Part shown: positions 1 to 47,675 of the stretch, piece after piece
Layout of the letters: each line of letters starts with the position of its first letter
Numbering within the stretch: position 1 is the stretch's first letter
DNA from: Candidatus Hinthialibacter antarcticus
Lineage (GTDB): Bacteria; Hinthialibacterota; Hinthialibacteria; Hinthialibacterales; Hinthialibacteraceae
DNA length: 47,675 nt
Assembly (NCBI GenBank): GCA_030765645.1
Contig: JAVCCE010000030.1
Location: forward strand, 1-47,675
Direction: 5' to 3'
The notes under the pieces: model-generated
What the model was told of the DNA's origin: nothing
The model's database searches: none
What the model saw: the letters and a program-made list of their open reading frames with translations, nothing else
Translations under genes and position numbers: made by a program

Positions 1-124
1 ACAGCAAGGACAGCAAGGACAGCAAGGACAGCAAGGACAGCAAGGACAGCAAGGACAGCAAGGACAGCAAGGACAGCAAGGACAGCAAGGACAGCAAGGA
101 CAGCAAGGACAGCAAGGACAGCAA
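1..124 (+). repeat. Perfect 9-bp tandem repeat encoding (Gln-Gln-Gly)n
   Basis: The 9-bp unit ACAGCAAGG is repeated 13 times without a single mismatch, plus a partial copy, and runs off the left edge of the window. Each unit encodes Gln-Gln-Gly in the frame of the surrounding gene. The lack of any synonymous variation points to recent slippage expansion. Confidence 0.95.
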
Positions 125-556
125 TTCGGCGGCGGGGGCAGCCCCGGCGGCAACCGTTCGTTCGCGCAGGTTCCCGGCGACATTCGAACCCGTGAAGGGA
201 TGCAGCGTTTCCTCGACGGCGAAGGCGGCGAATTAGATACGTTGCGCAACGCCGAGCAGTTTCTGCCCGGCGATAGTCCGTTTCGGGAGCCGCTAACGCG
301 GGTGCGCGAACAAGCCCAAGAGTTTCGCCGCAGCGGAGAGTATGGCGAGCGCGCGCCTATTTATGAAATGTATCTGGAGAACGTCGCCGAGCCGCTGGTT
401 GAAACCGCACAACGATTAGAAAGCGAAATTCAACGCTTGCTGAAGCAAAAGGAATTTGCGTTGACGGATGAAGGCGATGTTCCGCTGCAATATCAGAAAA
501 AAGTGTCAGAGTATTTTAAAGCCTTGAGTGAATCAGAATCGGCGGATGGAGAGTAA
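2..556 (+). CDS. C-terminal part of a Gln/Gly-rich protein (5' end outside window)
   Basis: The reading frame is open from the first base of the window, so the gene starts upstream and only its last 184 residues are visible. The visible part opens with about 13 perfect Gln-Gln-Gly triplets and continues into a Gly/Ser/Pro-rich stretch. It ends in a charged, probably helical domain of about 120 residues rich in Glu, Gln, Arg and Leu. An internal ATG at 200 lies in the middle of this frame and is not a natural start. The stop codon overlaps the ATG of the next gene by one base (TAATG), which argues for translational coupling with the VWA protein. Large membrane proteins with Gln/Gly-rich tails (for example DUF4175-type) occur next to VWA genes in several phyla; this identity is a guess from context. 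Coding status is secure, function unknown. Confidence 0.8.
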   Translation, partial: QQGQQGQQGQQGQQGQQGQQGQQGQQGQQGQQGQQGQQGQQFGGGGSPGGNRSFAQVPGDIRTREGMQRFLDGEGGELDTLRNAEQFLPGDSPFREPLTRVREQAQEFRRSGEYGERAPIYEMYLENVAEPLVETAQRLESEIQRLLKQKEFALTDEGDVPLQYQKKVSEYFKALSESESADGE

Positions 557-2982
557 TGCAAGAATTCTTTGAATGGCTCAGCGGAGGCCGCAGCCAGGGG
601 CTGGATTCGCTGCAATTTGACTTATCGTTTCCATTCGGATTTGGATGGGCGTTGGTCATATTGATTGCGTGCGGCGCGCTGGCGTCTTTTTTCTATTGGC
701 CCCAATTACAGCGTCAATCCAATTCGCTTCGCTATACATTGGTCGGGCTAAGGACGGCTTCCGTCCTGCTGATATTATTTTTACTGATGGATCCCTGCAT
801 CGTCGGACAGCGCATCCAGCCGGGCGAACAAACGGTGGTTTTGTTATTTGACGACTCCAAAAGTATGCAAGTGCGCGATATGGATGGGGCGTCTCGCGCC
901 GCCCGCCTGACGCAGCGTTATGCTCAAGAAAAAGAACATTTCGAAGAGCAGCTCAAGCAGCGTTTTAACGTCGCCAAATATCGGTTCGGCGCTTCGATTG
1001 ACGCAGTCGGCGACGTTAGCCAGAACCGCTTTGAGCAACCGCAGAGCGATCTGGCGCAAGCCCTGACGCGAACGCAGCAGGAAAATCAGGCCGCAAACAT
1101 TGCCGCCGTTGTCTTGTTTTCCGACGGCGCTCAGAACGCGGACGGCCCGCTTGGTCTTGAGGACGCGGCGAGCCGGATTTCTGCGCCGGTCTATGCGGTC
1201 GGTGTTGGCGAAGACGCCGAATGGAAAGACGCCCGCATCCGTTCGCTCAGCGTGAATCGGACCCATTTTGACAACAGCCCGGTCAGTCTTGCGGTGGATA
1301 TTCAAACAGAAGGCCTCGACGGCGAAACGCTCCTGCTTGAGTTGTTGGAAGACGGGCGGGTGATCCAGACAAAGACGGTTGATATTGAAACGGCATTGCA
1401 ATCAAACCAGATTGCAATTGACTTTACGCCGCAAAAAAAGGATTGGGTTGAATATCAAACCCGGATTTCGATTGAAGGACAAACGGTTGATGCGCCGCCC
1501 GGCGAAGAGAATTCTATACGTTCTGATGAGACCATTATTCAAAATAACGCGCGCTCGTTTGTGATTGATAACCGCAAGACGGAATACAAAATTTTGTTTT
1601 ATAGCGGGCGCCCCAACTGGCAGCATAAATTTGTGCGCCGGGCGTTGCTTGAAGACGAACAACTCAAAACCGCCAGTTTGATTTTAATCTCAAAAGCCGA
1701 GCGCCAGTTTGTTTTTCGCGGCGCGCGCACAACGACCACCAACCCATTGTTTGACGGTTTCGATCAAGACCAGGACAAGTACGGGCGCTATGACGAACCC
1801 ATCTTTTTGCGTTTGGGCGTCAGCAAAGATGAATTGACGAACGGGTATCCGCGCGAGGCGAAAGAACTATTTGCGTATGATCTGGTCATCTGGAACGAAG
1901 CCGATTTGGGCGACCTGAGTTTAGAGCGGCTTGAATTGACCCGTGAATTCGTCGATAAGCGCGGCGGCGCATTTCTGTTGATCGGCGGCGAAAATATATT
2001 TCGTGATGACAAACTCGCCAGCAGCCTCATCGAACCGATGCTGCCCGTTTTGGCGACGCAAATTCGCGGTGACAGTGTCAGAGACCAGGAGCGATTTTCG
2101 GTTGAAGCCACCACCGAAGGGTTTGTGTCCGGCGCGTGGACGCTCGACCCCGATAAAGATATGAACCAATTGCGGTGGAGTGAAATGCCCGCGTTGTTTC
2201 GATATCATCCATTTCAATTGACGCGGGCGGGCGCGGTGGTGATGGCGCAAGTCCAAGCGTCGGCGGATGGCGCCCGGCAAGCGCCGTTCTACGCGGTGCA
2301 ACGCTACGGCGCCGGTAAAAGCGCGGTCTTGTCGTCGCCCGAAACCTGGCCCTGGCAAATGAAAGCCGACTTGGAGGACGACTCGCATGAACAACTGTGG
2401 CGGCAGATTGTCCGTAATCTGGTCTCCAATGTTCCGCAGCCGATTGCGCTGGTATCGGTCGAAAGCGCGTATCCGGTCGAGACGCCGATTGTGTTGGACG
2501 CATTGGTGCGCGATGAACAGTTTGACGCGCGAGAAGGCGCACAGACGGATATGACAATAACGGCGCCGTCGGGGCAAGAATATGTTCTCGGCGTTGAAGA
2601 ATCGCTGGATGAGATGGGTGTGTATCAAGGCGAGTTTACGCCGACTGAGGTCGGCATGTACCGCTTGTTGATCGAAGCCTCGGCGGAAGAACCCGACGAT
2701 ATCGGAAACCGCGAGTATGCCTTTCTGGTCGAGCCGGATTTAAGCGAATTCCAAAATGCAAAATATGATCCGTCTACGTTGCAATTGGTCGCTGACCAGA
2801 CGGGCGGCGAGTTGTTGACGTTAAATCAACTGGCTGAAATCCCAAAGAAAATTCCATTCATCAATCAAGAAAAATCCGAGTGGGTCCGGCTGCATTTATG
2901 GCACAACCCGCTGTTTTACTTATTGCTGGTTGGGTTGCTGTGCGCGGAATGGTATCTGCGCCGTACGCGCGGGGAGGCGTAA
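556..2982 (+). CDS. Membrane protein with VWA domain and glutamine-amidotransferase-like region
   Basis: An 808-residue protein. It begins with two transmembrane segments (about residues 29-50 and 62-83) and has a third near the C terminus (about 785-802), leaving a large middle part outside the membrane. A von Willebrand factor A domain starts around residue 90. Its metal-ion-dependent adhesion site is intact: Asp99, Ser101 and Ser103 form the DxSxS pattern. After a beta-rich region, residues from about 343 onward (ILFYSGRPNWQHKFVRRAL) look like the class-I glutamine-amidotransferase-like fold common in this group, but I see no catalytic Cys-His pair. The start overlaps the previous stop codon, and the following gene has its ribosome binding site inside this gene, so the three form one operon. 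Proteins of this layout are often found in MoxR/Bat-type clusters. The exact role is not known. Confidence 0.85.
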   Translation: MQEFFEWLSGGRSQGLDSLQFDLSFPFGFGWALVILIACGALASFFYWPQLQRQSNSLRYTLVGLRTASVLLILFLLMDPCIVGQRIQPGEQTVVLLFDDSKSMQVRDMDGASRAARLTQRYAQEKEHFEEQLKQRFNVAKYRFGASIDAVGDVSQNRFEQPQSDLAQALTRTQQENQAANIAAVVLFSDGAQNADGPLGLEDAASRISAPVYAVGVGEDAEWKDARIRSLSVNRTHFDNSPVSLAVDIQTEGLDGETLLLELLEDGRVIQTKTVDIETALQSNQIAIDFTPQKKDWVEYQTRISIEGQTVDAPPGEENSIRSDETIIQNNARSFVIDNRKTEYKILFYSGRPNWQHKFVRRALLEDEQLKTASLILISKAERQFVFRGARTTTTNPLFDGFDQDQDKYGRYDEPIFLRLGVSKDELTNGYPREAKELFAYDLVIWNEADLGDLSLERLELTREFVDKRGGAFLLIGGENIFRDDKLASSLIEPMLPVLATQIRGDSVRDQERFSVEATTEGFVSGAWTLDPDKDMNQLRWSEMPALFRYHPFQLTRAGAVVMAQVQASADGARQAPFYAVQRYGAGKSAVLSSPETWPWQMKADLEDDSHEQLWRQIVRNLVSNVPQPIALVSVESAYPVETPIVLDALVRDEQFDAREGAQTDMTITAPSGQEYVLGVEESLDEMGVYQGEFTPTEVGMYRLLIEASAEEPDDIGNREYAFLVEPDLSEFQNAKYDPSTLQLVADQTGGELLTLNQLAEIPKKIPFINQEKSEWVRLHLWHNPLFYLLLVGLLCAEWYLRRTRGEA

Positions 2983-2983
2983 G

Positions 2984-3970
2984 ATGATGAAGCGAATTGC
3001 AACGTATGCCTTTCATATCAGTTTGATTTTTATTTGTTTGATTGATCATGCTGATGCTAATCAGGCGGCGTTGATTATTTGCGGCAGCGGCGGCGAGGCG
3101 GAATTCGAAGAACGCTTCGCAGACTGGGGCAAGCGGCTTCAAAGCGCCTTCGTTGAACAATTTGGTTTTGAACCAGACCAAGTCGCGCTTCTGACGGAGC
3201 GCCCTGAAGACCCGGGCGCTATATCCAACTTAATCAATATTGAACGTGAAATTCAGAAATTAGCGGCGCCGCAAATGAAGAGGGAGGCGGTTTGGATTTT
3301 TCTGATCGGTCACGGAAGTTTTTTTGCGCAGCAGGCGAAGTTTCATGTCCCTGGAATGGACCTGACGGCGGAGCAACTTAATGAATGGCTGCGCGAAATC
3401 AATGCGCAACATCTTGTGGTACTCAATGCGTCATCCAGCAGCGCGGGTTTTATCAATGCGCTCAGCGGGCCGGGGCGAATCATTTGCACTGCGACGAAAA
3501 GCGTCAGCGAAAAAAACGCGACCGGGTATATGCGCTTTTTTCTGGAAGGAATCGAAAGCGGCGGCGCTGACCGCAATTTTGATGAGCGAATTTCTTTTCT
3601 TGAAGCCGCGTCCCGCGCGTCAGAACTCACCCAGGCGTGGTATGACTCCGAAGGGCTTATTGCAACTGAGCATTCGCTGCTTGACGACAATGGAGACCAA
3701 CTCGGGTCGCGCTTGCCAATTGAAGCGCTTGATTCTCGAGATCAAGACGGCAATGTGGCGGCGACGCGTTTTCTGAAAGAATTTTCCTTCCCAGATGACG
3801 CGCCGAATGAATGGGTCCAAAACTATCAGGCAACAATGGCTGAAATTTTTGCATTAAAATCTCAAAAAGAGGCGTATGGCGCAGAGGCCTATTACGCGAA
3901 GCTCGAACAGCTATTCATCCACGCAGCGACAATCAACCGTCAGATACGCCAATATAAACCCTCCAATTAA
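2984..3970 (+). CDS. Secreted caspase-fold protein lacking the catalytic cysteine
   Basis: A protein of 328 residues, taking the ATG at 2984. A GGGGAGG ribosome binding site lies at 2971-2977, and this start gives a clean signal peptide ending near residue 26 (HADA|NQ). Upstream in-frame starts lie inside the preceding gene and would spoil the signal. The mature part has the peptidase C13/caspase-like fold: the His motif Gly-His-Gly at 109-111 is present, and the strand that should end in the catalytic Cys reads NASSSSAGF (148-156). The nucleophile position is therefore Ser and the protein is probably not a cysteine protease. Downstream segments (ATKS..E.N.TGYM.FFLEGI, TEHSLLDDNGD) are typical of this secreted family in planctomycete-like bacteria as I recall it. 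It is the third gene of the VWA operon. Function unknown. Confidence 0.75.
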   Translation: MMKRIATYAFHISLIFICLIDHADANQAALIICGSGGEAEFEERFADWGKRLQSAFVEQFGFEPDQVALLTERPEDPGAISNLINIEREIQKLAAPQMKREAVWIFLIGHGSFFAQQAKFHVPGMDLTAEQLNEWLREINAQHLVVLNASSSSAGFINALSGPGRIICTATKSVSEKNATGYMRFFLEGIESGGADRNFDERISFLEAASRASELTQAWYDSEGLIATEHSLLDDNGDQLGSRLPIEALDSRDQDGNVAATRFLKEFSFPDDAPNEWVQNYQATMAEIFALKSQKEAYGAEAYYAKLEQLFIHAATINRQIRQYKPSN

Positions 3971-4126
3971 ATTTAGTGATTAAATTTTTGTCGACCGATC
4001 CAGGCGCAGATAGCATGTATGTGTTATATTTTTAAAAGAGATCAAGCGATTTGTTCTTTTTGGATGAATCTTTTTTGTCTAACAGCCGTATATAGAGAGT
4101 GCGCCTATTCATTGGGGAGATGAAGA

Positions 4127-6655
4127 ATGAACCGAAAAATTACTTATTTTCTTGTTTTATTGTCGCTGTTTCTAACTTCAGCAAACGCCGACGTGGTTAT
4201 CAACGAAATTCATTACAATCCTGCGGAACCGGGTTTTGAAGCCGGGTCGTTGCAAGAATTTATTGAATTGTATAACCCGCAGTCAACGCTCATTGATCTA
4301 TCCGGCTATCAGTTTACCAATGGAATCACCTATGTGTTTCCCGATGGGACGATAATGGGTGCGAATGAATACATTGTATTAGCGCGCGATCCGGCAGACC
4401 GGTCTTGGCGCGGCAGATACTCGCCTGACTTGGGGCCGTATGAAGGGCAACTTTCAAATAGCGGCGAGCGCATTCGCTTGGAGCGACCGGATGGTACGAT
4501 TGTCGAGAATTTTGAGTACCATGATGGCCCGCCCTGGCCGAGAACTTCAGACGGCTATGGTTCTTCGTTAGAACGCATTCAATGGGACCTGCCTTCCGCA
4601 GACTTTCACAGTTGGCGGGCTTCGCTTCAGACCGACGGTACGCCGGGTGAAATCAATACCGTCGCCAATGTATTGCCTCGTCCAATGATTATTGGTCACC
4701 AGACATTCCCCGCGCATCCGACTTCTGGGGATGCGGTTGCGGTTCAGCTTCACATCGACGCCGCTGACACAATTGATTCCGCGACGTTGCAGTGGGAGGT
4801 CGCCAACCAAAGGTCTTCTGGCTCAAACCCGAACCAACCAGAATTTTTAGTGCAAGGTTTTGATCGGTTTCGATATTTTAAGGGAACGAGCGACCCTTCG
4901 CCTGGTTTGGAATGGACGCAACCAGAATTTGACGATTCTCAATGGCGCGCCAGTAACGGCGGCTATGGTTATGGCAACGTCGATTTTGTCAGTACGCAAT
5001 TGGACGACATGCGGGATTCATATACTACGGTGTATATCCGTCGGGCATTCAATGTGCAGGATGTGGATGAATTAGAAACGCTTCTACTCTATACGTTCTA
5101 CAGCGGCGGTTTTGTCTGTTACATCAATGGGACGGAGGTCGCCCGCGATAATATTGCGGGTGAGGTTCAATTCGCTTCTACCTCGTCAAGAGTGAATAAT
5201 GCAAACAATCCATCTCTCATTACCATCGAAAATGCCAATGAAGTTTTGGTTGAGGGCGAAAACACAATCGCCGTAGTCGGTCTTGCGCGGCGGTTGAATC
5301 TAACGTCTTTCTTGATTGCCGTCTTCTTGCTTGAAGGCGAGCGCCGCGAAGGCTCCGACGAGGGAAGTCATCGCATTGAAATGAACAAGATTAGTACGAG
5401 CGACGATGTCGCGATTTATGAGGCTGTCATCCCGCCGAATTTATCGCAATCGTTGGTGCGGTTTAACGCCGCGCTTTCTTTAAGCGATGGCTCGTCTTTG
5501 ATCCTGCCGCATATCACCACGCTTCGACCATTTGAATCCTACTTTGTTTATGACGGTGAAGTAGAATCAAAACTGCCGATTCTCTGGCCCTATCACGCCT
5601 CGGTTTCGCAGTTGACTGAATTTGAACGCTCCGTCACTGGTATGGTAATTCTACCGACGGACGCTGTTTCTCCCTTGGTATTTGACGGCGCACTGGTTTA
5701 TCCATCACGCGGCGGGACGAAGTTGAAATTCCTGAAGGGCGAAGAATACCGCAACGACCGTACGCTCAACATGATGCCGGAGCGGCCAACCGGCGGAACA
5801 ACAGCGGGTTCTAGTTCGCCGCACCGTGAACATCTGGGCTATTGGTTTTTCAAGCGCTTCGGCGTGCCTGCGCCGAGAGCTGAATGGCATCGTGTTATCA
5901 CTAGCGGTGAACATACCCAACAGGTAGTGTTTCAGCAAATCAACGAGCGCTTTTTAGAAATGAACGGCTTAAATCCTAATGCGGACCTATTCAAGCGAAA
6001 TTACGTTAACCCAAAGTGGGAGCCGCATACCAACAAAGAAAACGGTACGGATGCGATTGATGCGCTGGAGCGGGCAATTCGCCAACGTAATGACGACGAT
6101 TTGCGGGCCGCGATTGAAGCCAATCTGGTGGAAGAAGAATTTTTGAGCTATAGCGTCGCCTCTGTCCTCACAAGCAACTGGGACGGTTTCCACAACAATC
6201 ACTGGATGTATCTCGACCCGGATACGCAGAAGTGGCAGATGATCCCTTGGGATTTAGATAAAGCCTGGGGATTTACCGACAGCAATTCGATGTTTGTCCG
6301 TATGCCGGTTGAGTTTCCCTTAAACGGCAGTGCCCAACACGCCGGGCGCGAGCCAGGCCCGATTACCGGATGGGTCCATCGGGACGCTACTTATGATGAA
6401 GCCTATCGAAACCGCTTACAGTATGAATTGACCCATACGTTCACCGAAGAATTCATGGGGACCAAAATTAACGAAGTCAGAGACTATTTGCTCGAAGATT
6501 TAGACTTGCTTGAAAGTCATATCGGCGATTCGCGCAATGAGCGCCGCGAGCAGATCAATGACTCAACTCAAACGATCTTAGACTTTGTCCAATTGCGCCG
6601 CGACTATCTGGTTGGTGAATTAGGAACGCCGATTCAGAACTGGGATATCTATTAA
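4127..6655 (+). CDS. Secreted lamin-tail domain / CotH kinase-like protein
   Basis: An 842-residue secreted protein with a signal peptide ending near residue 21 (SANA|D). A lamin-tail domain (about 22-150) follows, recognised by INEIHYNP at its start and the ELYNP..IDLSGY pattern. The middle (about 245-420) contains a beta-sandwich resembling a carbohydrate-binding module (DDSQWRASNGGYGYG, then a YINGTEVARDN segment). The C-terminal third is CotH-kinase-like: KGEEYRNDRTLNM, then FKRFGVPAPRAEW, then SNWDGFHNNHWMY and MIPWDLDKAWGF. CotH proteins are atypical kinases that phosphorylate spore-coat or surface proteins; in non-spore-formers their substrates are mostly unknown. SD-like GGGGAG lies at 4114-4119. 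The stop codon is the last triplet of the 8-bp target duplication of the miniature element that follows. Confidence 0.85.
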   Translation: MNRKITYFLVLLSLFLTSANADVVINEIHYNPAEPGFEAGSLQEFIELYNPQSTLIDLSGYQFTNGITYVFPDGTIMGANEYIVLARDPADRSWRGRYSPDLGPYEGQLSNSGERIRLERPDGTIVENFEYHDGPPWPRTSDGYGSSLERIQWDLPSADFHSWRASLQTDGTPGEINTVANVLPRPMIIGHQTFPAHPTSGDAVAVQLHIDAADTIDSATLQWEVANQRSSGSNPNQPEFLVQGFDRFRYFKGTSDPSPGLEWTQPEFDDSQWRASNGGYGYGNVDFVSTQLDDMRDSYTTVYIRRAFNVQDVDELETLLLYTFYSGGFVCYINGTEVARDNIAGEVQFASTSSRVNNANNPSLITIENANEVLVEGENTIAVVGLARRLNLTSFLIAVFLLEGERREGSDEGSHRIEMNKISTSDDVAIYEAVIPPNLSQSLVRFNAALSLSDGSSLILPHITTLRPFESYFVYDGEVESKLPILWPYHASVSQLTEFERSVTGMVILPTDAVSPLVFDGALVYPSRGGTKLKFLKGEEYRNDRTLNMMPERPTGGTTAGSSSPHREHLGYWFFKRFGVPAPRAEWHRVITSGEHTQQVVFQQINERFLEMNGLNPNADLFKRNYVNPKWEPHTNKENGTDAIDALERAIRQRNDDDLRAAIEANLVEEEFLSYSVASVLTSNWDGFHNNHWMYLDPDTQKWQMIPWDLDKAWGFTDSNSMFVRMPVEFPLNGSAQHAGREPGPITGWVHRDATYDEAYRNRLQYELTHTFTEEFMGTKINEVRDYLLEDLDLLESHIGDSRNERREQINDSTQTILDFVQLRRDYLVGELGTPIQNWDIY

Positions 6656-6917
6656 GGTTCTTCCCGTATTTGGGTGCTTTATCACAAATTGAATTGCGTT
6701 TTTTTAACGCTTTTTCGTGAATTCTTGATCTTTCGCTGTATCAGGCATGAGTACAACTCTGCTTGCTTCAGTGCGGGCTTTCACGCCCTTATGCACAGGC
6801 GCTCCCAGAGTTCCACCCATACCTGATTGGTTTGTCAATTTTTGAAATGCCGGAGCCCGTTTCTGAATCCAAAAAATGGCCATCCATCAAGGTAGGTACT
6901 CACTTACCGGATGAACC
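6656..6917 (+). mobile_element. Miniature ISL3-type element, copy 1 (262 bp), with 8-bp target duplication
   Basis: The left end reads GGTTCTTCCCGTATTTGG and the right end, read on the other strand, GGTTCATCCGGTAAGTGAG. Both resemble ISL3-family termini. The 8 bases TCTATTAA directly flank both ends (6648-6655 and 6918-6925), the target duplication size expected for ISL3 elements. The last 45 or so bases are a decayed copy of the transposase 3' end seen intact at 47555-47600. The middle holds a palindrome with arms 6744-6761 and 6806-6823. No transposase gene is present, so this element would need a transposase in trans. A short GCGTT-T5-AACGC hairpin followed by T's at 6696-6715 could end transcription from the CotH gene. 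Confidence 0.85.
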
Positions 6918-6952
6918 TCTATTAATAAAACCGAAATGGACCGACACCCCGA

Positions 6953-6981
6953 CCGGTCCGGCGTCATAGATGCCGGGCCGG
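6953..6981 (+). other. GC-rich stem-loop
   Basis: CCGGTCCGGC at 6953-6962 pairs with GCCGGGCCGG at 6972-6981 with one wobble and a 9-base loop. There is no clear T-run after it. It may be the original 3' structure of the CotH gene, pushed away by the miniature element. Confidence 0.4.
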
Positions 6982-7060
6982 TTGCCGTTATATGGAGTAA
7001 TCTTGTATAGTTGAACGGCTGTATTCAATTGAGTGAGTTTTGATCGAATTGGAGAAGGAA

Positions 7061-9403
7061 ATGAAAAATACTGGACAAAAATTTTATGCTTTAACGCGAG
7101 CGCTGCTCGTTATTTCTGCCATCGCTTGCACGATGAATATTGTGACTGCCGGGCAGTCAAACATGCGGCTCTGGTATGAACAACCCGCAAAAGAATGGGT
7201 GGAGGCCTTGCCCGTCGGCAATGGACGCCTGGGCGCAATGGTTTTCGGCGGCGTGGAGCAAGAACGCATTCAGTTTAATGAAGACACGCTATGGAAAGGC
7301 GTTCCCCGCGATTATATCAATCCAAAAGCGTTGGAGACACTGCCGAAAGTGCGCCAGTTGTTGTTTGAAGGAAAACAACGCGAGGCGCAAGAAGTCGCCA
7401 ACGACATGATGAGCCTGCCGCTTAATCAAGAGGCTTATCAACCGTTCGGCGATGTCAATCTTACATTTCCTAAACACCAATCCGTCGAAAATTATGAGCG
7501 CGAACTCGATTTAAACACAGCAGTCGCAACCACCACCTATAAAGTGGGCGATGTGACATACAAGCGCGAAGTATTTTCGAGTTTTCCCGATCAGGCCATT
7601 GTTATTCGGCTCTCGGCTGATCAGCCAAATGCCATTGATTGTTCAATGGCCCAATCTACGCCGCATCCTTACGTCGATGTTTTGAACACCATTCAAGACG
7701 GCGCGGGATTAGTCGTATTGACTGGTCGGCTGGACGGCTACGACCATCCCCCGACAAAATCCTATAAACCAAGTTGCTTGCGCTTTGAATCACAGTTGCG
7801 CATCGAAGTAAAAGACGGAAACCTTGCGATCACAGATGAAGGCATTGATGTGGTCGGCGCGTCGGAAGTAATTTTAAAACTCTGCGCCGCGACCAGTTAT
7901 AAAAACTATCGTGACATTGGCGCCAATCCCTCCCGCCTGTGCGATGAGTATATGCGTCCTGTCGCGGAGAAGTCATTTGATGATTTAAAGCAAGCCCATG
8001 TCGCTGATTATCAAAACCTGTTCAACCGCCTTTCAATTGATCTCGGCGAGACGGATGCAGCCAAACAGCCGACCAACGAGCGCATAAAGCAATTTAGCGA
8101 ACAAGCCGACCCGCAGTTGGTCTCGCTTTATTATCAGTATGGACGTTATTTGCTCATCAGTTGCTCGCGTCCCGGCAGCCAACCCGCGACCTTACAGGGC
8201 ATCTGGAACCAGGAGTTAAATCCGCCTTGGGACAGCAAGTGGACGGTCAATATCAATACCGAAATGAACTACTGGCCCGCCGAAATGTGCAACCTTTCGG
8301 AATGCCACGAACCGTTGTTTTCAATGCTGGAAGACCTCGTCTACACCGGCGGCGCTGTTGCGCGCGAACATTACGGCGCCCGCGGTTGGGTGTTGCATCA
8401 CAACTCTGACGTTTGGCGGGGCGCGGCGCCGATCAACGCTTCCAATCACGGCATCTGGATGACGGGCGGCGCTTGGTTAAGCCAACATTTATGGTGGCGT
8501 TATGAGTTTACCCGCGATGCAGAATTTTTGCGCAATCGCGCCTACCCCATCATGCGCGGCGCGGCGCTGTTCTTTGTCGACTTTTTGATTGAAGACCCCA
8601 AAACCGGCTGGCTGATTAGTACGCCGTCTAACTCGCCTGAAAACGGTGGGCTGGTCGCGGGGCCGTCGATGGACCACCAGATTATTCGCAACCTGCTGGG
8701 CAATTGCATTCGCGCTAGCGAGATTCTGGGGACGGATGAATACTTGCGCAATACATGGAAATCCATCAAAGAAAAAATCGCGCCGAACCAGATCGGCCAA
8801 TATGGGCAGTTACAGGAATGGCTGGAAGACAAGGACAATCCCAAAGACGAACACCGCCATGTGTCGCACCTGTGGGCCTTACACCCCGGCAACGAAATCA
8901 CGCCGCTGCAAACGCCGAAATTCGCCGAGGCCTGCAAGGTAACGCTTTCGCATCGCGGAGACGGCGGCACCGGTTGGAGCAAGGCGTGGAAAGTGAATTT
9001 CTGGGCGCGGCTGCATGACGGCGACCATTCATTCAAAATGCTTTCAGAGCTGTTCACCAAAAGCACGTTGCCGAACATGTTTGATACTCATCCACCGTTC
9101 CAGATCGACGGCAACTTTGGCGGTATCTCCGGCATCACCGAAATGCTGTTGCAAAGCCATACGGGAGAGATTCACCTGTTGCCTGCGTTGCCTGGCGCGC
9201 TCGCCAGCGGTTCAATCAAAGGGCTGTGCGCGCGCGGCGGGTTTTATGTCGATCTCGATTGGAGCGACGGCGTTTTGAAATCTGCCAAGTTAACGGCGCG
9301 GGTCAACGCGTCAGGCAAAGTCCGTTATCAAGACAAGGTGGTTCCCGTTGAATTGAAAAAAGGCGAGTCGGTGACATTCGGTAACGATTTGTCGCAAGGC
9401 TAG
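7061..9403 (+). CDS. Secreted glycoside hydrolase family 95 (alpha-L-fucosidase-like)
   Basis: A 780-residue enzyme taking the ATG at 7061, which has GGAGAAGGA just before it; a TTG seven codons upstream is less likely. A signal peptide covers about residues 1-31. The family's opening signature is present (LWYEQPAKEW..ALPVGNGRLGAMVFGG), and the (alpha/alpha)6 barrel keeps the catalytic groups: Asn397 and Asn399 in NINTEMNYWP, Glu586 in LQEW as the proton donor, and Asp683 in QIDGNFGG. These match the Asn-Asn-Glu-Asp set described for Bifidobacterium AfcA. GH95 enzymes remove terminal alpha-1,2-L-fucose, and some remove alpha-L-galactose, by inversion. Length is normal for the family. A CE15 esterase and sugar-handling genes follow, suggesting work on plant or algal glycans outside the cytoplasm. 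Confidence 0.92.
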   Translation: MKNTGQKFYALTRALLVISAIACTMNIVTAGQSNMRLWYEQPAKEWVEALPVGNGRLGAMVFGGVEQERIQFNEDTLWKGVPRDYINPKALETLPKVRQLLFEGKQREAQEVANDMMSLPLNQEAYQPFGDVNLTFPKHQSVENYERELDLNTAVATTTYKVGDVTYKREVFSSFPDQAIVIRLSADQPNAIDCSMAQSTPHPYVDVLNTIQDGAGLVVLTGRLDGYDHPPTKSYKPSCLRFESQLRIEVKDGNLAITDEGIDVVGASEVILKLCAATSYKNYRDIGANPSRLCDEYMRPVAEKSFDDLKQAHVADYQNLFNRLSIDLGETDAAKQPTNERIKQFSEQADPQLVSLYYQYGRYLLISCSRPGSQPATLQGIWNQELNPPWDSKWTVNINTEMNYWPAEMCNLSECHEPLFSMLEDLVYTGGAVAREHYGARGWVLHHNSDVWRGAAPINASNHGIWMTGGAWLSQHLWWRYEFTRDAEFLRNRAYPIMRGAALFFVDFLIEDPKTGWLISTPSNSPENGGLVAGPSMDHQIIRNLLGNCIRASEILGTDEYLRNTWKSIKEKIAPNQIGQYGQLQEWLEDKDNPKDEHRHVSHLWALHPGNEITPLQTPKFAEACKVTLSHRGDGGTGWSKAWKVNFWARLHDGDHSFKMLSELFTKSTLPNMFDTHPPFQIDGNFGGISGITEMLLQSHTGEIHLLPALPGALASGSIKGLCARGGFYVDLDWSDGVLKSAKLTARVNASGKVRYQDKVVPVELKKGESVTFGNDLSQG

Positions 9404-9528
9404 AGCGTTTGTCAAAAATACGTGCGGTAAGCGCGCCCGTAGGGCCCAGCGATAGATACAGTTACGGAAACTCAATCCGCACATAATTCTGGCAACCACT
9501 ATAAAACGCAAATTGAGAGGAAACCGCC

Positions 9529-9921
9529 ATGCAGAAATTAAAACTTGACCATGTTGCATTCCCTGTGAGCGACCTCGACGCCTCGGTTGCGTTTTACGTG
9601 GAAAAACTGGGATTGAAACTGATGTTTCAACAGGTCGATGAAGAGCATGGCGAAGCGTTCGCGTTTCTCGAACTCGAGGGCGGGAATTTAGAACTGCTGC
9701 AATCATTAAAAACGCCGGAGGCTGCGACGCCTCCGGCGATCAATGATTTGTTTTGCCCGCATGTTGCAATTCAAGTTGATGACCTGAGCGAGTGGCTAAG
9801 CGTTCTTGAAGAAAAAGAGATCGCCGTCGCTAAAGGCCCGCTTGAAATTCCCGGCAAAGTAAAATGGCTTTACTTCGCCGACCCAGACAACAATATAATA
9901 GAACTCGTCGAGTGGCTTTAA
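9529..9921 (+). CDS. VOC-family protein (glyoxalase/dioxygenase superfamily)
   Basis: A 130-residue protein with the paired beta-alpha-beta-beta-beta modules of the vicinal oxygen chelate fold. The usual metal ligand positions are filled: His8, Glu55, His78 and Glu125. The opening LDHVAFPVSDLDASVAFY and the ending FADPDNNIIELVEW are characteristic. It resembles lactoylglutathione lyase and methylmalonyl-CoA epimerase, but the reaction cannot be told from sequence alone. The ATG is preceded by GAGAGGA. It lies alone between GH95 on the same strand and a convergent esterase. Confidence 0.85.
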   Translation: MQKLKLDHVAFPVSDLDASVAFYVEKLGLKLMFQQVDEEHGEAFAFLELEGGNLELLQSLKTPEAATPPAINDLFCPHVAIQVDDLSEWLSVLEEKEIAVAKGPLEIPGKVKWLYFADPDNNIIELVEWL

Positions 9922-9929
9922 GGCCTATT

Positions 9930-11213
9930 CTATTTGCCGAAATGGCGGTCGGCGAAATTCAAATACTGCTGCCAGTCATAATCGGTCACGTCGTGCTTGC
10001 CTGTGCGGATATGATAGCGAATGTCATCGCCGACGGGGTGATTGACGCTCGGCTGCTCTTCAACGCCCACGCCTTTCTTACCAAATAATTCATAAACTTG
10101 GCCCGCGAATTTCGCTGAAGTGAATTCGCCTTTGGGGTCTGCCCAGCGGTCGTCTTGTGCGCTGGCGACGTACACCGGACGCGGCGCAATCAATGCGATC
10201 AGCATGTGTTGGTCAACAGGCAGCGCGTCTTCGTTTTCGTTATATTGGTTGAAATTATCATTGAACCAATGCGGAAACGCGCGGTTGATGCGCCCGACGG
10301 TTTCGCCGAAGCGCCGCCGCGACAACGCCGCGCCGCCGCAGCCCGAATCATTTGAGATGACCAGGGCGAAGCGCTCATCGCTGGCGCCGCCCCACAGCGA
10401 GGTCTTACCCAAGCGTGAGTGCCCCAACAGCGCAACTTGTTTTTCATTGATCTGCGCGTCTCGTTCAAAATAATCCATCACGCGGCTGAGTCCCCACGAC
10501 CAGGCGCCGATGCTGCCCCATTCGTTGGGTTTTAACTTGTAATCTTTGGACGGATAAAAGTAAGGCTGAATGCCGTTTTGAAAGCCGTCGTCATAATCGG
10601 GATCAATATCATAGTAATACACCGTCGCGAGGCCGTATCCACGGTCGAGTATGGCGTCGACCGCCCAGCGGCTGCTGCTGGCTCCACGGCTCTCATCAAC
10701 ATTTGGCGCTTCGCCTTTGCGCTTCATTTCCGCCAGCCAACTGTCGCTGACGCGAATGTCCGGGTCGGCGTTGATGGTGTGGTTGCCTTTGAAGTTGAGT
10801 CCGACGAATACGGGAACCGGCGCCTTGGCGTTCTTGGGGAGATACACCAGTAGTTCGATTTTATACCCCGCCTGTTTACCAAAGGGATACAGCGTGACCT
10901 GTTTGCGTATCGCTTTGCCGCCAAGCGCGTCGTTGTCGGTTTCAACATCTGAATCGAGCGGAAACGTCTTGGCGGGCGTTTTGCCGAATACGTGTTCTTC
11001 AAACAGCGCAAACACTTCGGGGCGCCGCTTTTCGGTCCAGTCTTTGGCGGTTTTGACGACGGAACCGTCTTGGCAAACCAGCAGTTCCGGCAACTCGTAG
11101 GGCGGAATCTTGTTTTCGTCGTAGTTTGGAACAAAGTCTTGTGAGGTGGAGGTTTGGATCGTCATTAGCAATAGGGTGATGATAAATAAGATAGACTGAG
11201 TTTGTGCTTTCAT
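9930..11213 (-). CDS. Secreted carbohydrate esterase family 15 (glucuronoyl methylesterase-like)
   Basis: A 427-residue alpha/beta hydrolase with an N-terminal signal peptide (cleavage near residue 24, TSTS|QD). The nucleophile elbow is Gly-His-Ser-Arg-Leu-Gly-Lys at 264-270 with Ser266, matching the GxSRxGK elbow of CE15. A C-terminal region with His401 and His407 (YHIRTGKHDVTDYDW) carries the likely catalytic His, and SAQDDRWADP (351-360) the acidic region. CE15 enzymes split the ester between lignin and 4-O-methyl-glucuronic acid side chains of xylan, though bacterial members act on varied glucuronate esters. Its stop converges on the VOC gene with 8 bases between. Together with GH95 it suggests plant cell wall or algal glycan use. 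Confidence 0.88.
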   Translation of the reverse strand: MKAQTQSILFIITLLLMTIQTSTSQDFVPNYDENKIPPYELPELLVCQDGSVVKTAKDWTEKRRPEVFALFEEHVFGKTPAKTFPLDSDVETDNDALGGKAIRKQVTLYPFGKQAGYKIELLVYLPKNAKAPVPVFVGLNFKGNHTINADPDIRVSDSWLAEMKRKGEAPNVDESRGASSSRWAVDAILDRGYGLATVYYYDIDPDYDDGFQNGIQPYFYPSKDYKLKPNEWGSIGAWSWGLSRVMDYFERDAQINEKQVALLGHSRLGKTSLWGGASDERFALVISNDSGCGGAALSRRRFGETVGRINRAFPHWFNDNFNQYNENEDALPVDQHMLIALIAPRPVYVASAQDDRWADPKGEFTSAKFAGQVYELFGKKGVGVEEQPSVNHPVGDDIRYHIRTGKHDVTDYDWQQYLNFADRHFGK

Positions 11214-11271
11214 GGTTTCCCCGCATCAAATGTTCTGTGATGCTTGAAGCATACCATAGATCAATCGGGAT

Positions 11272-12360
11272 TTAAAATAGCGCATCGTATTTTTTAATGA
11301 GAGAGCCCCAGCCATATTGGACGACGGTGTGACGCAAGTTTGGCAATTGATTTTGCGCTGCGCGTTGAATTGTGCGTTCTAGTAACGCGGGGAGTCCTTC
11401 GTCTTCGTCATAGAGCGTTTGAGAATGAAATTCACGGGGGACCAAGTTTGGATAATTCAATCGGCGCGGCAGAATCGGAAACGCGCCTGAATAGACGGCT
11501 TCGACAATACTCAGCCCAAAAAATTCCTGCGTTGCGGTTGAGACCACGATGTCGCTTTGGGCCAACAGATTGGCGTAGTCGCGGCGCGTGGGCGCGTAGC
11601 CATAGTGGACCAAGCGTGAACCGAGGATGCGCTTGAGATCAAGAAACTCGACCGGCGTTTTGTGGAACTGCTCTCCGCATAAAATGGCCCGGAATTCACA
11701 GCCGTTTTTAAGCAGCGTTTTCAAGGCTTTCGCGAACTGTTCCGGTTTTTTGTCGCGGTCCCAACGATGGTTCCATAAGACGACGGGCGGCCCGCCGTCG
11801 CGAACCGGCGCGTCATGTAGCTCATCAAAATTGACCGGCGGCGCAATCACTTGTGACGCGGCCTGTTTGGCTTCGAGTTGCTCAGCCGAGGGAGCAACAT
11901 CAGCAATTTTCGACAAGACGGATTGGATGCCTTCAAAGAAACTCTGTTTGTTAAATTCTGAATTGAACACAACCTCGTCTGCTGTGAGCACCGAGAGCAA
12001 ATTTGTAATGGCAAAATGATAATCAATTCGTTCATCGGGATGCAGCGGATAGGTAATTTGATTTTCATGTAGATAATATATGGCAGGCGTTTGCGGTAAT
12101 GTGCGCCGCGTCAGCGCCATGAAATCCGCCAGATTTAACATGCTGCTTGCAAGCACGGCGTCCCAGTGTTGGTGCGCAAGTTGGGCGTTAAATTCTTCGG
12201 CCAGTGAAATCGCCGCGCCCCGCATACGCCATTTCCACTTTCGGGCTGGCAGGGTGAGCAAGTGGATGTCATGGCGGGAATGTTGGATCAAACCGTCGAT
12301 CCACTCGCGGTGAGAGCCGCCATAATAGGGTTCGAGCGCAAGGATTTGTTTTGCTGACAT
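11272..12360 (-). CDS. tRNA-queuosine alpha-mannosyltransferase-like glycosyltransferase (DUF3524/GT-B)
   Basis: A 362-residue protein with the N-terminal DUF3524 signature: EPYYGGSHREW near residue 11, LPARKWKWRMRGAA near 37, YLHENQITYPL near 95, and FNSEFNKQSFF further on. The C-terminal half is a normal GT-B domain with a nucleotide-sugar-binding region (VVSTATQEFFGLSIVEA..GAFPILP). This family includes vertebrate QTMAN (GTDC1), which adds mannose to queuosine in the anticodon of tRNA-Asp. Bacterial members exist but their acceptor is less well established. The protein has no signal peptide, consistent with a cytoplasmic tRNA substrate. A tRNA-Asp(GTC) gene lies 21 kb away. It sits upstream of the CE15 gene on the same strand but need not be functionally linked to it. 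Confidence 0.78.
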   Translation of the reverse strand: MSAKQILALEPYYGGSHREWIDGLIQHSRHDIHLLTLPARKWKWRMRGAAISLAEEFNAQLAHQHWDAVLASSMLNLADFMALTRRTLPQTPAIYYLHENQITYPLHPDERIDYHFAITNLLSVLTADEVVFNSEFNKQSFFEGIQSVLSKIADVAPSAEQLEAKQAASQVIAPPVNFDELHDAPVRDGGPPVVLWNHRWDRDKKPEQFAKALKTLLKNGCEFRAILCGEQFHKTPVEFLDLKRILGSRLVHYGYAPTRRDYANLLAQSDIVVSTATQEFFGLSIVEAVYSGAFPILPRRLNYPNLVPREFHSQTLYDEDEGLPALLERTIQRAAQNQLPNLRHTVVQYGWGSLIKKYDALF

Positions 12361-12431
12361 TGAAATTGTACTTTACTCGCTATCGTTATTCTTTGTATGA
12401 TGGGGGTTAATGATACCGTAGGAGAATGAAT

Positions 12432-13805
12432 ATGCAAATTCGGCGTGATTTTTTGAAGACCTCATCGTCTACACTAATGGCGGGCGCGTCAGGGTTGTTG
12501 AGTCTAAACGCATGGGCGCAAGAGGCGGGCGACCGGCCAGCGAAAGCAAAAGGCGTAACCGTGTTGAATCCACGCAATCGCGTCCCGCTGAGTTTTATCA
12601 TTGACGACTCGACTTGCTTGGTGAATCTCGCGCATTTTGGCATTCCCCATTTTAAAGAAGCGTTTCCTGAGCGTTACAAACAAGATTGGCGTTCGCTGCC
12701 GCGTGAAATTCCTGACGACTTTGTGCGAAAGTTTGGCGGCTGGTGTTCGGAACACGGCGTCAAAGGCAAGTACAGCATCGTGCCCTATCCCGCCTGCGTC
12801 GGTTGGATGGACCGTGACTTGCCGGGGTGGAGTAAAAAAGAACTGGACGACAGCATCAAACTCGTCAAGGAAGAGATGACGCCCAACTGGGATATCCACC
12901 CCGAAATGATTTCGCATACCTGGGTCATCAATACGAAGACGGGTCGGCCTTATCCCGAGCGCACCGAACAGTACATGGAAAATTTTGGCTGGACAGTCGG
13001 CAAGTCGGTCGATGAACTCGCCAATTATATGTCGTATGCGTTGCAAATTTTGCACAACATTGATTTGCCCTGCGAAGGCATCACTACGCCGGGCGGTTTT
13101 GGCAATCGCGTCTTGCCTGAACTGGCGCAGGCGACCCTGGAGTCGTGCCGCGACGTGTATCAGGCGGAGATTCCCCATTACTTCCGCCACCTGTATACCG
13201 ACGAGCGCAGCGTGGCGCCGCGCGTGGAATATGCGTCAGGCCTCGACGGCGACGACCCGCGCTGCGTGGTTTCGATCATCGGTTGCACAGGCGACTGGTT
13301 CGGCGGCTGGGACGGCCTTGTACCGGGCAACGTCAACAAGTTCATTACCCCAAACCTCGAACAAGGCCGCATGGTCGATGTGATCGAGCGGGGCGAGCCT
13401 GCGATTATGGTTTGCCATTGGCCGGGCATTTATTATAACGGCGACGAAATCGGCTTCACTATTTTCAAAGAGGTTGTGCGTCGCGTCCATGAAAAATATG
13501 ACAACGTGGTATGGATGAAACTCAGCGAGATCGCCCGCTACTGGGCGGCGAAGGAACTTACGCAGATTACGCTGAAAGACGGCGCCATCGTTTTGAACGC
13601 GCCCTACGCTTGCCCTGGGTTCACCATTGAATGCGAGATGGAAAACGCCGCGCAGCCCCAGCTGGTCTGCAAAAATCAAACGGCGCCGCTTGAGAACAAG
13701 GGGCGCCTGTTGGATTTAGAGAGCGGGTATTTTGTTCAGCAAGAAAAGAAATTAGCGCTCTGTTTTGATTTGCCCAAAGGCGAGTCGGTCATTCAGTTTG
13801 GGTGA
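12432..13805 (+). CDS. Tat-exported polysaccharide deacetylase-like protein
   Basis: A protein of 457 residues, taking the ATG at 12432; AGGAG at 12420-12424 is 7 bases upstream, while the ATG at 12426 is too close to it. The first residues MQIRRDFLK form a twin-arginine signal, followed by a hydrophobic stretch ending at AWA|QE. The mature part begins with PLSFIIDDSTCLVN, which resembles the metal-binding first motif (DD) of NodB-type deacetylases, and ends with a small beta-domain. Proteins like this occur in planctomycete-like genomes next to sugar-processing genes, usually annotated only as hypothetical or deacetylase-like. Substrate unknown. Export in folded form suggests a metal or other cofactor. 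Confidence 0.7.
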   Translation: MQIRRDFLKTSSSTLMAGASGLLSLNAWAQEAGDRPAKAKGVTVLNPRNRVPLSFIIDDSTCLVNLAHFGIPHFKEAFPERYKQDWRSLPREIPDDFVRKFGGWCSEHGVKGKYSIVPYPACVGWMDRDLPGWSKKELDDSIKLVKEEMTPNWDIHPEMISHTWVINTKTGRPYPERTEQYMENFGWTVGKSVDELANYMSYALQILHNIDLPCEGITTPGGFGNRVLPELAQATLESCRDVYQAEIPHYFRHLYTDERSVAPRVEYASGLDGDDPRCVVSIIGCTGDWFGGWDGLVPGNVNKFITPNLEQGRMVDVIERGEPAIMVCHWPGIYYNGDEIGFTIFKEVVRRVHEKYDNVVWMKLSEIARYWAAKELTQITLKDGAIVLNAPYACPGFTIECEMENAAQPQLVCKNQTAPLENKGRLLDLESGYFVQQEKKLALCFDLPKGESVIQFG

Positions 13806-13967
13806 CGCGAATTGGAAGCATATATATCCGCAGATATTTTGTGGAAATAACGAAGAGTTAAGGACTGCCCTGGTCGTTCAGATACAAAGAGAGATGCACG
13901 CACGCCAGAATTTATTGCTTCTGCCTAAGTTTGCATTGATGGGCCAACACGTAATTAAAGTGTTTTT

Positions 13968-15380
13968 CTATGATTGAATGGTTATTGGTTTTGACCAGCA
14001 GGCGCCGTCGCTGCTGCCTGTGAAAACCGTTGATTCGCATTGGAAGTCTGCTGTGTGCAGCGCGGCGATTTTGCGTACGCTCTGTGCGCCTTTACGGCCC
14101 TCGCATAAGAAACACACCACCCCGCCCGAACCGCCGCCTGTTATCTTGGCGCCGTAGATTCCGTTCTCCGGGCCGAATTCAATGGCGCGTTCGACCAGCG
14201 CGTCTGTCGCGTCGCTGCCCAAGCGGCATCGGTTATATCCCTGGTGCGATTGCATCATCAATTCGCCCAATTGCATACAACAAGCCTCGCGCTCAATTTT
14301 ATTGAGTGAGGTTTGGTTTAGATGCTGAGCAATCATGCGAAATATTTTGACGCGCTGATTTTCATAGATCGGATATTGCGCGCAAGACCGAACGGAATAC
14401 GAGCGCGATGCTTTCGGCGTGGTATAGGCGTCAATTGTGTTGCCATACTGCTCGATGAATTTCTTGCCCGAGATGCTAACCGGAAGCAATGACGCAAAAT
14501 CTTTTTCGAATAACGATGGCGTGATGTTCGCTAAATACCCTTGAAACGGTAGTGCGTTTTGATCGTGTTTATTTTTCGCTTGCGCCAGTTTTGTTTTAGA
14601 AACGCCCAATTGATTGGCAATGACGGAATAGCCCATGAACGCCGCCGTCCGAGCGTCTCCGTAGGCGTTGCCGTTCACTGAATGACGAACGCCGCTGTCG
14701 ATTCCGATGATTTGTAGGTTGCGGGGAATCTCGACGGGTTTGCCGACGATATCGGGCTGGCACAAAATCGGCAGCAGTTTGTTTGCGCGTCCAAAATAGC
14801 AGGCAAGCTGGTCCATGAGTCCGCAGGGCGCGCCGACGATCTCGTTTTCAACGCGCTGCGCTAAGACCGGTAACTGGTTGCCGGGCAGTTGAATTTTTAA
14901 TGCGCGGCATAACGCTGACATCACAGCCGTCTCAAGCGCGGCGGAAGATGATATGCCTTTGCCAATGGGTACCTTGGTTTCGATCCAAAAATCAGCGCCT
15001 TGGATTGGGGCGTCCGCGTCGTGAATCAATGCCAGTGCGCAGCCAAAAATATACGCCGACCATGAGTTTTCCTCATCGCCATTGAGTATATCATGCGCGT
15101 GCGCGTAAAAATTTTTCTTGATGGAAGGGAACTGTTTGAGGCTGCATTCCGCCGTTTCAGCGTGTCCCGCCCGTTTCGCGGATGCGCTGTGTACGCGCAG
15201 CGCGCCGTCGTTTCTCAGCGCAACATAGACGCCGGTGCGTTCTTTGATCGGCATCTGCAAAACGCACGAACCCGAATAGTCGCCGATGCCGCCCATCACG
15301 TCGATGCGGCCGGGCGCGGACGCAAAAACCACTTGTCGGTTGGGGCCGAAAAATCGTTTCATCTGGTTGCTGAGTTTCAT
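13968..15380 (-). CDS. GHMP-family sugar kinase, galactokinase/arabinokinase-like
   Basis: A 470-residue cytoplasmic kinase with the three GHMP motifs: APGRIDVMGG (22-31) for sugar recognition, the phosphate loop PIGKGISSSAA (138-148), and KITGGGSGG (412-420). Asp190 in CGLMDQ is in the position of the catalytic aspartate of galactokinase. The segment RIDVMGGIGDYSGS is closer, from memory, to the kinase domain of plant L-arabinokinase and related bacterial proteins than to classical GalK, so galactose is likely but not certain. It begins 13 bases after the galT stop codon and forms an operon with it. Expected reaction: sugar + ATP to sugar-1-phosphate, used by the uridylyltransferase next to it. 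No strong ribosome binding site is seen; coupling to galT may provide initiation. Confidence 0.82.
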   Translation of the reverse strand: MKLSNQMKRFFGPNRQVVFASAPGRIDVMGGIGDYSGSCVLQMPIKERTGVYVALRNDGALRVHSASAKRAGHAETAECSLKQFPSIKKNFYAHAHDILNGDEENSWSAYIFGCALALIHDADAPIQGADFWIETKVPIGKGISSSAALETAVMSALCRALKIQLPGNQLPVLAQRVENEIVGAPCGLMDQLACYFGRANKLLPILCQPDIVGKPVEIPRNLQIIGIDSGVRHSVNGNAYGDARTAAFMGYSVIANQLGVSKTKLAQAKNKHDQNALPFQGYLANITPSLFEKDFASLLPVSISGKKFIEQYGNTIDAYTTPKASRSYSVRSCAQYPIYENQRVKIFRMIAQHLNQTSLNKIEREACCMQLGELMMQSHQGYNRCRLGSDATDALVERAIEFGPENGIYGAKITGGGSGGVVCFLCEGRKGAQSVRKIAALHTADFQCESTVFTGSSDGACWSKPITIQS

Positions 15381-15393
15381 TGATGGGGCCCAA

Positions 15394-16434
15394 TCATGAA
15401 TCCAGTTTGACGCGCCTGAGTTCTTCCGCCTTCACTTCGGGCATGGTATCCGCCATGAAGTTGCCGCCGCCAATTTCTGGCCCTGCGAGAAACTTTTGCA
15501 AACCCGGTTGGCGCAAGGGCGGCTGCAATAATAAGTGTAAGTGATGCGGCGAGTGGTTGCCATGGTCGACGGGCGCTTGCAGAATCGACATCACATAAGG
15601 AAAGGGGACGCCATACAGCCCGTCGTAGCGCCGGACCAAATCTTGAAAACAAGCCGCCAGATCATGCAACTCGTCGTCTGACATCGTCGCCAGCGTTGCG
15701 TGTCGCTTTTTTGGGAAAATCATCACTTCATACGCATAGCGGGCGAAGTAGGGAACAAACGACAGCGCGTTGTCATTCTCAGTGATGATACGTTCGCCCG
15801 ATTCGAGCTCGTGTGATAAAATTTCTGAAAATATATTTTTGTTGTATTCCGCGTCGAATTGCCGCGCCGCCCGCAACTCCTGTTCGACCAAAGCGAAGGT
15901 GAAATTGGTCGCATAAATCTGGCAGTGGGGATGGGGGTTTGATACGCCGACCATGGCGCCGTGGTTCTCAAAAATTAATGCAAATTCAACCGCTGGATTA
16001 TTTTTGAATTCCTGCATCTGCTCGCGCCAGGCGAGAAATACGTTGGTTGCTTGTTCGGGTAAAACGTCCGCCAGGGTTACGTTGTGGCGCGGATCATAAC
16101 ACACCACCCGCGCGATGCCGTCCGCGCGCGTTTTTTTGAATAACGCCGGGTGGCCTGATTGCGCCGCTGGATCAATAGGAGGCGCGTTGTCGCCAACGAC
16201 GGGAAAGTCGTTGTCAAATATATAGACGCCTTTGTAGTCGGGGTTCACTTTGCCGTTGGCGCGTTTGTTTCGCGGGCACAAATAGCAATCAGGCAAGTAT
16301 TCAGGAACGGGTTCGGACGCGCTGGCTAACGCGCCGCTCCAAGGCCGGGCGTTTCGGTGCGCCGAATACACCACCCATTCCTGACGAAGCGGATGCCATC
16401 GCTGCTCCCATTGCCCCAAAAATTCATTGCTCAT
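15394..16434 (-). CDS. galT: Galactose-1-phosphate uridylyltransferase
   Basis: A 346-residue enzyme when started at the ATG at 16434; a TTG seven codons upstream is possible. Zinc-ligand-type cysteines appear in CYLCPRNKRANG (Cys50 and Cys53). The histidine-triad motif SNPHPHCQIYA carries the covalently uridylylated His170 in His-Pro-His-x-Gln. The residue between the second His and Gln is Cys rather than the more usual Gly. GalT transfers UMP between UDP-glucose and galactose-1-phosphate, a step of the Leloir pathway. It is the first gene of a two-gene operon with the GHMP kinase. Its 5' region faces the inositol-phosphatase-like gene across a 257-bp divergent intergenic region that is AT-rich and should hold both promoters. 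No galE is seen in the window. Confidence 0.88.
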   Translation of the reverse strand: MSNEFLGQWEQRWHPLRQEWVVYSAHRNARPWSGALASASEPVPEYLPDCYLCPRNKRANGKVNPDYKGVYIFDNDFPVVGDNAPPIDPAAQSGHPALFKKTRADGIARVVCYDPRHNVTLADVLPEQATNVFLAWREQMQEFKNNPAVEFALIFENHGAMVGVSNPHPHCQIYATNFTFALVEQELRAARQFDAEYNKNIFSEILSHELESGERIITENDNALSFVPYFARYAYEVMIFPKKRHATLATMSDDELHDLAACFQDLVRRYDGLYGVPFPYVMSILQAPVDHGNHSPHHLHLLLQPPLRQPGLQKFLAGPEIGGGNFMADTMPEVKAEELRRVKLDS

Positions 16435-16691
16435 AATTCGTTCACAAAATGACAAGATTGATTCAACGAAACCAAAAAATACATGAAGTTTTTGAATTCA
16501 AGAAAATAAGTATAAACGAAATTCGGCGTCTTGGACACCGATTTGCGAAAACGACAAACCAAATTGCGAATATGAAATAAAAGGGCAATTTCGTTTTGAT
16601 TACAACTTGACGCTGATGTGAACCTTGGTTTAACGTAAATGCAATAAAGGTATTTTTCTCATTCTCCACATCCGGGTTTTTATAAAATTGC

Positions 16692-17723
16692 ATGAATAAA
16701 CTACATCACAAAATTGAGTACGACGCCGTTGTGAAATTCCTGATCGAAGTGGGCGAACGGGTGCGCGACCGCATCCGCCATTCGTTGATTCATCAGTCGA
16801 TTGCAGAACGCTCCAGCGTTGCGGAAGAATGCGACGAAGACACCATTTTTCAGATTGACCGTGATGTCGAATCCATCATCGAACCATTGTTTGAAGAGCG
16901 GGCCGCTGAACTGGGCGGCATTGTGTTAATTGCAGAAGGCATCGGTGAAGACGGCGGCGTTGTGTTCCCTAAAGGGACGAATGAGAGCGACGCGGCGCTG
17001 CGCATCATTATGGACCCGATCGACGGGACGCGCGGCATCATGTACGACAAGCGCTCGGCGTTTTATCTCGCTGGCGCGGCGCCAAACACCGGCGGCGTTC
17101 AGTCGCTGCTGGACGTTGACGCGGCGGTGATGGTCGAACTGCCGACCTCGCGCAGTTATTTGAGCGATACCTTTTGGGCGGTGCGCGGGGGCGGCGCCCA
17201 TCGCGTCACCCGAAACTTATTCAAGAACGAAGATACGCAAACCAAGATCGCTCCATCCAGCGCCAAAACCATCATCGGCGGCTTTGGCCAGATCAGCCGC
17301 TTTTTTCCACCCGCAAAAGAAATCCTGGCGAAAATTGAAGATGAAATGGTGGATGTGATTCTCCCTGAAAAACCCACTGGCAAAGCGGTCTTATTCAACG
17401 ATCAATACATTTCGTCCGGCGGGCAACTCTATGAATTGCTGATGGGGCACGACCGTTTTATCGCCGATATTCGGGCGGCGCTATACCGGACGCTCGCGTC
17501 TCGGGGCGAGTGGACGGGAATGACTTGCCACCCCTATGATGTCAGCGCCCACCTGATCGGGAGCGAAGCGGGGATTCATATTACCAACGTCAACGGCGGT
17601 GAATTAGACTCGCCCATGGATACTATTTCCGATGCGGATTGGATCGGCTACGCAAACGCTTCCATTCGCGAAGAAGTGGAGCCAGTATTACAAAATATCT
17701 TGAAGAAATATGGTTTGATTTAA
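16692..17723 (+). CDS. Inositol-monophosphatase-like (FIG superfamily) phosphatase
   Basis: A 343-residue protein with the metal-binding signature of the FBPase/IMPase superfamily: acidic Glu82 in AEGIGEDGG and Asp108-Pro-Ile-Asp111-Gly-Thr (DPIDGTRG). It is longer than typical IMPase (about 260 residues), and the C-terminal DVSAHLIGSEAG keeps the second Asp expected of the family. The substrate may be a sugar or inositol phosphate. It lies divergently from galT and 56 bases before the Na+/solute symporter, with which it may be co-transcribed. A sequence resembling a -35 (TTGACG near 16612) lies upstream but no convincing -10 follows it. Confidence 0.8.
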   Translation: MNKLHHKIEYDAVVKFLIEVGERVRDRIRHSLIHQSIAERSSVAEECDEDTIFQIDRDVESIIEPLFEERAAELGGIVLIAEGIGEDGGVVFPKGTNESDAALRIIMDPIDGTRGIMYDKRSAFYLAGAAPNTGGVQSLLDVDAAVMVELPTSRSYLSDTFWAVRGGGAHRVTRNLFKNEDTQTKIAPSSAKTIIGGFGQISRFFPPAKEILAKIEDEMVDVILPEKPTGKAVLFNDQYISSGGQLYELLMGHDRFIADIRAALYRTLASRGEWTGMTCHPYDVSAHLIGSEAGIHITNVNGGELDSPMDTISDADWIGYANASIREEVEPVLQNILKKYGLI

Positions 17724-17779
17724 TTGCGATTGTTTTGAATTGAGGAAAGCGGTTCATTATTCATTGAAAGGGAAATGTG

Positions 17780-19543
17780 ATGGGATCCTTAGACTGGGGA
17801 ATCATACTTGGATATTTTGTGCTGCTTTTCGGGCTGGCCTGGTGGGTCATCAAGAAAAGCAAAGACACCACCGACGACTACTTTCTCGCGGGGCGCAACC
17901 TGAGTTGGTTTATTGTTGGCGCTTCGATTTTCGCTTCTAACATTGGCTCTGAACATATAGTCGGTCTTGCGGGTTCAGGAACGACCGACGGCGTGGCGAT
18001 GGCGCATTATGAATTGCACGCCTGGTGTTTGCTGATCTTGGGCTGGGTGTTTGTTCCGTTTTACATGCGCTCTCAAGTTTTCACCATGCCCGAATTTTTA
18101 GAGAAGCGCTTTAGCGAGCCTGCCCGTTGGATTCTCTCCATCATTTCGCTGGTCGCTTATGTATTGACCAAAGTCGCGGTGGGAATCTTCGCTGGCGGCG
18201 TGGTGTTTCGCACCTTGTTGCCGGAGATTCAACTCGACCTCGGCTTTGTGGTGATGGACAGTTTTTGGATCGGTTCGATTCTAGTCATAGTCCTGACCGG
18301 GATGTATACCATCTTTGGCGGCTTGCGGGCCGTCGCGTACACCGAAGCGCTGCAAACCGTTATTCTCGTCGTCGGTTCGTTTTTAGTGACCTGGTATGGA
18401 CTCAAAGCGCTAGGCGGTTGGAGTGAACTGCGCGAAATATGCGGCTCGGAAATGTTTAACCTTTGGAAACCGCTGGTTCCGGCGGGAATCGAGGGCACCT
18501 GGGAGCCTGTCCGCGAAGAAACCCGCATGGCGTGGTATTTCAACAATAATTATCCCTGGTTGGGCATGTTGTTCTGTGCGCCGATCATTGGTTTGTGGTA
18601 TTGGTGTACCGACCAATACATCGTACAGCGCGCCTTGGGCGCTCCGAACGAATCGGAAGCGCGCCGGGGCAGCATCGCGGCGGCGTTTTTAAAATTATTG
18701 CCCGTCTTCATTTTCATTATTCCCGGTTTGATTTGCTTTGCGCTGGCCGAAAGCGGGAAGAACGCTGAACTCGCGAGCGTGTTGTTTACCAACGGTGAAT
18801 TAAATAACGAAATGTCGCAAGCGGCGTTTCCGTTGATGGTCAAGCACGTCTTGCCGGAGGGCGTACGCGGCATCGTCGTCGCGGGCTTGCTCGCAGCGTT
18901 GATGAGTTCGCTCGCAGGCGTCTTTAACGCATCATCGACGTTGTTCACGATGGACTTGTATTCAAAGTTCGACCCGAAAGCGACCCAGAAAAAACTGGTT
19001 TGGATCGGGCGTTTCGCGACGGCGGCCATGGTCATTATCGGCCTGATGTGGGTGCCCGTCATTCAAGGCGCGCGCGGGCTGTATGACTACCTGCAAGGCG
19101 TACAAGGCTATCTGGCGCCGCCGATATTCGTGGTCTTTTTTATTGGCGTGTTTATGAAGCGCGCCAACAGCGCCGGATGTCTGGCGACGTTGATTATCGG
19201 CTTTTTGCTGGGCGTGTTTCGTCTGGCGGTTGATACGCCAGTGTCGCTTCAAATGGCGGGCTATGAAGACGGCTATACCCAAGGCACGTTCTTCTGGTTT
19301 ATCAACAATGTGTACTTCCAATACTACAGCCTGTTCATCTTTCTCGTTTGCGTGGTGACCATGATCGGCGTCAGTTTGCTGACCCCCGCGCCGGACGAAC
19401 AACGCATCAGCGGCCTCACCTACGGCACTGTCACTGACGACCAGCGCTCGTTGTCGCGCAGCAGTTGGGATTGGCGCGACGTGCTTTCATCCGTTATGGT
19501 CATGGTTGCGATTCTCATTGCGTATATCTATTTCAGCGGCTGA
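17780..19543 (+). CDS. Sodium:solute symporter (SSS family, SGLT-like)
   Basis: A 587-residue inner-membrane transporter with about 14 hydrophobic segments. ATG at 17780 is preceded by AAGGGA; a GTG lies one codon before. Signature sites are present: DDYFLAGRNLSW in the first loop, ASNIGSEHIVGLAG around helix 1 (Na+ site region), WYWCTDQYIVQRALGA, and ALMSSLAGVFNASSTLFTMD, whose neighbouring serines match the Na+ ligands known from the Vibrio SGLT structure. Members import sugars, amino acids or other solutes with Na+. Sugar transport is favoured by similarity to SGLT and by neighbours (galT, sugar kinase, GH95), but the substrate is an inference. A 191-bp region with a strong hairpin follows. 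Confidence 0.9.
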   Translation: MGSLDWGIILGYFVLLFGLAWWVIKKSKDTTDDYFLAGRNLSWFIVGASIFASNIGSEHIVGLAGSGTTDGVAMAHYELHAWCLLILGWVFVPFYMRSQVFTMPEFLEKRFSEPARWILSIISLVAYVLTKVAVGIFAGGVVFRTLLPEIQLDLGFVVMDSFWIGSILVIVLTGMYTIFGGLRAVAYTEALQTVILVVGSFLVTWYGLKALGGWSELREICGSEMFNLWKPLVPAGIEGTWEPVREETRMAWYFNNNYPWLGMLFCAPIIGLWYWCTDQYIVQRALGAPNESEARRGSIAAAFLKLLPVFIFIIPGLICFALAESGKNAELASVLFTNGELNNEMSQAAFPLMVKHVLPEGVRGIVVAGLLAALMSSLAGVFNASSTLFTMDLYSKFDPKATQKKLVWIGRFATAAMVIIGLMWVPVIQGARGLYDYLQGVQGYLAPPIFVVFFIGVFMKRANSAGCLATLIIGFLLGVFRLAVDTPVSLQMAGYEDGYTQGTFFWFINNVYFQYYSLFIFLVCVVTMIGVSLLTPAPDEQRISGLTYGTVTDDQRSLSRSSWDWRDVLSSVMVMVAILIAYIYFSG

Positions 19544-19635
19544 GATTAACAGAAGAAACTCTGTCTCGTACGAAGACAAAGTTAAAGTATAAATGCGTCG
19601 GGGATGTCTCTCTTCGTTGAAATCAAGATTAAAAT

Positions 19636-19720
19636 GGGGAGGGCGAACCTCCTGGTGGGCCTCGTAAAAAAACGATACCTTTTCTCGTTATCGCGGCTCG
19701 GCGGGAGCCTCGCCCTCCCC
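19636..19720 (+). repeat. Inverted repeat GGGGAGGGCGA...TCGCCCTCCCC
   Basis: The left arm at 19636-19661 and the right arm at 19695-19720 match perfectly over the outer 11 bases (GGGGAGGGCGA / TCGCCCTCCCC), and partly over the next 15. The loop is about 33 bases. It lies between the symporter and sulfotransferase genes. The sequence GGGGAGGGCGAAC recurs at 21013-21025, so it is likely a dispersed palindromic repeat that may also act as a 3' structure for the symporter transcript. Confidence 0.75.
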
Positions 19721-19734
19721 CTCTAACTCAATGA

Positions 19735-20949
19735 ATGGTCGGTGAATCAACTCTCCGCACTTATATGCTTGAAACGGCCTTCTGTATAATTAATCGCCTA
19801 CGTCCTCCTCTTCATACGCCCGCTTTGATCGACAAGGTGGAAGCGGTAACCGGCCTATCAAATTGGGGCGGCGACGAATTTCTCGAACCGCTTGAGGTTT
19901 TACTTGATTCAATCCACCGTGAGGCGCGGCTCAGCCAGCAGGGCCATTTTGTTTTGTATCAACACTACATGCGTTTATTGAAAAATCTCCTCGGCATCAA
20001 TCAAGACTGGAAGCGCGAGCCGAATATCCACCAGGTTGAAATCAAGGCGCCGATTTTCATCTTAGGATTTCCCCGCACGGGAACGACGTACTTGCATCAA
20101 CTCATGGCAAACGACCCCGCGCATCGCACCTTGCGCTATTGGGAACTGCTGTTCCCCTCGCCGCCGCCTGCGCCGAATACGCCTGAGGACGATGCGCGGA
20201 TTCGCGAGGCCAAGCGGTTTTGTTATTGGATCGGAAAAATCTCGCCGAAGTTATATTCCATCCATGCGTTGGACGCGATGAGCGCCGAAGAGTGTTGTTT
20301 CATCTTCGACCATTGGTTTCTCGACCGCATTAACCACTTGGTGTTTGACGTTCCGACGTATGTGAAATGGTACGACCAATACGACCATCGCGCCTCGTAT
20401 GTGTTCCATAAAAAAATGCTGCAAACCTACGGCGCAAATTTCCCGCCGCAGCCCTTTCTCTTAAAAGCGCCGCGCCATTTGTTTTGTCTGGATGCGTTGC
20501 TTTCGGTTTATCCCGATGCGCGCATTGTTTGGACTCATCGCGACCCGCTCGAAGCGCTGCCGTCGTTATGCAGTCTCAGCGAAACCGCCCGCGCCATCGT
20601 GTCGAAGGACATTCATCCCGAACGCATTGGGCGCCGCTGTCTTGACCATCTCGCCGTTGAGTTTGAATCGGGCTGGAAGGCGCGGCAGGCGGCGGGGGAA
20701 GGGCGTTTTTATGACGTTGCTTACAACGATTTGGTACGCGACCCGGTCAAAACCGTGCAGGCTATCTATTCCTATTTTGATATGGAGTATTCCGGCGCAT
20801 TGGATGAGGCGTTGGAGGCCGAAGCCGACCGGCAACAAAATCGAAAGCATCAACCGCATCGCTATTCGCTAGAGCAATATCATCTTAACCAAGGCGAAAC
20901 TCACGAACGGCTTTCAGATTACATTGAGCATTTCAGTTTTTACATTTGA
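19735..20949 (+). CDS. Sulfotransferase family protein
   Basis: A 404-residue protein of the Sulfotransfer_3 type. The 5'-phosphosulfate-binding loop is GFPRTGTTYL (111-120), and the 3'-phosphate-binding segment follows as RIVWTHRDPLEALPSL. These bind PAPS, the sulfate donor. The remaining length and the C-terminal helical region, including YSLEQYHLNQ, are typical. The start is uncertain: the ATG at 19735 has no good ribosome binding site, and Met11 at 19765 would leave the fold intact. Possible acceptors are sugars, lipids or steroid-like compounds; nothing here selects one. Confidence 0.85.
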   Translation: MVGESTLRTYMLETAFCIINRLRPPLHTPALIDKVEAVTGLSNWGGDEFLEPLEVLLDSIHREARLSQQGHFVLYQHYMRLLKNLLGINQDWKREPNIHQVEIKAPIFILGFPRTGTTYLHQLMANDPAHRTLRYWELLFPSPPPAPNTPEDDARIREAKRFCYWIGKISPKLYSIHALDAMSAEECCFIFDHWFLDRINHLVFDVPTYVKWYDQYDHRASYVFHKKMLQTYGANFPPQPFLLKAPRHLFCLDALLSVYPDARIVWTHRDPLEALPSLCSLSETARAIVSKDIHPERIGRRCLDHLAVEFESGWKARQAAGEGRFYDVAYNDLVRDPVKTVQAIYSYFDMEYSGALDEALEAEADRQQNRKHQPHRYSLEQYHLNQGETHERLSDYIEHFSFYI

Positions 20950-21012
20950 TAATTCATGTGAATTGAAAAAATCCTCTGGTTTTTGGGTGGGTTTTTAATG
21001 TGGATAAATCAG

Positions 21013-21025
21013 GGGGAGGGCGAAC
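21013..21025 (+). repeat. Partial copy of the GGGGAGGGCGAAC repeat
   Basis: GGGGAGGGCGAAC matches the left arm of the palindrome at 19636 exactly for 13 bases. The rest of the element is missing. It lies between the convergent sulfotransferase and TPR lipoprotein genes. Confidence 0.5.
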
Positions 21026-21061
21026 AAACCGTACGCTAGGCATCTCGCCGAATGAACAATT

Positions 21062-21562
21062 TCATCGCCCTGCGAGTTCGTTGGGAGAAATCACCGGGGT
21101 TCCCGCCCGCCAGTTTTCAACTTCTTGGTTCGCATTCTGACGAATCACATCGGCGACGGCGGGTTGAAGCCCATGCTCAATAGCAAGGGTTAAATCATTT
21201 TCCATTCCAGCCGGGTCATCCATCACCAATTTGAGAAACGCACGGTTAATATAGATTTGAAAATCGCGGGATTTTTTTTGAATGCGCTGGTCATAAATAA
21301 TGAGGGCATCAAGATAGGCGTCCCGCGCGTCGTCTGTTCGCTTCAATTGCTCTAACGCGCAGCCTCGTACAATATGCGCTTCGGCGAAGCCGGGGTCGAT
21401 CTCGACCGCTTGGGCGAGCAGGGTTTCGGCCTGTCGCCAATCACCGTCTTTCATCGCATCCGTCGCCTGGTCGGCGAGGAGCCATGCCTGGTCTTGCGAC
21501 TCGCCGCAGGAGATCAGTAGAAAAAAGAGTGGGATCAATAATAATAATGTTTGTTGTTTCAT
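21062..21562 (-). CDS. TPR-containing lipoprotein
   Basis: A 166-residue protein with a lipoprotein signal: hydrophobic residues 5-16 followed by the lipobox Leu-Ile-Ser-Cys with Cys19 as the lipidation site. The mature part contains tetratricopeptide-type helices, for instance AMKDGDWRQAETLLAQAVEIDPGFAEAH (about 36-63) and the following repeat ALEQLKRTDDARDAY. TPR lipoproteins usually hold protein complexes at the inner or outer membrane. It runs divergently from mutS. No enzymatic motif is seen and the partner is unknown. Confidence 0.78.
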   Translation of the reverse strand: MKQQTLLLLIPLFFLLISCGESQDQAWLLADQATDAMKDGDWRQAETLLAQAVEIDPGFAEAHIVRGCALEQLKRTDDARDAYLDALIIYDQRIQKKSRDFQIYINRAFLKLVMDDPAGMENDLTLAIEHGLQPAVADVIRQNANQEVENWRAGTPVISPNELAGR

Positions 21563-21659
21563 GTTGTTCGCTCGTTCGGCGGTTTTCTCGCCGGGTCTCT
21601 GTATGTATGATTCATCATACCGCGCTTATCGCGTATTCCAACGATTGTAGTTTATAACG

Positions 21660-24353
21660 ATGCCAAAAACGGGAAACCAGCCGCCGCACGCCAAAGAAGA
21701 TCTCTCGCCGATGATGCAGCAATATGTCGAGATGAAAGAAAAATGCGGCGACGCCATTCTATTGTTTCGCTGCGGCGACTTCTATGAAATGTTCATGGAA
21801 GACGCCGTCACTGCGTCGCAGGCGCTCGACATCGCGCTCACCAAACGCGGCGGCGGACAAGGCAAGAGCGTCCCGCTGGCGGGCATCCCCTATCACGCCG
21901 CGCAAAATTATATCTACAAACTCACCCGCCAGGGCTTCCGCGTGGCGGTGTGCGAACAGATGGAACTGCCGCAGAAGGGCAAGAAACTGGTGCGCCGCGA
22001 ACTGGTGCGCACCATCTCGCCCGGCGCCATCATTGATTCTGACGTCATCGACGGCAAAGAAAACAACTACCTCGCCGCGCTGTTCGACGGAGGGATGCAG
22101 GGCTGGGGGCTGGCCAGCGTCGATGTGACCACTGGCGAATTCCGCGCCACTTGGGAAACCGGGCCGGAAGGTTGGAACTCGATTCTGGCTGAACTCGCGA
22201 CTCTCGCACCAAGTGAACTCCTTGTTGATTCTGATTCGCGCGACGACGCCGAGTTGCAAAAGCAGCTGCGTTCTTCATGCGATGCGTTATTGACCAGCGC
22301 GCCGGGCATGGCGTTCTCAACCGAGCGCTTTGCAGAATTTGAGGTCGAGCCTGCGCCCACGCCGGGGCTGCAAGGCAGCGACGCCGATCAATCGTTGGCG
22401 CTGAGCGCCGCGTCGGCGATTTTGCATTATTTGCAAGGCAACCAAAAAGAGACGCTGGAGTACATTCAGTTTGTCGAACTCTACCGTCGCAGCCAGTTTC
22501 TCATTGTTGATAAGAACACCGAGCGCAATCTGGAACTCATCACCAGCGCCAGCGGCGGCGGAAAAAAACATACGCTGTTGGGCGTGCTTGATCTGACGGT
22601 CACGGCGATGGGCGGACGCCTGCTGCGGCAATGGATCGTGCGTCCGTTAATTGATGAAAAGTCGATTCGCCTGCGTCAGGATATGGTGCAGGCGTTGGTT
22701 AACGATCCCAACCTGCGCGAGACGGTGCGCGATGCGCTGCGGTCTGTTTATGATTTGGAGCGCCTGCTAGGCCGGGTCACGTTCGGAAACGCCAACGCCC
22801 GCGATCTGGCTGCGCTTAAGGTCTCGTTGGAGCAAATCCCTTCGATCAACACGCTGCTCGAAACCGTCAACGCGCCCGACATGGTGCGCCGCGCCCTGCA
22901 GCGCGAAGAAGACCCGCAAGCGAAACAAATCGCGCCGCCGGGCGGCGAGTGGGTCGACCCTGTGATGGAAGTGCGCGAACTGCTGACCGCCGCCTTGCAG
23001 GACGAACCGCCGCTGACGGTGCGCGAGGGCGGCATGATTCGCGACGGCTACGAAAGCGAATTGGATGAACTGCGGTCATTGCGAAAAGACGGGCGCGGCT
23101 ACATCGCCAAATTGCAGGAAGAAGAACGCGAGCGCACCGGGATCACCTCGCTCAAGGTCGCTTACAATCGCGTCTTCGGCTACTACATCGAAATCACCAA
23201 CCTCCACAAAGACAAAGCGCCCGAGCATTACATCCGCAAGCAGACTCTGACTAACGCTGAACGCTACATCACGCCGGAGTTGAAAGAATTCGAAGCCAAG
23301 GTGCTGAACGCCGAAGACCGCATCGGCGAGTTGGAATACCAAATCCTACAAAAATTATTGCAAGCCGTACTCGGTTACGCAGTGCGCATCAAAGCCGCCG
23401 CCCGCGCCTTGTCGAGGTTAGACTCATTGCAGAGCCTCGCCGAAGCCGCCTCGCGTTATCGCTATTGCCGTCCTGAAGTTAACGCAGACGGCGTACTTGA
23501 TATTCACGAGGGGCGCCACCCGGTTTTAGAACGCGCCGCCGTGGTCGACCAGTTCGTGCCCAATGATTGCAAGTTGGATATGGACTCGCAGCAGATGGCG
23601 ATTATCACCGGGCCCAACATGGCGGGTAAATCGACCTACATTCGCCAAGTGGCGTTGATTGCTTTGATGGGGCAGATGGGTTCGTTTGTGCCCGCTGCGT
23701 CGGCGAAACTCGGCGTGATCGACCGCTTGTTCAGCCGGGTGGGCGCATCCGACGACCTCGCCCGCGGGCGCTCGACCTTCATGGTCGAAATGAGCGAAGC
23801 GGCGCATATTCTCAAACGGGCAACCGCGCAGAGTTTGGTGATCCTCGATGAAATCGGGCGCGGTACTTCGACCTTCGACGGCGTGTCGCTGGCTTGGGCG
23901 ATTGTCGAATATTTGCATGGGCTGCGCGGCAAGGGCGTCAAGACGTTGTTCGCAACCCATTACCACGAACTGGCGGCGTTAGAAGAGATTCTCTCCCGCG
24001 TGATGAATTTCCATGTGCAAGTGTCGGAGAGCGCGGGGACGGTGTCGTTTCTCTATCGCATCGCGCCGGGTTACACCGACCACTCGTACGGCATCCACGT
24101 CGCTGATCTGGCAGGCGTTCCCAAACGCGTCACTGACCGCGCCCGAAAAATTCTCAAGCGCCTCGAACGCGGCGAGCATCTCGCGTTTCAAGCGCAAGAA
24201 AAAGACCCCGGCGATGAATTTCAGATTTCATTGTTCTCGATGATGGATGAACCCTTACGCGCCCGTCTCGCCGACTTGGACGTGAACGCGCTTTCTCCAA
24301 TGGACGCCCTCAATCTGCTCGCCGAACTCGCCGCCGAAGCGCAGGGGAAATAA
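21660..24353 (+). CDS. mutS: DNA mismatch repair protein MutS
   Basis: An 897-residue MutS1. The mismatch-reading Phe-x-Glu motif is present as Phe41-Tyr42-Glu43 in CGDFYEMF. The connector, lever and clamp domains follow, and the ATPase domain holds a Walker A loop GPNMAGKST (651-659) and Walker B LVILDEIGRG with Asp730-Glu731. The dimer-signature region (DDLARGRSTFMVEMSEAA) is intact. MutS binds mispairs and, with MutL, triggers strand removal; no mutL lies in the window. Length and motifs show a complete, functional gene. A weak stem-loop GGGGATT...AATCCCC at 24355-24382 follows the stop but lacks a T-run. Confidence 0.97.
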   Translation: MPKTGNQPPHAKEDLSPMMQQYVEMKEKCGDAILLFRCGDFYEMFMEDAVTASQALDIALTKRGGGQGKSVPLAGIPYHAAQNYIYKLTRQGFRVAVCEQMELPQKGKKLVRRELVRTISPGAIIDSDVIDGKENNYLAALFDGGMQGWGLASVDVTTGEFRATWETGPEGWNSILAELATLAPSELLVDSDSRDDAELQKQLRSSCDALLTSAPGMAFSTERFAEFEVEPAPTPGLQGSDADQSLALSAASAILHYLQGNQKETLEYIQFVELYRRSQFLIVDKNTERNLELITSASGGGKKHTLLGVLDLTVTAMGGRLLRQWIVRPLIDEKSIRLRQDMVQALVNDPNLRETVRDALRSVYDLERLLGRVTFGNANARDLAALKVSLEQIPSINTLLETVNAPDMVRRALQREEDPQAKQIAPPGGEWVDPVMEVRELLTAALQDEPPLTVREGGMIRDGYESELDELRSLRKDGRGYIAKLQEEERERTGITSLKVAYNRVFGYYIEITNLHKDKAPEHYIRKQTLTNAERYITPELKEFEAKVLNAEDRIGELEYQILQKLLQAVLGYAVRIKAAARALSRLDSLQSLAEAASRYRYCRPEVNADGVLDIHEGRHPVLERAAVVDQFVPNDCKLDMDSQQMAIITGPNMAGKSTYIRQVALIALMGQMGSFVPAASAKLGVIDRLFSRVGASDDLARGRSTFMVEMSEAAHILKRATAQSLVILDEIGRGTSTFDGVSLAWAIVEYLHGLRGKGVKTLFATHYHELAALEEILSRVMNFHVQVSESAGTVSFLYRIAPGYTDHSYGIHVADLAGVPKRVTDRARKILKRLERGEHLAFQAQEKDPGDEFQISLFSMMDEPLRARLADLDVNALSPMDALNLLAELAAEAQGK

Positions 24354-24439
24354 AGGGGATTCTTTCTGTCGTAATAATCCCCAATTATGGACATAAACAT
24401 ACACGCATTTTTTTCTCAGTAGAATGATGATGTCGTTGA

Positions 24440-26092
24440 ATGAACTGCTTTATTTCATCCCGTGTCAGTAGTACCATTCCTTTACTCTCCTCGTTTATGC
24501 AACAAGCAACGCTTCCCGTAGATGGTGGTTCGTTGATTTCTCCTTTCTCCCAAGCCGGCCAACGCAGACTCGCCTTTTGGAGCGTGATATTCATCGCTTT
24601 CTGTATAGGTTTGTTGAATATCAATCGCGACCTTTATGAAACCACCGAAGGCCGATATGCAGAATGCGCGAGAGAAATGTTGGTGAATATGGATTTTTCC
24701 CATCCAACATTAAATAACGATGCGCATTGGACCAAGCCGCCGCTTACCTATTGGGCGATTGCGGCGGGTATTTATATCGCTGACGGCGGCGAATGGGGTG
24801 TGCGGTTATATTTGTTGTTTTCGTTTATTGGCGCGACAGTTTGCGTTTACTGGTTGGCTGACAAAATCTGGGGAGCGTCAGCCGCGCCAATCTGTGCGCT
24901 TGTTTATTGCACATCGCTATACCCCGCCGTTTCATCCGACATCGTTTCGACGGACGCTTTATTGACCTTTTGGGAAGCGTTAGTCTTGCTTTTTTTTTGG
25001 ATCGGATTCAGCGAGCGCAAAGCCTGGGCGTATATCGCAATGTGGTCAGCGCTGGGAGCGGCCTTTATGACCAAAGGCCCGCCGGGCTTGTTGTTCTTTT
25101 TGGCCATTGCGCCGACGTATTATATCGGCAAGAGAAATGGAAAGGGCGGCCCTTCGCTCTTTTCACCAATAGGAATTATTTGTTTTATCGTGATTGGCTT
25201 GGGCTGGTACATTTATGAAGCAATACAAACGCCTGGGTTATTACATTATTGGTTGGGTTCAGAAGTCTATGAAAGAGTCTTGACCGACCATTTTAAACGC
25301 AATTCACATTGGACAAATATTTTCACCGTTTATGGAACAATACTATTATTTGGGTCCATGCCGTGGGCGCTCGTTCTGCTCTTTCATTTCAAGAGAATAT
25401 TCCAAAAAAGCAGCCGCGTTTTCCGGTCGATCTTTCAGCCCGGCTATCTTCATTATTTTCTTCTTTCGATGGCGATCATTACGCCCTTCATCATTTTTTG
25501 CATCAGCGAATCGCGCCTTCACCTTTATCTATTGCCGTTATTCGTCCCCATCAGTCTGTTGGTTGGTCGCGGCGTTTTTGATTTTTTTGAAGCCGTCACG
25601 TTAAAGCGCTATTTTATCGGAGTTTTGGCGCTTGCTCTTTTGCTTGTGTGCACAGGTAAAATCGTTGTCGCAAGCAAAAAAAGCCGAAAAAGCATGAAGC
25701 CGGTGGCCATGCAGGTAGATGATGTATTGGCGTCGCTGGATGATAAAACGGAACTCTATTATTTTGGCGACCAGATTCCCTATAGCGTTCAATATTATTT
25801 GGGGCGCCCTATTGAGCAGATTATTGTCAATAATGAAGACGCAAAATCTCATTTTACAATTCAATCCATTCAGCAGCACTTCATTGTCGATCTTCAGAGC
25901 CATATAAGGCCGGTGGTTTTGGTTGATCGCGGGCATCTCACGATGCTGGAAGACCTGCTTTTTGGTTATGCTCCAAATGTAGAGATACTAAACTTCTCGG
26001 GCAGGCAGGTCCCTTCCATCCCAACTCCGGTACCAATAGATCAAGAAGTCGAACATAGTAAATCCGATGTTATTTTAATCGTGATTCATTAG
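24440..26092 (+). CDS. ArnT/PMT-like integral membrane glycosyltransferase (GT39/83 type)
   Basis: A 550-residue membrane protein with about 10-12 transmembrane segments from residue 44 on. The first extracytoplasmic loop has the conserved acid-rich motif DLYETTEGRYAECAREM (64-80), then HWTKPPLTYW (97-106), both signatures of ArnT-like enzymes that move sugars from undecaprenyl- or dolichyl-phosphate donors. The C-terminal 150 residues form a soluble domain. Start is uncertain: ATG at 24440 gives a polar N-terminal tail, and Met20 at 24497 is an alternative; neither has a clear ribosome binding site. Acceptor could be lipid A or a glycan. No neighbour specifies it. Confidence 0.8.
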   Translation: MNCFISSRVSSTIPLLSSFMQQATLPVDGGSLISPFSQAGQRRLAFWSVIFIAFCIGLLNINRDLYETTEGRYAECAREMLVNMDFSHPTLNNDAHWTKPPLTYWAIAAGIYIADGGEWGVRLYLLFSFIGATVCVYWLADKIWGASAAPICALVYCTSLYPAVSSDIVSTDALLTFWEALVLLFFWIGFSERKAWAYIAMWSALGAAFMTKGPPGLLFFLAIAPTYYIGKRNGKGGPSLFSPIGIICFIVIGLGWYIYEAIQTPGLLHYWLGSEVYERVLTDHFKRNSHWTNIFTVYGTILLFGSMPWALVLLFHFKRIFQKSSRVFRSIFQPGYLHYFLLSMAIITPFIIFCISESRLHLYLLPLFVPISLLVGRGVFDFFEAVTLKRYFIGVLALALLLVCTGKIVVASKKSRKSMKPVAMQVDDVLASLDDKTELYYFGDQIPYSVQYYLGRPIEQIIVNNEDAKSHFTIQSIQQHFIVDLQSHIRPVVLVDRGHLTMLEDLLFGYAPNVEILNFSGRQVPSIPTPVPIDQEVEHSKSDVILIVIH

Positions 26093-26141
26093 TATCTTCT
26101 GGTGTCGGCATTCTTTTTGTCGAATTTACCACCTTCATCGC

Positions 26142-26170
26142 TTGACTTTTTCATGTAAAACAACTAATTG
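26142..26170 (+). promoter_or_regulatory. Possible promoter for the first pseudopilin gene
   Basis: TTGACT at 26142-26147 is a good -35 and is followed, after 17 bases, by TAATTG at 26165-26170, a poor -10. The stretch around is AT-rich. It is the best candidate upstream of the pilin gene but weak. Confidence 0.35.
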
Positions 26171-26225
26171 TGTTACTAGAATGAATATTTTAAATTGATC
26201 GAAAAAAGTTGAAATGGGGAAAAAG

Positions 26226-26855
26226 ATGAACCGTAAGTCTGAAGGTTTTACATTAATTGAACTTTTAATTGTTGTCGCAATTATTGGAATCCTCGCCGCT
26301 ATCGCCGTACCGAATTTTATCAACGCTCAGATGCGCGCTAAAATCGCTCACGTCCAGTCTGATTTCAAAGCGATGGCGACATCAATGGAAATGTATCAGA
26401 TGGATAACAATATGTATCCGCCTCCGTTTAAATTGAGCGCATTGACGTCTCCAATTTCATATATGTCTTCTGTCCCACAGGATATTTTTCCGCCGTCGTA
26501 TGATTTCGCCAGCGCGGGTGGTCAGACAAATCCGGGGGCGACAGTCAGTTGGTATCGCTATGTCTATGGAACCGATAACCCTGACGTCGGCGGCAGCGCT
26601 GACTTAAAAACCGCTCAGTGCGCTGATTATTGGGCGTATTTTCCTCCGTTTCTCTTACGCAGCGCCGCAGTAAGCCGGGCGAACGCAGAAGGTTGTAACA
26701 GCACTTGGTTGATCAAATCGTTTGGTCCCAACGTCAATCAGCCGTCGCTTTGCGGGGACAAGGGCGACGATTGCACCTTCCGTTATGACTCAACCAACGG
26801 TCTTATCAGTATTGGCGACATCGCTGTCTTCGGCCCTGGCGGACGCATTCAGTAA
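26226..26855 (+). CDS. Type II secretion/type IV pilin-like protein (pseudopilin), paralogue 1
   Basis: A protein of 209 residues from the ATG at 26226, which has GGGGA at 26216-26220; an in-frame ATG at 26214 lacks a ribosome binding site. The prepilin leader MNRKSEG is followed by FTLIELLIVVAIIGILAAIAVPNF, the class III prepilin motif with cleavage after Gly7 and Glu at mature position 5. The globular part has four cysteines shared with the paralogue at 28589 (..TAQC, ..EGC, ..SLC, ..DDC), suggesting two disulfides. The ending SIGDIAVFGPGG is shared too. Such proteins form pseudopili for secretion or short surface fibres. No secretion ATPase or secretin gene is in the window. A terminator follows 35 bases after the stop. 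Confidence 0.9.
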   Translation: MNRKSEGFTLIELLIVVAIIGILAAIAVPNFINAQMRAKIAHVQSDFKAMATSMEMYQMDNNMYPPPFKLSALTSPISYMSSVPQDIFPPSYDFASAGGQTNPGATVSWYRYVYGTDNPDVGGSADLKTAQCADYWAYFPPFLLRSAAVSRANAEGCNSTWLIKSFGPNVNQPSLCGDKGDDCTFRYDSTNGLISIGDIAVFGPGGRIQ

Positions 26856-26862
26856 TAACCGC

Positions 26863-27843
26863 TTAGTTTTTGTATAATTTCGTATGGCCCAAAACGCGCA
26901 AGAATTCCTTGCGCGTTTTGTTTAACCCGGTGTTTTGTTTTGGAATAACCAACACATCCTGACCGCCGTTGTTGCGGTATTGCGCCGCAGGCGCCTTGAA
27001 CTGTGCGCCGCGTTCTTCCACGCCCGTCCAGCAGCCGTTGTCGTACATCCAGACTAGCGCGGCGCCGTCGCCCATCTGATTAGCGGCGCCTAGGTCTGTG
27101 CGGATAAATTCTTTCATGAATTTCGTAACCGGGCTGCCGGGCAGAGGGTCGAAATGCTCCGGGCGAAAGACGCTGTTTTTGTCCCAAAAATCGCCGCCGC
27201 CCCATTCAACCAACTGGCCTCGCTTGGCGACGATAAAGGCGCTCCAGCCGTCTTTTCCGTTATAGCCGTAATCAGTTGTTGTCAGGTTAAAGACAATCAT
27301 CTTGTCAGAAATGGTTGGATCGTCGAGTAAGGCAATGGCGACGGTCGTGAGCGGTCCGCCCGCAATGATTACGAGTGGTTTTTCTTTTGACGCCTGATTG
27401 GCCTCGCTCACAATCAAGCGGCTGCCTGCGTTCGGCGTGAATTTTGTCTCTTCAATCTTCAGGCTTTCGGGTGGATGTAACACAGCCTCGGCGCCCAAAA
27501 CTGGATTTGGAATATTTTCCCATCCTGCAGAACGCGCGGTCTTGATGGCATTATTGCAATCTTCAACGCACCGCTGCATTGGATATAAATAGTTAGGATG
27601 GTCCCACATGTCGCGGGTAATGATGTTGCCGCGCAGGTCAGCCGCGCCCAGGTGCGCTTGCGCCCAGACATAATAACTATCGAAAACGTCGTTCCACCAG
27701 TCGTTGTCATAAATGACGGGATTCGTCCCGTCAACGCCCTCAATGTGGACGCCGTGTTCATCAACTGAATACGCGGGAACTTTCGCTTCCGTCGCGTAAG
27801 GGAAACAAAGAACGAACAAGAATAGCAGCAGCAATCGGCTCAT
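26863..27843 (-). CDS. Secreted nucleoside hydrolase-like protein (IUNH superfamily)
   Basis: A 326-residue protein with a signal peptide (cleavage near ATEA|KVP). The first strand reads VIYDNDWWNDVFDS, resembling the Asp-rich Ca2+-binding motif DxDxxxDD of inosine-uridine nucleoside hydrolases but with the last Asp replaced by Val. The later IIAGGPLTTVAIALLDDP segment fits the gPLTNla motif of the family. Similar secreted proteins are common in planctomycete-like and Bacteroidota genomes and often lack activity data; they may act on a non-nucleoside glycoside. The last 19 codons lie over a terminator that serves the converging pilin gene. Upstream lies a miniature element, which starts 48 bases before the ATG. 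Confidence 0.7.
   Translation of the reverse strand: MSRLLLLFLFVLCFPYATEAKVPAYSVDEHGVHIEGVDGTNPVIYDNDWWNDVFDSYYVWAQAHLGAADLRGNIITRDMWDHPNYLYPMQRCVEDCNNAIKTARSAGWENIPNPVLGAEAVLHPPESLKIEETKFTPNAGSRLIVSEANQASKEKPLVIIAGGPLTTVAIALLDDPTISDKMIVFNLTTTDYGYNGKDGWSAFIVAKRGQLVEWGGGDFWDKNSVFRPEHFDPLPGSPVTKFMKEFIRTDLGAANQMGDGAALVWMYDNGCWTGVEERGAQFKAPAAQYRNNGGQDVLVIPKQNTGLNKTRKEFLRVLGHTKLYKN
26891..26919 (+). terminator. Rho-independent terminator of pseudopilin 1, inside the 3' end of the opposite gene
   Basis: The arms AAAACGCGCAAG (26891-26902) and CTTGCGCGTTTT (26908-26919) are perfect 12-base complements with a 5-base loop. On the plus strand the stem ends in TTTTGTTT. It lies 35 bases after the pilin stop and within the coding end of the minus-strand gene, where it encodes Lys-Thr-Arg-Lys-Glu-Phe-Leu-Arg-Val. 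Confidence 0.75.
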
Positions 27844-27891
27844 CGCGATATCCTCAATTAATCTTTAAATTGAATAATGATTCTTCTTTAA

Positions 27892-28088
27892 GGTTCTTCC
27901 GTAAATTGGATACTTATTTTATTTCGCTGCGTGCGGCATGGGCACAACTCTGTTCGCTTCAGTGCGGGCTTTCAGGCCCTTATGCACAGGCGCTCACAGA
28001 GTTGCGCCCATGCCTGAATTGGTTTGTCAATGTCGGAATCAAAATCATGGTCATCCATCAATGTAGGTACTCACTTACCGGATGAATC
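27892..28088 (+). mobile_element. Miniature ISL3-type element, copy 2 (197 bp), with 8-bp target duplication
   Basis: The left end is GGTTCTTCCGTAAATTGG and the right end, on the other strand, GATTCATCCGGTAAGTGAG. TTCTTTAA flanks both sides (27884-27891 and 28089-28096) as a perfect 8-bp duplication. The last 15 codons before the right end (…IKIMVIHQCRYSLTG then stop) still read as the C terminus of the transposase found at the window's right edge. A central palindrome (arms 27935-27952 and 27997-28014, 17 of 18 paired) forms the body. The element carries no full transposase. An open frame across it (27870-28085) is only read-through of the element. Confidence 0.88.
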
Positions 28089-28237
28089 TTCTTTAACCAT
28101 GATACCAAAATGAATTGTGTTCTGGAAGGTTATTGTCAATTTCTGGGACTTTAGTTTGATAGTCACAGGTTGCTTCGGTCGCGATCGTTTGCTCGCAATG
28201 ACGCGGATGCGGTAAATAGTGGTGATCCGTTAAAGTT

Positions 28238-28384
28238 CCGCCCCCAAAGATTGGGGGCGGTTAGGCGGGGGGGTGACTGGCGGCGAAGCCGGCAGCAATT
28301 CAAAAAATCAACTACCCCCTCCCTTTTTAAGGGGGGACGGCGCTGAAAGCGCCAGGGGGGATTCGGGCGCAACGTGTTGCGCCC
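28238..28384 (+). repeat. Island of short GC-rich hairpins
   Basis: At least three clean hairpins are packed in 150 bases: CCGCCCCCAA/TTGGGGGCGG (28238-28260, loop of 3), GGCGCT/AGCGCC (28339-28353) and GGGCGCAAC/GTTGCGCCC (28365-28384, loop of 2). A C-rich and a G-rich run lie between. A further stretch near 28170-28205 (TCGGTCGCGATCGTTTGCTC) looks like other dispersed intergenic repeats. Between the miniature element at 28088 and the next gene at 28589 no coding signal is seen. Confidence 0.65.
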
Positions 28385-28588
28385 CTACAGGGCTGATATT
28401 TTTGATTTCGTTGCATCAAGGTCTGCCCTCACTTCGCGACGCCTCGGCTTTAGTCGAGGGTTTGGTATTGTAATTTTGAAAATTCAATCAATTAAGCAGA
28501 TTTTCCTTTATTGCTGAGCAATTTTTTGCTAGGATTAACAAAATATGTTTATGTCTATTTATATATGAAAATGTGAAAGAGAGAGAGA

Positions 28589-29197
28589 ATGCGAAAAAAG
28601 TCAGGCTTTACGTTAATTGAATTGCTTATCGTCGTTGCAATTATCGGAATCCTCGCCGCGATCGCTGTCCCCAATTTTTTGAACGCTCAGATGCGGGCGA
28701 AAATTGCGCGCTGCAAGGCTGATTTGAAAGCGATCAGTATGGGGATGGAACAATACTTTCTCGATAAAAACGATTATCCTCCCAGCCATTACATTTTTTT
28801 GATAACGACGCCAATCGCCTACTTATCAAGCATCCCCAACGATTCGTTTCCGCCGTCGTATGTTGGAAATAGCGGACAGCCGGAAGACATCGCAAAATGG
28901 ACGTGGTGGCGGTATATCCGTGGGCCGCTTGCAAAAAGCGGGAGAAATGGCACCGCGCTATGCGGCGATTATTATGCGTATTTCTCACCGTTTGCGCCTC
29001 GAAGCGAGGCAATGAGTCTCTCTAGCGCACAAAGTTGTCCGGTGATCTGGTACGTCAAATCTTTTGGGCCAAACGTGGAGACGACGGGATTGTGTGGGAG
29101 TAACGGCGATGATTGCACTATGCGCTTTGATTCCTCTAACGGCGTTCGCAGTATTGGAGACATTGCGGTCTTTGGTCCCGGCGGAAGGGTCGAATAA
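28589..29197 (+). CDS. Type II secretion/type IV pilin-like protein (pseudopilin), paralogue 2
   Basis: A 202-residue prepilin. The leader MRKKSG is followed by FTLIELLIVVAIIGILAAIAVPNF, cleaved after Gly6 by a prepilin peptidase. The globular part parallels the gene at 26226: four cysteines in matching places (TALC, QSC, GLC, DDC), the block VKSFGPNV, and the ending SIGDIAVFGPGG. This block is the most conserved, so it may be a functional tip or an interaction surface. A ribosome binding site of the GAGAGAGAG type precedes the ATG. The gene lies 500 bases after a miniature element and ends 33 bases before a terminator almost identical to that of paralogue 1, which suggests duplication of the whole gene-terminator unit. 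Confidence 0.9.
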   Translation: MRKKSGFTLIELLIVVAIIGILAAIAVPNFLNAQMRAKIARCKADLKAISMGMEQYFLDKNDYPPSHYIFLITTPIAYLSSIPNDSFPPSYVGNSGQPEDIAKWTWWRYIRGPLAKSGRNGTALCGDYYAYFSPFAPRSEAMSLSSAQSCPVIWYVKSFGPNVETTGLCGSNGDDCTMRFDSSNGVRSIGDIAVFGPGGRVE

Positions 29198-29230
29198 CCG
29201 AACTCGACCGATTACTTGATTGATTGATTC

Positions 29231-29264
29231 AAAACGCGCAAGGAAATTCCTTGCGCGTTTTTTT
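29231..29264 (+). terminator. Rho-independent terminator of pseudopilin 2
   Basis: AAAACGCGCAAGG (29231-29243) pairs perfectly with CCTTGCGCGTTTT (29249-29261), with loop AAATT, then more T's to 29264. The stem repeats that at 26891 nearly base for base. Confidence 0.9.
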
Positions 29265-29286
29265 GTGTAAGAATGGATGAAATGAT

Positions 29287-29538
29287 TTACGGTTTTTCTG
29301 CCAGAATTTCTTGAGGCGTGTGGCCGTCGACGGATTCGACTTTGAGTTCTTTGGTTTCGCACCAATAAATGGCGCCGTCTTCGTCGCACACGGCGGCAAG
29401 AGCGTTTTGTCCGTCTTCGCTGATTTGTCTCACGCCGCTTGGCGGCATCGTCGACGGCTCGGGATGATAGGCGTCGTGTCCGGTTCCAACCAGCAGAAAG
29501 CGCCTGCCCGTTGGAATATGTTTAACAATTGTGGCCAT
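29287..29538 (-). CDS. Small conserved-looking hypothetical protein
   Basis: An 83-residue acidic protein beginning MATIVKHIPTGRRFLLVGTG, with no transmembrane segment or signal peptide. A region VRQISEDGQNALAAVCDEDGAIYWCETKELKVESVDG looks like a small beta-barrel. The start lacks a clear ribosome binding site. It is the last gene of a minus-strand set that includes crcB, a GT2 and recJ. I do not recognise the family and no function can be named. Confidence 0.6.
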   Translation of the reverse strand: MATIVKHIPTGRRFLLVGTGHDAYHPEPSTMPPSGVRQISEDGQNALAAVCDEDGAIYWCETKELKVESVDGHTPQEILAEKP

Positions 29539-29614
29539 AATAAACAGTCCCGGTATGCAATGTGATATGAAATTTAAACGACCTTGTAAATCAACGCATC
29601 CGAAGAGGCTCGGG

Positions 29615-29992
29615 TTACAGCACTAGGCGCGCAGCGTGAATTCCAACGGCCAGCGCCGCCAGACCAATCAAAATTTGCAGTACCAAATTCGCAGATAGAT
29701 GAATCCACTGCGAAGTGGACAGCAATTGGTTGTTCTCAAAGATAAATGTGCTGAATGTGGTAAAAGCGCCCATAAATCCCGTCAGGATAATGACCCGGGT
29801 TTGGGGGCCGAGCGCTAAGTGGTGTTCTTCAAGCGACCAGATAAGTCCAAATAAAAAACAACCGACAATGTTGACGATGAAGGTGCCCCATGGAAAGTCA
29901 GACCCCAAAATAGAACTCACCAGCGTCGATAACCCATAGCGTGAAAGCGTACCCGCTGCGCCTGCGACGGCGATGAGTATGACGTTTTTCAA
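29615..29992 (-). CDS. crcB: Fluoride exporter/channel CrcB (Fluc)
   Basis: A 125-residue membrane protein with four hydrophobic helices. The signature blocks are GAAGTLSRYG near residue 11, GTFIVNIVGCFLFG (35-49) and GFMGAFTTFSTF (72-83), the latter holding the phenylalanine/threonine lining of the fluoride pore. Such proteins work as antiparallel dimers that let F- leave the cell. Translation starts at TTG (29990-29992); an AAGGAG ribosome binding site 7 bases upstream supports this rare start. It follows the GT2 gene by 27 bases, in the same operon, and no room is left for a fluoride riboswitch directly before it. Confidence 0.9.
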   Translation of the reverse strand: MKNVILIAVAGAAGTLSRYGLSTLVSSILGSDFPWGTFIVNIVGCFLFGLIWSLEEHHLALGPQTRVIILTGFMGAFTTFSTFIFENNQLLSTSQWIHLSANLVLQILIGLAALAVGIHAARLVL

Positions 29993-30019
29993 GGGTACGC
30001 TCCTTCTGTGACAATTGGC

Positions 30020-30805
30020 TTAGTTGCGTGAATCGACCCGGGCCCATGTTCGGGCGCGCATTAACAGCGTAATTGTGCCAATGGTGGTTTTGAAGGCGGG
30101 CATTTTGCTTTCGCCTTCTTTCTTGTCGTATTGCAACTCGAAGGGAATCTCAACAATGGCGTCGCGTTTCGCATACGGCAGCGCTTTTAACATGAGTTCG
30201 CCGGTGCAGGTGAACCCTGGCGATTCAAATAAGCGTTCGCCCCATTCTTCGACAGTGCGGCGCAGGATTCTCGCTTTGAAACCCCGAAACCCGCAGGAGA
30301 AATCCTTCAGGGGAATATCCGGGCGGAACAGGTGGTAAGTCAGTCGCGCGCCCCGGCTCAAAATCTTACGGATCAAACTGACGCCGCGCTCCACTCCGCC
30401 TTTAGCGTACCGCGACGCGACGGCGATCTCTGCGCCGTTGTGGACGCAATCCGCGAGTGAATAGATCGTACGCGCCGGGTGGGTTCCGTCTGCGTCGAGG
30501 GTGACGATCACATCGTCGTCGTTGCATCGACCTAGAATATGCAACAGCCCGGTTTGCAGCGCCGCCGCCAGCCCCTGGTTTTTCTCGTGCGTAATAACGG
30601 TCACGGGCAGGTTGCCTTGGTAGGATTGCGCCTGCTGGGTTGTGCCGTCGCTGCTGCCGTCATCGACAACAATGGGGAACACATCAACGCCTTCGTCGAT
30701 GCCGATGCGCTTGCTCCATTCTTCAAACTCGCGGTCAATGGACTCAAGCAACGGACGAATATTCAGCGCCTCATTATAGGCGGGCAATAAAATGTAGATG
30801 CTCAT
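30020..30805 (-). CDS. Glycosyltransferase family 2 (dolichol-phosphate-mannose-synthase-like)
   Basis: A 261-residue GT-A protein. It begins YILLPAYNEALNIRPLLESI, holds the acidic VVDDGSSDGT (51-60) and the metal-binding DADGTHPA (124-131). No transmembrane segment follows the catalytic domain, as in short DPM1-type enzymes that charge a polyprenyl phosphate. Such a donor could feed the ArnT-like protein at 24440 or the GT-C-like protein at 41279. The start ATG overlaps the recJ stop by four bases (ATGA), so it is translationally coupled to recJ. Confidence 0.85.
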   Translation of the reverse strand: MSIYILLPAYNEALNIRPLLESIDREFEEWSKRIGIDEGVDVFPIVVDDGSSDGTTQQAQSYQGNLPVTVITHEKNQGLAAALQTGLLHILGRCNDDDVIVTLDADGTHPARTIYSLADCVHNGAEIAVASRYAKGGVERGVSLIRKILSRGARLTYHLFRPDIPLKDFSCGFRGFKARILRRTVEEWGERLFESPGFTCTGELMLKALPYAKRDAIVEIPFELQYDKKEGESKMPAFKTTIGTITLLMRARTWARVDSRN

Positions 30806-32871
30806 GCGGCGCCTTCTTTCGCTTGAATCGCGCGGAACGTAGGTGAATCGGTCAGGCTTTTTTTCTCGGCGGCTTCAACCAAGCGAATTTCTCCATTATT
30901 TAATTGTAGTAGCCCAATTTCGCTAAACACTTGCAGGGCAAGGTCAAAATCATTCTGTGAGATTTTTTGTATTTTTGCCAACAGCCAGGCGTTTTCTGAT
31001 TTCACGGTATATTGATCGGCGCAGCAATTTTGCAGTAATTTATAAATCTCACCCAACTGCTTACGGTCAAGCGTAGAGTCTCCCGTGAGTTGAACGGAAG
31101 GCGCGCTGGTCGTTGGGGGCGCTTCTTTCACAACGGGCCGCGGCGTTGGTTTGGGGGCTGGCTGTGTCACCGCTGGAGTCGCGGCGGGCCGAATGTCGCT
31201 GAGATGCAGCCGGATATCGCGCCGTCCCTGATATTCTTCATAGCGGCAACGGAACAAAATTTCGACCTCGCCCTCACGGGGCAGGGATTCGAGTTTTTTG
31301 CCTTGATTAAAGCCAATTGATTGAATGATTCCACACGCATGTTGAAAAGAGGCTTGCAAGTGGTTGTTGCCGACGATTTTTGCGCCGTAGCCGCTGAGTT
31401 GCGTCCGCGCATAAAATACGGGTTCTTCATTGCCTTGACCGAAAGGCTCCATCTGAGCGAGCTCTTTCATCCAGGCGTCGTCGATTCGTTCGAGAGGCAA
31501 GGGCGCGTCGACCCAGATCGGCGGCGCGGTCGGTTCTTGCCATTCGGCGTCGGCTGCCTGATAGAGCGCGGCTTCAAACGCTTCGATGTTTTCGGCCAGT
31601 ACGCGCATCCCCGCCGCTGATTCGTGCCCGCCGCATGAAACCGCATGAGGGCGCGCGCAGTCGAGCAGCGGAACCAAACTTTGTCCCGCCAGGGCGCGAG
31701 CGGAGCCGTGGGCTTCGCCGCCTTCAAGCGTTAACACGAAGGTCGAGCGTCCATAACGCTGCGACAAACGCGAGGCCGCCAGGCCAATGACGCCGCGTTG
31801 CCAGTCGGCGCCCACCACGAAAAGCACTTTATCGGATCGGCTTAAAATGCCGTCGGCTTCAATTTGTTTACAGGCTTGATCGACAGTCTGTCGTTCGATG
31901 GTTTGGCGTTTTTGGTTTAACTGATGCAGCGTTTTCGCCAATTCAACAGCCCGTTGTTCATCTTGAGTGATTAACAGTTCGAGCGCGATGTTGGGGTCTT
32001 CCATTCGGCCTGCGGCGTTAATGCGCGGCCCCAGCCGAAAGCCAATGTCCCAGGCGGACACTTGATTGGGAAGCACCTTGGCGGATTCCATCAATGCTGA
32101 CAATCCAGGGCGATCAACGGCGCCAAAACGCGGCAGCGCTTTCTTGAGCAGCAAGCGGTTTTCGCCAATCAGCGGCATGACGTCCGCTACCGCGCCTAAG
32201 GCGGCGAGTTCAATCTGGGCGCTATCGTCGTCGTCTCCCGCTAACTCGCGGCGTAGAGCGCAGGCAAGTTTCCAGGCGACGCCAGCCCCGCTCAAACACT
32301 TGCTCGGGTAGGTTTCTTCCGGTCGCATGGGGTTGAGAACAGCGACTGCGGGCGGGCGTTCGTCTCCCGGTTCATGGTGGTCAGTAATGATAACGTCAAG
32401 CCCCAGGCGGTTGGCTTCTTTGACGGCGTCGACCGCCGTGGTCCCGCAATCCACCGTAATCAGCAGGTCGCATTGTTCTGCAAATGACGCCATCGCCTCA
32501 TGTTGCAGCCCATAACTGCCGGTTAAACGGTTGGGGATATAGCTTTCCGCCGTTGCTCCGAGTTCCCACAACGTTTCGAGGACGATAGCCGTCGAGGTAA
32601 CGCCGTCCGCGTCATAGTCGCCGTGAATCAGAATGCGCTGATCTTTTTCAATCGCCTGGCGAATCCGGTCGACTGCGGCCTGCATTTCCGTAAAAAGAAA
32701 GGGATCGGGAAACGCCTCGTGCTCAGATGATAAAAAATGGCGGGCGTCGTCTGGTGTTGTGACGTTCCGCGTAAACAGCAAGCGCGCTAAAAGCGGTGAT
32801 ATTTGTAACTGTTCTTGTATCGCGTCGACCGCAGCGCGGTCAAACGGCTTTGATTTCCACTCAGACAGCAT
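30802..32871 (-). CDS. recJ: Single-stranded-DNA-specific exonuclease RecJ
   Basis: A 689-residue protein with all DHH-family motifs: GDYDADG (84-90), VDCGT (140-144), and DHH (164-166) with HEPGD following. The DHHA1 part shows CGGHESAAGMRV. It degrades single-stranded DNA 5' to 3' in recombination and repair. Compared with the usual 570-residue core, it carries a Pro/Thr/Ala-rich linker (about 575-605) and an extra C-terminal helical domain of about 85 residues, likely winged-helix, as in some longer RecJ proteins. The overlap with the GT2 gene puts it at the head of an operon that also includes crcB. A small membrane-protein gene lies 38 bases upstream. Confidence 0.93.
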   Translation of the reverse strand: MLSEWKSKPFDRAAVDAIQEQLQISPLLARLLFTRNVTTPDDARHFLSSEHEAFPDPFLFTEMQAAVDRIRQAIEKDQRILIHGDYDADGVTSTAIVLETLWELGATAESYIPNRLTGSYGLQHEAMASFAEQCDLLITVDCGTTAVDAVKEANRLGLDVIITDHHEPGDERPPAVAVLNPMRPEETYPSKCLSGAGVAWKLACALRRELAGDDDDSAQIELAALGAVADVMPLIGENRLLLKKALPRFGAVDRPGLSALMESAKVLPNQVSAWDIGFRLGPRINAAGRMEDPNIALELLITQDEQRAVELAKTLHQLNQKRQTIERQTVDQACKQIEADGILSRSDKVLFVVGADWQRGVIGLAASRLSQRYGRSTFVLTLEGGEAHGSARALAGQSLVPLLDCARPHAVSCGGHESAAGMRVLAENIEAFEAALYQAADAEWQEPTAPPIWVDAPLPLERIDDAWMKELAQMEPFGQGNEEPVFYARTQLSGYGAKIVGNNHLQASFQHACGIIQSIGFNQGKKLESLPREGEVEILFRCRYEEYQGRRDIRLHLSDIRPAATPAVTQPAPKPTPRPVVKEAPPTTSAPSVQLTGDSTLDRKQLGEIYKLLQNCCADQYTVKSENAWLLAKIQKISQNDFDLALQVFSEIGLLQLNNGEIRLVEAAEKKSLTDSPTFRAIQAKEGAA

Positions 32872-32909
32872 GAAATAGCCCGTTATCCTTGAGGCGAATC
32901 CTCAACCCT

Positions 32910-33212
32910 TCATTTAGAATCCTCGCCAAATATTTGCTTGGCGTCATCATAGTCCATTGTCGGCTGCGGCGTAGGTTCCGTAATTGGCGCGACCGTTTTT
33001 GAATTGTCTTCGAGAAAATTGTTTTCTTGCAAGATGCGCAGTCCGTACCACAATACGATAAACATGAATATGGCGAGTAAGGGTAGATAGTTGCGTCGTT
33101 CACGATACCAGGGCGTAATTACTTCTTCTTCCCGTTGACCATGTAATATGCTGACAAAACGGTCTTTCGTCGACCGTCGCTTTTTATATTGGTCGCGCCG
33201 TGGCTCTCTCAT
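32910..33212 (-). CDS. Small single-pass membrane protein
   Basis: A 100-residue protein: a highly basic N-terminal half (MREPRRDQYKKRRSTKDR), one transmembrane helix YLPLLAIFMFIVLWYGL (about 43-59), then an acidic, Pro/Thr-rich tail. The charge pattern places the N terminus inside the cytoplasm. I prefer this frame to the overlapping 80-residue frame at 32861-33103, which has no sensible composition. It sits upstream of recJ on the same strand. No known family recognised. Confidence 0.6.
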   Translation of the reverse strand: MREPRRDQYKKRRSTKDRFVSILHGQREEEVITPWYRERRNYLPLLAIFMFIVLWYGLRILQENNFLEDNSKTVAPITEPTPQPTMDYDDAKQIFGEDSK

Positions 33213-33426
33213 AAAAAATCACAATTATTTTTGATTTCATGTCTTGGCAATTTGCGAACAAACTATATACTCCTTCCGTCAGATTCAGTAGTCGAGTCTG
33301 TAAAGTTCCTTCTCGTCGAACCGAAGGGATATCGGCATTGTTGGATAAAGAGTATATTTACGCGCCTCCGCAATAACCGATGAGCAACTAACTGTCGAAA
33401 ATACGCTGAGTTTGATGAAATTCGAC

Positions 33427-33456
33427 TTGACACCAATTGCCATCCGCCGATATAGT
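33427..33456 (+). promoter_or_regulatory. Sigma70-type promoter of the tRNA-Val/tRNA-Asp unit
   Basis: TTGACA at 33427-33432 and TATAGT at 33451-33456 are separated by 18 bases. Transcription should start near 33463, just before tRNA-Val at 33474. The -35 is perfect and the -10 is one base off consensus. Confidence 0.85.
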
Positions 33457-33473
33457 ATGGTTCGTAAAACGAG

Positions 33474-33547
33474 GGGTGAGTAGCTCAGTTGGTTAGAGCG
33501 CCTGCCTTACAAGCAGGAGGCCACAGGTTCGATTCCTGTCTTACCCA
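33474..33547 (+). tRNA. tRNA-Val(UAC)
   Basis: A full cloverleaf: acceptor GGGTGAG/CTTACCC, D-arm with AGTTGGTTAGA, anticodon stem CCTGC/GCAGG around loop CTTACAA (anticodon TAC), and T-arm GGTTCGATTCC. The discriminator base is A and no CCA is encoded (AA follows). Confidence 0.95.
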
Positions 33548-33555
33548 AATTAGAG

Positions 33556-33678
33556 GTTCCCGGTTGACAATGGGATATACCCAAACGGGGCCGTAGTTCA
33601 GTTGGTTAGAATGCCTGACTGTCGATCAGGAGGTCGCGAGTTCGAGTCTCGTCGGCCCCGCCATTGTCAACCGGGAAC
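33556..33678 (+). repeat. Perfect 18-bp inverted repeat enclosing tRNA-Asp
   Basis: The left arm at 33556-33573 (GTTCCCGGTTGACAATGG) is the exact reverse complement of the right arm at 33661-33678. The right arm begins with the CCA of the tRNA itself. In the precursor the leader could pair with the CCA end and trailer, closing a stem around the whole tRNA. Confidence 0.9.
33587..33663 (+). tRNA. tRNA-Asp(GUC), CCA encoded
   Basis: Acceptor GGGGCCG/CGGCCCC, anticodon stem CCTGA/TCAGG around CTGTCGA (anticodon GTC), T-arm GAGTTCGAGTCTC, discriminator G and an encoded CCA at 33661-33663. It lies 39 bases after tRNA-Val and shares its promoter. GUC anticodons carry queuosine in many bacteria, relevant to the QTMAN-like gene at 11272. 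Confidence 0.95.
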
Positions 33679-33716
33679 GTCATCGTTTATGAATTCGGCG
33701 ATGGAGGGATGGTCGT

Positions 33717-34538
33717 ATGATACGGAGAAACCGCTTCTCCGCTTTTTTAGCGCTTTTCATCTGTTTGGCCGTTTTGCCTACAGTAAACGCAGGGCAAAAT
33801 GACGCCGCCTCATTTATTCTTGACTTTTCAGCCTCCGACGACAACAAAACCGAATCAACCCTTGGCTCGGAACCCGTTATCACCGATGGTCTGTTTACCG
33901 CGACGTTGGTTCTAGATAATGCGGTTTCGTTAACCGGTTTGACAGTTGATTTGCGGTTTGACCCCAATGTCTTACAAGTCGTTTCCATCAATGAAACGGT
34001 CGGCGATGTCAATTTCGACGGGCGCTCTAATATTGCGGATGTATTGACTTTGGCCGAACGGTTTGAAGCCACACTTGATGAAACCAACGGCAACCCCGAA
34101 TATGATTACTTCGATTTGGTTCCCTCCGGCGTGATTGATATGGATGACATCAATACGCTGATGGCCCGAATCAACCAAACAGACTTATACTGGACCAGCA
34201 ACCCGAACACCGATGGATTTAGTGATTTTCAAACCTATCCTGAAAGTGTTGAGATATTTGAAGACCCGGCGGTGAGTTCCGCTAAAGGGTTGATCGACGA
34301 TATCGCCGTTGTCCTGCTGCCCCGAAGTCATCCGCCAGAGGATGGATTCGGCTTCAGTGGAGATGCCCGAATCGCGACAATCACATTCCAGGTCATCGGT
34401 CAGAGCGGTGACACAACGATTTCGTTTGAAGACCCCATTGTGTTAGACGCAATGACCGTAATTAACGATGATGGCAGTTTTGAAGAGAATACTGAAAGTC
34501 GACCAGCATCACCAGAGATTACCATAACGATCCCGTAA
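33717..34538 (+). CDS. Secreted protein with a cohesin-like domain carrying a dockerin-like insert
   Basis: A 273-residue protein with a signal peptide (cleavage near VNA|GQN) and GGAGG 9 bases before the ATG. From about residue 56 the pattern GLFTATLVLDNAVSLTGLTVDLRFDPNVLQVVSI is cohesin-like. This is interrupted at about 98-155 by GDVNFDGRSNIADVLTLAERF and, after a spacer, YFDLVPSGVIDMDDINTLMARI, two repeats with the calcium loop pattern (Asp-x-Asn-x-Asp-Gly) of type I dockerin. The cohesin-like strands then resume (DDIAVVLL..GDARIATITFQVIG). Dockerins and cohesins normally bind each other on separate proteins; here the two are nested. It lies 53 bases after the tRNA-Asp, without a clear promoter. 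Confidence 0.75.
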   Translation: MIRRNRFSAFLALFICLAVLPTVNAGQNDAASFILDFSASDDNKTESTLGSEPVITDGLFTATLVLDNAVSLTGLTVDLRFDPNVLQVVSINETVGDVNFDGRSNIADVLTLAERFEATLDETNGNPEYDYFDLVPSGVIDMDDINTLMARINQTDLYWTSNPNTDGFSDFQTYPESVEIFEDPAVSSAKGLIDDIAVVLLPRSHPPEDGFGFSGDARIATITFQVIGQSGDTTISFEDPIVLDAMTVINDDGSFEENTESRPASPEITITIP

Positions 34539-34552
34539 GGGATTGTTTTTTT
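34528..34552 (+). terminator. Probable terminator with the stop codon in its loop
   Basis: CGATCCC (34528-34534) pairs with GGGATTG (34539-34545, one G-T pair) around the loop GTAA, whose last three bases are the stop codon of the cohesin-like gene. A run of seven T's follows. The stem is short (7 bp) but well placed. Confidence 0.6.
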
Positions 34553-34640
34553 ACATTTTTGCAAAAAGAGCTAGACGAATCCCCCAAAATGTCGTAACGT
34601 AGTGGGGATTGTTCTCTAAACGATTTGGAGGCATGTTTTT

Positions 34641-36536
34641 ATGTATCGCAATTTATTCCAGCGTTGGGTTATGGTTGTTGTGGCCGTGTGTGCGGTTGGG
34701 TGGATCGCTCTGCCTGCTTCTGCGCAAGTGAGCGAAACGCCTACTGAGACTCCAGTTGAGACTCCAGTCGAAACACCGACATCAACACCTGTTCCACCAA
34801 CAAACACACCTGTTCCTCCGACGGCGACGCCAGAATCTCCGGCTGAAACGCCGACCGCGACGCCTGTTCCTCCGACGAATACTCCGGTTCCGCCAACAGC
34901 GACGCCGGAAACGAGTGTTGAGACGCCGACCGCGACTCCTGTGCCTCCGACGAATACTCCGGTTCCGCCAACAGCGACGCCAGAGACCGGTGGCGAGACG
35001 CCGACCGCGACTCCAGTGCCTCCAACAAACACTCCTGTTCCTCCGACGAATACTCCGGTTCCGCCAACAGCGACGCCAGAGACCGGCGGCGAAACGCCAA
35101 CGGCTACGCCTGTGCCTCCGACGAATACGCCGGTTGCTCCAACCAACACACCGGTTGGCCCGACAGCGACGCCTGGCGATCAGCCGACGCCGATACTGAT
35201 CCCCACTAAAATCCCGACGCCGACTCCGACAGTGGTTCGCGTGAACCCAGAACTCGGTATGTTGGTTTATGATGTCGTGGGTGGCTCACATTTGGGCGGC
35301 TCAGCCAACTTGGCGTTCGATACCGGCCTCTCAGATGCTGCTGGTAACTTATTCAATACCCGCGTCCGCGACGGTGTGCCTGATCCGGCAGCCTTGGGGC
35401 CGTTCCTCTTCTTGTTCCTGGGTAACGACTTTGGCTTCCAGTTCGTTCCTGTCGCTCGCGACGTCGAACTTTCGGGCGAATGGAGCCGCAACAATGGCTT
35501 GTCCCGTGAAGGCGCTTACTTCCTTCTCGCAGGTACAATCGGGCCGTTCCCGCCTGTCAACGCTCGCCTCGGCGCTGTTGGCAACGAACAAGGCGGCGGT
35601 ATTGATACAAACGGCAACGGCTTCTATGGCGACACCCCATCGGGTGGAACCATTGGATCGTTCGGTACGTTTGAATCCGATATTATTCCAATCAATTACT
35701 TCCCAAGCACTGGGCTTTATGACGGAACATTGATTGATCTCGAGCCGGCTGGCAACAATGGCTTCTATGTCCTCGACCGCACAGGCAAGATTTATGCGGA
35801 AGGCAACGCCAATGCGGCTCTCGAAGTTGATCTTGGCCTTTCGGGCGGCGTCACAGCGGTTGGCTTCAAAGTTTACCGCGGCGGCCTCTTCCTGGGCGAT
35901 GATACGACTCCGGCCAACAGCCAATATGCCGCTGCAAGCGACATCATTGGAACTGGCGCGTACGTGCTGCTTTCAAACGGTGTGGTTCGCGTGGTTGGCG
36001 ATGCTCCAGCGATTAGCACGGGCGATGCGCCGTTCGTACCGGGAGGCGCTGATCCGCTTCCGTTCAAAGACATCGAATTATTGCCGAACCAAGCCGGAAC
36101 CGCATGGGCTGGCGTGGCCTTGTTAACAGGCGACGGCATCATCCACGGCGTACCGTTCGCGGGTCAGACCCTGGCGGAAGACTTCGTCGATGCGATTGGG
36201 CCATTCAACGCTCTTGAATTTGGCGGCTTTGGCTTCGATATCGCACGTGACCTCGAAGTTGAAATCAGCGGCAAGCCTTTGTACGGCGTTGATAACTCCG
36301 GCAGCACGGTGGGTACAACTGGCGTTCGTATCGGTTCGTTCTTGACGGACGGCTTCGGCGGCGTGTTTGCGGGCGGCGACTCAACCCGCTTCGCTCCGGC
36401 TCCCGTTAGCGCAGACCGCGCGACCCACGATGTTCCGGGCTTTGGACCGTCCTTCCCGTTCCCGGTCAACTCAGCGTACTTCTTCCCGGATGACGTTGTG
36501 ATTGATATGGAAATCATTTCTCCTCCAAAACAATAA
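34641..36536 (+). CDS. Secreted protein with Thr/Pro repeat linker and beta-propeller-like domain
   Basis: A 631-residue protein with a signal peptide ending ASA|QVS and a strong GGAGG ribosome binding site 9 bases upstream. Residues 44-182 are five imperfect copies of a 25-residue unit of the type ETPTATPVPPTNTPVPPTATP, a flexible, probably glycosylated or cell-wall-spanning linker. The C-terminal 420 residues are a glycine-rich all-beta domain with repeated blade-like motifs (GFYVLDRTGKIYAEGNANAAL, AYVLLSNGVVRVVGDA). Codon choice in this part (ttc, ggc, aac) seems more uniform than in neighbours, hinting at high expression. The gene has its own terminator. A surface or S-layer-associated role is plausible; no enzymatic motif is seen. 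Confidence 0.8.
   Translation: MYRNLFQRWVMVVVAVCAVGWIALPASAQVSETPTETPVETPVETPTSTPVPPTNTPVPPTATPESPAETPTATPVPPTNTPVPPTATPETSVETPTATPVPPTNTPVPPTATPETGGETPTATPVPPTNTPVPPTNTPVPPTATPETGGETPTATPVPPTNTPVAPTNTPVGPTATPGDQPTPILIPTKIPTPTPTVVRVNPELGMLVYDVVGGSHLGGSANLAFDTGLSDAAGNLFNTRVRDGVPDPAALGPFLFLFLGNDFGFQFVPVARDVELSGEWSRNNGLSREGAYFLLAGTIGPFPPVNARLGAVGNEQGGGIDTNGNGFYGDTPSGGTIGSFGTFESDIIPINYFPSTGLYDGTLIDLEPAGNNGFYVLDRTGKIYAEGNANAALEVDLGLSGGVTAVGFKVYRGGLFLGDDTTPANSQYAAASDIIGTGAYVLLSNGVVRVVGDAPAISTGDAPFVPGGADPLPFKDIELLPNQAGTAWAGVALLTGDGIIHGVPFAGQTLAEDFVDAIGPFNALEFGGFGFDIARDLEVEISGKPLYGVDNSGSTVGTTGVRIGSFLTDGFGGVFAGGDSTRFAPAPVSADRATHDVPGFGPSFPFPVNSAYFFPDDVVIDMEIISPPKQ
34770..35187 (+). repeat. 75-bp tandem repeat coding for a Thr/Pro linker
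   Basis: Five units of about 75 bp code for ETPTxTPVPPTNTPVPPTATP-like blocks; the fourth has an additional seven-residue NTPVPPT step. Units differ by many silent changes, unlike the perfect repeat at the left edge, so this array is old. It is coding, not a CRISPR array. Confidence 0.9.
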
Positions 36537-36565
36537 CGGAGGAGAAGTTGAATTGAGATAGTTAA

Positions 36566-36593
36566 GGGGGACGCGAATGCGTCCCCCTTTTTT
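36566..36593 (+). terminator. Rho-independent terminator of the TP-repeat protein gene
   Basis: GGGGGACGC (36566-36574) and GCGTCCCCC (36579-36587) form a perfect 9-bp stem with loop GAAT, followed directly by six T's. It lies 30 bases after the stop codon. Confidence 0.95.
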
Positions 36594-36622
36594 ATGCACA
36601 AAAATAATTTACGATTACAACT

Positions 36623-37321
36623 ATGACTACGATCCAACACAACCTTGAAACAATCAGGCAGCAGATGTCCGAGTCTTGTATTCAAGCGGGACGAGACCCA
36701 GAGGATGTTAAACTTGTAGCCGTCAGCAAGTTGCATCCAGCTGAGGCCGTACGTGTTGCTTATGCTGCTGGTCAACTTGTGTTCGGAGAGAACCGCGTAC
36801 AAGAAACCGCGCAAAAAATCCCGACGCTCAGCGATCTGCCGCTTGTATGGCACTTCATCGGGCATTTGCAAACAAACAAGATTAAGAAAGTCTTGCCGCT
36901 GGTTTCGATGATTCACACCGTCGATAGTGACCGCTTGATCGCGGCGCTTCAAATTGAGGCGGAAAAACTTGACCGGACGATTGACGTTCTTCTACAGGTG
37001 AATGTTGGCGGCGAAGAACAAAAATCCGGCGTTGGCGATGACGAATTAGAGACGCTCATACGCGCCTTAGAAAGCGCTCCGCGTTTAATATGCCGAGGGC
37101 TGATGACCGTCCCGCCTTATGAAGAAGACACGGAAAAAGTGCGTCCCTATTTCGCAAAGTTAAGAGAACTGGGTGAGAGATACAAAGTCAATTTGTCTCC
37201 GCCAGGGCAGCGCCTTGAACTCTCAATGGGCATGAGCCACGATTTTCACGTTGCGATTGAGGAAGGCGCCACGTTAATTCGAATAGGCACGGCAATCTTC
37301 GGCGCCCGCAACTATGGGTAA
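36623..37321 (+). CDS. YggS/PLPBP pyridoxal-phosphate homeostasis protein
   Basis: A 232-residue TIM-barrel protein of the alanine-racemase-like fold. The PLP-binding lysine is Lys36 in LVAVSK. The family blocks FGENRVQE, WHFIGHLQTNK, VNVGGEEQKSG and LSMGMSHDF are all present. It binds PLP without a known enzymatic activity and keeps vitamin B6 pools in balance. No ribosome binding site is obvious before the ATG. It is followed by a decayed palindromic repeat. Confidence 0.95.
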   Translation: MTTIQHNLETIRQQMSESCIQAGRDPEDVKLVAVSKLHPAEAVRVAYAAGQLVFGENRVQETAQKIPTLSDLPLVWHFIGHLQTNKIKKVLPLVSMIHTVDSDRLIAALQIEAEKLDRTIDVLLQVNVGGEEQKSGVGDDELETLIRALESAPRLICRGLMTVPPYEEDTEKVRPYFAKLRELGERYKVNLSPPGQRLELSMGMSHDFHVAIEEGATLIRIGTAIFGARNYG

Positions 37322-37377
37322 AGAATTCAGTTTGCGATACATTACAATAAGCCATCTCAATTAATGCGTTCGAGAAG

Positions 37378-37527
37378 TAATTCGGCGTATCTGAAATTGA
37401 CAAACCCGTTTTGGCATGGGTGCAACTCTGGGAGCGCCTGTGCATAGGGGCTTGAAAGCCCGCACTGAAGCGAGCGGAGTTGTACCCATGCAACATACAA
37501 CCAAAGATCAAGTATTTTTGAGACGGC
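37378..37527 (-). repeat. Decayed palindromic repeat of the miniature-element family, copy 3 (reverse orientation)
   Basis: Arms at 37413-37430 (GGCATGGGTGCAACTCTG) and 37475-37492 correspond to those of the two miniature elements, read on the opposite strand. The shared flanks AATTGACAAACC before the left arm and AAAGATCAAG after the right arm extend the match to copy 1. ISL3-like ends and target duplications are not recognisable. It begins about 55 bases after the YggS stop. Confidence 0.8.
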
Positions 37528-37583
37528 TTCTACATCTTACCTCTAACTCCTCCCGAACTTTGGGAGAGTAAAGTAATCAATTC

Positions 37584-40100
37584 ATGCGTTCAACGATTGT
37601 AATTTCTCTATTATTGGTTTTACTCATCATCGCGATTATCGGCGGGGTGGTGGTCTATTCGCCTGAACAAAGCACAATTGTGGTAACAGACACGGAGAAT
37701 CCGCCTGCCGATTCCTTTGAGGTCGTTTCAAAGCCAACGCCGACAGCAAAAGCAATCACAGCAAATCTTGATGACGCAACAGAGAGCCAGCCGTCAAATC
37801 TTGAAACGTTCGACCCGATTCAGCGAGCACATGACGCTGTGAATTCGCTAACACCGATAATTCAAAGTGCAAGTCAACGCTCGTGGGCGGGGCATGTGTT
37901 TAACGCGGTCGACCAAAAGCCAATGGCGGGCGTGGCAGTCAACTTGAATGGACAAGTAACCGACGAGACGAGTGAAGGCGATGGGCGGTTCACTGCAAAG
38001 TTGCCTAGCGATATTCAATCTGTTAGCGCTACGTTGTCATATCCTGGCTATAACTCGGTTGGAGGGATACTCAATCGAGATCACAATCAAAATATTTTTA
38101 TTATGATTCCCGAAGGCGCGTTATTTGTCGAAGTGATCGACAATGCCAACCGGCCGGTCTTATTCGCACAGATTGAAATCAAGAGTAATAGCGGCTTTTG
38201 GAGCAAAAGCGTCACTGCGGATATTCGCGGGCGCTACTTCGAACCTAACCCGCCCGATGCGGGACTTACTATCAGCGCATCCTATCAGGGATACACAGAC
38301 GAAGGCCAAGCGACAAAGATTGTCGAGCCGCCATTCTTAGAAAAAATATCTCTTCAATTAAACCGCCCCTATTTTTCCATCTCCGGCCGAGTGGTAGATC
38401 GCGATACCCAAAAAGGCGTTGAATGGGTGAGTCTGACTGCCACGAGCAAGAGTGTTATTCGCCAAGAGTTTGTGTCAACCGACAAAAATGGTTACTACGA
38501 GTTTCCCGATTTGCTCCCATCTAGTTACACAATTGAACTGGCGCCAAAAGATGATAGTTTTCATGTTGTCCCCGAACAGAGGTCTCGCGTTGTGCGCGTG
38601 ATTGACAAACACGCGCGTGATGTGAATTTCGAATTGGTGAGGGGATACAGCGTTTCAGGGATCGTCGTTGACGCGAATGGTAGTCCTGTTCCAGATGCGA
38701 CAGTTTATCTGACTCCCTATCCAACGATTCTTCATAAGAATTTTATGTTGGAAGAAGACGTAACAACCACTGACGCGCAGGGCAACTTTACCTTATACAA
38801 CCTGCCGCCGACTTCAAACAAAGAGAGCCGCATCGCCGCGGTTCATAAAGAACTTGGCAGCGGCGTAAGCGAGCCGTTTGATCCAAACGAAGGCGAGTTG
38901 GGACCATTTACGATTACGCTCAACGGTCTAAGCACCGTAGAAGGAATCGTCGTTGACGAAAGCGGCGCCGCAATTGCAGGCGCGATGGTTGATGTACATT
39001 CACCTGATCTCGCTTTAATGGCAACTGTTCCCGGAAGTCAGACGACGACTGGTTCTGATGGCGAATTTTCGATCACGCTACCAGCCATTCCTTCTTCAAG
39101 CGACAAGGCGCCTTTGTCAACATATCAATATCGAATATCTGCTATGTTGGAACCGCCCGACCGCGATATTACAAAATTCCAATTTGTTCAAAAAACAATC
39201 GAATTGAAGCCGGGTGAATCCAAAAATGTCACATTAGTTTTGCCTACACAAAAAGGTATTATCCGAGGACGAGTGACAAACCAATCAGGGACGCCAATAA
39301 GTGGTAGTATCGTTTATGCACGCAATCAGCGATACGGTGTTTTCACAGCCAACACCGATGAAAACGGTGTGTACTCTTTTGGAAAGTCGGAAGATACGCC
39401 TAATTCAACGCATTTCCTACACGCTGGTGTGTATGATTTGGAATTCATCGGCCCAGGCAACCCGACCCAGCGCGGTGCGTTGTATCAGGTCAAAACAGGC
39501 ACGCTCAATGCGGATGTCGTATTGACCTCCAAAACCTGGCGCGTCACCGGCGGGGTGATCGACGCTGACACCCGCGAACCAATTCATCAACTCGGCATTT
39601 ACGTCGAATCGGTCCCTATGGCTGAGCGCGCCCGGCCTTACCTCACCTCAATCCAGATCAATTCCTATGACGGAACCTATGAAGTTCCATTTTATGAGTA
39701 TGGGCGCTACCGCTTGCGCTTTTATGCGGACGGCTACGATCCCCAGGCTGGAATCATTACCGTGGTCGAAACCTCCAAAGAGATACAAGTGCAAAACGTC
39801 GAACTGAAACGCACCGAGACGACTGGTTCGATCTACGGCCAGTTCGTCGCCCCCAGCGGGACGCAACTCGGTAAAGTCGAAGTCGTCGGTATTGGCGTGT
39901 TCCCAGCGAGCAACAATCAATTTAATATCGAAAACCTGCCGCCGGGCGGACACGACCTCGTGTTTTATCTCTTCGAAGTCGCCAGCCAGTCGTACACGCC
40001 AATCGGCGTCTTGACCAGCGTCACTGTCATGGCGGGCGGGAAAACCCAAATCGGCCCGGTCACCGCCGCCAACCTGCAAACCCGATATGTGAATCAGTAG
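37584..40100 (+). CDS. Membrane-anchored protein with repeated carboxypeptidase-regulatory-like domains
   Basis: An 838-residue protein with an N-terminal transmembrane segment (residues 4-25) and then a low-complexity stretch to about residue 90. Six or seven beta-sandwich domains of the CarboxypepD_reg type follow, seen as repeated starts such as SISGRVVDRDTQKGVEW, SVSGIVVDANGSPVPDATV, TVEGIVVDESGAAIAGAMV and IIRGRVTNQSGTPISGSIV, each followed by a D.NG.Y.F..L-type strand. Such domains act as structural spacers or binding modules in surface proteins. No catalytic domain is present. It stands alone between the repeat at 37.4 kb and purM. Confidence 0.8.
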   Translation: MRSTIVISLLLVLLIIAIIGGVVVYSPEQSTIVVTDTENPPADSFEVVSKPTPTAKAITANLDDATESQPSNLETFDPIQRAHDAVNSLTPIIQSASQRSWAGHVFNAVDQKPMAGVAVNLNGQVTDETSEGDGRFTAKLPSDIQSVSATLSYPGYNSVGGILNRDHNQNIFIMIPEGALFVEVIDNANRPVLFAQIEIKSNSGFWSKSVTADIRGRYFEPNPPDAGLTISASYQGYTDEGQATKIVEPPFLEKISLQLNRPYFSISGRVVDRDTQKGVEWVSLTATSKSVIRQEFVSTDKNGYYEFPDLLPSSYTIELAPKDDSFHVVPEQRSRVVRVIDKHARDVNFELVRGYSVSGIVVDANGSPVPDATVYLTPYPTILHKNFMLEEDVTTTDAQGNFTLYNLPPTSNKESRIAAVHKELGSGVSEPFDPNEGELGPFTITLNGLSTVEGIVVDESGAAIAGAMVDVHSPDLALMATVPGSQTTTGSDGEFSITLPAIPSSSDKAPLSTYQYRISAMLEPPDRDITKFQFVQKTIELKPGESKNVTLVLPTQKGIIRGRVTNQSGTPISGSIVYARNQRYGVFTANTDENGVYSFGKSEDTPNSTHFLHAGVYDLEFIGPGNPTQRGALYQVKTGTLNADVVLTSKTWRVTGGVIDADTREPIHQLGIYVESVPMAERARPYLTSIQINSYDGTYEVPFYEYGRYRLRFYADGYDPQAGIITVVETSKEIQVQNVELKRTETTGSIYGQFVAPSGTQLGKVEVVGIGVFPASNNQFNIENLPPGGHDLVFYLFEVASQSYTPIGVLTSVTVMAGGKTQIGPVTAANLQTRYVNQ

Positions 40101-40243
40101 TTTAGAATATTTTTTCTTGAACAGCCCTATATGATCCTAAAGAAAGTCGATTATTTGTTACTGCGTGTACCGCTACAACCAGTTGTGCTCACGCGGTAAA
40201 CTGTGGGGCGGCTCTGTCCGTAATTTAGGTTAAGGACCAATTC

Positions 40244-41269
40244 ATGGCTGAACCATCCCGTTACGCCCAGGCGGGCGTTGATATCGACGCTGGCGACCGC
40301 GTCAAAAAACGTATCATCCAACTCGCGCGCGACACTTTCACGCCTGGCGTACTCCATCGCGACGGCGCCTTCGGCGGCCTCTATTCGCTGGCGAACCTCA
40401 ATCTCAAAAAGCCTGTGCTGGTGTCGAGCGTTGACGGCGTCGGCACCAAAGTCAAAGTCGCCACAATGTGCGGCGACCATAGCGGCATCGGCGCCGATTT
40501 AGTCAATCATTGCATTGACGATATCCTCACCTGCGGCGCCCAGCCGTTGTTGTTTCTCGATTATTACGCTTGCCACACGCTCGACGATTCGGTGCTGGTG
40601 CAAGTGGTCGAAGGCATGAGCGCAGCCTGCAAGGCGGCGGGCGTGTCGCTGATCGGCGGCGAGACCGCGCAGATGTCAGACGTGTATGCGAAAGATGAGT
40701 ACGACCTCGCGGGAACCATCATCGGCGTGGTGGATGAAGACGACATCATCGACGGGCAATCAATAAAACCGGGCGATGTGATGTTCGGCTTGCCGTCGTC
40801 AGGACTGCACACCAACGGTTATACGCTGGCCCGCAAGGTGTTGTTTGATGAAGCCGGGCTACAAGTTGATGATACGCCGGACGGCTTCACCAAATCATTG
40901 GGCAAGACGCTGATCGAACCGCACCGCTGTTATCTGCCAGAATTCAACGCGGTGAAAGGTTCCGTCAAGATCAAAGGAATCGCCCATATTACGGGCGGCG
41001 GCTTTGAGGGCAACGTCCCCCGCGTATTGCCGGACGGCTGCGCCGCCCGCGTTGACGCCTCTGCATGGACGCCGCCTGCGGTGTTCCAACTCATGCAAGA
41101 GAAGGGCGCCGTCAGCCGCGACGAAATGTACAAAGTCTTCAATATGGGCATCGGCCTGATCTTCATCGTCTCGCCCTGCGATGCAGTCAAACTCGCGACG
41201 AAATTGCCGCAAGGGTGCAAGATCGGCGAGATCGAGCCGGGCGACGGCGTCCGAATGAACTTTGAATAA
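40244..41269 (+). CDS. purM: Phosphoribosylformylglycinamidine cyclo-ligase
   Basis: A 341-residue enzyme of normal length. It begins YAQAGVDIDAGDRVKK and contains the ATP-binding and catalytic blocks SVDGVGTKVKVA, GADLVNHCIDDILTCGAQPLLFLDYYA, LIGGETAQM and LPSSGLHTNGYTLAR, ending IAHITGGGFEGNVPRVLP. It turns FGAM into AIR using ATP, step five of purine synthesis. A TAAGGA ribosome binding site precedes the ATG. The next gene starts 9 bases after its stop, so they are likely co-transcribed, although the products are unrelated. Confidence 0.97.
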   Translation: MAEPSRYAQAGVDIDAGDRVKKRIIQLARDTFTPGVLHRDGAFGGLYSLANLNLKKPVLVSSVDGVGTKVKVATMCGDHSGIGADLVNHCIDDILTCGAQPLLFLDYYACHTLDDSVLVQVVEGMSAACKAAGVSLIGGETAQMSDVYAKDEYDLAGTIIGVVDEDDIIDGQSIKPGDVMFGLPSSGLHTNGYTLARKVLFDEAGLQVDDTPDGFTKSLGKTLIEPHRCYLPEFNAVKGSVKIKGIAHITGGGFEGNVPRVLPDGCAARVDASAWTPPAVFQLMQEKGAVSRDEMYKVFNMGIGLIFIVSPCDAVKLATKLPQGCKIGEIEPGDGVRMNFE

Positions 41270-41278
41270 TCTGATAAA

Positions 41279-43033
41279 ATGGTGAAATGGGTGCAGCAGC
41301 GGTTGCAACAGTTGCGGCAAGCGCTTGATGCGCCCTGGCTGCCGTATTGTTTAGCGCTGTTGCCGTTGCTGCTCATCGCTCACTCATTTAACGACGGCTG
41401 GTATGGCGACGACTTCGTTCAGCGAACCTGGCTGATGGATTCAGCAGAGACCAACGCCCGCGCCGCGTGGCTGCTGCCTGATAATTCTCCTCCTTCAAAT
41501 CGCTTTCACTATGCTATGTTTGAATTATTCAATTTCGCCGACGGTGGCGAACAGGTTCAACACTGGGTTGAGCGCGGCGTTATGCCCTGGTGGACGCACC
41601 CCGAGTTGCGGGTTCGCTTTTTTCGTCCGCTGAGTGGAATTACGCACTGGCTTGATTATACACTGTGGCCGGGTTCGCCATTCATCATGCATCTTCACAA
41701 TGCGCTGTGGCTTTTTGTGATGGTATCCATTGCGATATTCACATTTCGTTTATTTCTCCCAAGCAAGGTTGCGTTGCTTGCGGGGGTGTTTTTCGCTCTC
41801 AATGATTGTCTTGCGGGCGCAGCATGGATCGCCGGACGAAATGCCCTGCTCAGCGCGGTGTTTGTCTTCGCGACGCTTTATTGCCATCATCGTTGGCGCA
41901 CTGGTGAAAAACGCTTTTGCATTGCCGCGCTTCTTTCATTTCTTGCGGCGCTGTTGTCGTCTGAAAGCGGCGTGTGCGCGTTAGCGTTTCTGATTGCTTA
42001 TACGGTTTTTATTGATCCACGTTCGGGCAAAAAACGCTGCTTGTCATTGCTGCCGTATATGGTGATTACAATTGTATGGAAAATTCTCTATGAATTGTTC
42101 GGGTATGGAGTCCAACATTCCGGCTTGTATGTATCACCATTGAACGTCGGCGAATTTTTGCTTGCTGTTTTTCAAACTTATCCAGCGCTGCTTCAATCGC
42201 TTGTCATACCCGACGCCTTTCATTACTCATTATCAATAGGCCTGAGTATCGGCGCGCTGTTGTTTGTGTTACTGCTTCCTGTTATTCAAACAAATCCGGT
42301 TGCGCGGTTTCTTCTTTTCGCAACCCTGCTGTCATTGGTTCCATTATGCGCTCATACATGGTCAACGAATATTGAGCGATTATTTTATATCCCTGCCTTT
42401 GGCGTGTGCGGATTATTCGCGATAGTCGTTATCTATTGGCATGAACGCTTATCGCATTTGATCAATCCATCAACGACGAAATTGGCCATGTCAATCGTCG
42501 TAACATTTGCTTTGGCTTTATCCGCTTATTCGATGTTTCAAAAAGCGGATAAACCCAAAAATGAACAAGCAGATTTGCTCCGTGCGGTTTCAGAGTATCA
42601 ATTCAGCCAACTTAATGAAAACCACAGTATTTTTCTAATGGGGACGCCAAATTCAACCTGGCATTTTTATTATGCTTTTCTTCACAAACCAACGGTTGAT
42701 GAAAAGACAATTGCGCGAGTTTATACACTGTTGCCTGATTTGAATGTTAGTTTTCTTAATACCGATGAAAACGAGATGATTGTTAATCTCAAAAATAATT
42801 GGACTCTTAGCGATTATGATTCTGTTTGGCGAAGCAAAAAGACGTTTCAATTTACCAATGGGCAGAGAATCAATGCAGGCGCCTTTGATGTGATCGTGTT
42901 AGAATCCGACGAACAATTGCGCCCGCAGAGATTGAAATTTGTTTTTGATGGTTCTCTGGCATCGACCCGGTATGATTGGCGCCAATGGCGTTTAGGCCGT
43001 TGGAACACAATGCCAATCGTAGTGGTGGAGTAG
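41279..43033 (+). CDS. Multi-pass membrane protein, GT-C glycosyltransferase-like
   Basis: A 584-residue protein with about ten transmembrane helices and a C-terminal soluble domain. The first helix is followed by an acidic motif WYGDDFVQRTWL (about 41-52), comparable to the catalytic loop Asp of GT-C enzymes, and a long loop with MPWWTHPELRVRFFRPLS. This arrangement resembles undecaprenyl/dolichyl-phosphate-sugar-using glycosyltransferases of uncertain specificity. It starts 9 bases after purM without a separate promoter. I assign the class with caution; no substrate can be named. Confidence 0.65.
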   Translation: MVKWVQQRLQQLRQALDAPWLPYCLALLPLLLIAHSFNDGWYGDDFVQRTWLMDSAETNARAAWLLPDNSPPSNRFHYAMFELFNFADGGEQVQHWVERGVMPWWTHPELRVRFFRPLSGITHWLDYTLWPGSPFIMHLHNALWLFVMVSIAIFTFRLFLPSKVALLAGVFFALNDCLAGAAWIAGRNALLSAVFVFATLYCHHRWRTGEKRFCIAALLSFLAALLSSESGVCALAFLIAYTVFIDPRSGKKRCLSLLPYMVITIVWKILYELFGYGVQHSGLYVSPLNVGEFLLAVFQTYPALLQSLVIPDAFHYSLSIGLSIGALLFVLLLPVIQTNPVARFLLFATLLSLVPLCAHTWSTNIERLFYIPAFGVCGLFAIVVIYWHERLSHLINPSTTKLAMSIVVTFALALSAYSMFQKADKPKNEQADLLRAVSEYQFSQLNENHSIFLMGTPNSTWHFYYAFLHKPTVDEKTIARVYTLLPDLNVSFLNTDENEMIVNLKNNWTLSDYDSVWRSKKTFQFTNGQRINAGAFDVIVLESDEQLRPQRLKFVFDGSLASTRYDWRQWRLGRWNTMPIVVVE

Positions 43034-43107
43034 CCGCCCCTTTTATTGAGGGCGTTTCGATAGCAAAATAAGTCATTCATATTTCACAAAATACTTGCGA
43101 GGAAATC

Positions 43108-44961
43108 ATGCCTGATTATAGATCCCGAACTACAACTCACGGACGCAATATGGCCGGAGCGCGCTCTCTCTGGCGCGCCACTGGAATGAAAGACGATGAT
43201 TTTGGGAAACCAATCATCGCCGTAGTCAATTCGTTCGTCGAATTCGTCCCCGGTCACGTTCACTTAAAAGACCTTGGTCAAATGGTTGCGCGTGAGATCG
43301 AAGCGGCGGGCGGCGTCGCCAAAGAATTTAACACCATTGCTATCGACGACGGCATCGCCATGGGCCACGGCGGCATGTTGTATTCGCTGCCGTCGCGCGA
43401 CCTGATCGCCGACAGCGTCGAATATATGGTCAACGCCCACTGCGCCGACGCGATGGTGTGCATCTCCAATTGCGACAAAATTACGCCCGGCATGTTGATG
43501 GCAGCCATGCGGCTTAATGTTCCCGCCGTGTTTGTTTCTGGCGGCCCGATGGAAGCGGGCAAAGCGGTGGTCGAAGGTAGCGAAAAGCGGTTGGACCTGA
43601 TTTCAGCCATGGTCAAAGGCGCCGATCCCAATGTCTCTGACGAAGACGCCGAAGCCTATGAGCGCTCGTCCTGCCCCACCTGTGGATCGTGCTCGGGCAT
43701 GTTTACCGCGAACTCGATGAACTGCCTTAATGAGGCGATTGGCCTGGCATTGCCCGGCAACGGCACCGTGGTCGCGACCCATTCAGACCGCAAGGAACTC
43801 TTTTTAAACGCGGGACGAATCATCGTTGATTTGACCAAGCGCTATTACGAAAAAAATGACGAAACCGCCCTGCCGCGCAGCATCGCCACATTCGAAGCGT
43901 TTGAAAACGCGATGCGGTTGGATATTGCAATGGGCGGTTCAACCAATACCATCCTCCACTTGCTCGCTATCGCCCAGGAAGGCGGAGTCAATTTTACGCT
44001 GGACGACATCAACCGTTTGTCAAAATCGACGCCTTGTATCTGCAAGGTCGCCCCGGCCTCGACGGAAGTGTTTGTTGAAGACGTCCACCGCGCTGGCGGC
44101 ATCATGGCGATTCTGGCTGAGTTAAGCCGGGGCGGATTGATCCATCGCGATGTTCGGTCAGTACACAGCGCCACCTTAGGCGAAGCGCTCGACAAATGGG
44201 ACATTACCCAAACGGCGGACGAGAAAGTCAAAGAGTTCTACCGCGCCGCTCCAGGCAATGTCCCGACCCAGGTCGCGTTTTCACAATCCAAACGCTATGA
44301 CGCTTTGGATGCAGACCGCGAAAATGGCGCCATTCGTTCCGTTGAACACGCATTCACCAAAGACGGCGGCTTGGGCATTCTCTATGGCAACCTCGCCCCG
44401 GACGGCTGCGTCGTTAAAACGGCGGGCGTGGATGAAAGCGTGTGGAAATTCAGCGGCCCAGCGGTGATTTTTGAGTCGCAAGAAGACGCGGTCGACGCCA
44501 TTCTGGGCAAAAAAATTAAAGCAGGCGATGTGTTGGTCATTCGTTATGAAGGCCCGCGCGGCGGCCCGGGAATGCAGGAAATGCTCTACCCGACCTCGTA
44601 CCTGAAGTCGATGGGTTTAGGCAAAGACTGCGCGTTGGTTACCGACGGGCGCTTTTCCGGCGGCACTTCAGGCCTCTCGATTGGACACGTCAGCCCCGAA
44701 GCCGCATCAAAAGGCAACATCGGTTTGGTGGAGGAAGGCGATACTATCGAAATCGACATTCCAAACCGCAAAATGCAAATCGCTATTTCGGATGCGGAAC
44801 TCGAAGAACGCCGTGAAAAGATGGAAGCCAAAGGCGACAAGGCCTGGATGCCCGCGACACGCAATCGTCAGGTATCCACTGCCTTAAAGGCGTATTCGAT
44901 GATGGCGCAAAGCGCCGACAAGGGCGCCGTCCGCGATCTGAGTTTGGTGAAAAAAGTATAA
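43108..44961 (+). CDS. ilvD: Dihydroxy-acid dehydratase
   Basis: A 617-residue enzyme, close in length and wording to E. coli IlvD. Fe-S ligand cysteines are Cys122 (in [12 protein letters not shown]) and Cys195 (in [11 protein letters not shown]). The position around residue 50 that holds a further cysteine in the shorter [2Fe-2S] type is FVPGH here, so this is more likely the oxygen-sensitive [4Fe-4S] type. Other family blocks are [18 protein letters not shown] and [15 protein letters not shown]. It makes 2-oxo acids in valine and isoleucine synthesis. GAGGA lies before the ATG, and a terminator follows 26 bases after the stop. No other ilv gene is in the window. Confidence 0.97.
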
Positions 44962-44986
44962 CGGTTTTAATGCCATTGATTCAATC

Positions 44987-45019
44987 AAAAGCCTGGCCTG
45001 TAGTGGTCAGGCTTTTTTT
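44987..45019 (+). terminator. Rho-independent terminator of ilvD
   Basis: AAAAGCCTGGCC (44987-44998) pairs with GGTCAGGCTTTT (45005-45016, one G-T pair) around TGTAGT, followed by further T's. Confidence 0.92.
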
Positions 45020-45129
45020 GTGATCGGTGAATTTTATGTTCATTGAATCGCGTTTTAGAAACCGATTCACCTTGCGTTTGTTCTATGGTAATGTGATGGA
45101 AACAGTTCAACGATTGTGAGACGATAACG

Positions 45130-46458
45130 ATGAAACGGCGAACCTTCTTGTCCCAAACCACTAAACCCATGATCGGCCTTTCCGCCGCGATGCTTGCAGG
45201 CAACCCCAGGCAGGTTCTTGGCGCCAATGATAAAATCCGCATCGGTCTGGTTGGCTGTGGAGGCCGCGGCCTGATGCTGTTTCGCGCCTATTCGCGTGAT
45301 GAGCGCTTTCAATTCGCTTACATGTGCGATCCTGACCCGCGCCGTGGGGCGCGGGAATTCGAGTGGGCGAAAGCAGAACACAATCCCCATATCAAGCGTT
45401 ATACCGATTTCCGCCGTATGTTGGATGACAAGAACGTCGATATGGTGATGATCGCCACCCCCGACCATTGGCACGCGCTCGCAACCATTCTCGCCTGTCA
45501 GGCCGAGAAAGACGTCTATGTAGAAAAGCCCATGAGCCACAACCTGGTTGAAGGGCGAAAGATGATCGAAGCCGCCCGCAAATATAACCGGGTCGTACAA
45601 GTGGGTATGCAAAGCCGCAGCGCTCCCTATTTATATGAAGCGGCTGAATATATCCGCAGTGGAAAACTCGGCGACATTCAACTCTGCAAAATTTTTAATA
45701 TGAAATCTGACCGCCCGTTTCATGCAGACGAAACGCTCCAGCCTCCCAAAGAACTCAATCTAGACGTTTGGCTGGGCGCGGCCCGCGAGAAATACGCCTA
45801 TGTTTATGCCAGCAAAGGCTGGCTCTTTTACTGGGATTTCTGCAACGGTGACATGATGAACGATGGCGTACATCAAATTGACATTGCGCGTTGGCTGCTC
45901 AATCAACGCTTCCCCAAGAGCGCGTATTGTACCGGCGGAAACTTCGCTTTCGACGATGACCGTGAAGTGCCTGACACGCAGTGCGCGGTTCTCGAATTTG
46001 ACAATCAGATTGTGACCATCGAAAACACGCAGAACATGCAATACATGCAAAAAACCACCTTAGACATGCGCAACCGCAGCGAGTTCCCCCTTTGGCAGCA
46101 CAACGCAACCCGCATTGAAATTTATGGATCAAAGGGATTAATGATGGTCGGGCGGCACGGCAGCGGCTGGCAGGTTTTCAGCAAAGACGGTCAGGTTGTC
46201 GCAGAGGCTCATGGTCAGTTTCCCGACGAGCCTCACAAAGACAATCTCTATGAATGTCTGCATTCACGCAAGCGCGCAAACGCCGATGTTGAAGAGGGCC
46301 ACATCAGTTGCGCTTGGGTCCATCTGGCGAACATTTCACTCAAGTTAGGCGGGCGCAAACTGGTGTTCGACGCGGCTTCTGAAAAATGTGATGTCCCAGA
46401 AGCGAACGCGCTGCTTCAGCGCCAATACCGAAAGCCCTATCAATTGCCGACGATATGA
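45130..46458 (+). CDS. Exported Gfo/Idh/MocA-family oxidoreductase
   Basis: A 442-residue protein. It begins MKRRTFLSQTTKP, a twin-arginine signal (RRTFL) of weak hydrophobicity, with cleavage probably near residue 32. The Rossmann fold follows with VGCGGRG (NAD(P) binding), and the family motif EKPMSHNLVEG holds the catalytic Lys of EKP. The middle part has WDFCNGDMMNDGVHQIDIARWLL, with the D..H pattern of the active site. Members oxidise or epimerise sugars; the Tat-exported subgroup is greatly expanded in planctomycete-like bacteria. Substrate unknown. The ATG has no strong ribosome binding site. A partial palindromic repeat follows 26 bases after the stop. Confidence 0.9.
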   Translation: MKRRTFLSQTTKPMIGLSAAMLAGNPRQVLGANDKIRIGLVGCGGRGLMLFRAYSRDERFQFAYMCDPDPRRGAREFEWAKAEHNPHIKRYTDFRRMLDDKNVDMVMIATPDHWHALATILACQAEKDVYVEKPMSHNLVEGRKMIEAARKYNRVVQVGMQSRSAPYLYEAAEYIRSGKLGDIQLCKIFNMKSDRPFHADETLQPPKELNLDVWLGAAREKYAYVYASKGWLFYWDFCNGDMMNDGVHQIDIARWLLNQRFPKSAYCTGGNFAFDDDREVPDTQCAVLEFDNQIVTIENTQNMQYMQKTTLDMRNRSEFPLWQHNATRIEIYGSKGLMMVGRHGSGWQVFSKDGQVVAEAHGQFPDEPHKDNLYECLHSRKRANADVEEGHISCAWVHLANISLKLGGRKLVFDAASEKCDVPEANALLQRQYRKPYQLPTI

Positions 46459-46467
46459 GATGATAAG

Positions 46468-46525
46468 GCGTGGGTGTATCTCTCTTCGCTTCAGTGCGGG
46501 CTTTCAGGCCCTTATGCACAGGCGC
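46468..46525 (+). repeat. Truncated palindromic repeat, copy 4
   Basis: Bases 46485-46525 match the palindrome core of the element at 27953-27993 identically over 41 bases. The left arm is diverged (GTGGGTGTATCTCT) and the right arm is missing; the sequence changes directly into the end of the hydrolase remnant at 46531. It follows the Gfo/Idh gene. Confidence 0.85.
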
Positions 46526-46530
46526 CTCTA

Positions 46531-46683
46531 TTAATTTACAAAATGCTCATCTAAAAATGACTGGATTCCTGCGATGTATTCTACTCTTGAAACCGCATGA
46601 ATGTCGTGGCCTGCCCGGATCGAGAGAAACGCTTTCGGCTCGTTCGCTGCATCAAATAGCTCAGCAAGCAATGTTATCGGATT
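46531..46683 (-). pseudogene. C-terminal remnant of an alpha/beta hydrolase
   Basis: Read on the minus strand, the frame ending in TAA at 46531-46533 gives about 50 residues with LLAELFDAANEPKAFLSI, RAGHDIHAVSRVEYI and AGIQSFLDEHF. This matches the usual end of small alpha/beta hydrolases, with the catalytic His in the GH pair and a final helix. No N-terminal half is found: a perfect palindrome begins at 46689, right where the frame would continue, and the sequence beyond shows no hydrolase signal. Likely a gene destroyed by insertion and deletion. Confidence 0.6.
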
Positions 46684-46688
46684 CTGGT

Positions 46689-46731
46689 GGTGGGCTGCTT
46701 CGCCTGCCGCAGGCAGGCGAAGCAGCCCACC
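46689..46731 (+). repeat. Perfect 20-bp palindrome with a 3-base loop
   Basis: The arm 46689-46708 is the exact complement of 46712-46731 around GCA. The sequence contains GCTGCTTCGCCTGCC and looks like a mobile palindromic unit (REP-like) that interrupted the hydrolase remnant. The stem is much too strong and regular for chance. Confidence 0.95.
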
Positions 46732-46771
46732 CTACCTTGACTTTAGTTAGGTAGTACATTGAGGATATTCA

Positions 46772-46908
46772 TTATTCTTGGACTTTATCTTTAAATTCTT
46801 TGGTCAACGTGATGATGATTTCAACACCTGAAAGACCTTTAGTTTCAAGTTCTAAGTGCAACAGGAGTGTTCTTTGGAAAGTGCTTTGTAATAGCTGAAG
46901 TTATTCAT
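46772..46908 (-). pseudogene. Remnant of a small gene, frameshifted near its start
   Basis: On the minus strand a GGAG ribosome binding site stands 7 bases before an ATG at 46906-46908. After two codons the frame giving a sensible protein shifts: from 46900 to the stop at 46772-46774 it reads LQLLQSTFQRTLLLHLELE, then TKGLSGVEIIITLTKEF and KDKVQE. The 43-codon frame is open but has no start of its own. Family not recognised. The rest of 46732-47002 shows no other gene. Confidence 0.4.
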
Positions 46909-47002
46909 TTTCTTCTCCAAAAATTTGGAATGGATTGGCGAGCGCCGAGCCAAGGACGTGATAGCGTCTAGTCCTTAATGATAATACAAAAAAAATTCCT
47001 CA

Positions 47003-47263
47003 TTAATAGACTTGATTATGAGTTCCGACAGATATGAATAAAACGTAGACGTAATTGTCTTGTTCTCTGAAAATCAATCTGATGTCTCCTCCCGCCGAAA
47101 TCGCTCGGTATCCAAGAAGATTTCCTTTTAACGCATGGTTTTTTAGGATGGGATCAAAAGGATCATTCTCAAAGAACTCGAGAGTTTCACCGACTCGAAT
47201 TTTTTGGTTGGGTGTTAATTTTTTGAGCCCTTTTCTAAAATCTTTATGGAACCGTATCCGCAT
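47003..47263 (-). CDS. RelE/YafQ-family mRNA interferase toxin
   Basis: An 86-residue basic protein with the RelE-fold arrangement: RFHKDFRKGLKKL at the start, FENDPFDPILKNHALKG in the middle, then GYRAISAGGDIRLIFREQ and VYVLFISVGTHNQVY. The ending GTHNQVY is typical of YafQ/RelE toxins (GsHdevY-like), with His and Tyr near the active site. Such toxins cleave mRNA on the ribosome. The start lies 5 bases after the antitoxin stop, in the standard antitoxin-first order. Confidence 0.85.
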   Translation of the reverse strand: MRIRFHKDFRKGLKKLTPNQKIRVGETLEFFENDPFDPILKNHALKGNLLGYRAISAGGDIRLIFREQDNYVYVLFISVGTHNQVY

Positions 47264-47268
47264 TGATT

Positions 47269-47496
47269 TTAACCCAGGCCAAGCGATTTGCGCGCTTTAG
47301 CCATAGATGAAAATTCTTCAACATTAATGCCTTTTTCCGCTTCGGCGCCTGCTTTTAGAATTTTCGCGATGTCTTTCGGCGGGTAGTTTTCTTCCAGAAA
47401 TTCGTCTTCGCTGGCGGCGACGAACTCTTGTACTTTCTTACGTTCGCCTTCCGGCAGTTCTTGGATGAGTTGGATCACTTCTTCAGCGGTTTTCAT
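47269..47496 (-). CDS. Antitoxin partner of the RelE-type toxin
   Basis: A protein of 75 residues from the ATG at 47496, which has GGAG 9 bases upstream; an in-frame ATG at 47532 would add 12 residues but has no ribosome binding site and lies 1 base from a TATAAT. It starts MKTAEEVIQLIQELPEGERKKVQEF, a helix-rich N-terminal part common in antitoxins of this kind, and has an acidic C-terminal half (EDEFLEENYPPKDIAKIL) likely to wrap the toxin. It is expected to neutralise the toxin and repress the operon. Confidence 0.8.
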   Translation of the reverse strand: MKTAEEVIQLIQELPEGERKKVQEFVAASEDEFLEENYPPKDIAKILKAGAEAEKGINVEEFSSMAKARKSLGLG

Positions 47497-47533
47497 TTGA
47501 ATCGGCTCCGGTAGAGGGTTTTCCTTCGACATG

Positions 47534-47539
47534 ATTATA
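47534..47539 (-). promoter_or_regulatory. -10 element of the toxin-antitoxin operon
   Basis: On the minus strand TATAAT lies 38 bases before the preferred antitoxin ATG. A -35 spaced 17 bases would fall at 47557-47562, inside the ISL3 terminus, where CCGGAT is a poor match. The insertion may have displaced the original -35. Confidence 0.5.
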
Positions 47540-47551
47540 GTACAAAATTAT

Positions 47552-47675
47552 GGTTCATCCGGTAAATGAGTACCTACATTGATGGATGGCCATGATTTTG
47601 AGTTTAAAGAATTCTTGATCTCGAAATCCATAGGCTTGGCGTTTCATGGTTTTGATTTTGTTGTTGGTTCCTTCG
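47552..47675 (-). mobile_element. Right end of an ISL3-family insertion sequence (continues beyond window)
   Basis: The terminus GGTTCATCCGGTAAATGAG at 47552 matches the right ends of the two miniature elements. The transposase stop codon lies only 3 bases inside it. The left end and target duplication partner are outside the window; the 8 bases before it (47544-47551) are AAAATTAT. Confidence 0.85.
47555..47675 (-). CDS. ISL3-family transposase, C-terminal part
   Basis: Forty codons up to the stop at 47555-47557 are visible. They read EGTNNKIKTMKRQAYGFRD, then QEFFKLKIMAIHQCRYSFTG. The Glu of EGTNNKIK is the last residue of the DDE catalytic triad as placed in ISL3/IS204/IS1001-type transposases, and the KRQAYGFRD block is a family hallmark. 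There is no frameshift in the visible part, so the copy may be active. It may supply the transposase needed by the miniature elements at 6656 and 27892. Confidence 0.9.
   Translation of the reverse strand, partial: EGTNNKIKTMKRQAYGFRDQEFFKLKIMAIHQCRYSFTG

Follow-up and report, generated by a model that had tools for sequence, protein, structure and literature searches.

A high-copy miniature element with ISL3-type ends and an apparently chimeric body in Candidatus Hinthialibacter antarcticus

ISL3-associated MITEs with 8-nt direct repeats are already known; a 187-bp element of this kind was described in Microcystis aeruginosa PCC 7806 (PMC11448079), and the first-pass annotation's remark that such elements are little described needs amending to that extent. 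Analysis of a 47,675-nt stretch of Candidatus Hinthialibacter antarcticus DNA (the window) revealed a 262-bp element that resembles the Microcystis MITE, as the parts of that report considered here describe it, in having ISL3-type inverted ends that match ISL3 elements of the same genome (full-length ones in Microcystis), 8-nt repeats, an internal stem-loop and a non-autonomous organization. The two differ in end sequence (GGCTCTTCG in Microcystis) and host, and the same parts of the report mention no second MITE body (PMC11448079). With ISL3 family insertion sequences (PF01610) the element shares GGTTC-type inverted ends and 8-bp A+T-rich duplications, and it keeps a remnant of the transposase C-terminus; unlike them, it lacks a transposase and appears to have drawn most of its interior from another mobile element. 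In this last respect it recalls TIMEs, miniature elements with a part in the formation of mosaic non-autonomous transposons, but TIMEs are described as Tn3-derived (PMC4133298), whereas the present element combines ISL3-type ends with a body from a TA-flanked MITE. What is new here is the high copy number and the chimeric body, found so far in this genome only.

The element is bounded by exact copies of TCTATTAA (Table 1), an octamer with a chance expectation of 0.72 occurrences across the whole window. Its ends, GGTTCTTCCCGTATTTGG and GGTTCATCCGGTAAGTGAG, are identical to each other at 17 of 25 positions. The last 51 bases encode IQKMAIHQGRYSLTG*T, for which the counterpart in the ISL3 transposase at the end of the window is IMAIHQCRYSFTG*, and the longest ORFs within the element (50-68 aa) include no transposase gene. 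The final three bases of the left TCTATTAA copy are the TAA stop codon of the CotH gene. Aligned with orthologues from two related genera, both of the same family, the CotH C-terminus stops at the same residue (..WDIY*, ..WQVY*, ..WPLY*); these orthologues do not carry the element, and the DNA beyond their stop codons is unrelated. The CotH protein is complete despite the insertion at its stop codon. The collections searched, which include no close relative, contained no empty site with a single TCTATTAA for this locus. The perfect duplication, ISL3-like ends, degraded transposase tail, palindromic centre and preserved CotH stop noticed in the first-pass annotation were therefore all recovered. 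An Rfam scan of the window found two tRNAs and nothing else.

Table 1. Positions of the miniature elements, ISL3 parts and associated features in the window.
Feature	Positions	Strand	Remark
CotH-like protein gene, stop codon inside target duplication	4127..6655	+	full length versus orthologues
Left target-site duplication TCTATTAA, includes CotH stop TAA	6648..6655	.	exact repeat
Type A miniature element with ISL3 ends, 262 bp	6656..6917	+	one of 65 complete copies, first set
ISL3 5' end of type A element	6656..6703	+	first 25 bp 22/25 to autonomous ISL3; weaker likeness to ~50 bp
Imperfect palindrome, common to second TA-flanked MITE family	6740..6827	.	sequence match
ISL3 3' end and transposase C-terminus remnant (KMAIHQGRYSLTG*)	6867..6917	+	38/40 to autonomous 3' end
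Right target-site duplication TCTATTAA	6918..6925	.	exact repeat
Type B miniature element with ISL3 ends, 197 bp; TTCTTTAA present at both 27884-27891 and 28089-28096 as target duplication	27892..28088	+	
TA-flanked MITE, type D, ends GAAGCC..TCTCAAAA / TTGAGATGGCTT, palindromic body as in type A	37348..37530	-	
Lone fragment of palindromic core	46488..46525	+	palindrome pattern match
Autonomous ISL3 3' end, PF01610 transposase C-terminus, cut by contig end	47552..47675	-	

A search of the 5.15-Mb draft genome with the type A element returned 46 matches, 42 of them strong. Pattern searches found 137 left ends (reversed-pattern control, 2), 75 right ends (control, 0) and, at three or fewer mismatches, 201 palindromes, with backward-pattern controls for the family searches at 0-2. 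At least 72 complete ISL3-ended copies could be cut from the genome: 65 unique copies first, and 7 further well-bounded copies later. In the first set, 24 of the 65 copies were flanked by exact 8-bp direct repeats, compared to a mean of 0.27 and a maximum of 2 when left and right flanks were re-paired at random, and 42 had an 8-bp duplication at one mismatch or fewer; duplications of other lengths were at or near chance. Many copies thus share both ends and are flanked by 8-bp duplications, contrary to the possibility raised earlier that other copies would have the palindrome in common but not the terminal repeats. An intragenomic empty site was also found: copy L063, with TTTATTTG on both sides, sits within another repeat, uninterrupted copies of which (L081 and L161) have a single TTTATTTG. 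At one locus (contig C47:3226-3715), two ISL3-ended copies, L010 and L080, stand in tandem with 8 bp (TTAATTTC) between them and the 8-mer ATAAAAGT on both outer sides, and the two may have transposed together as a composite.

The candidate autonomous partner is preserved in pieces. ISL3 transposase 3' ends lie at three contig ends (C30, C37 and C77), the window's contig among them, and matching 5' ends lie at three others (C6, C66 and C68); adjacent 8-mers join C6 with C30 (ATAATTTT) and C66 with C37 (ATAAATCT). The 8-mer AAAATTAT (47544-47551) adjoins the ISL3 copy at the end of the window and pairs with the 5'-end copy on C6, so that the 8-bp repeat of this ISL3 (47544-47675) indicates C6 as the neighbour of the window's contig. 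The PF01610 C-terminal fragments at contig ends score above the cut-off, while the middle of the insertion sequence is missing from the draft assembly, probably because identical copies were collapsed; since only the C-terminal part was assembled, we infer that an intact ISL3 transposase gene exists. The window copy matches this autonomous ISL3 at both ends, at the 3' end through the last transposase codons (Table 1). Because the parental 5' region is a good match for only ~25 bp, the source may be a related ISL3 element that is now lost. The ISL3 proteins of related genomes, at 32-46% identity over ~68-74 residues, offered no usable parent.

Taken with its shortness, its many copies, its 8-bp target duplications and its lack of a transposase, the match of the inverted ends to the ISL3 resident in the same genome leads us to classify the 262-bp element as very probably a non-autonomous ISL3-type MITE with a chimeric body, presumably dependent on the genome's own ISL3 transposase acting in trans.

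The large number of copies allowed us to examine where the family inserts. Targets were 91% A+T with the symmetric consensus WWAWWTWW, and the preference for TTAA-ending sites proposed in the first-pass annotation was not borne out (5 of 42 targets). In the 36 copies that lie between genes and have a clear duplication, 11 targets overlapped the stop codon of a gene, compared to 1.3 expected (~8-fold, P about 4e-8), an excess that persisted after matching for stop triplets; a single target, that of L097, covers the stops of two convergent genes simultaneously. Genes were called as ORFs on the rejoined flanks, and the expectation was drawn from pooled, motif-weighted sites, matching within loci having been discarded when most sites were lost to it. 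In the same 36 copies no start codon was overlapped, and bins 10-200 bp past stops were near expectation. The earlier suggestion that insertion at gene ends is favoured has mixed support, stop enrichment being strong in the first 42 well-bounded copies and absent in copies examined later: stop overlap was 3 of 85 in a new set with a single captured end, against 3.3 expected, and 0 of 7 in the later complete copies. Pooled, with the window copy excluded, 15 overlaps were observed compared to 6.1 expected (P = 0.0017), and we regard stop-codon targeting as no more than suggestive. D-type elements, whose target is just 2 bp, showed no stop overlap. The targets of L048 and L132 are the T-run directly after a terminator-like hairpin, so that insertions may often fall at intrinsic terminators.

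When the element lands next to or on a stop codon, one copy of the target stays with the flanking gene, and the insertion does no harm. It is possible, though less likely than not, that the excess at stop codons is a matter of survivorship, in which insertions that hit a gene, a promoter or a terminator are lost and those at gene ends persist. The scarcity of insertions within ORFs (6 of 42, compared to 26 expected) agrees with such a filter, but positions 0-20 bp past stops, which should be equally harmless, were not enriched (2 observed, 2.5 expected). An active preference of this lineage's ISL3 machinery for gene stop codons, beyond their A+T content, seems unlikely: the excess in the first set, the expected numbers further past stops, the lack of start-codon overlaps and the double hit by L097 speak for it, but the one-end copies and the seven later complete copies do not show it, and no mechanism that would let a DNA transposase recognise a stop codon is known to us. 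It is similarly improbable that ISL3-type integration is directed to stop codons as a built-in safe landing, in which the 8-bp duplication would leave flanking genes, even a convergent pair, each with a stop.

Returning to the ISL3-type MITE itself, analysis of its interior pointed to a second mobile element. The type D consensus is 186 bp with ends GAAGCCATCTCAAAAA..TTTTTGAGATGGCTTC that are unlike those of ISL3, and TA was found beside the left end in 16 of 26 copies and beside the right end in 16 of 26. Types A and B align with the whole interior of type D, including the palindrome and the ~60 bp on its right, while the ends do not align, and the left end of D is kept inside five ISL3-ended copies (L058, L065, L097, L110 and L150), beside TA or CTA. 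The palindromic centre had at first been assumed to belong to the ISL3 derivative; judged from these alignments, it appears instead to be the body of this second, TA-flanked MITE, which would make the ISL3-ended family a chimera of two MITEs. No IS630-type transposase (PF13358, DDE_3) was found in this genome, and for this reason type D was not filed under IS630/Tc1-mariner-type MITEs despite its TA flanks. That the 201-copy palindrome is instead an independent REP-like repeat, with the ISL3-like ends around it incidental, is very improbable, as palindromes do outnumber complete ISL3-ended elements, and some lie in D-type elements or stand as fragments with no ISL3 ends around them, but 61 of the 65 complete ISL3-ended copies include one, the 8-bp duplications are precise at the ISL3 ends, and most palindromes outside these copies fall within the bounded type D element.

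In a comparison of 70 distinct copies, pairing was intact at 96% of the positions in the palindrome; this pairing may have been retained through shared ancestry and is no demonstration of RNA function. The palindrome was absent from a genome-contig collection, viral contigs, phages, plasmids and 60 relatives. In several copies (L090, L207, L220, L188 and L274) the palindromic core is interrupted at one fixed point (GCTTCAGTG) by a third repeat whose ends are CCAATGTCATTGACTTAAG, apparently a further element nested inside the MITE. In L157 (contig C52, near 33282), D-type ends surround a different palindrome (GGGGAGGGCGAGGCTCC..), which suggests that MITE bodies are exchangeable.

For the chimeric ISL3-type MITE, the simplest history is that D inserted in an ISL3 element, followed by deletion. 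The second MITE, which has ends distinct from those of ISL3 and is flanked by TA, would have entered the ISL3 element near its 5' end (between ..GATTTA and TAGAAGC..), and a deletion would then have taken out the transposase gene and the right end of the second MITE, leaving the ISL3 5' end, the palindromic body and the ISL3 3' end. This product would have been amplified as at least two subtypes, of ~262 and ~232 bp, presumably mobilised in trans by the resident ISL3 transposase and integrating at A+T-rich 8-mers, with the palindrome probably a carried cargo.

The family provides a well-sampled ISL3 target motif and raises a testable question, namely what accounts for the large number of clean copies at stop codons. 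In sum, these results indicate that bacterial MITEs may swap bodies and ends, one palindromic cargo being carried by what would be two transposition systems that differ in the targets they use, 8 bp of A+T-rich DNA for one and TA for the other.
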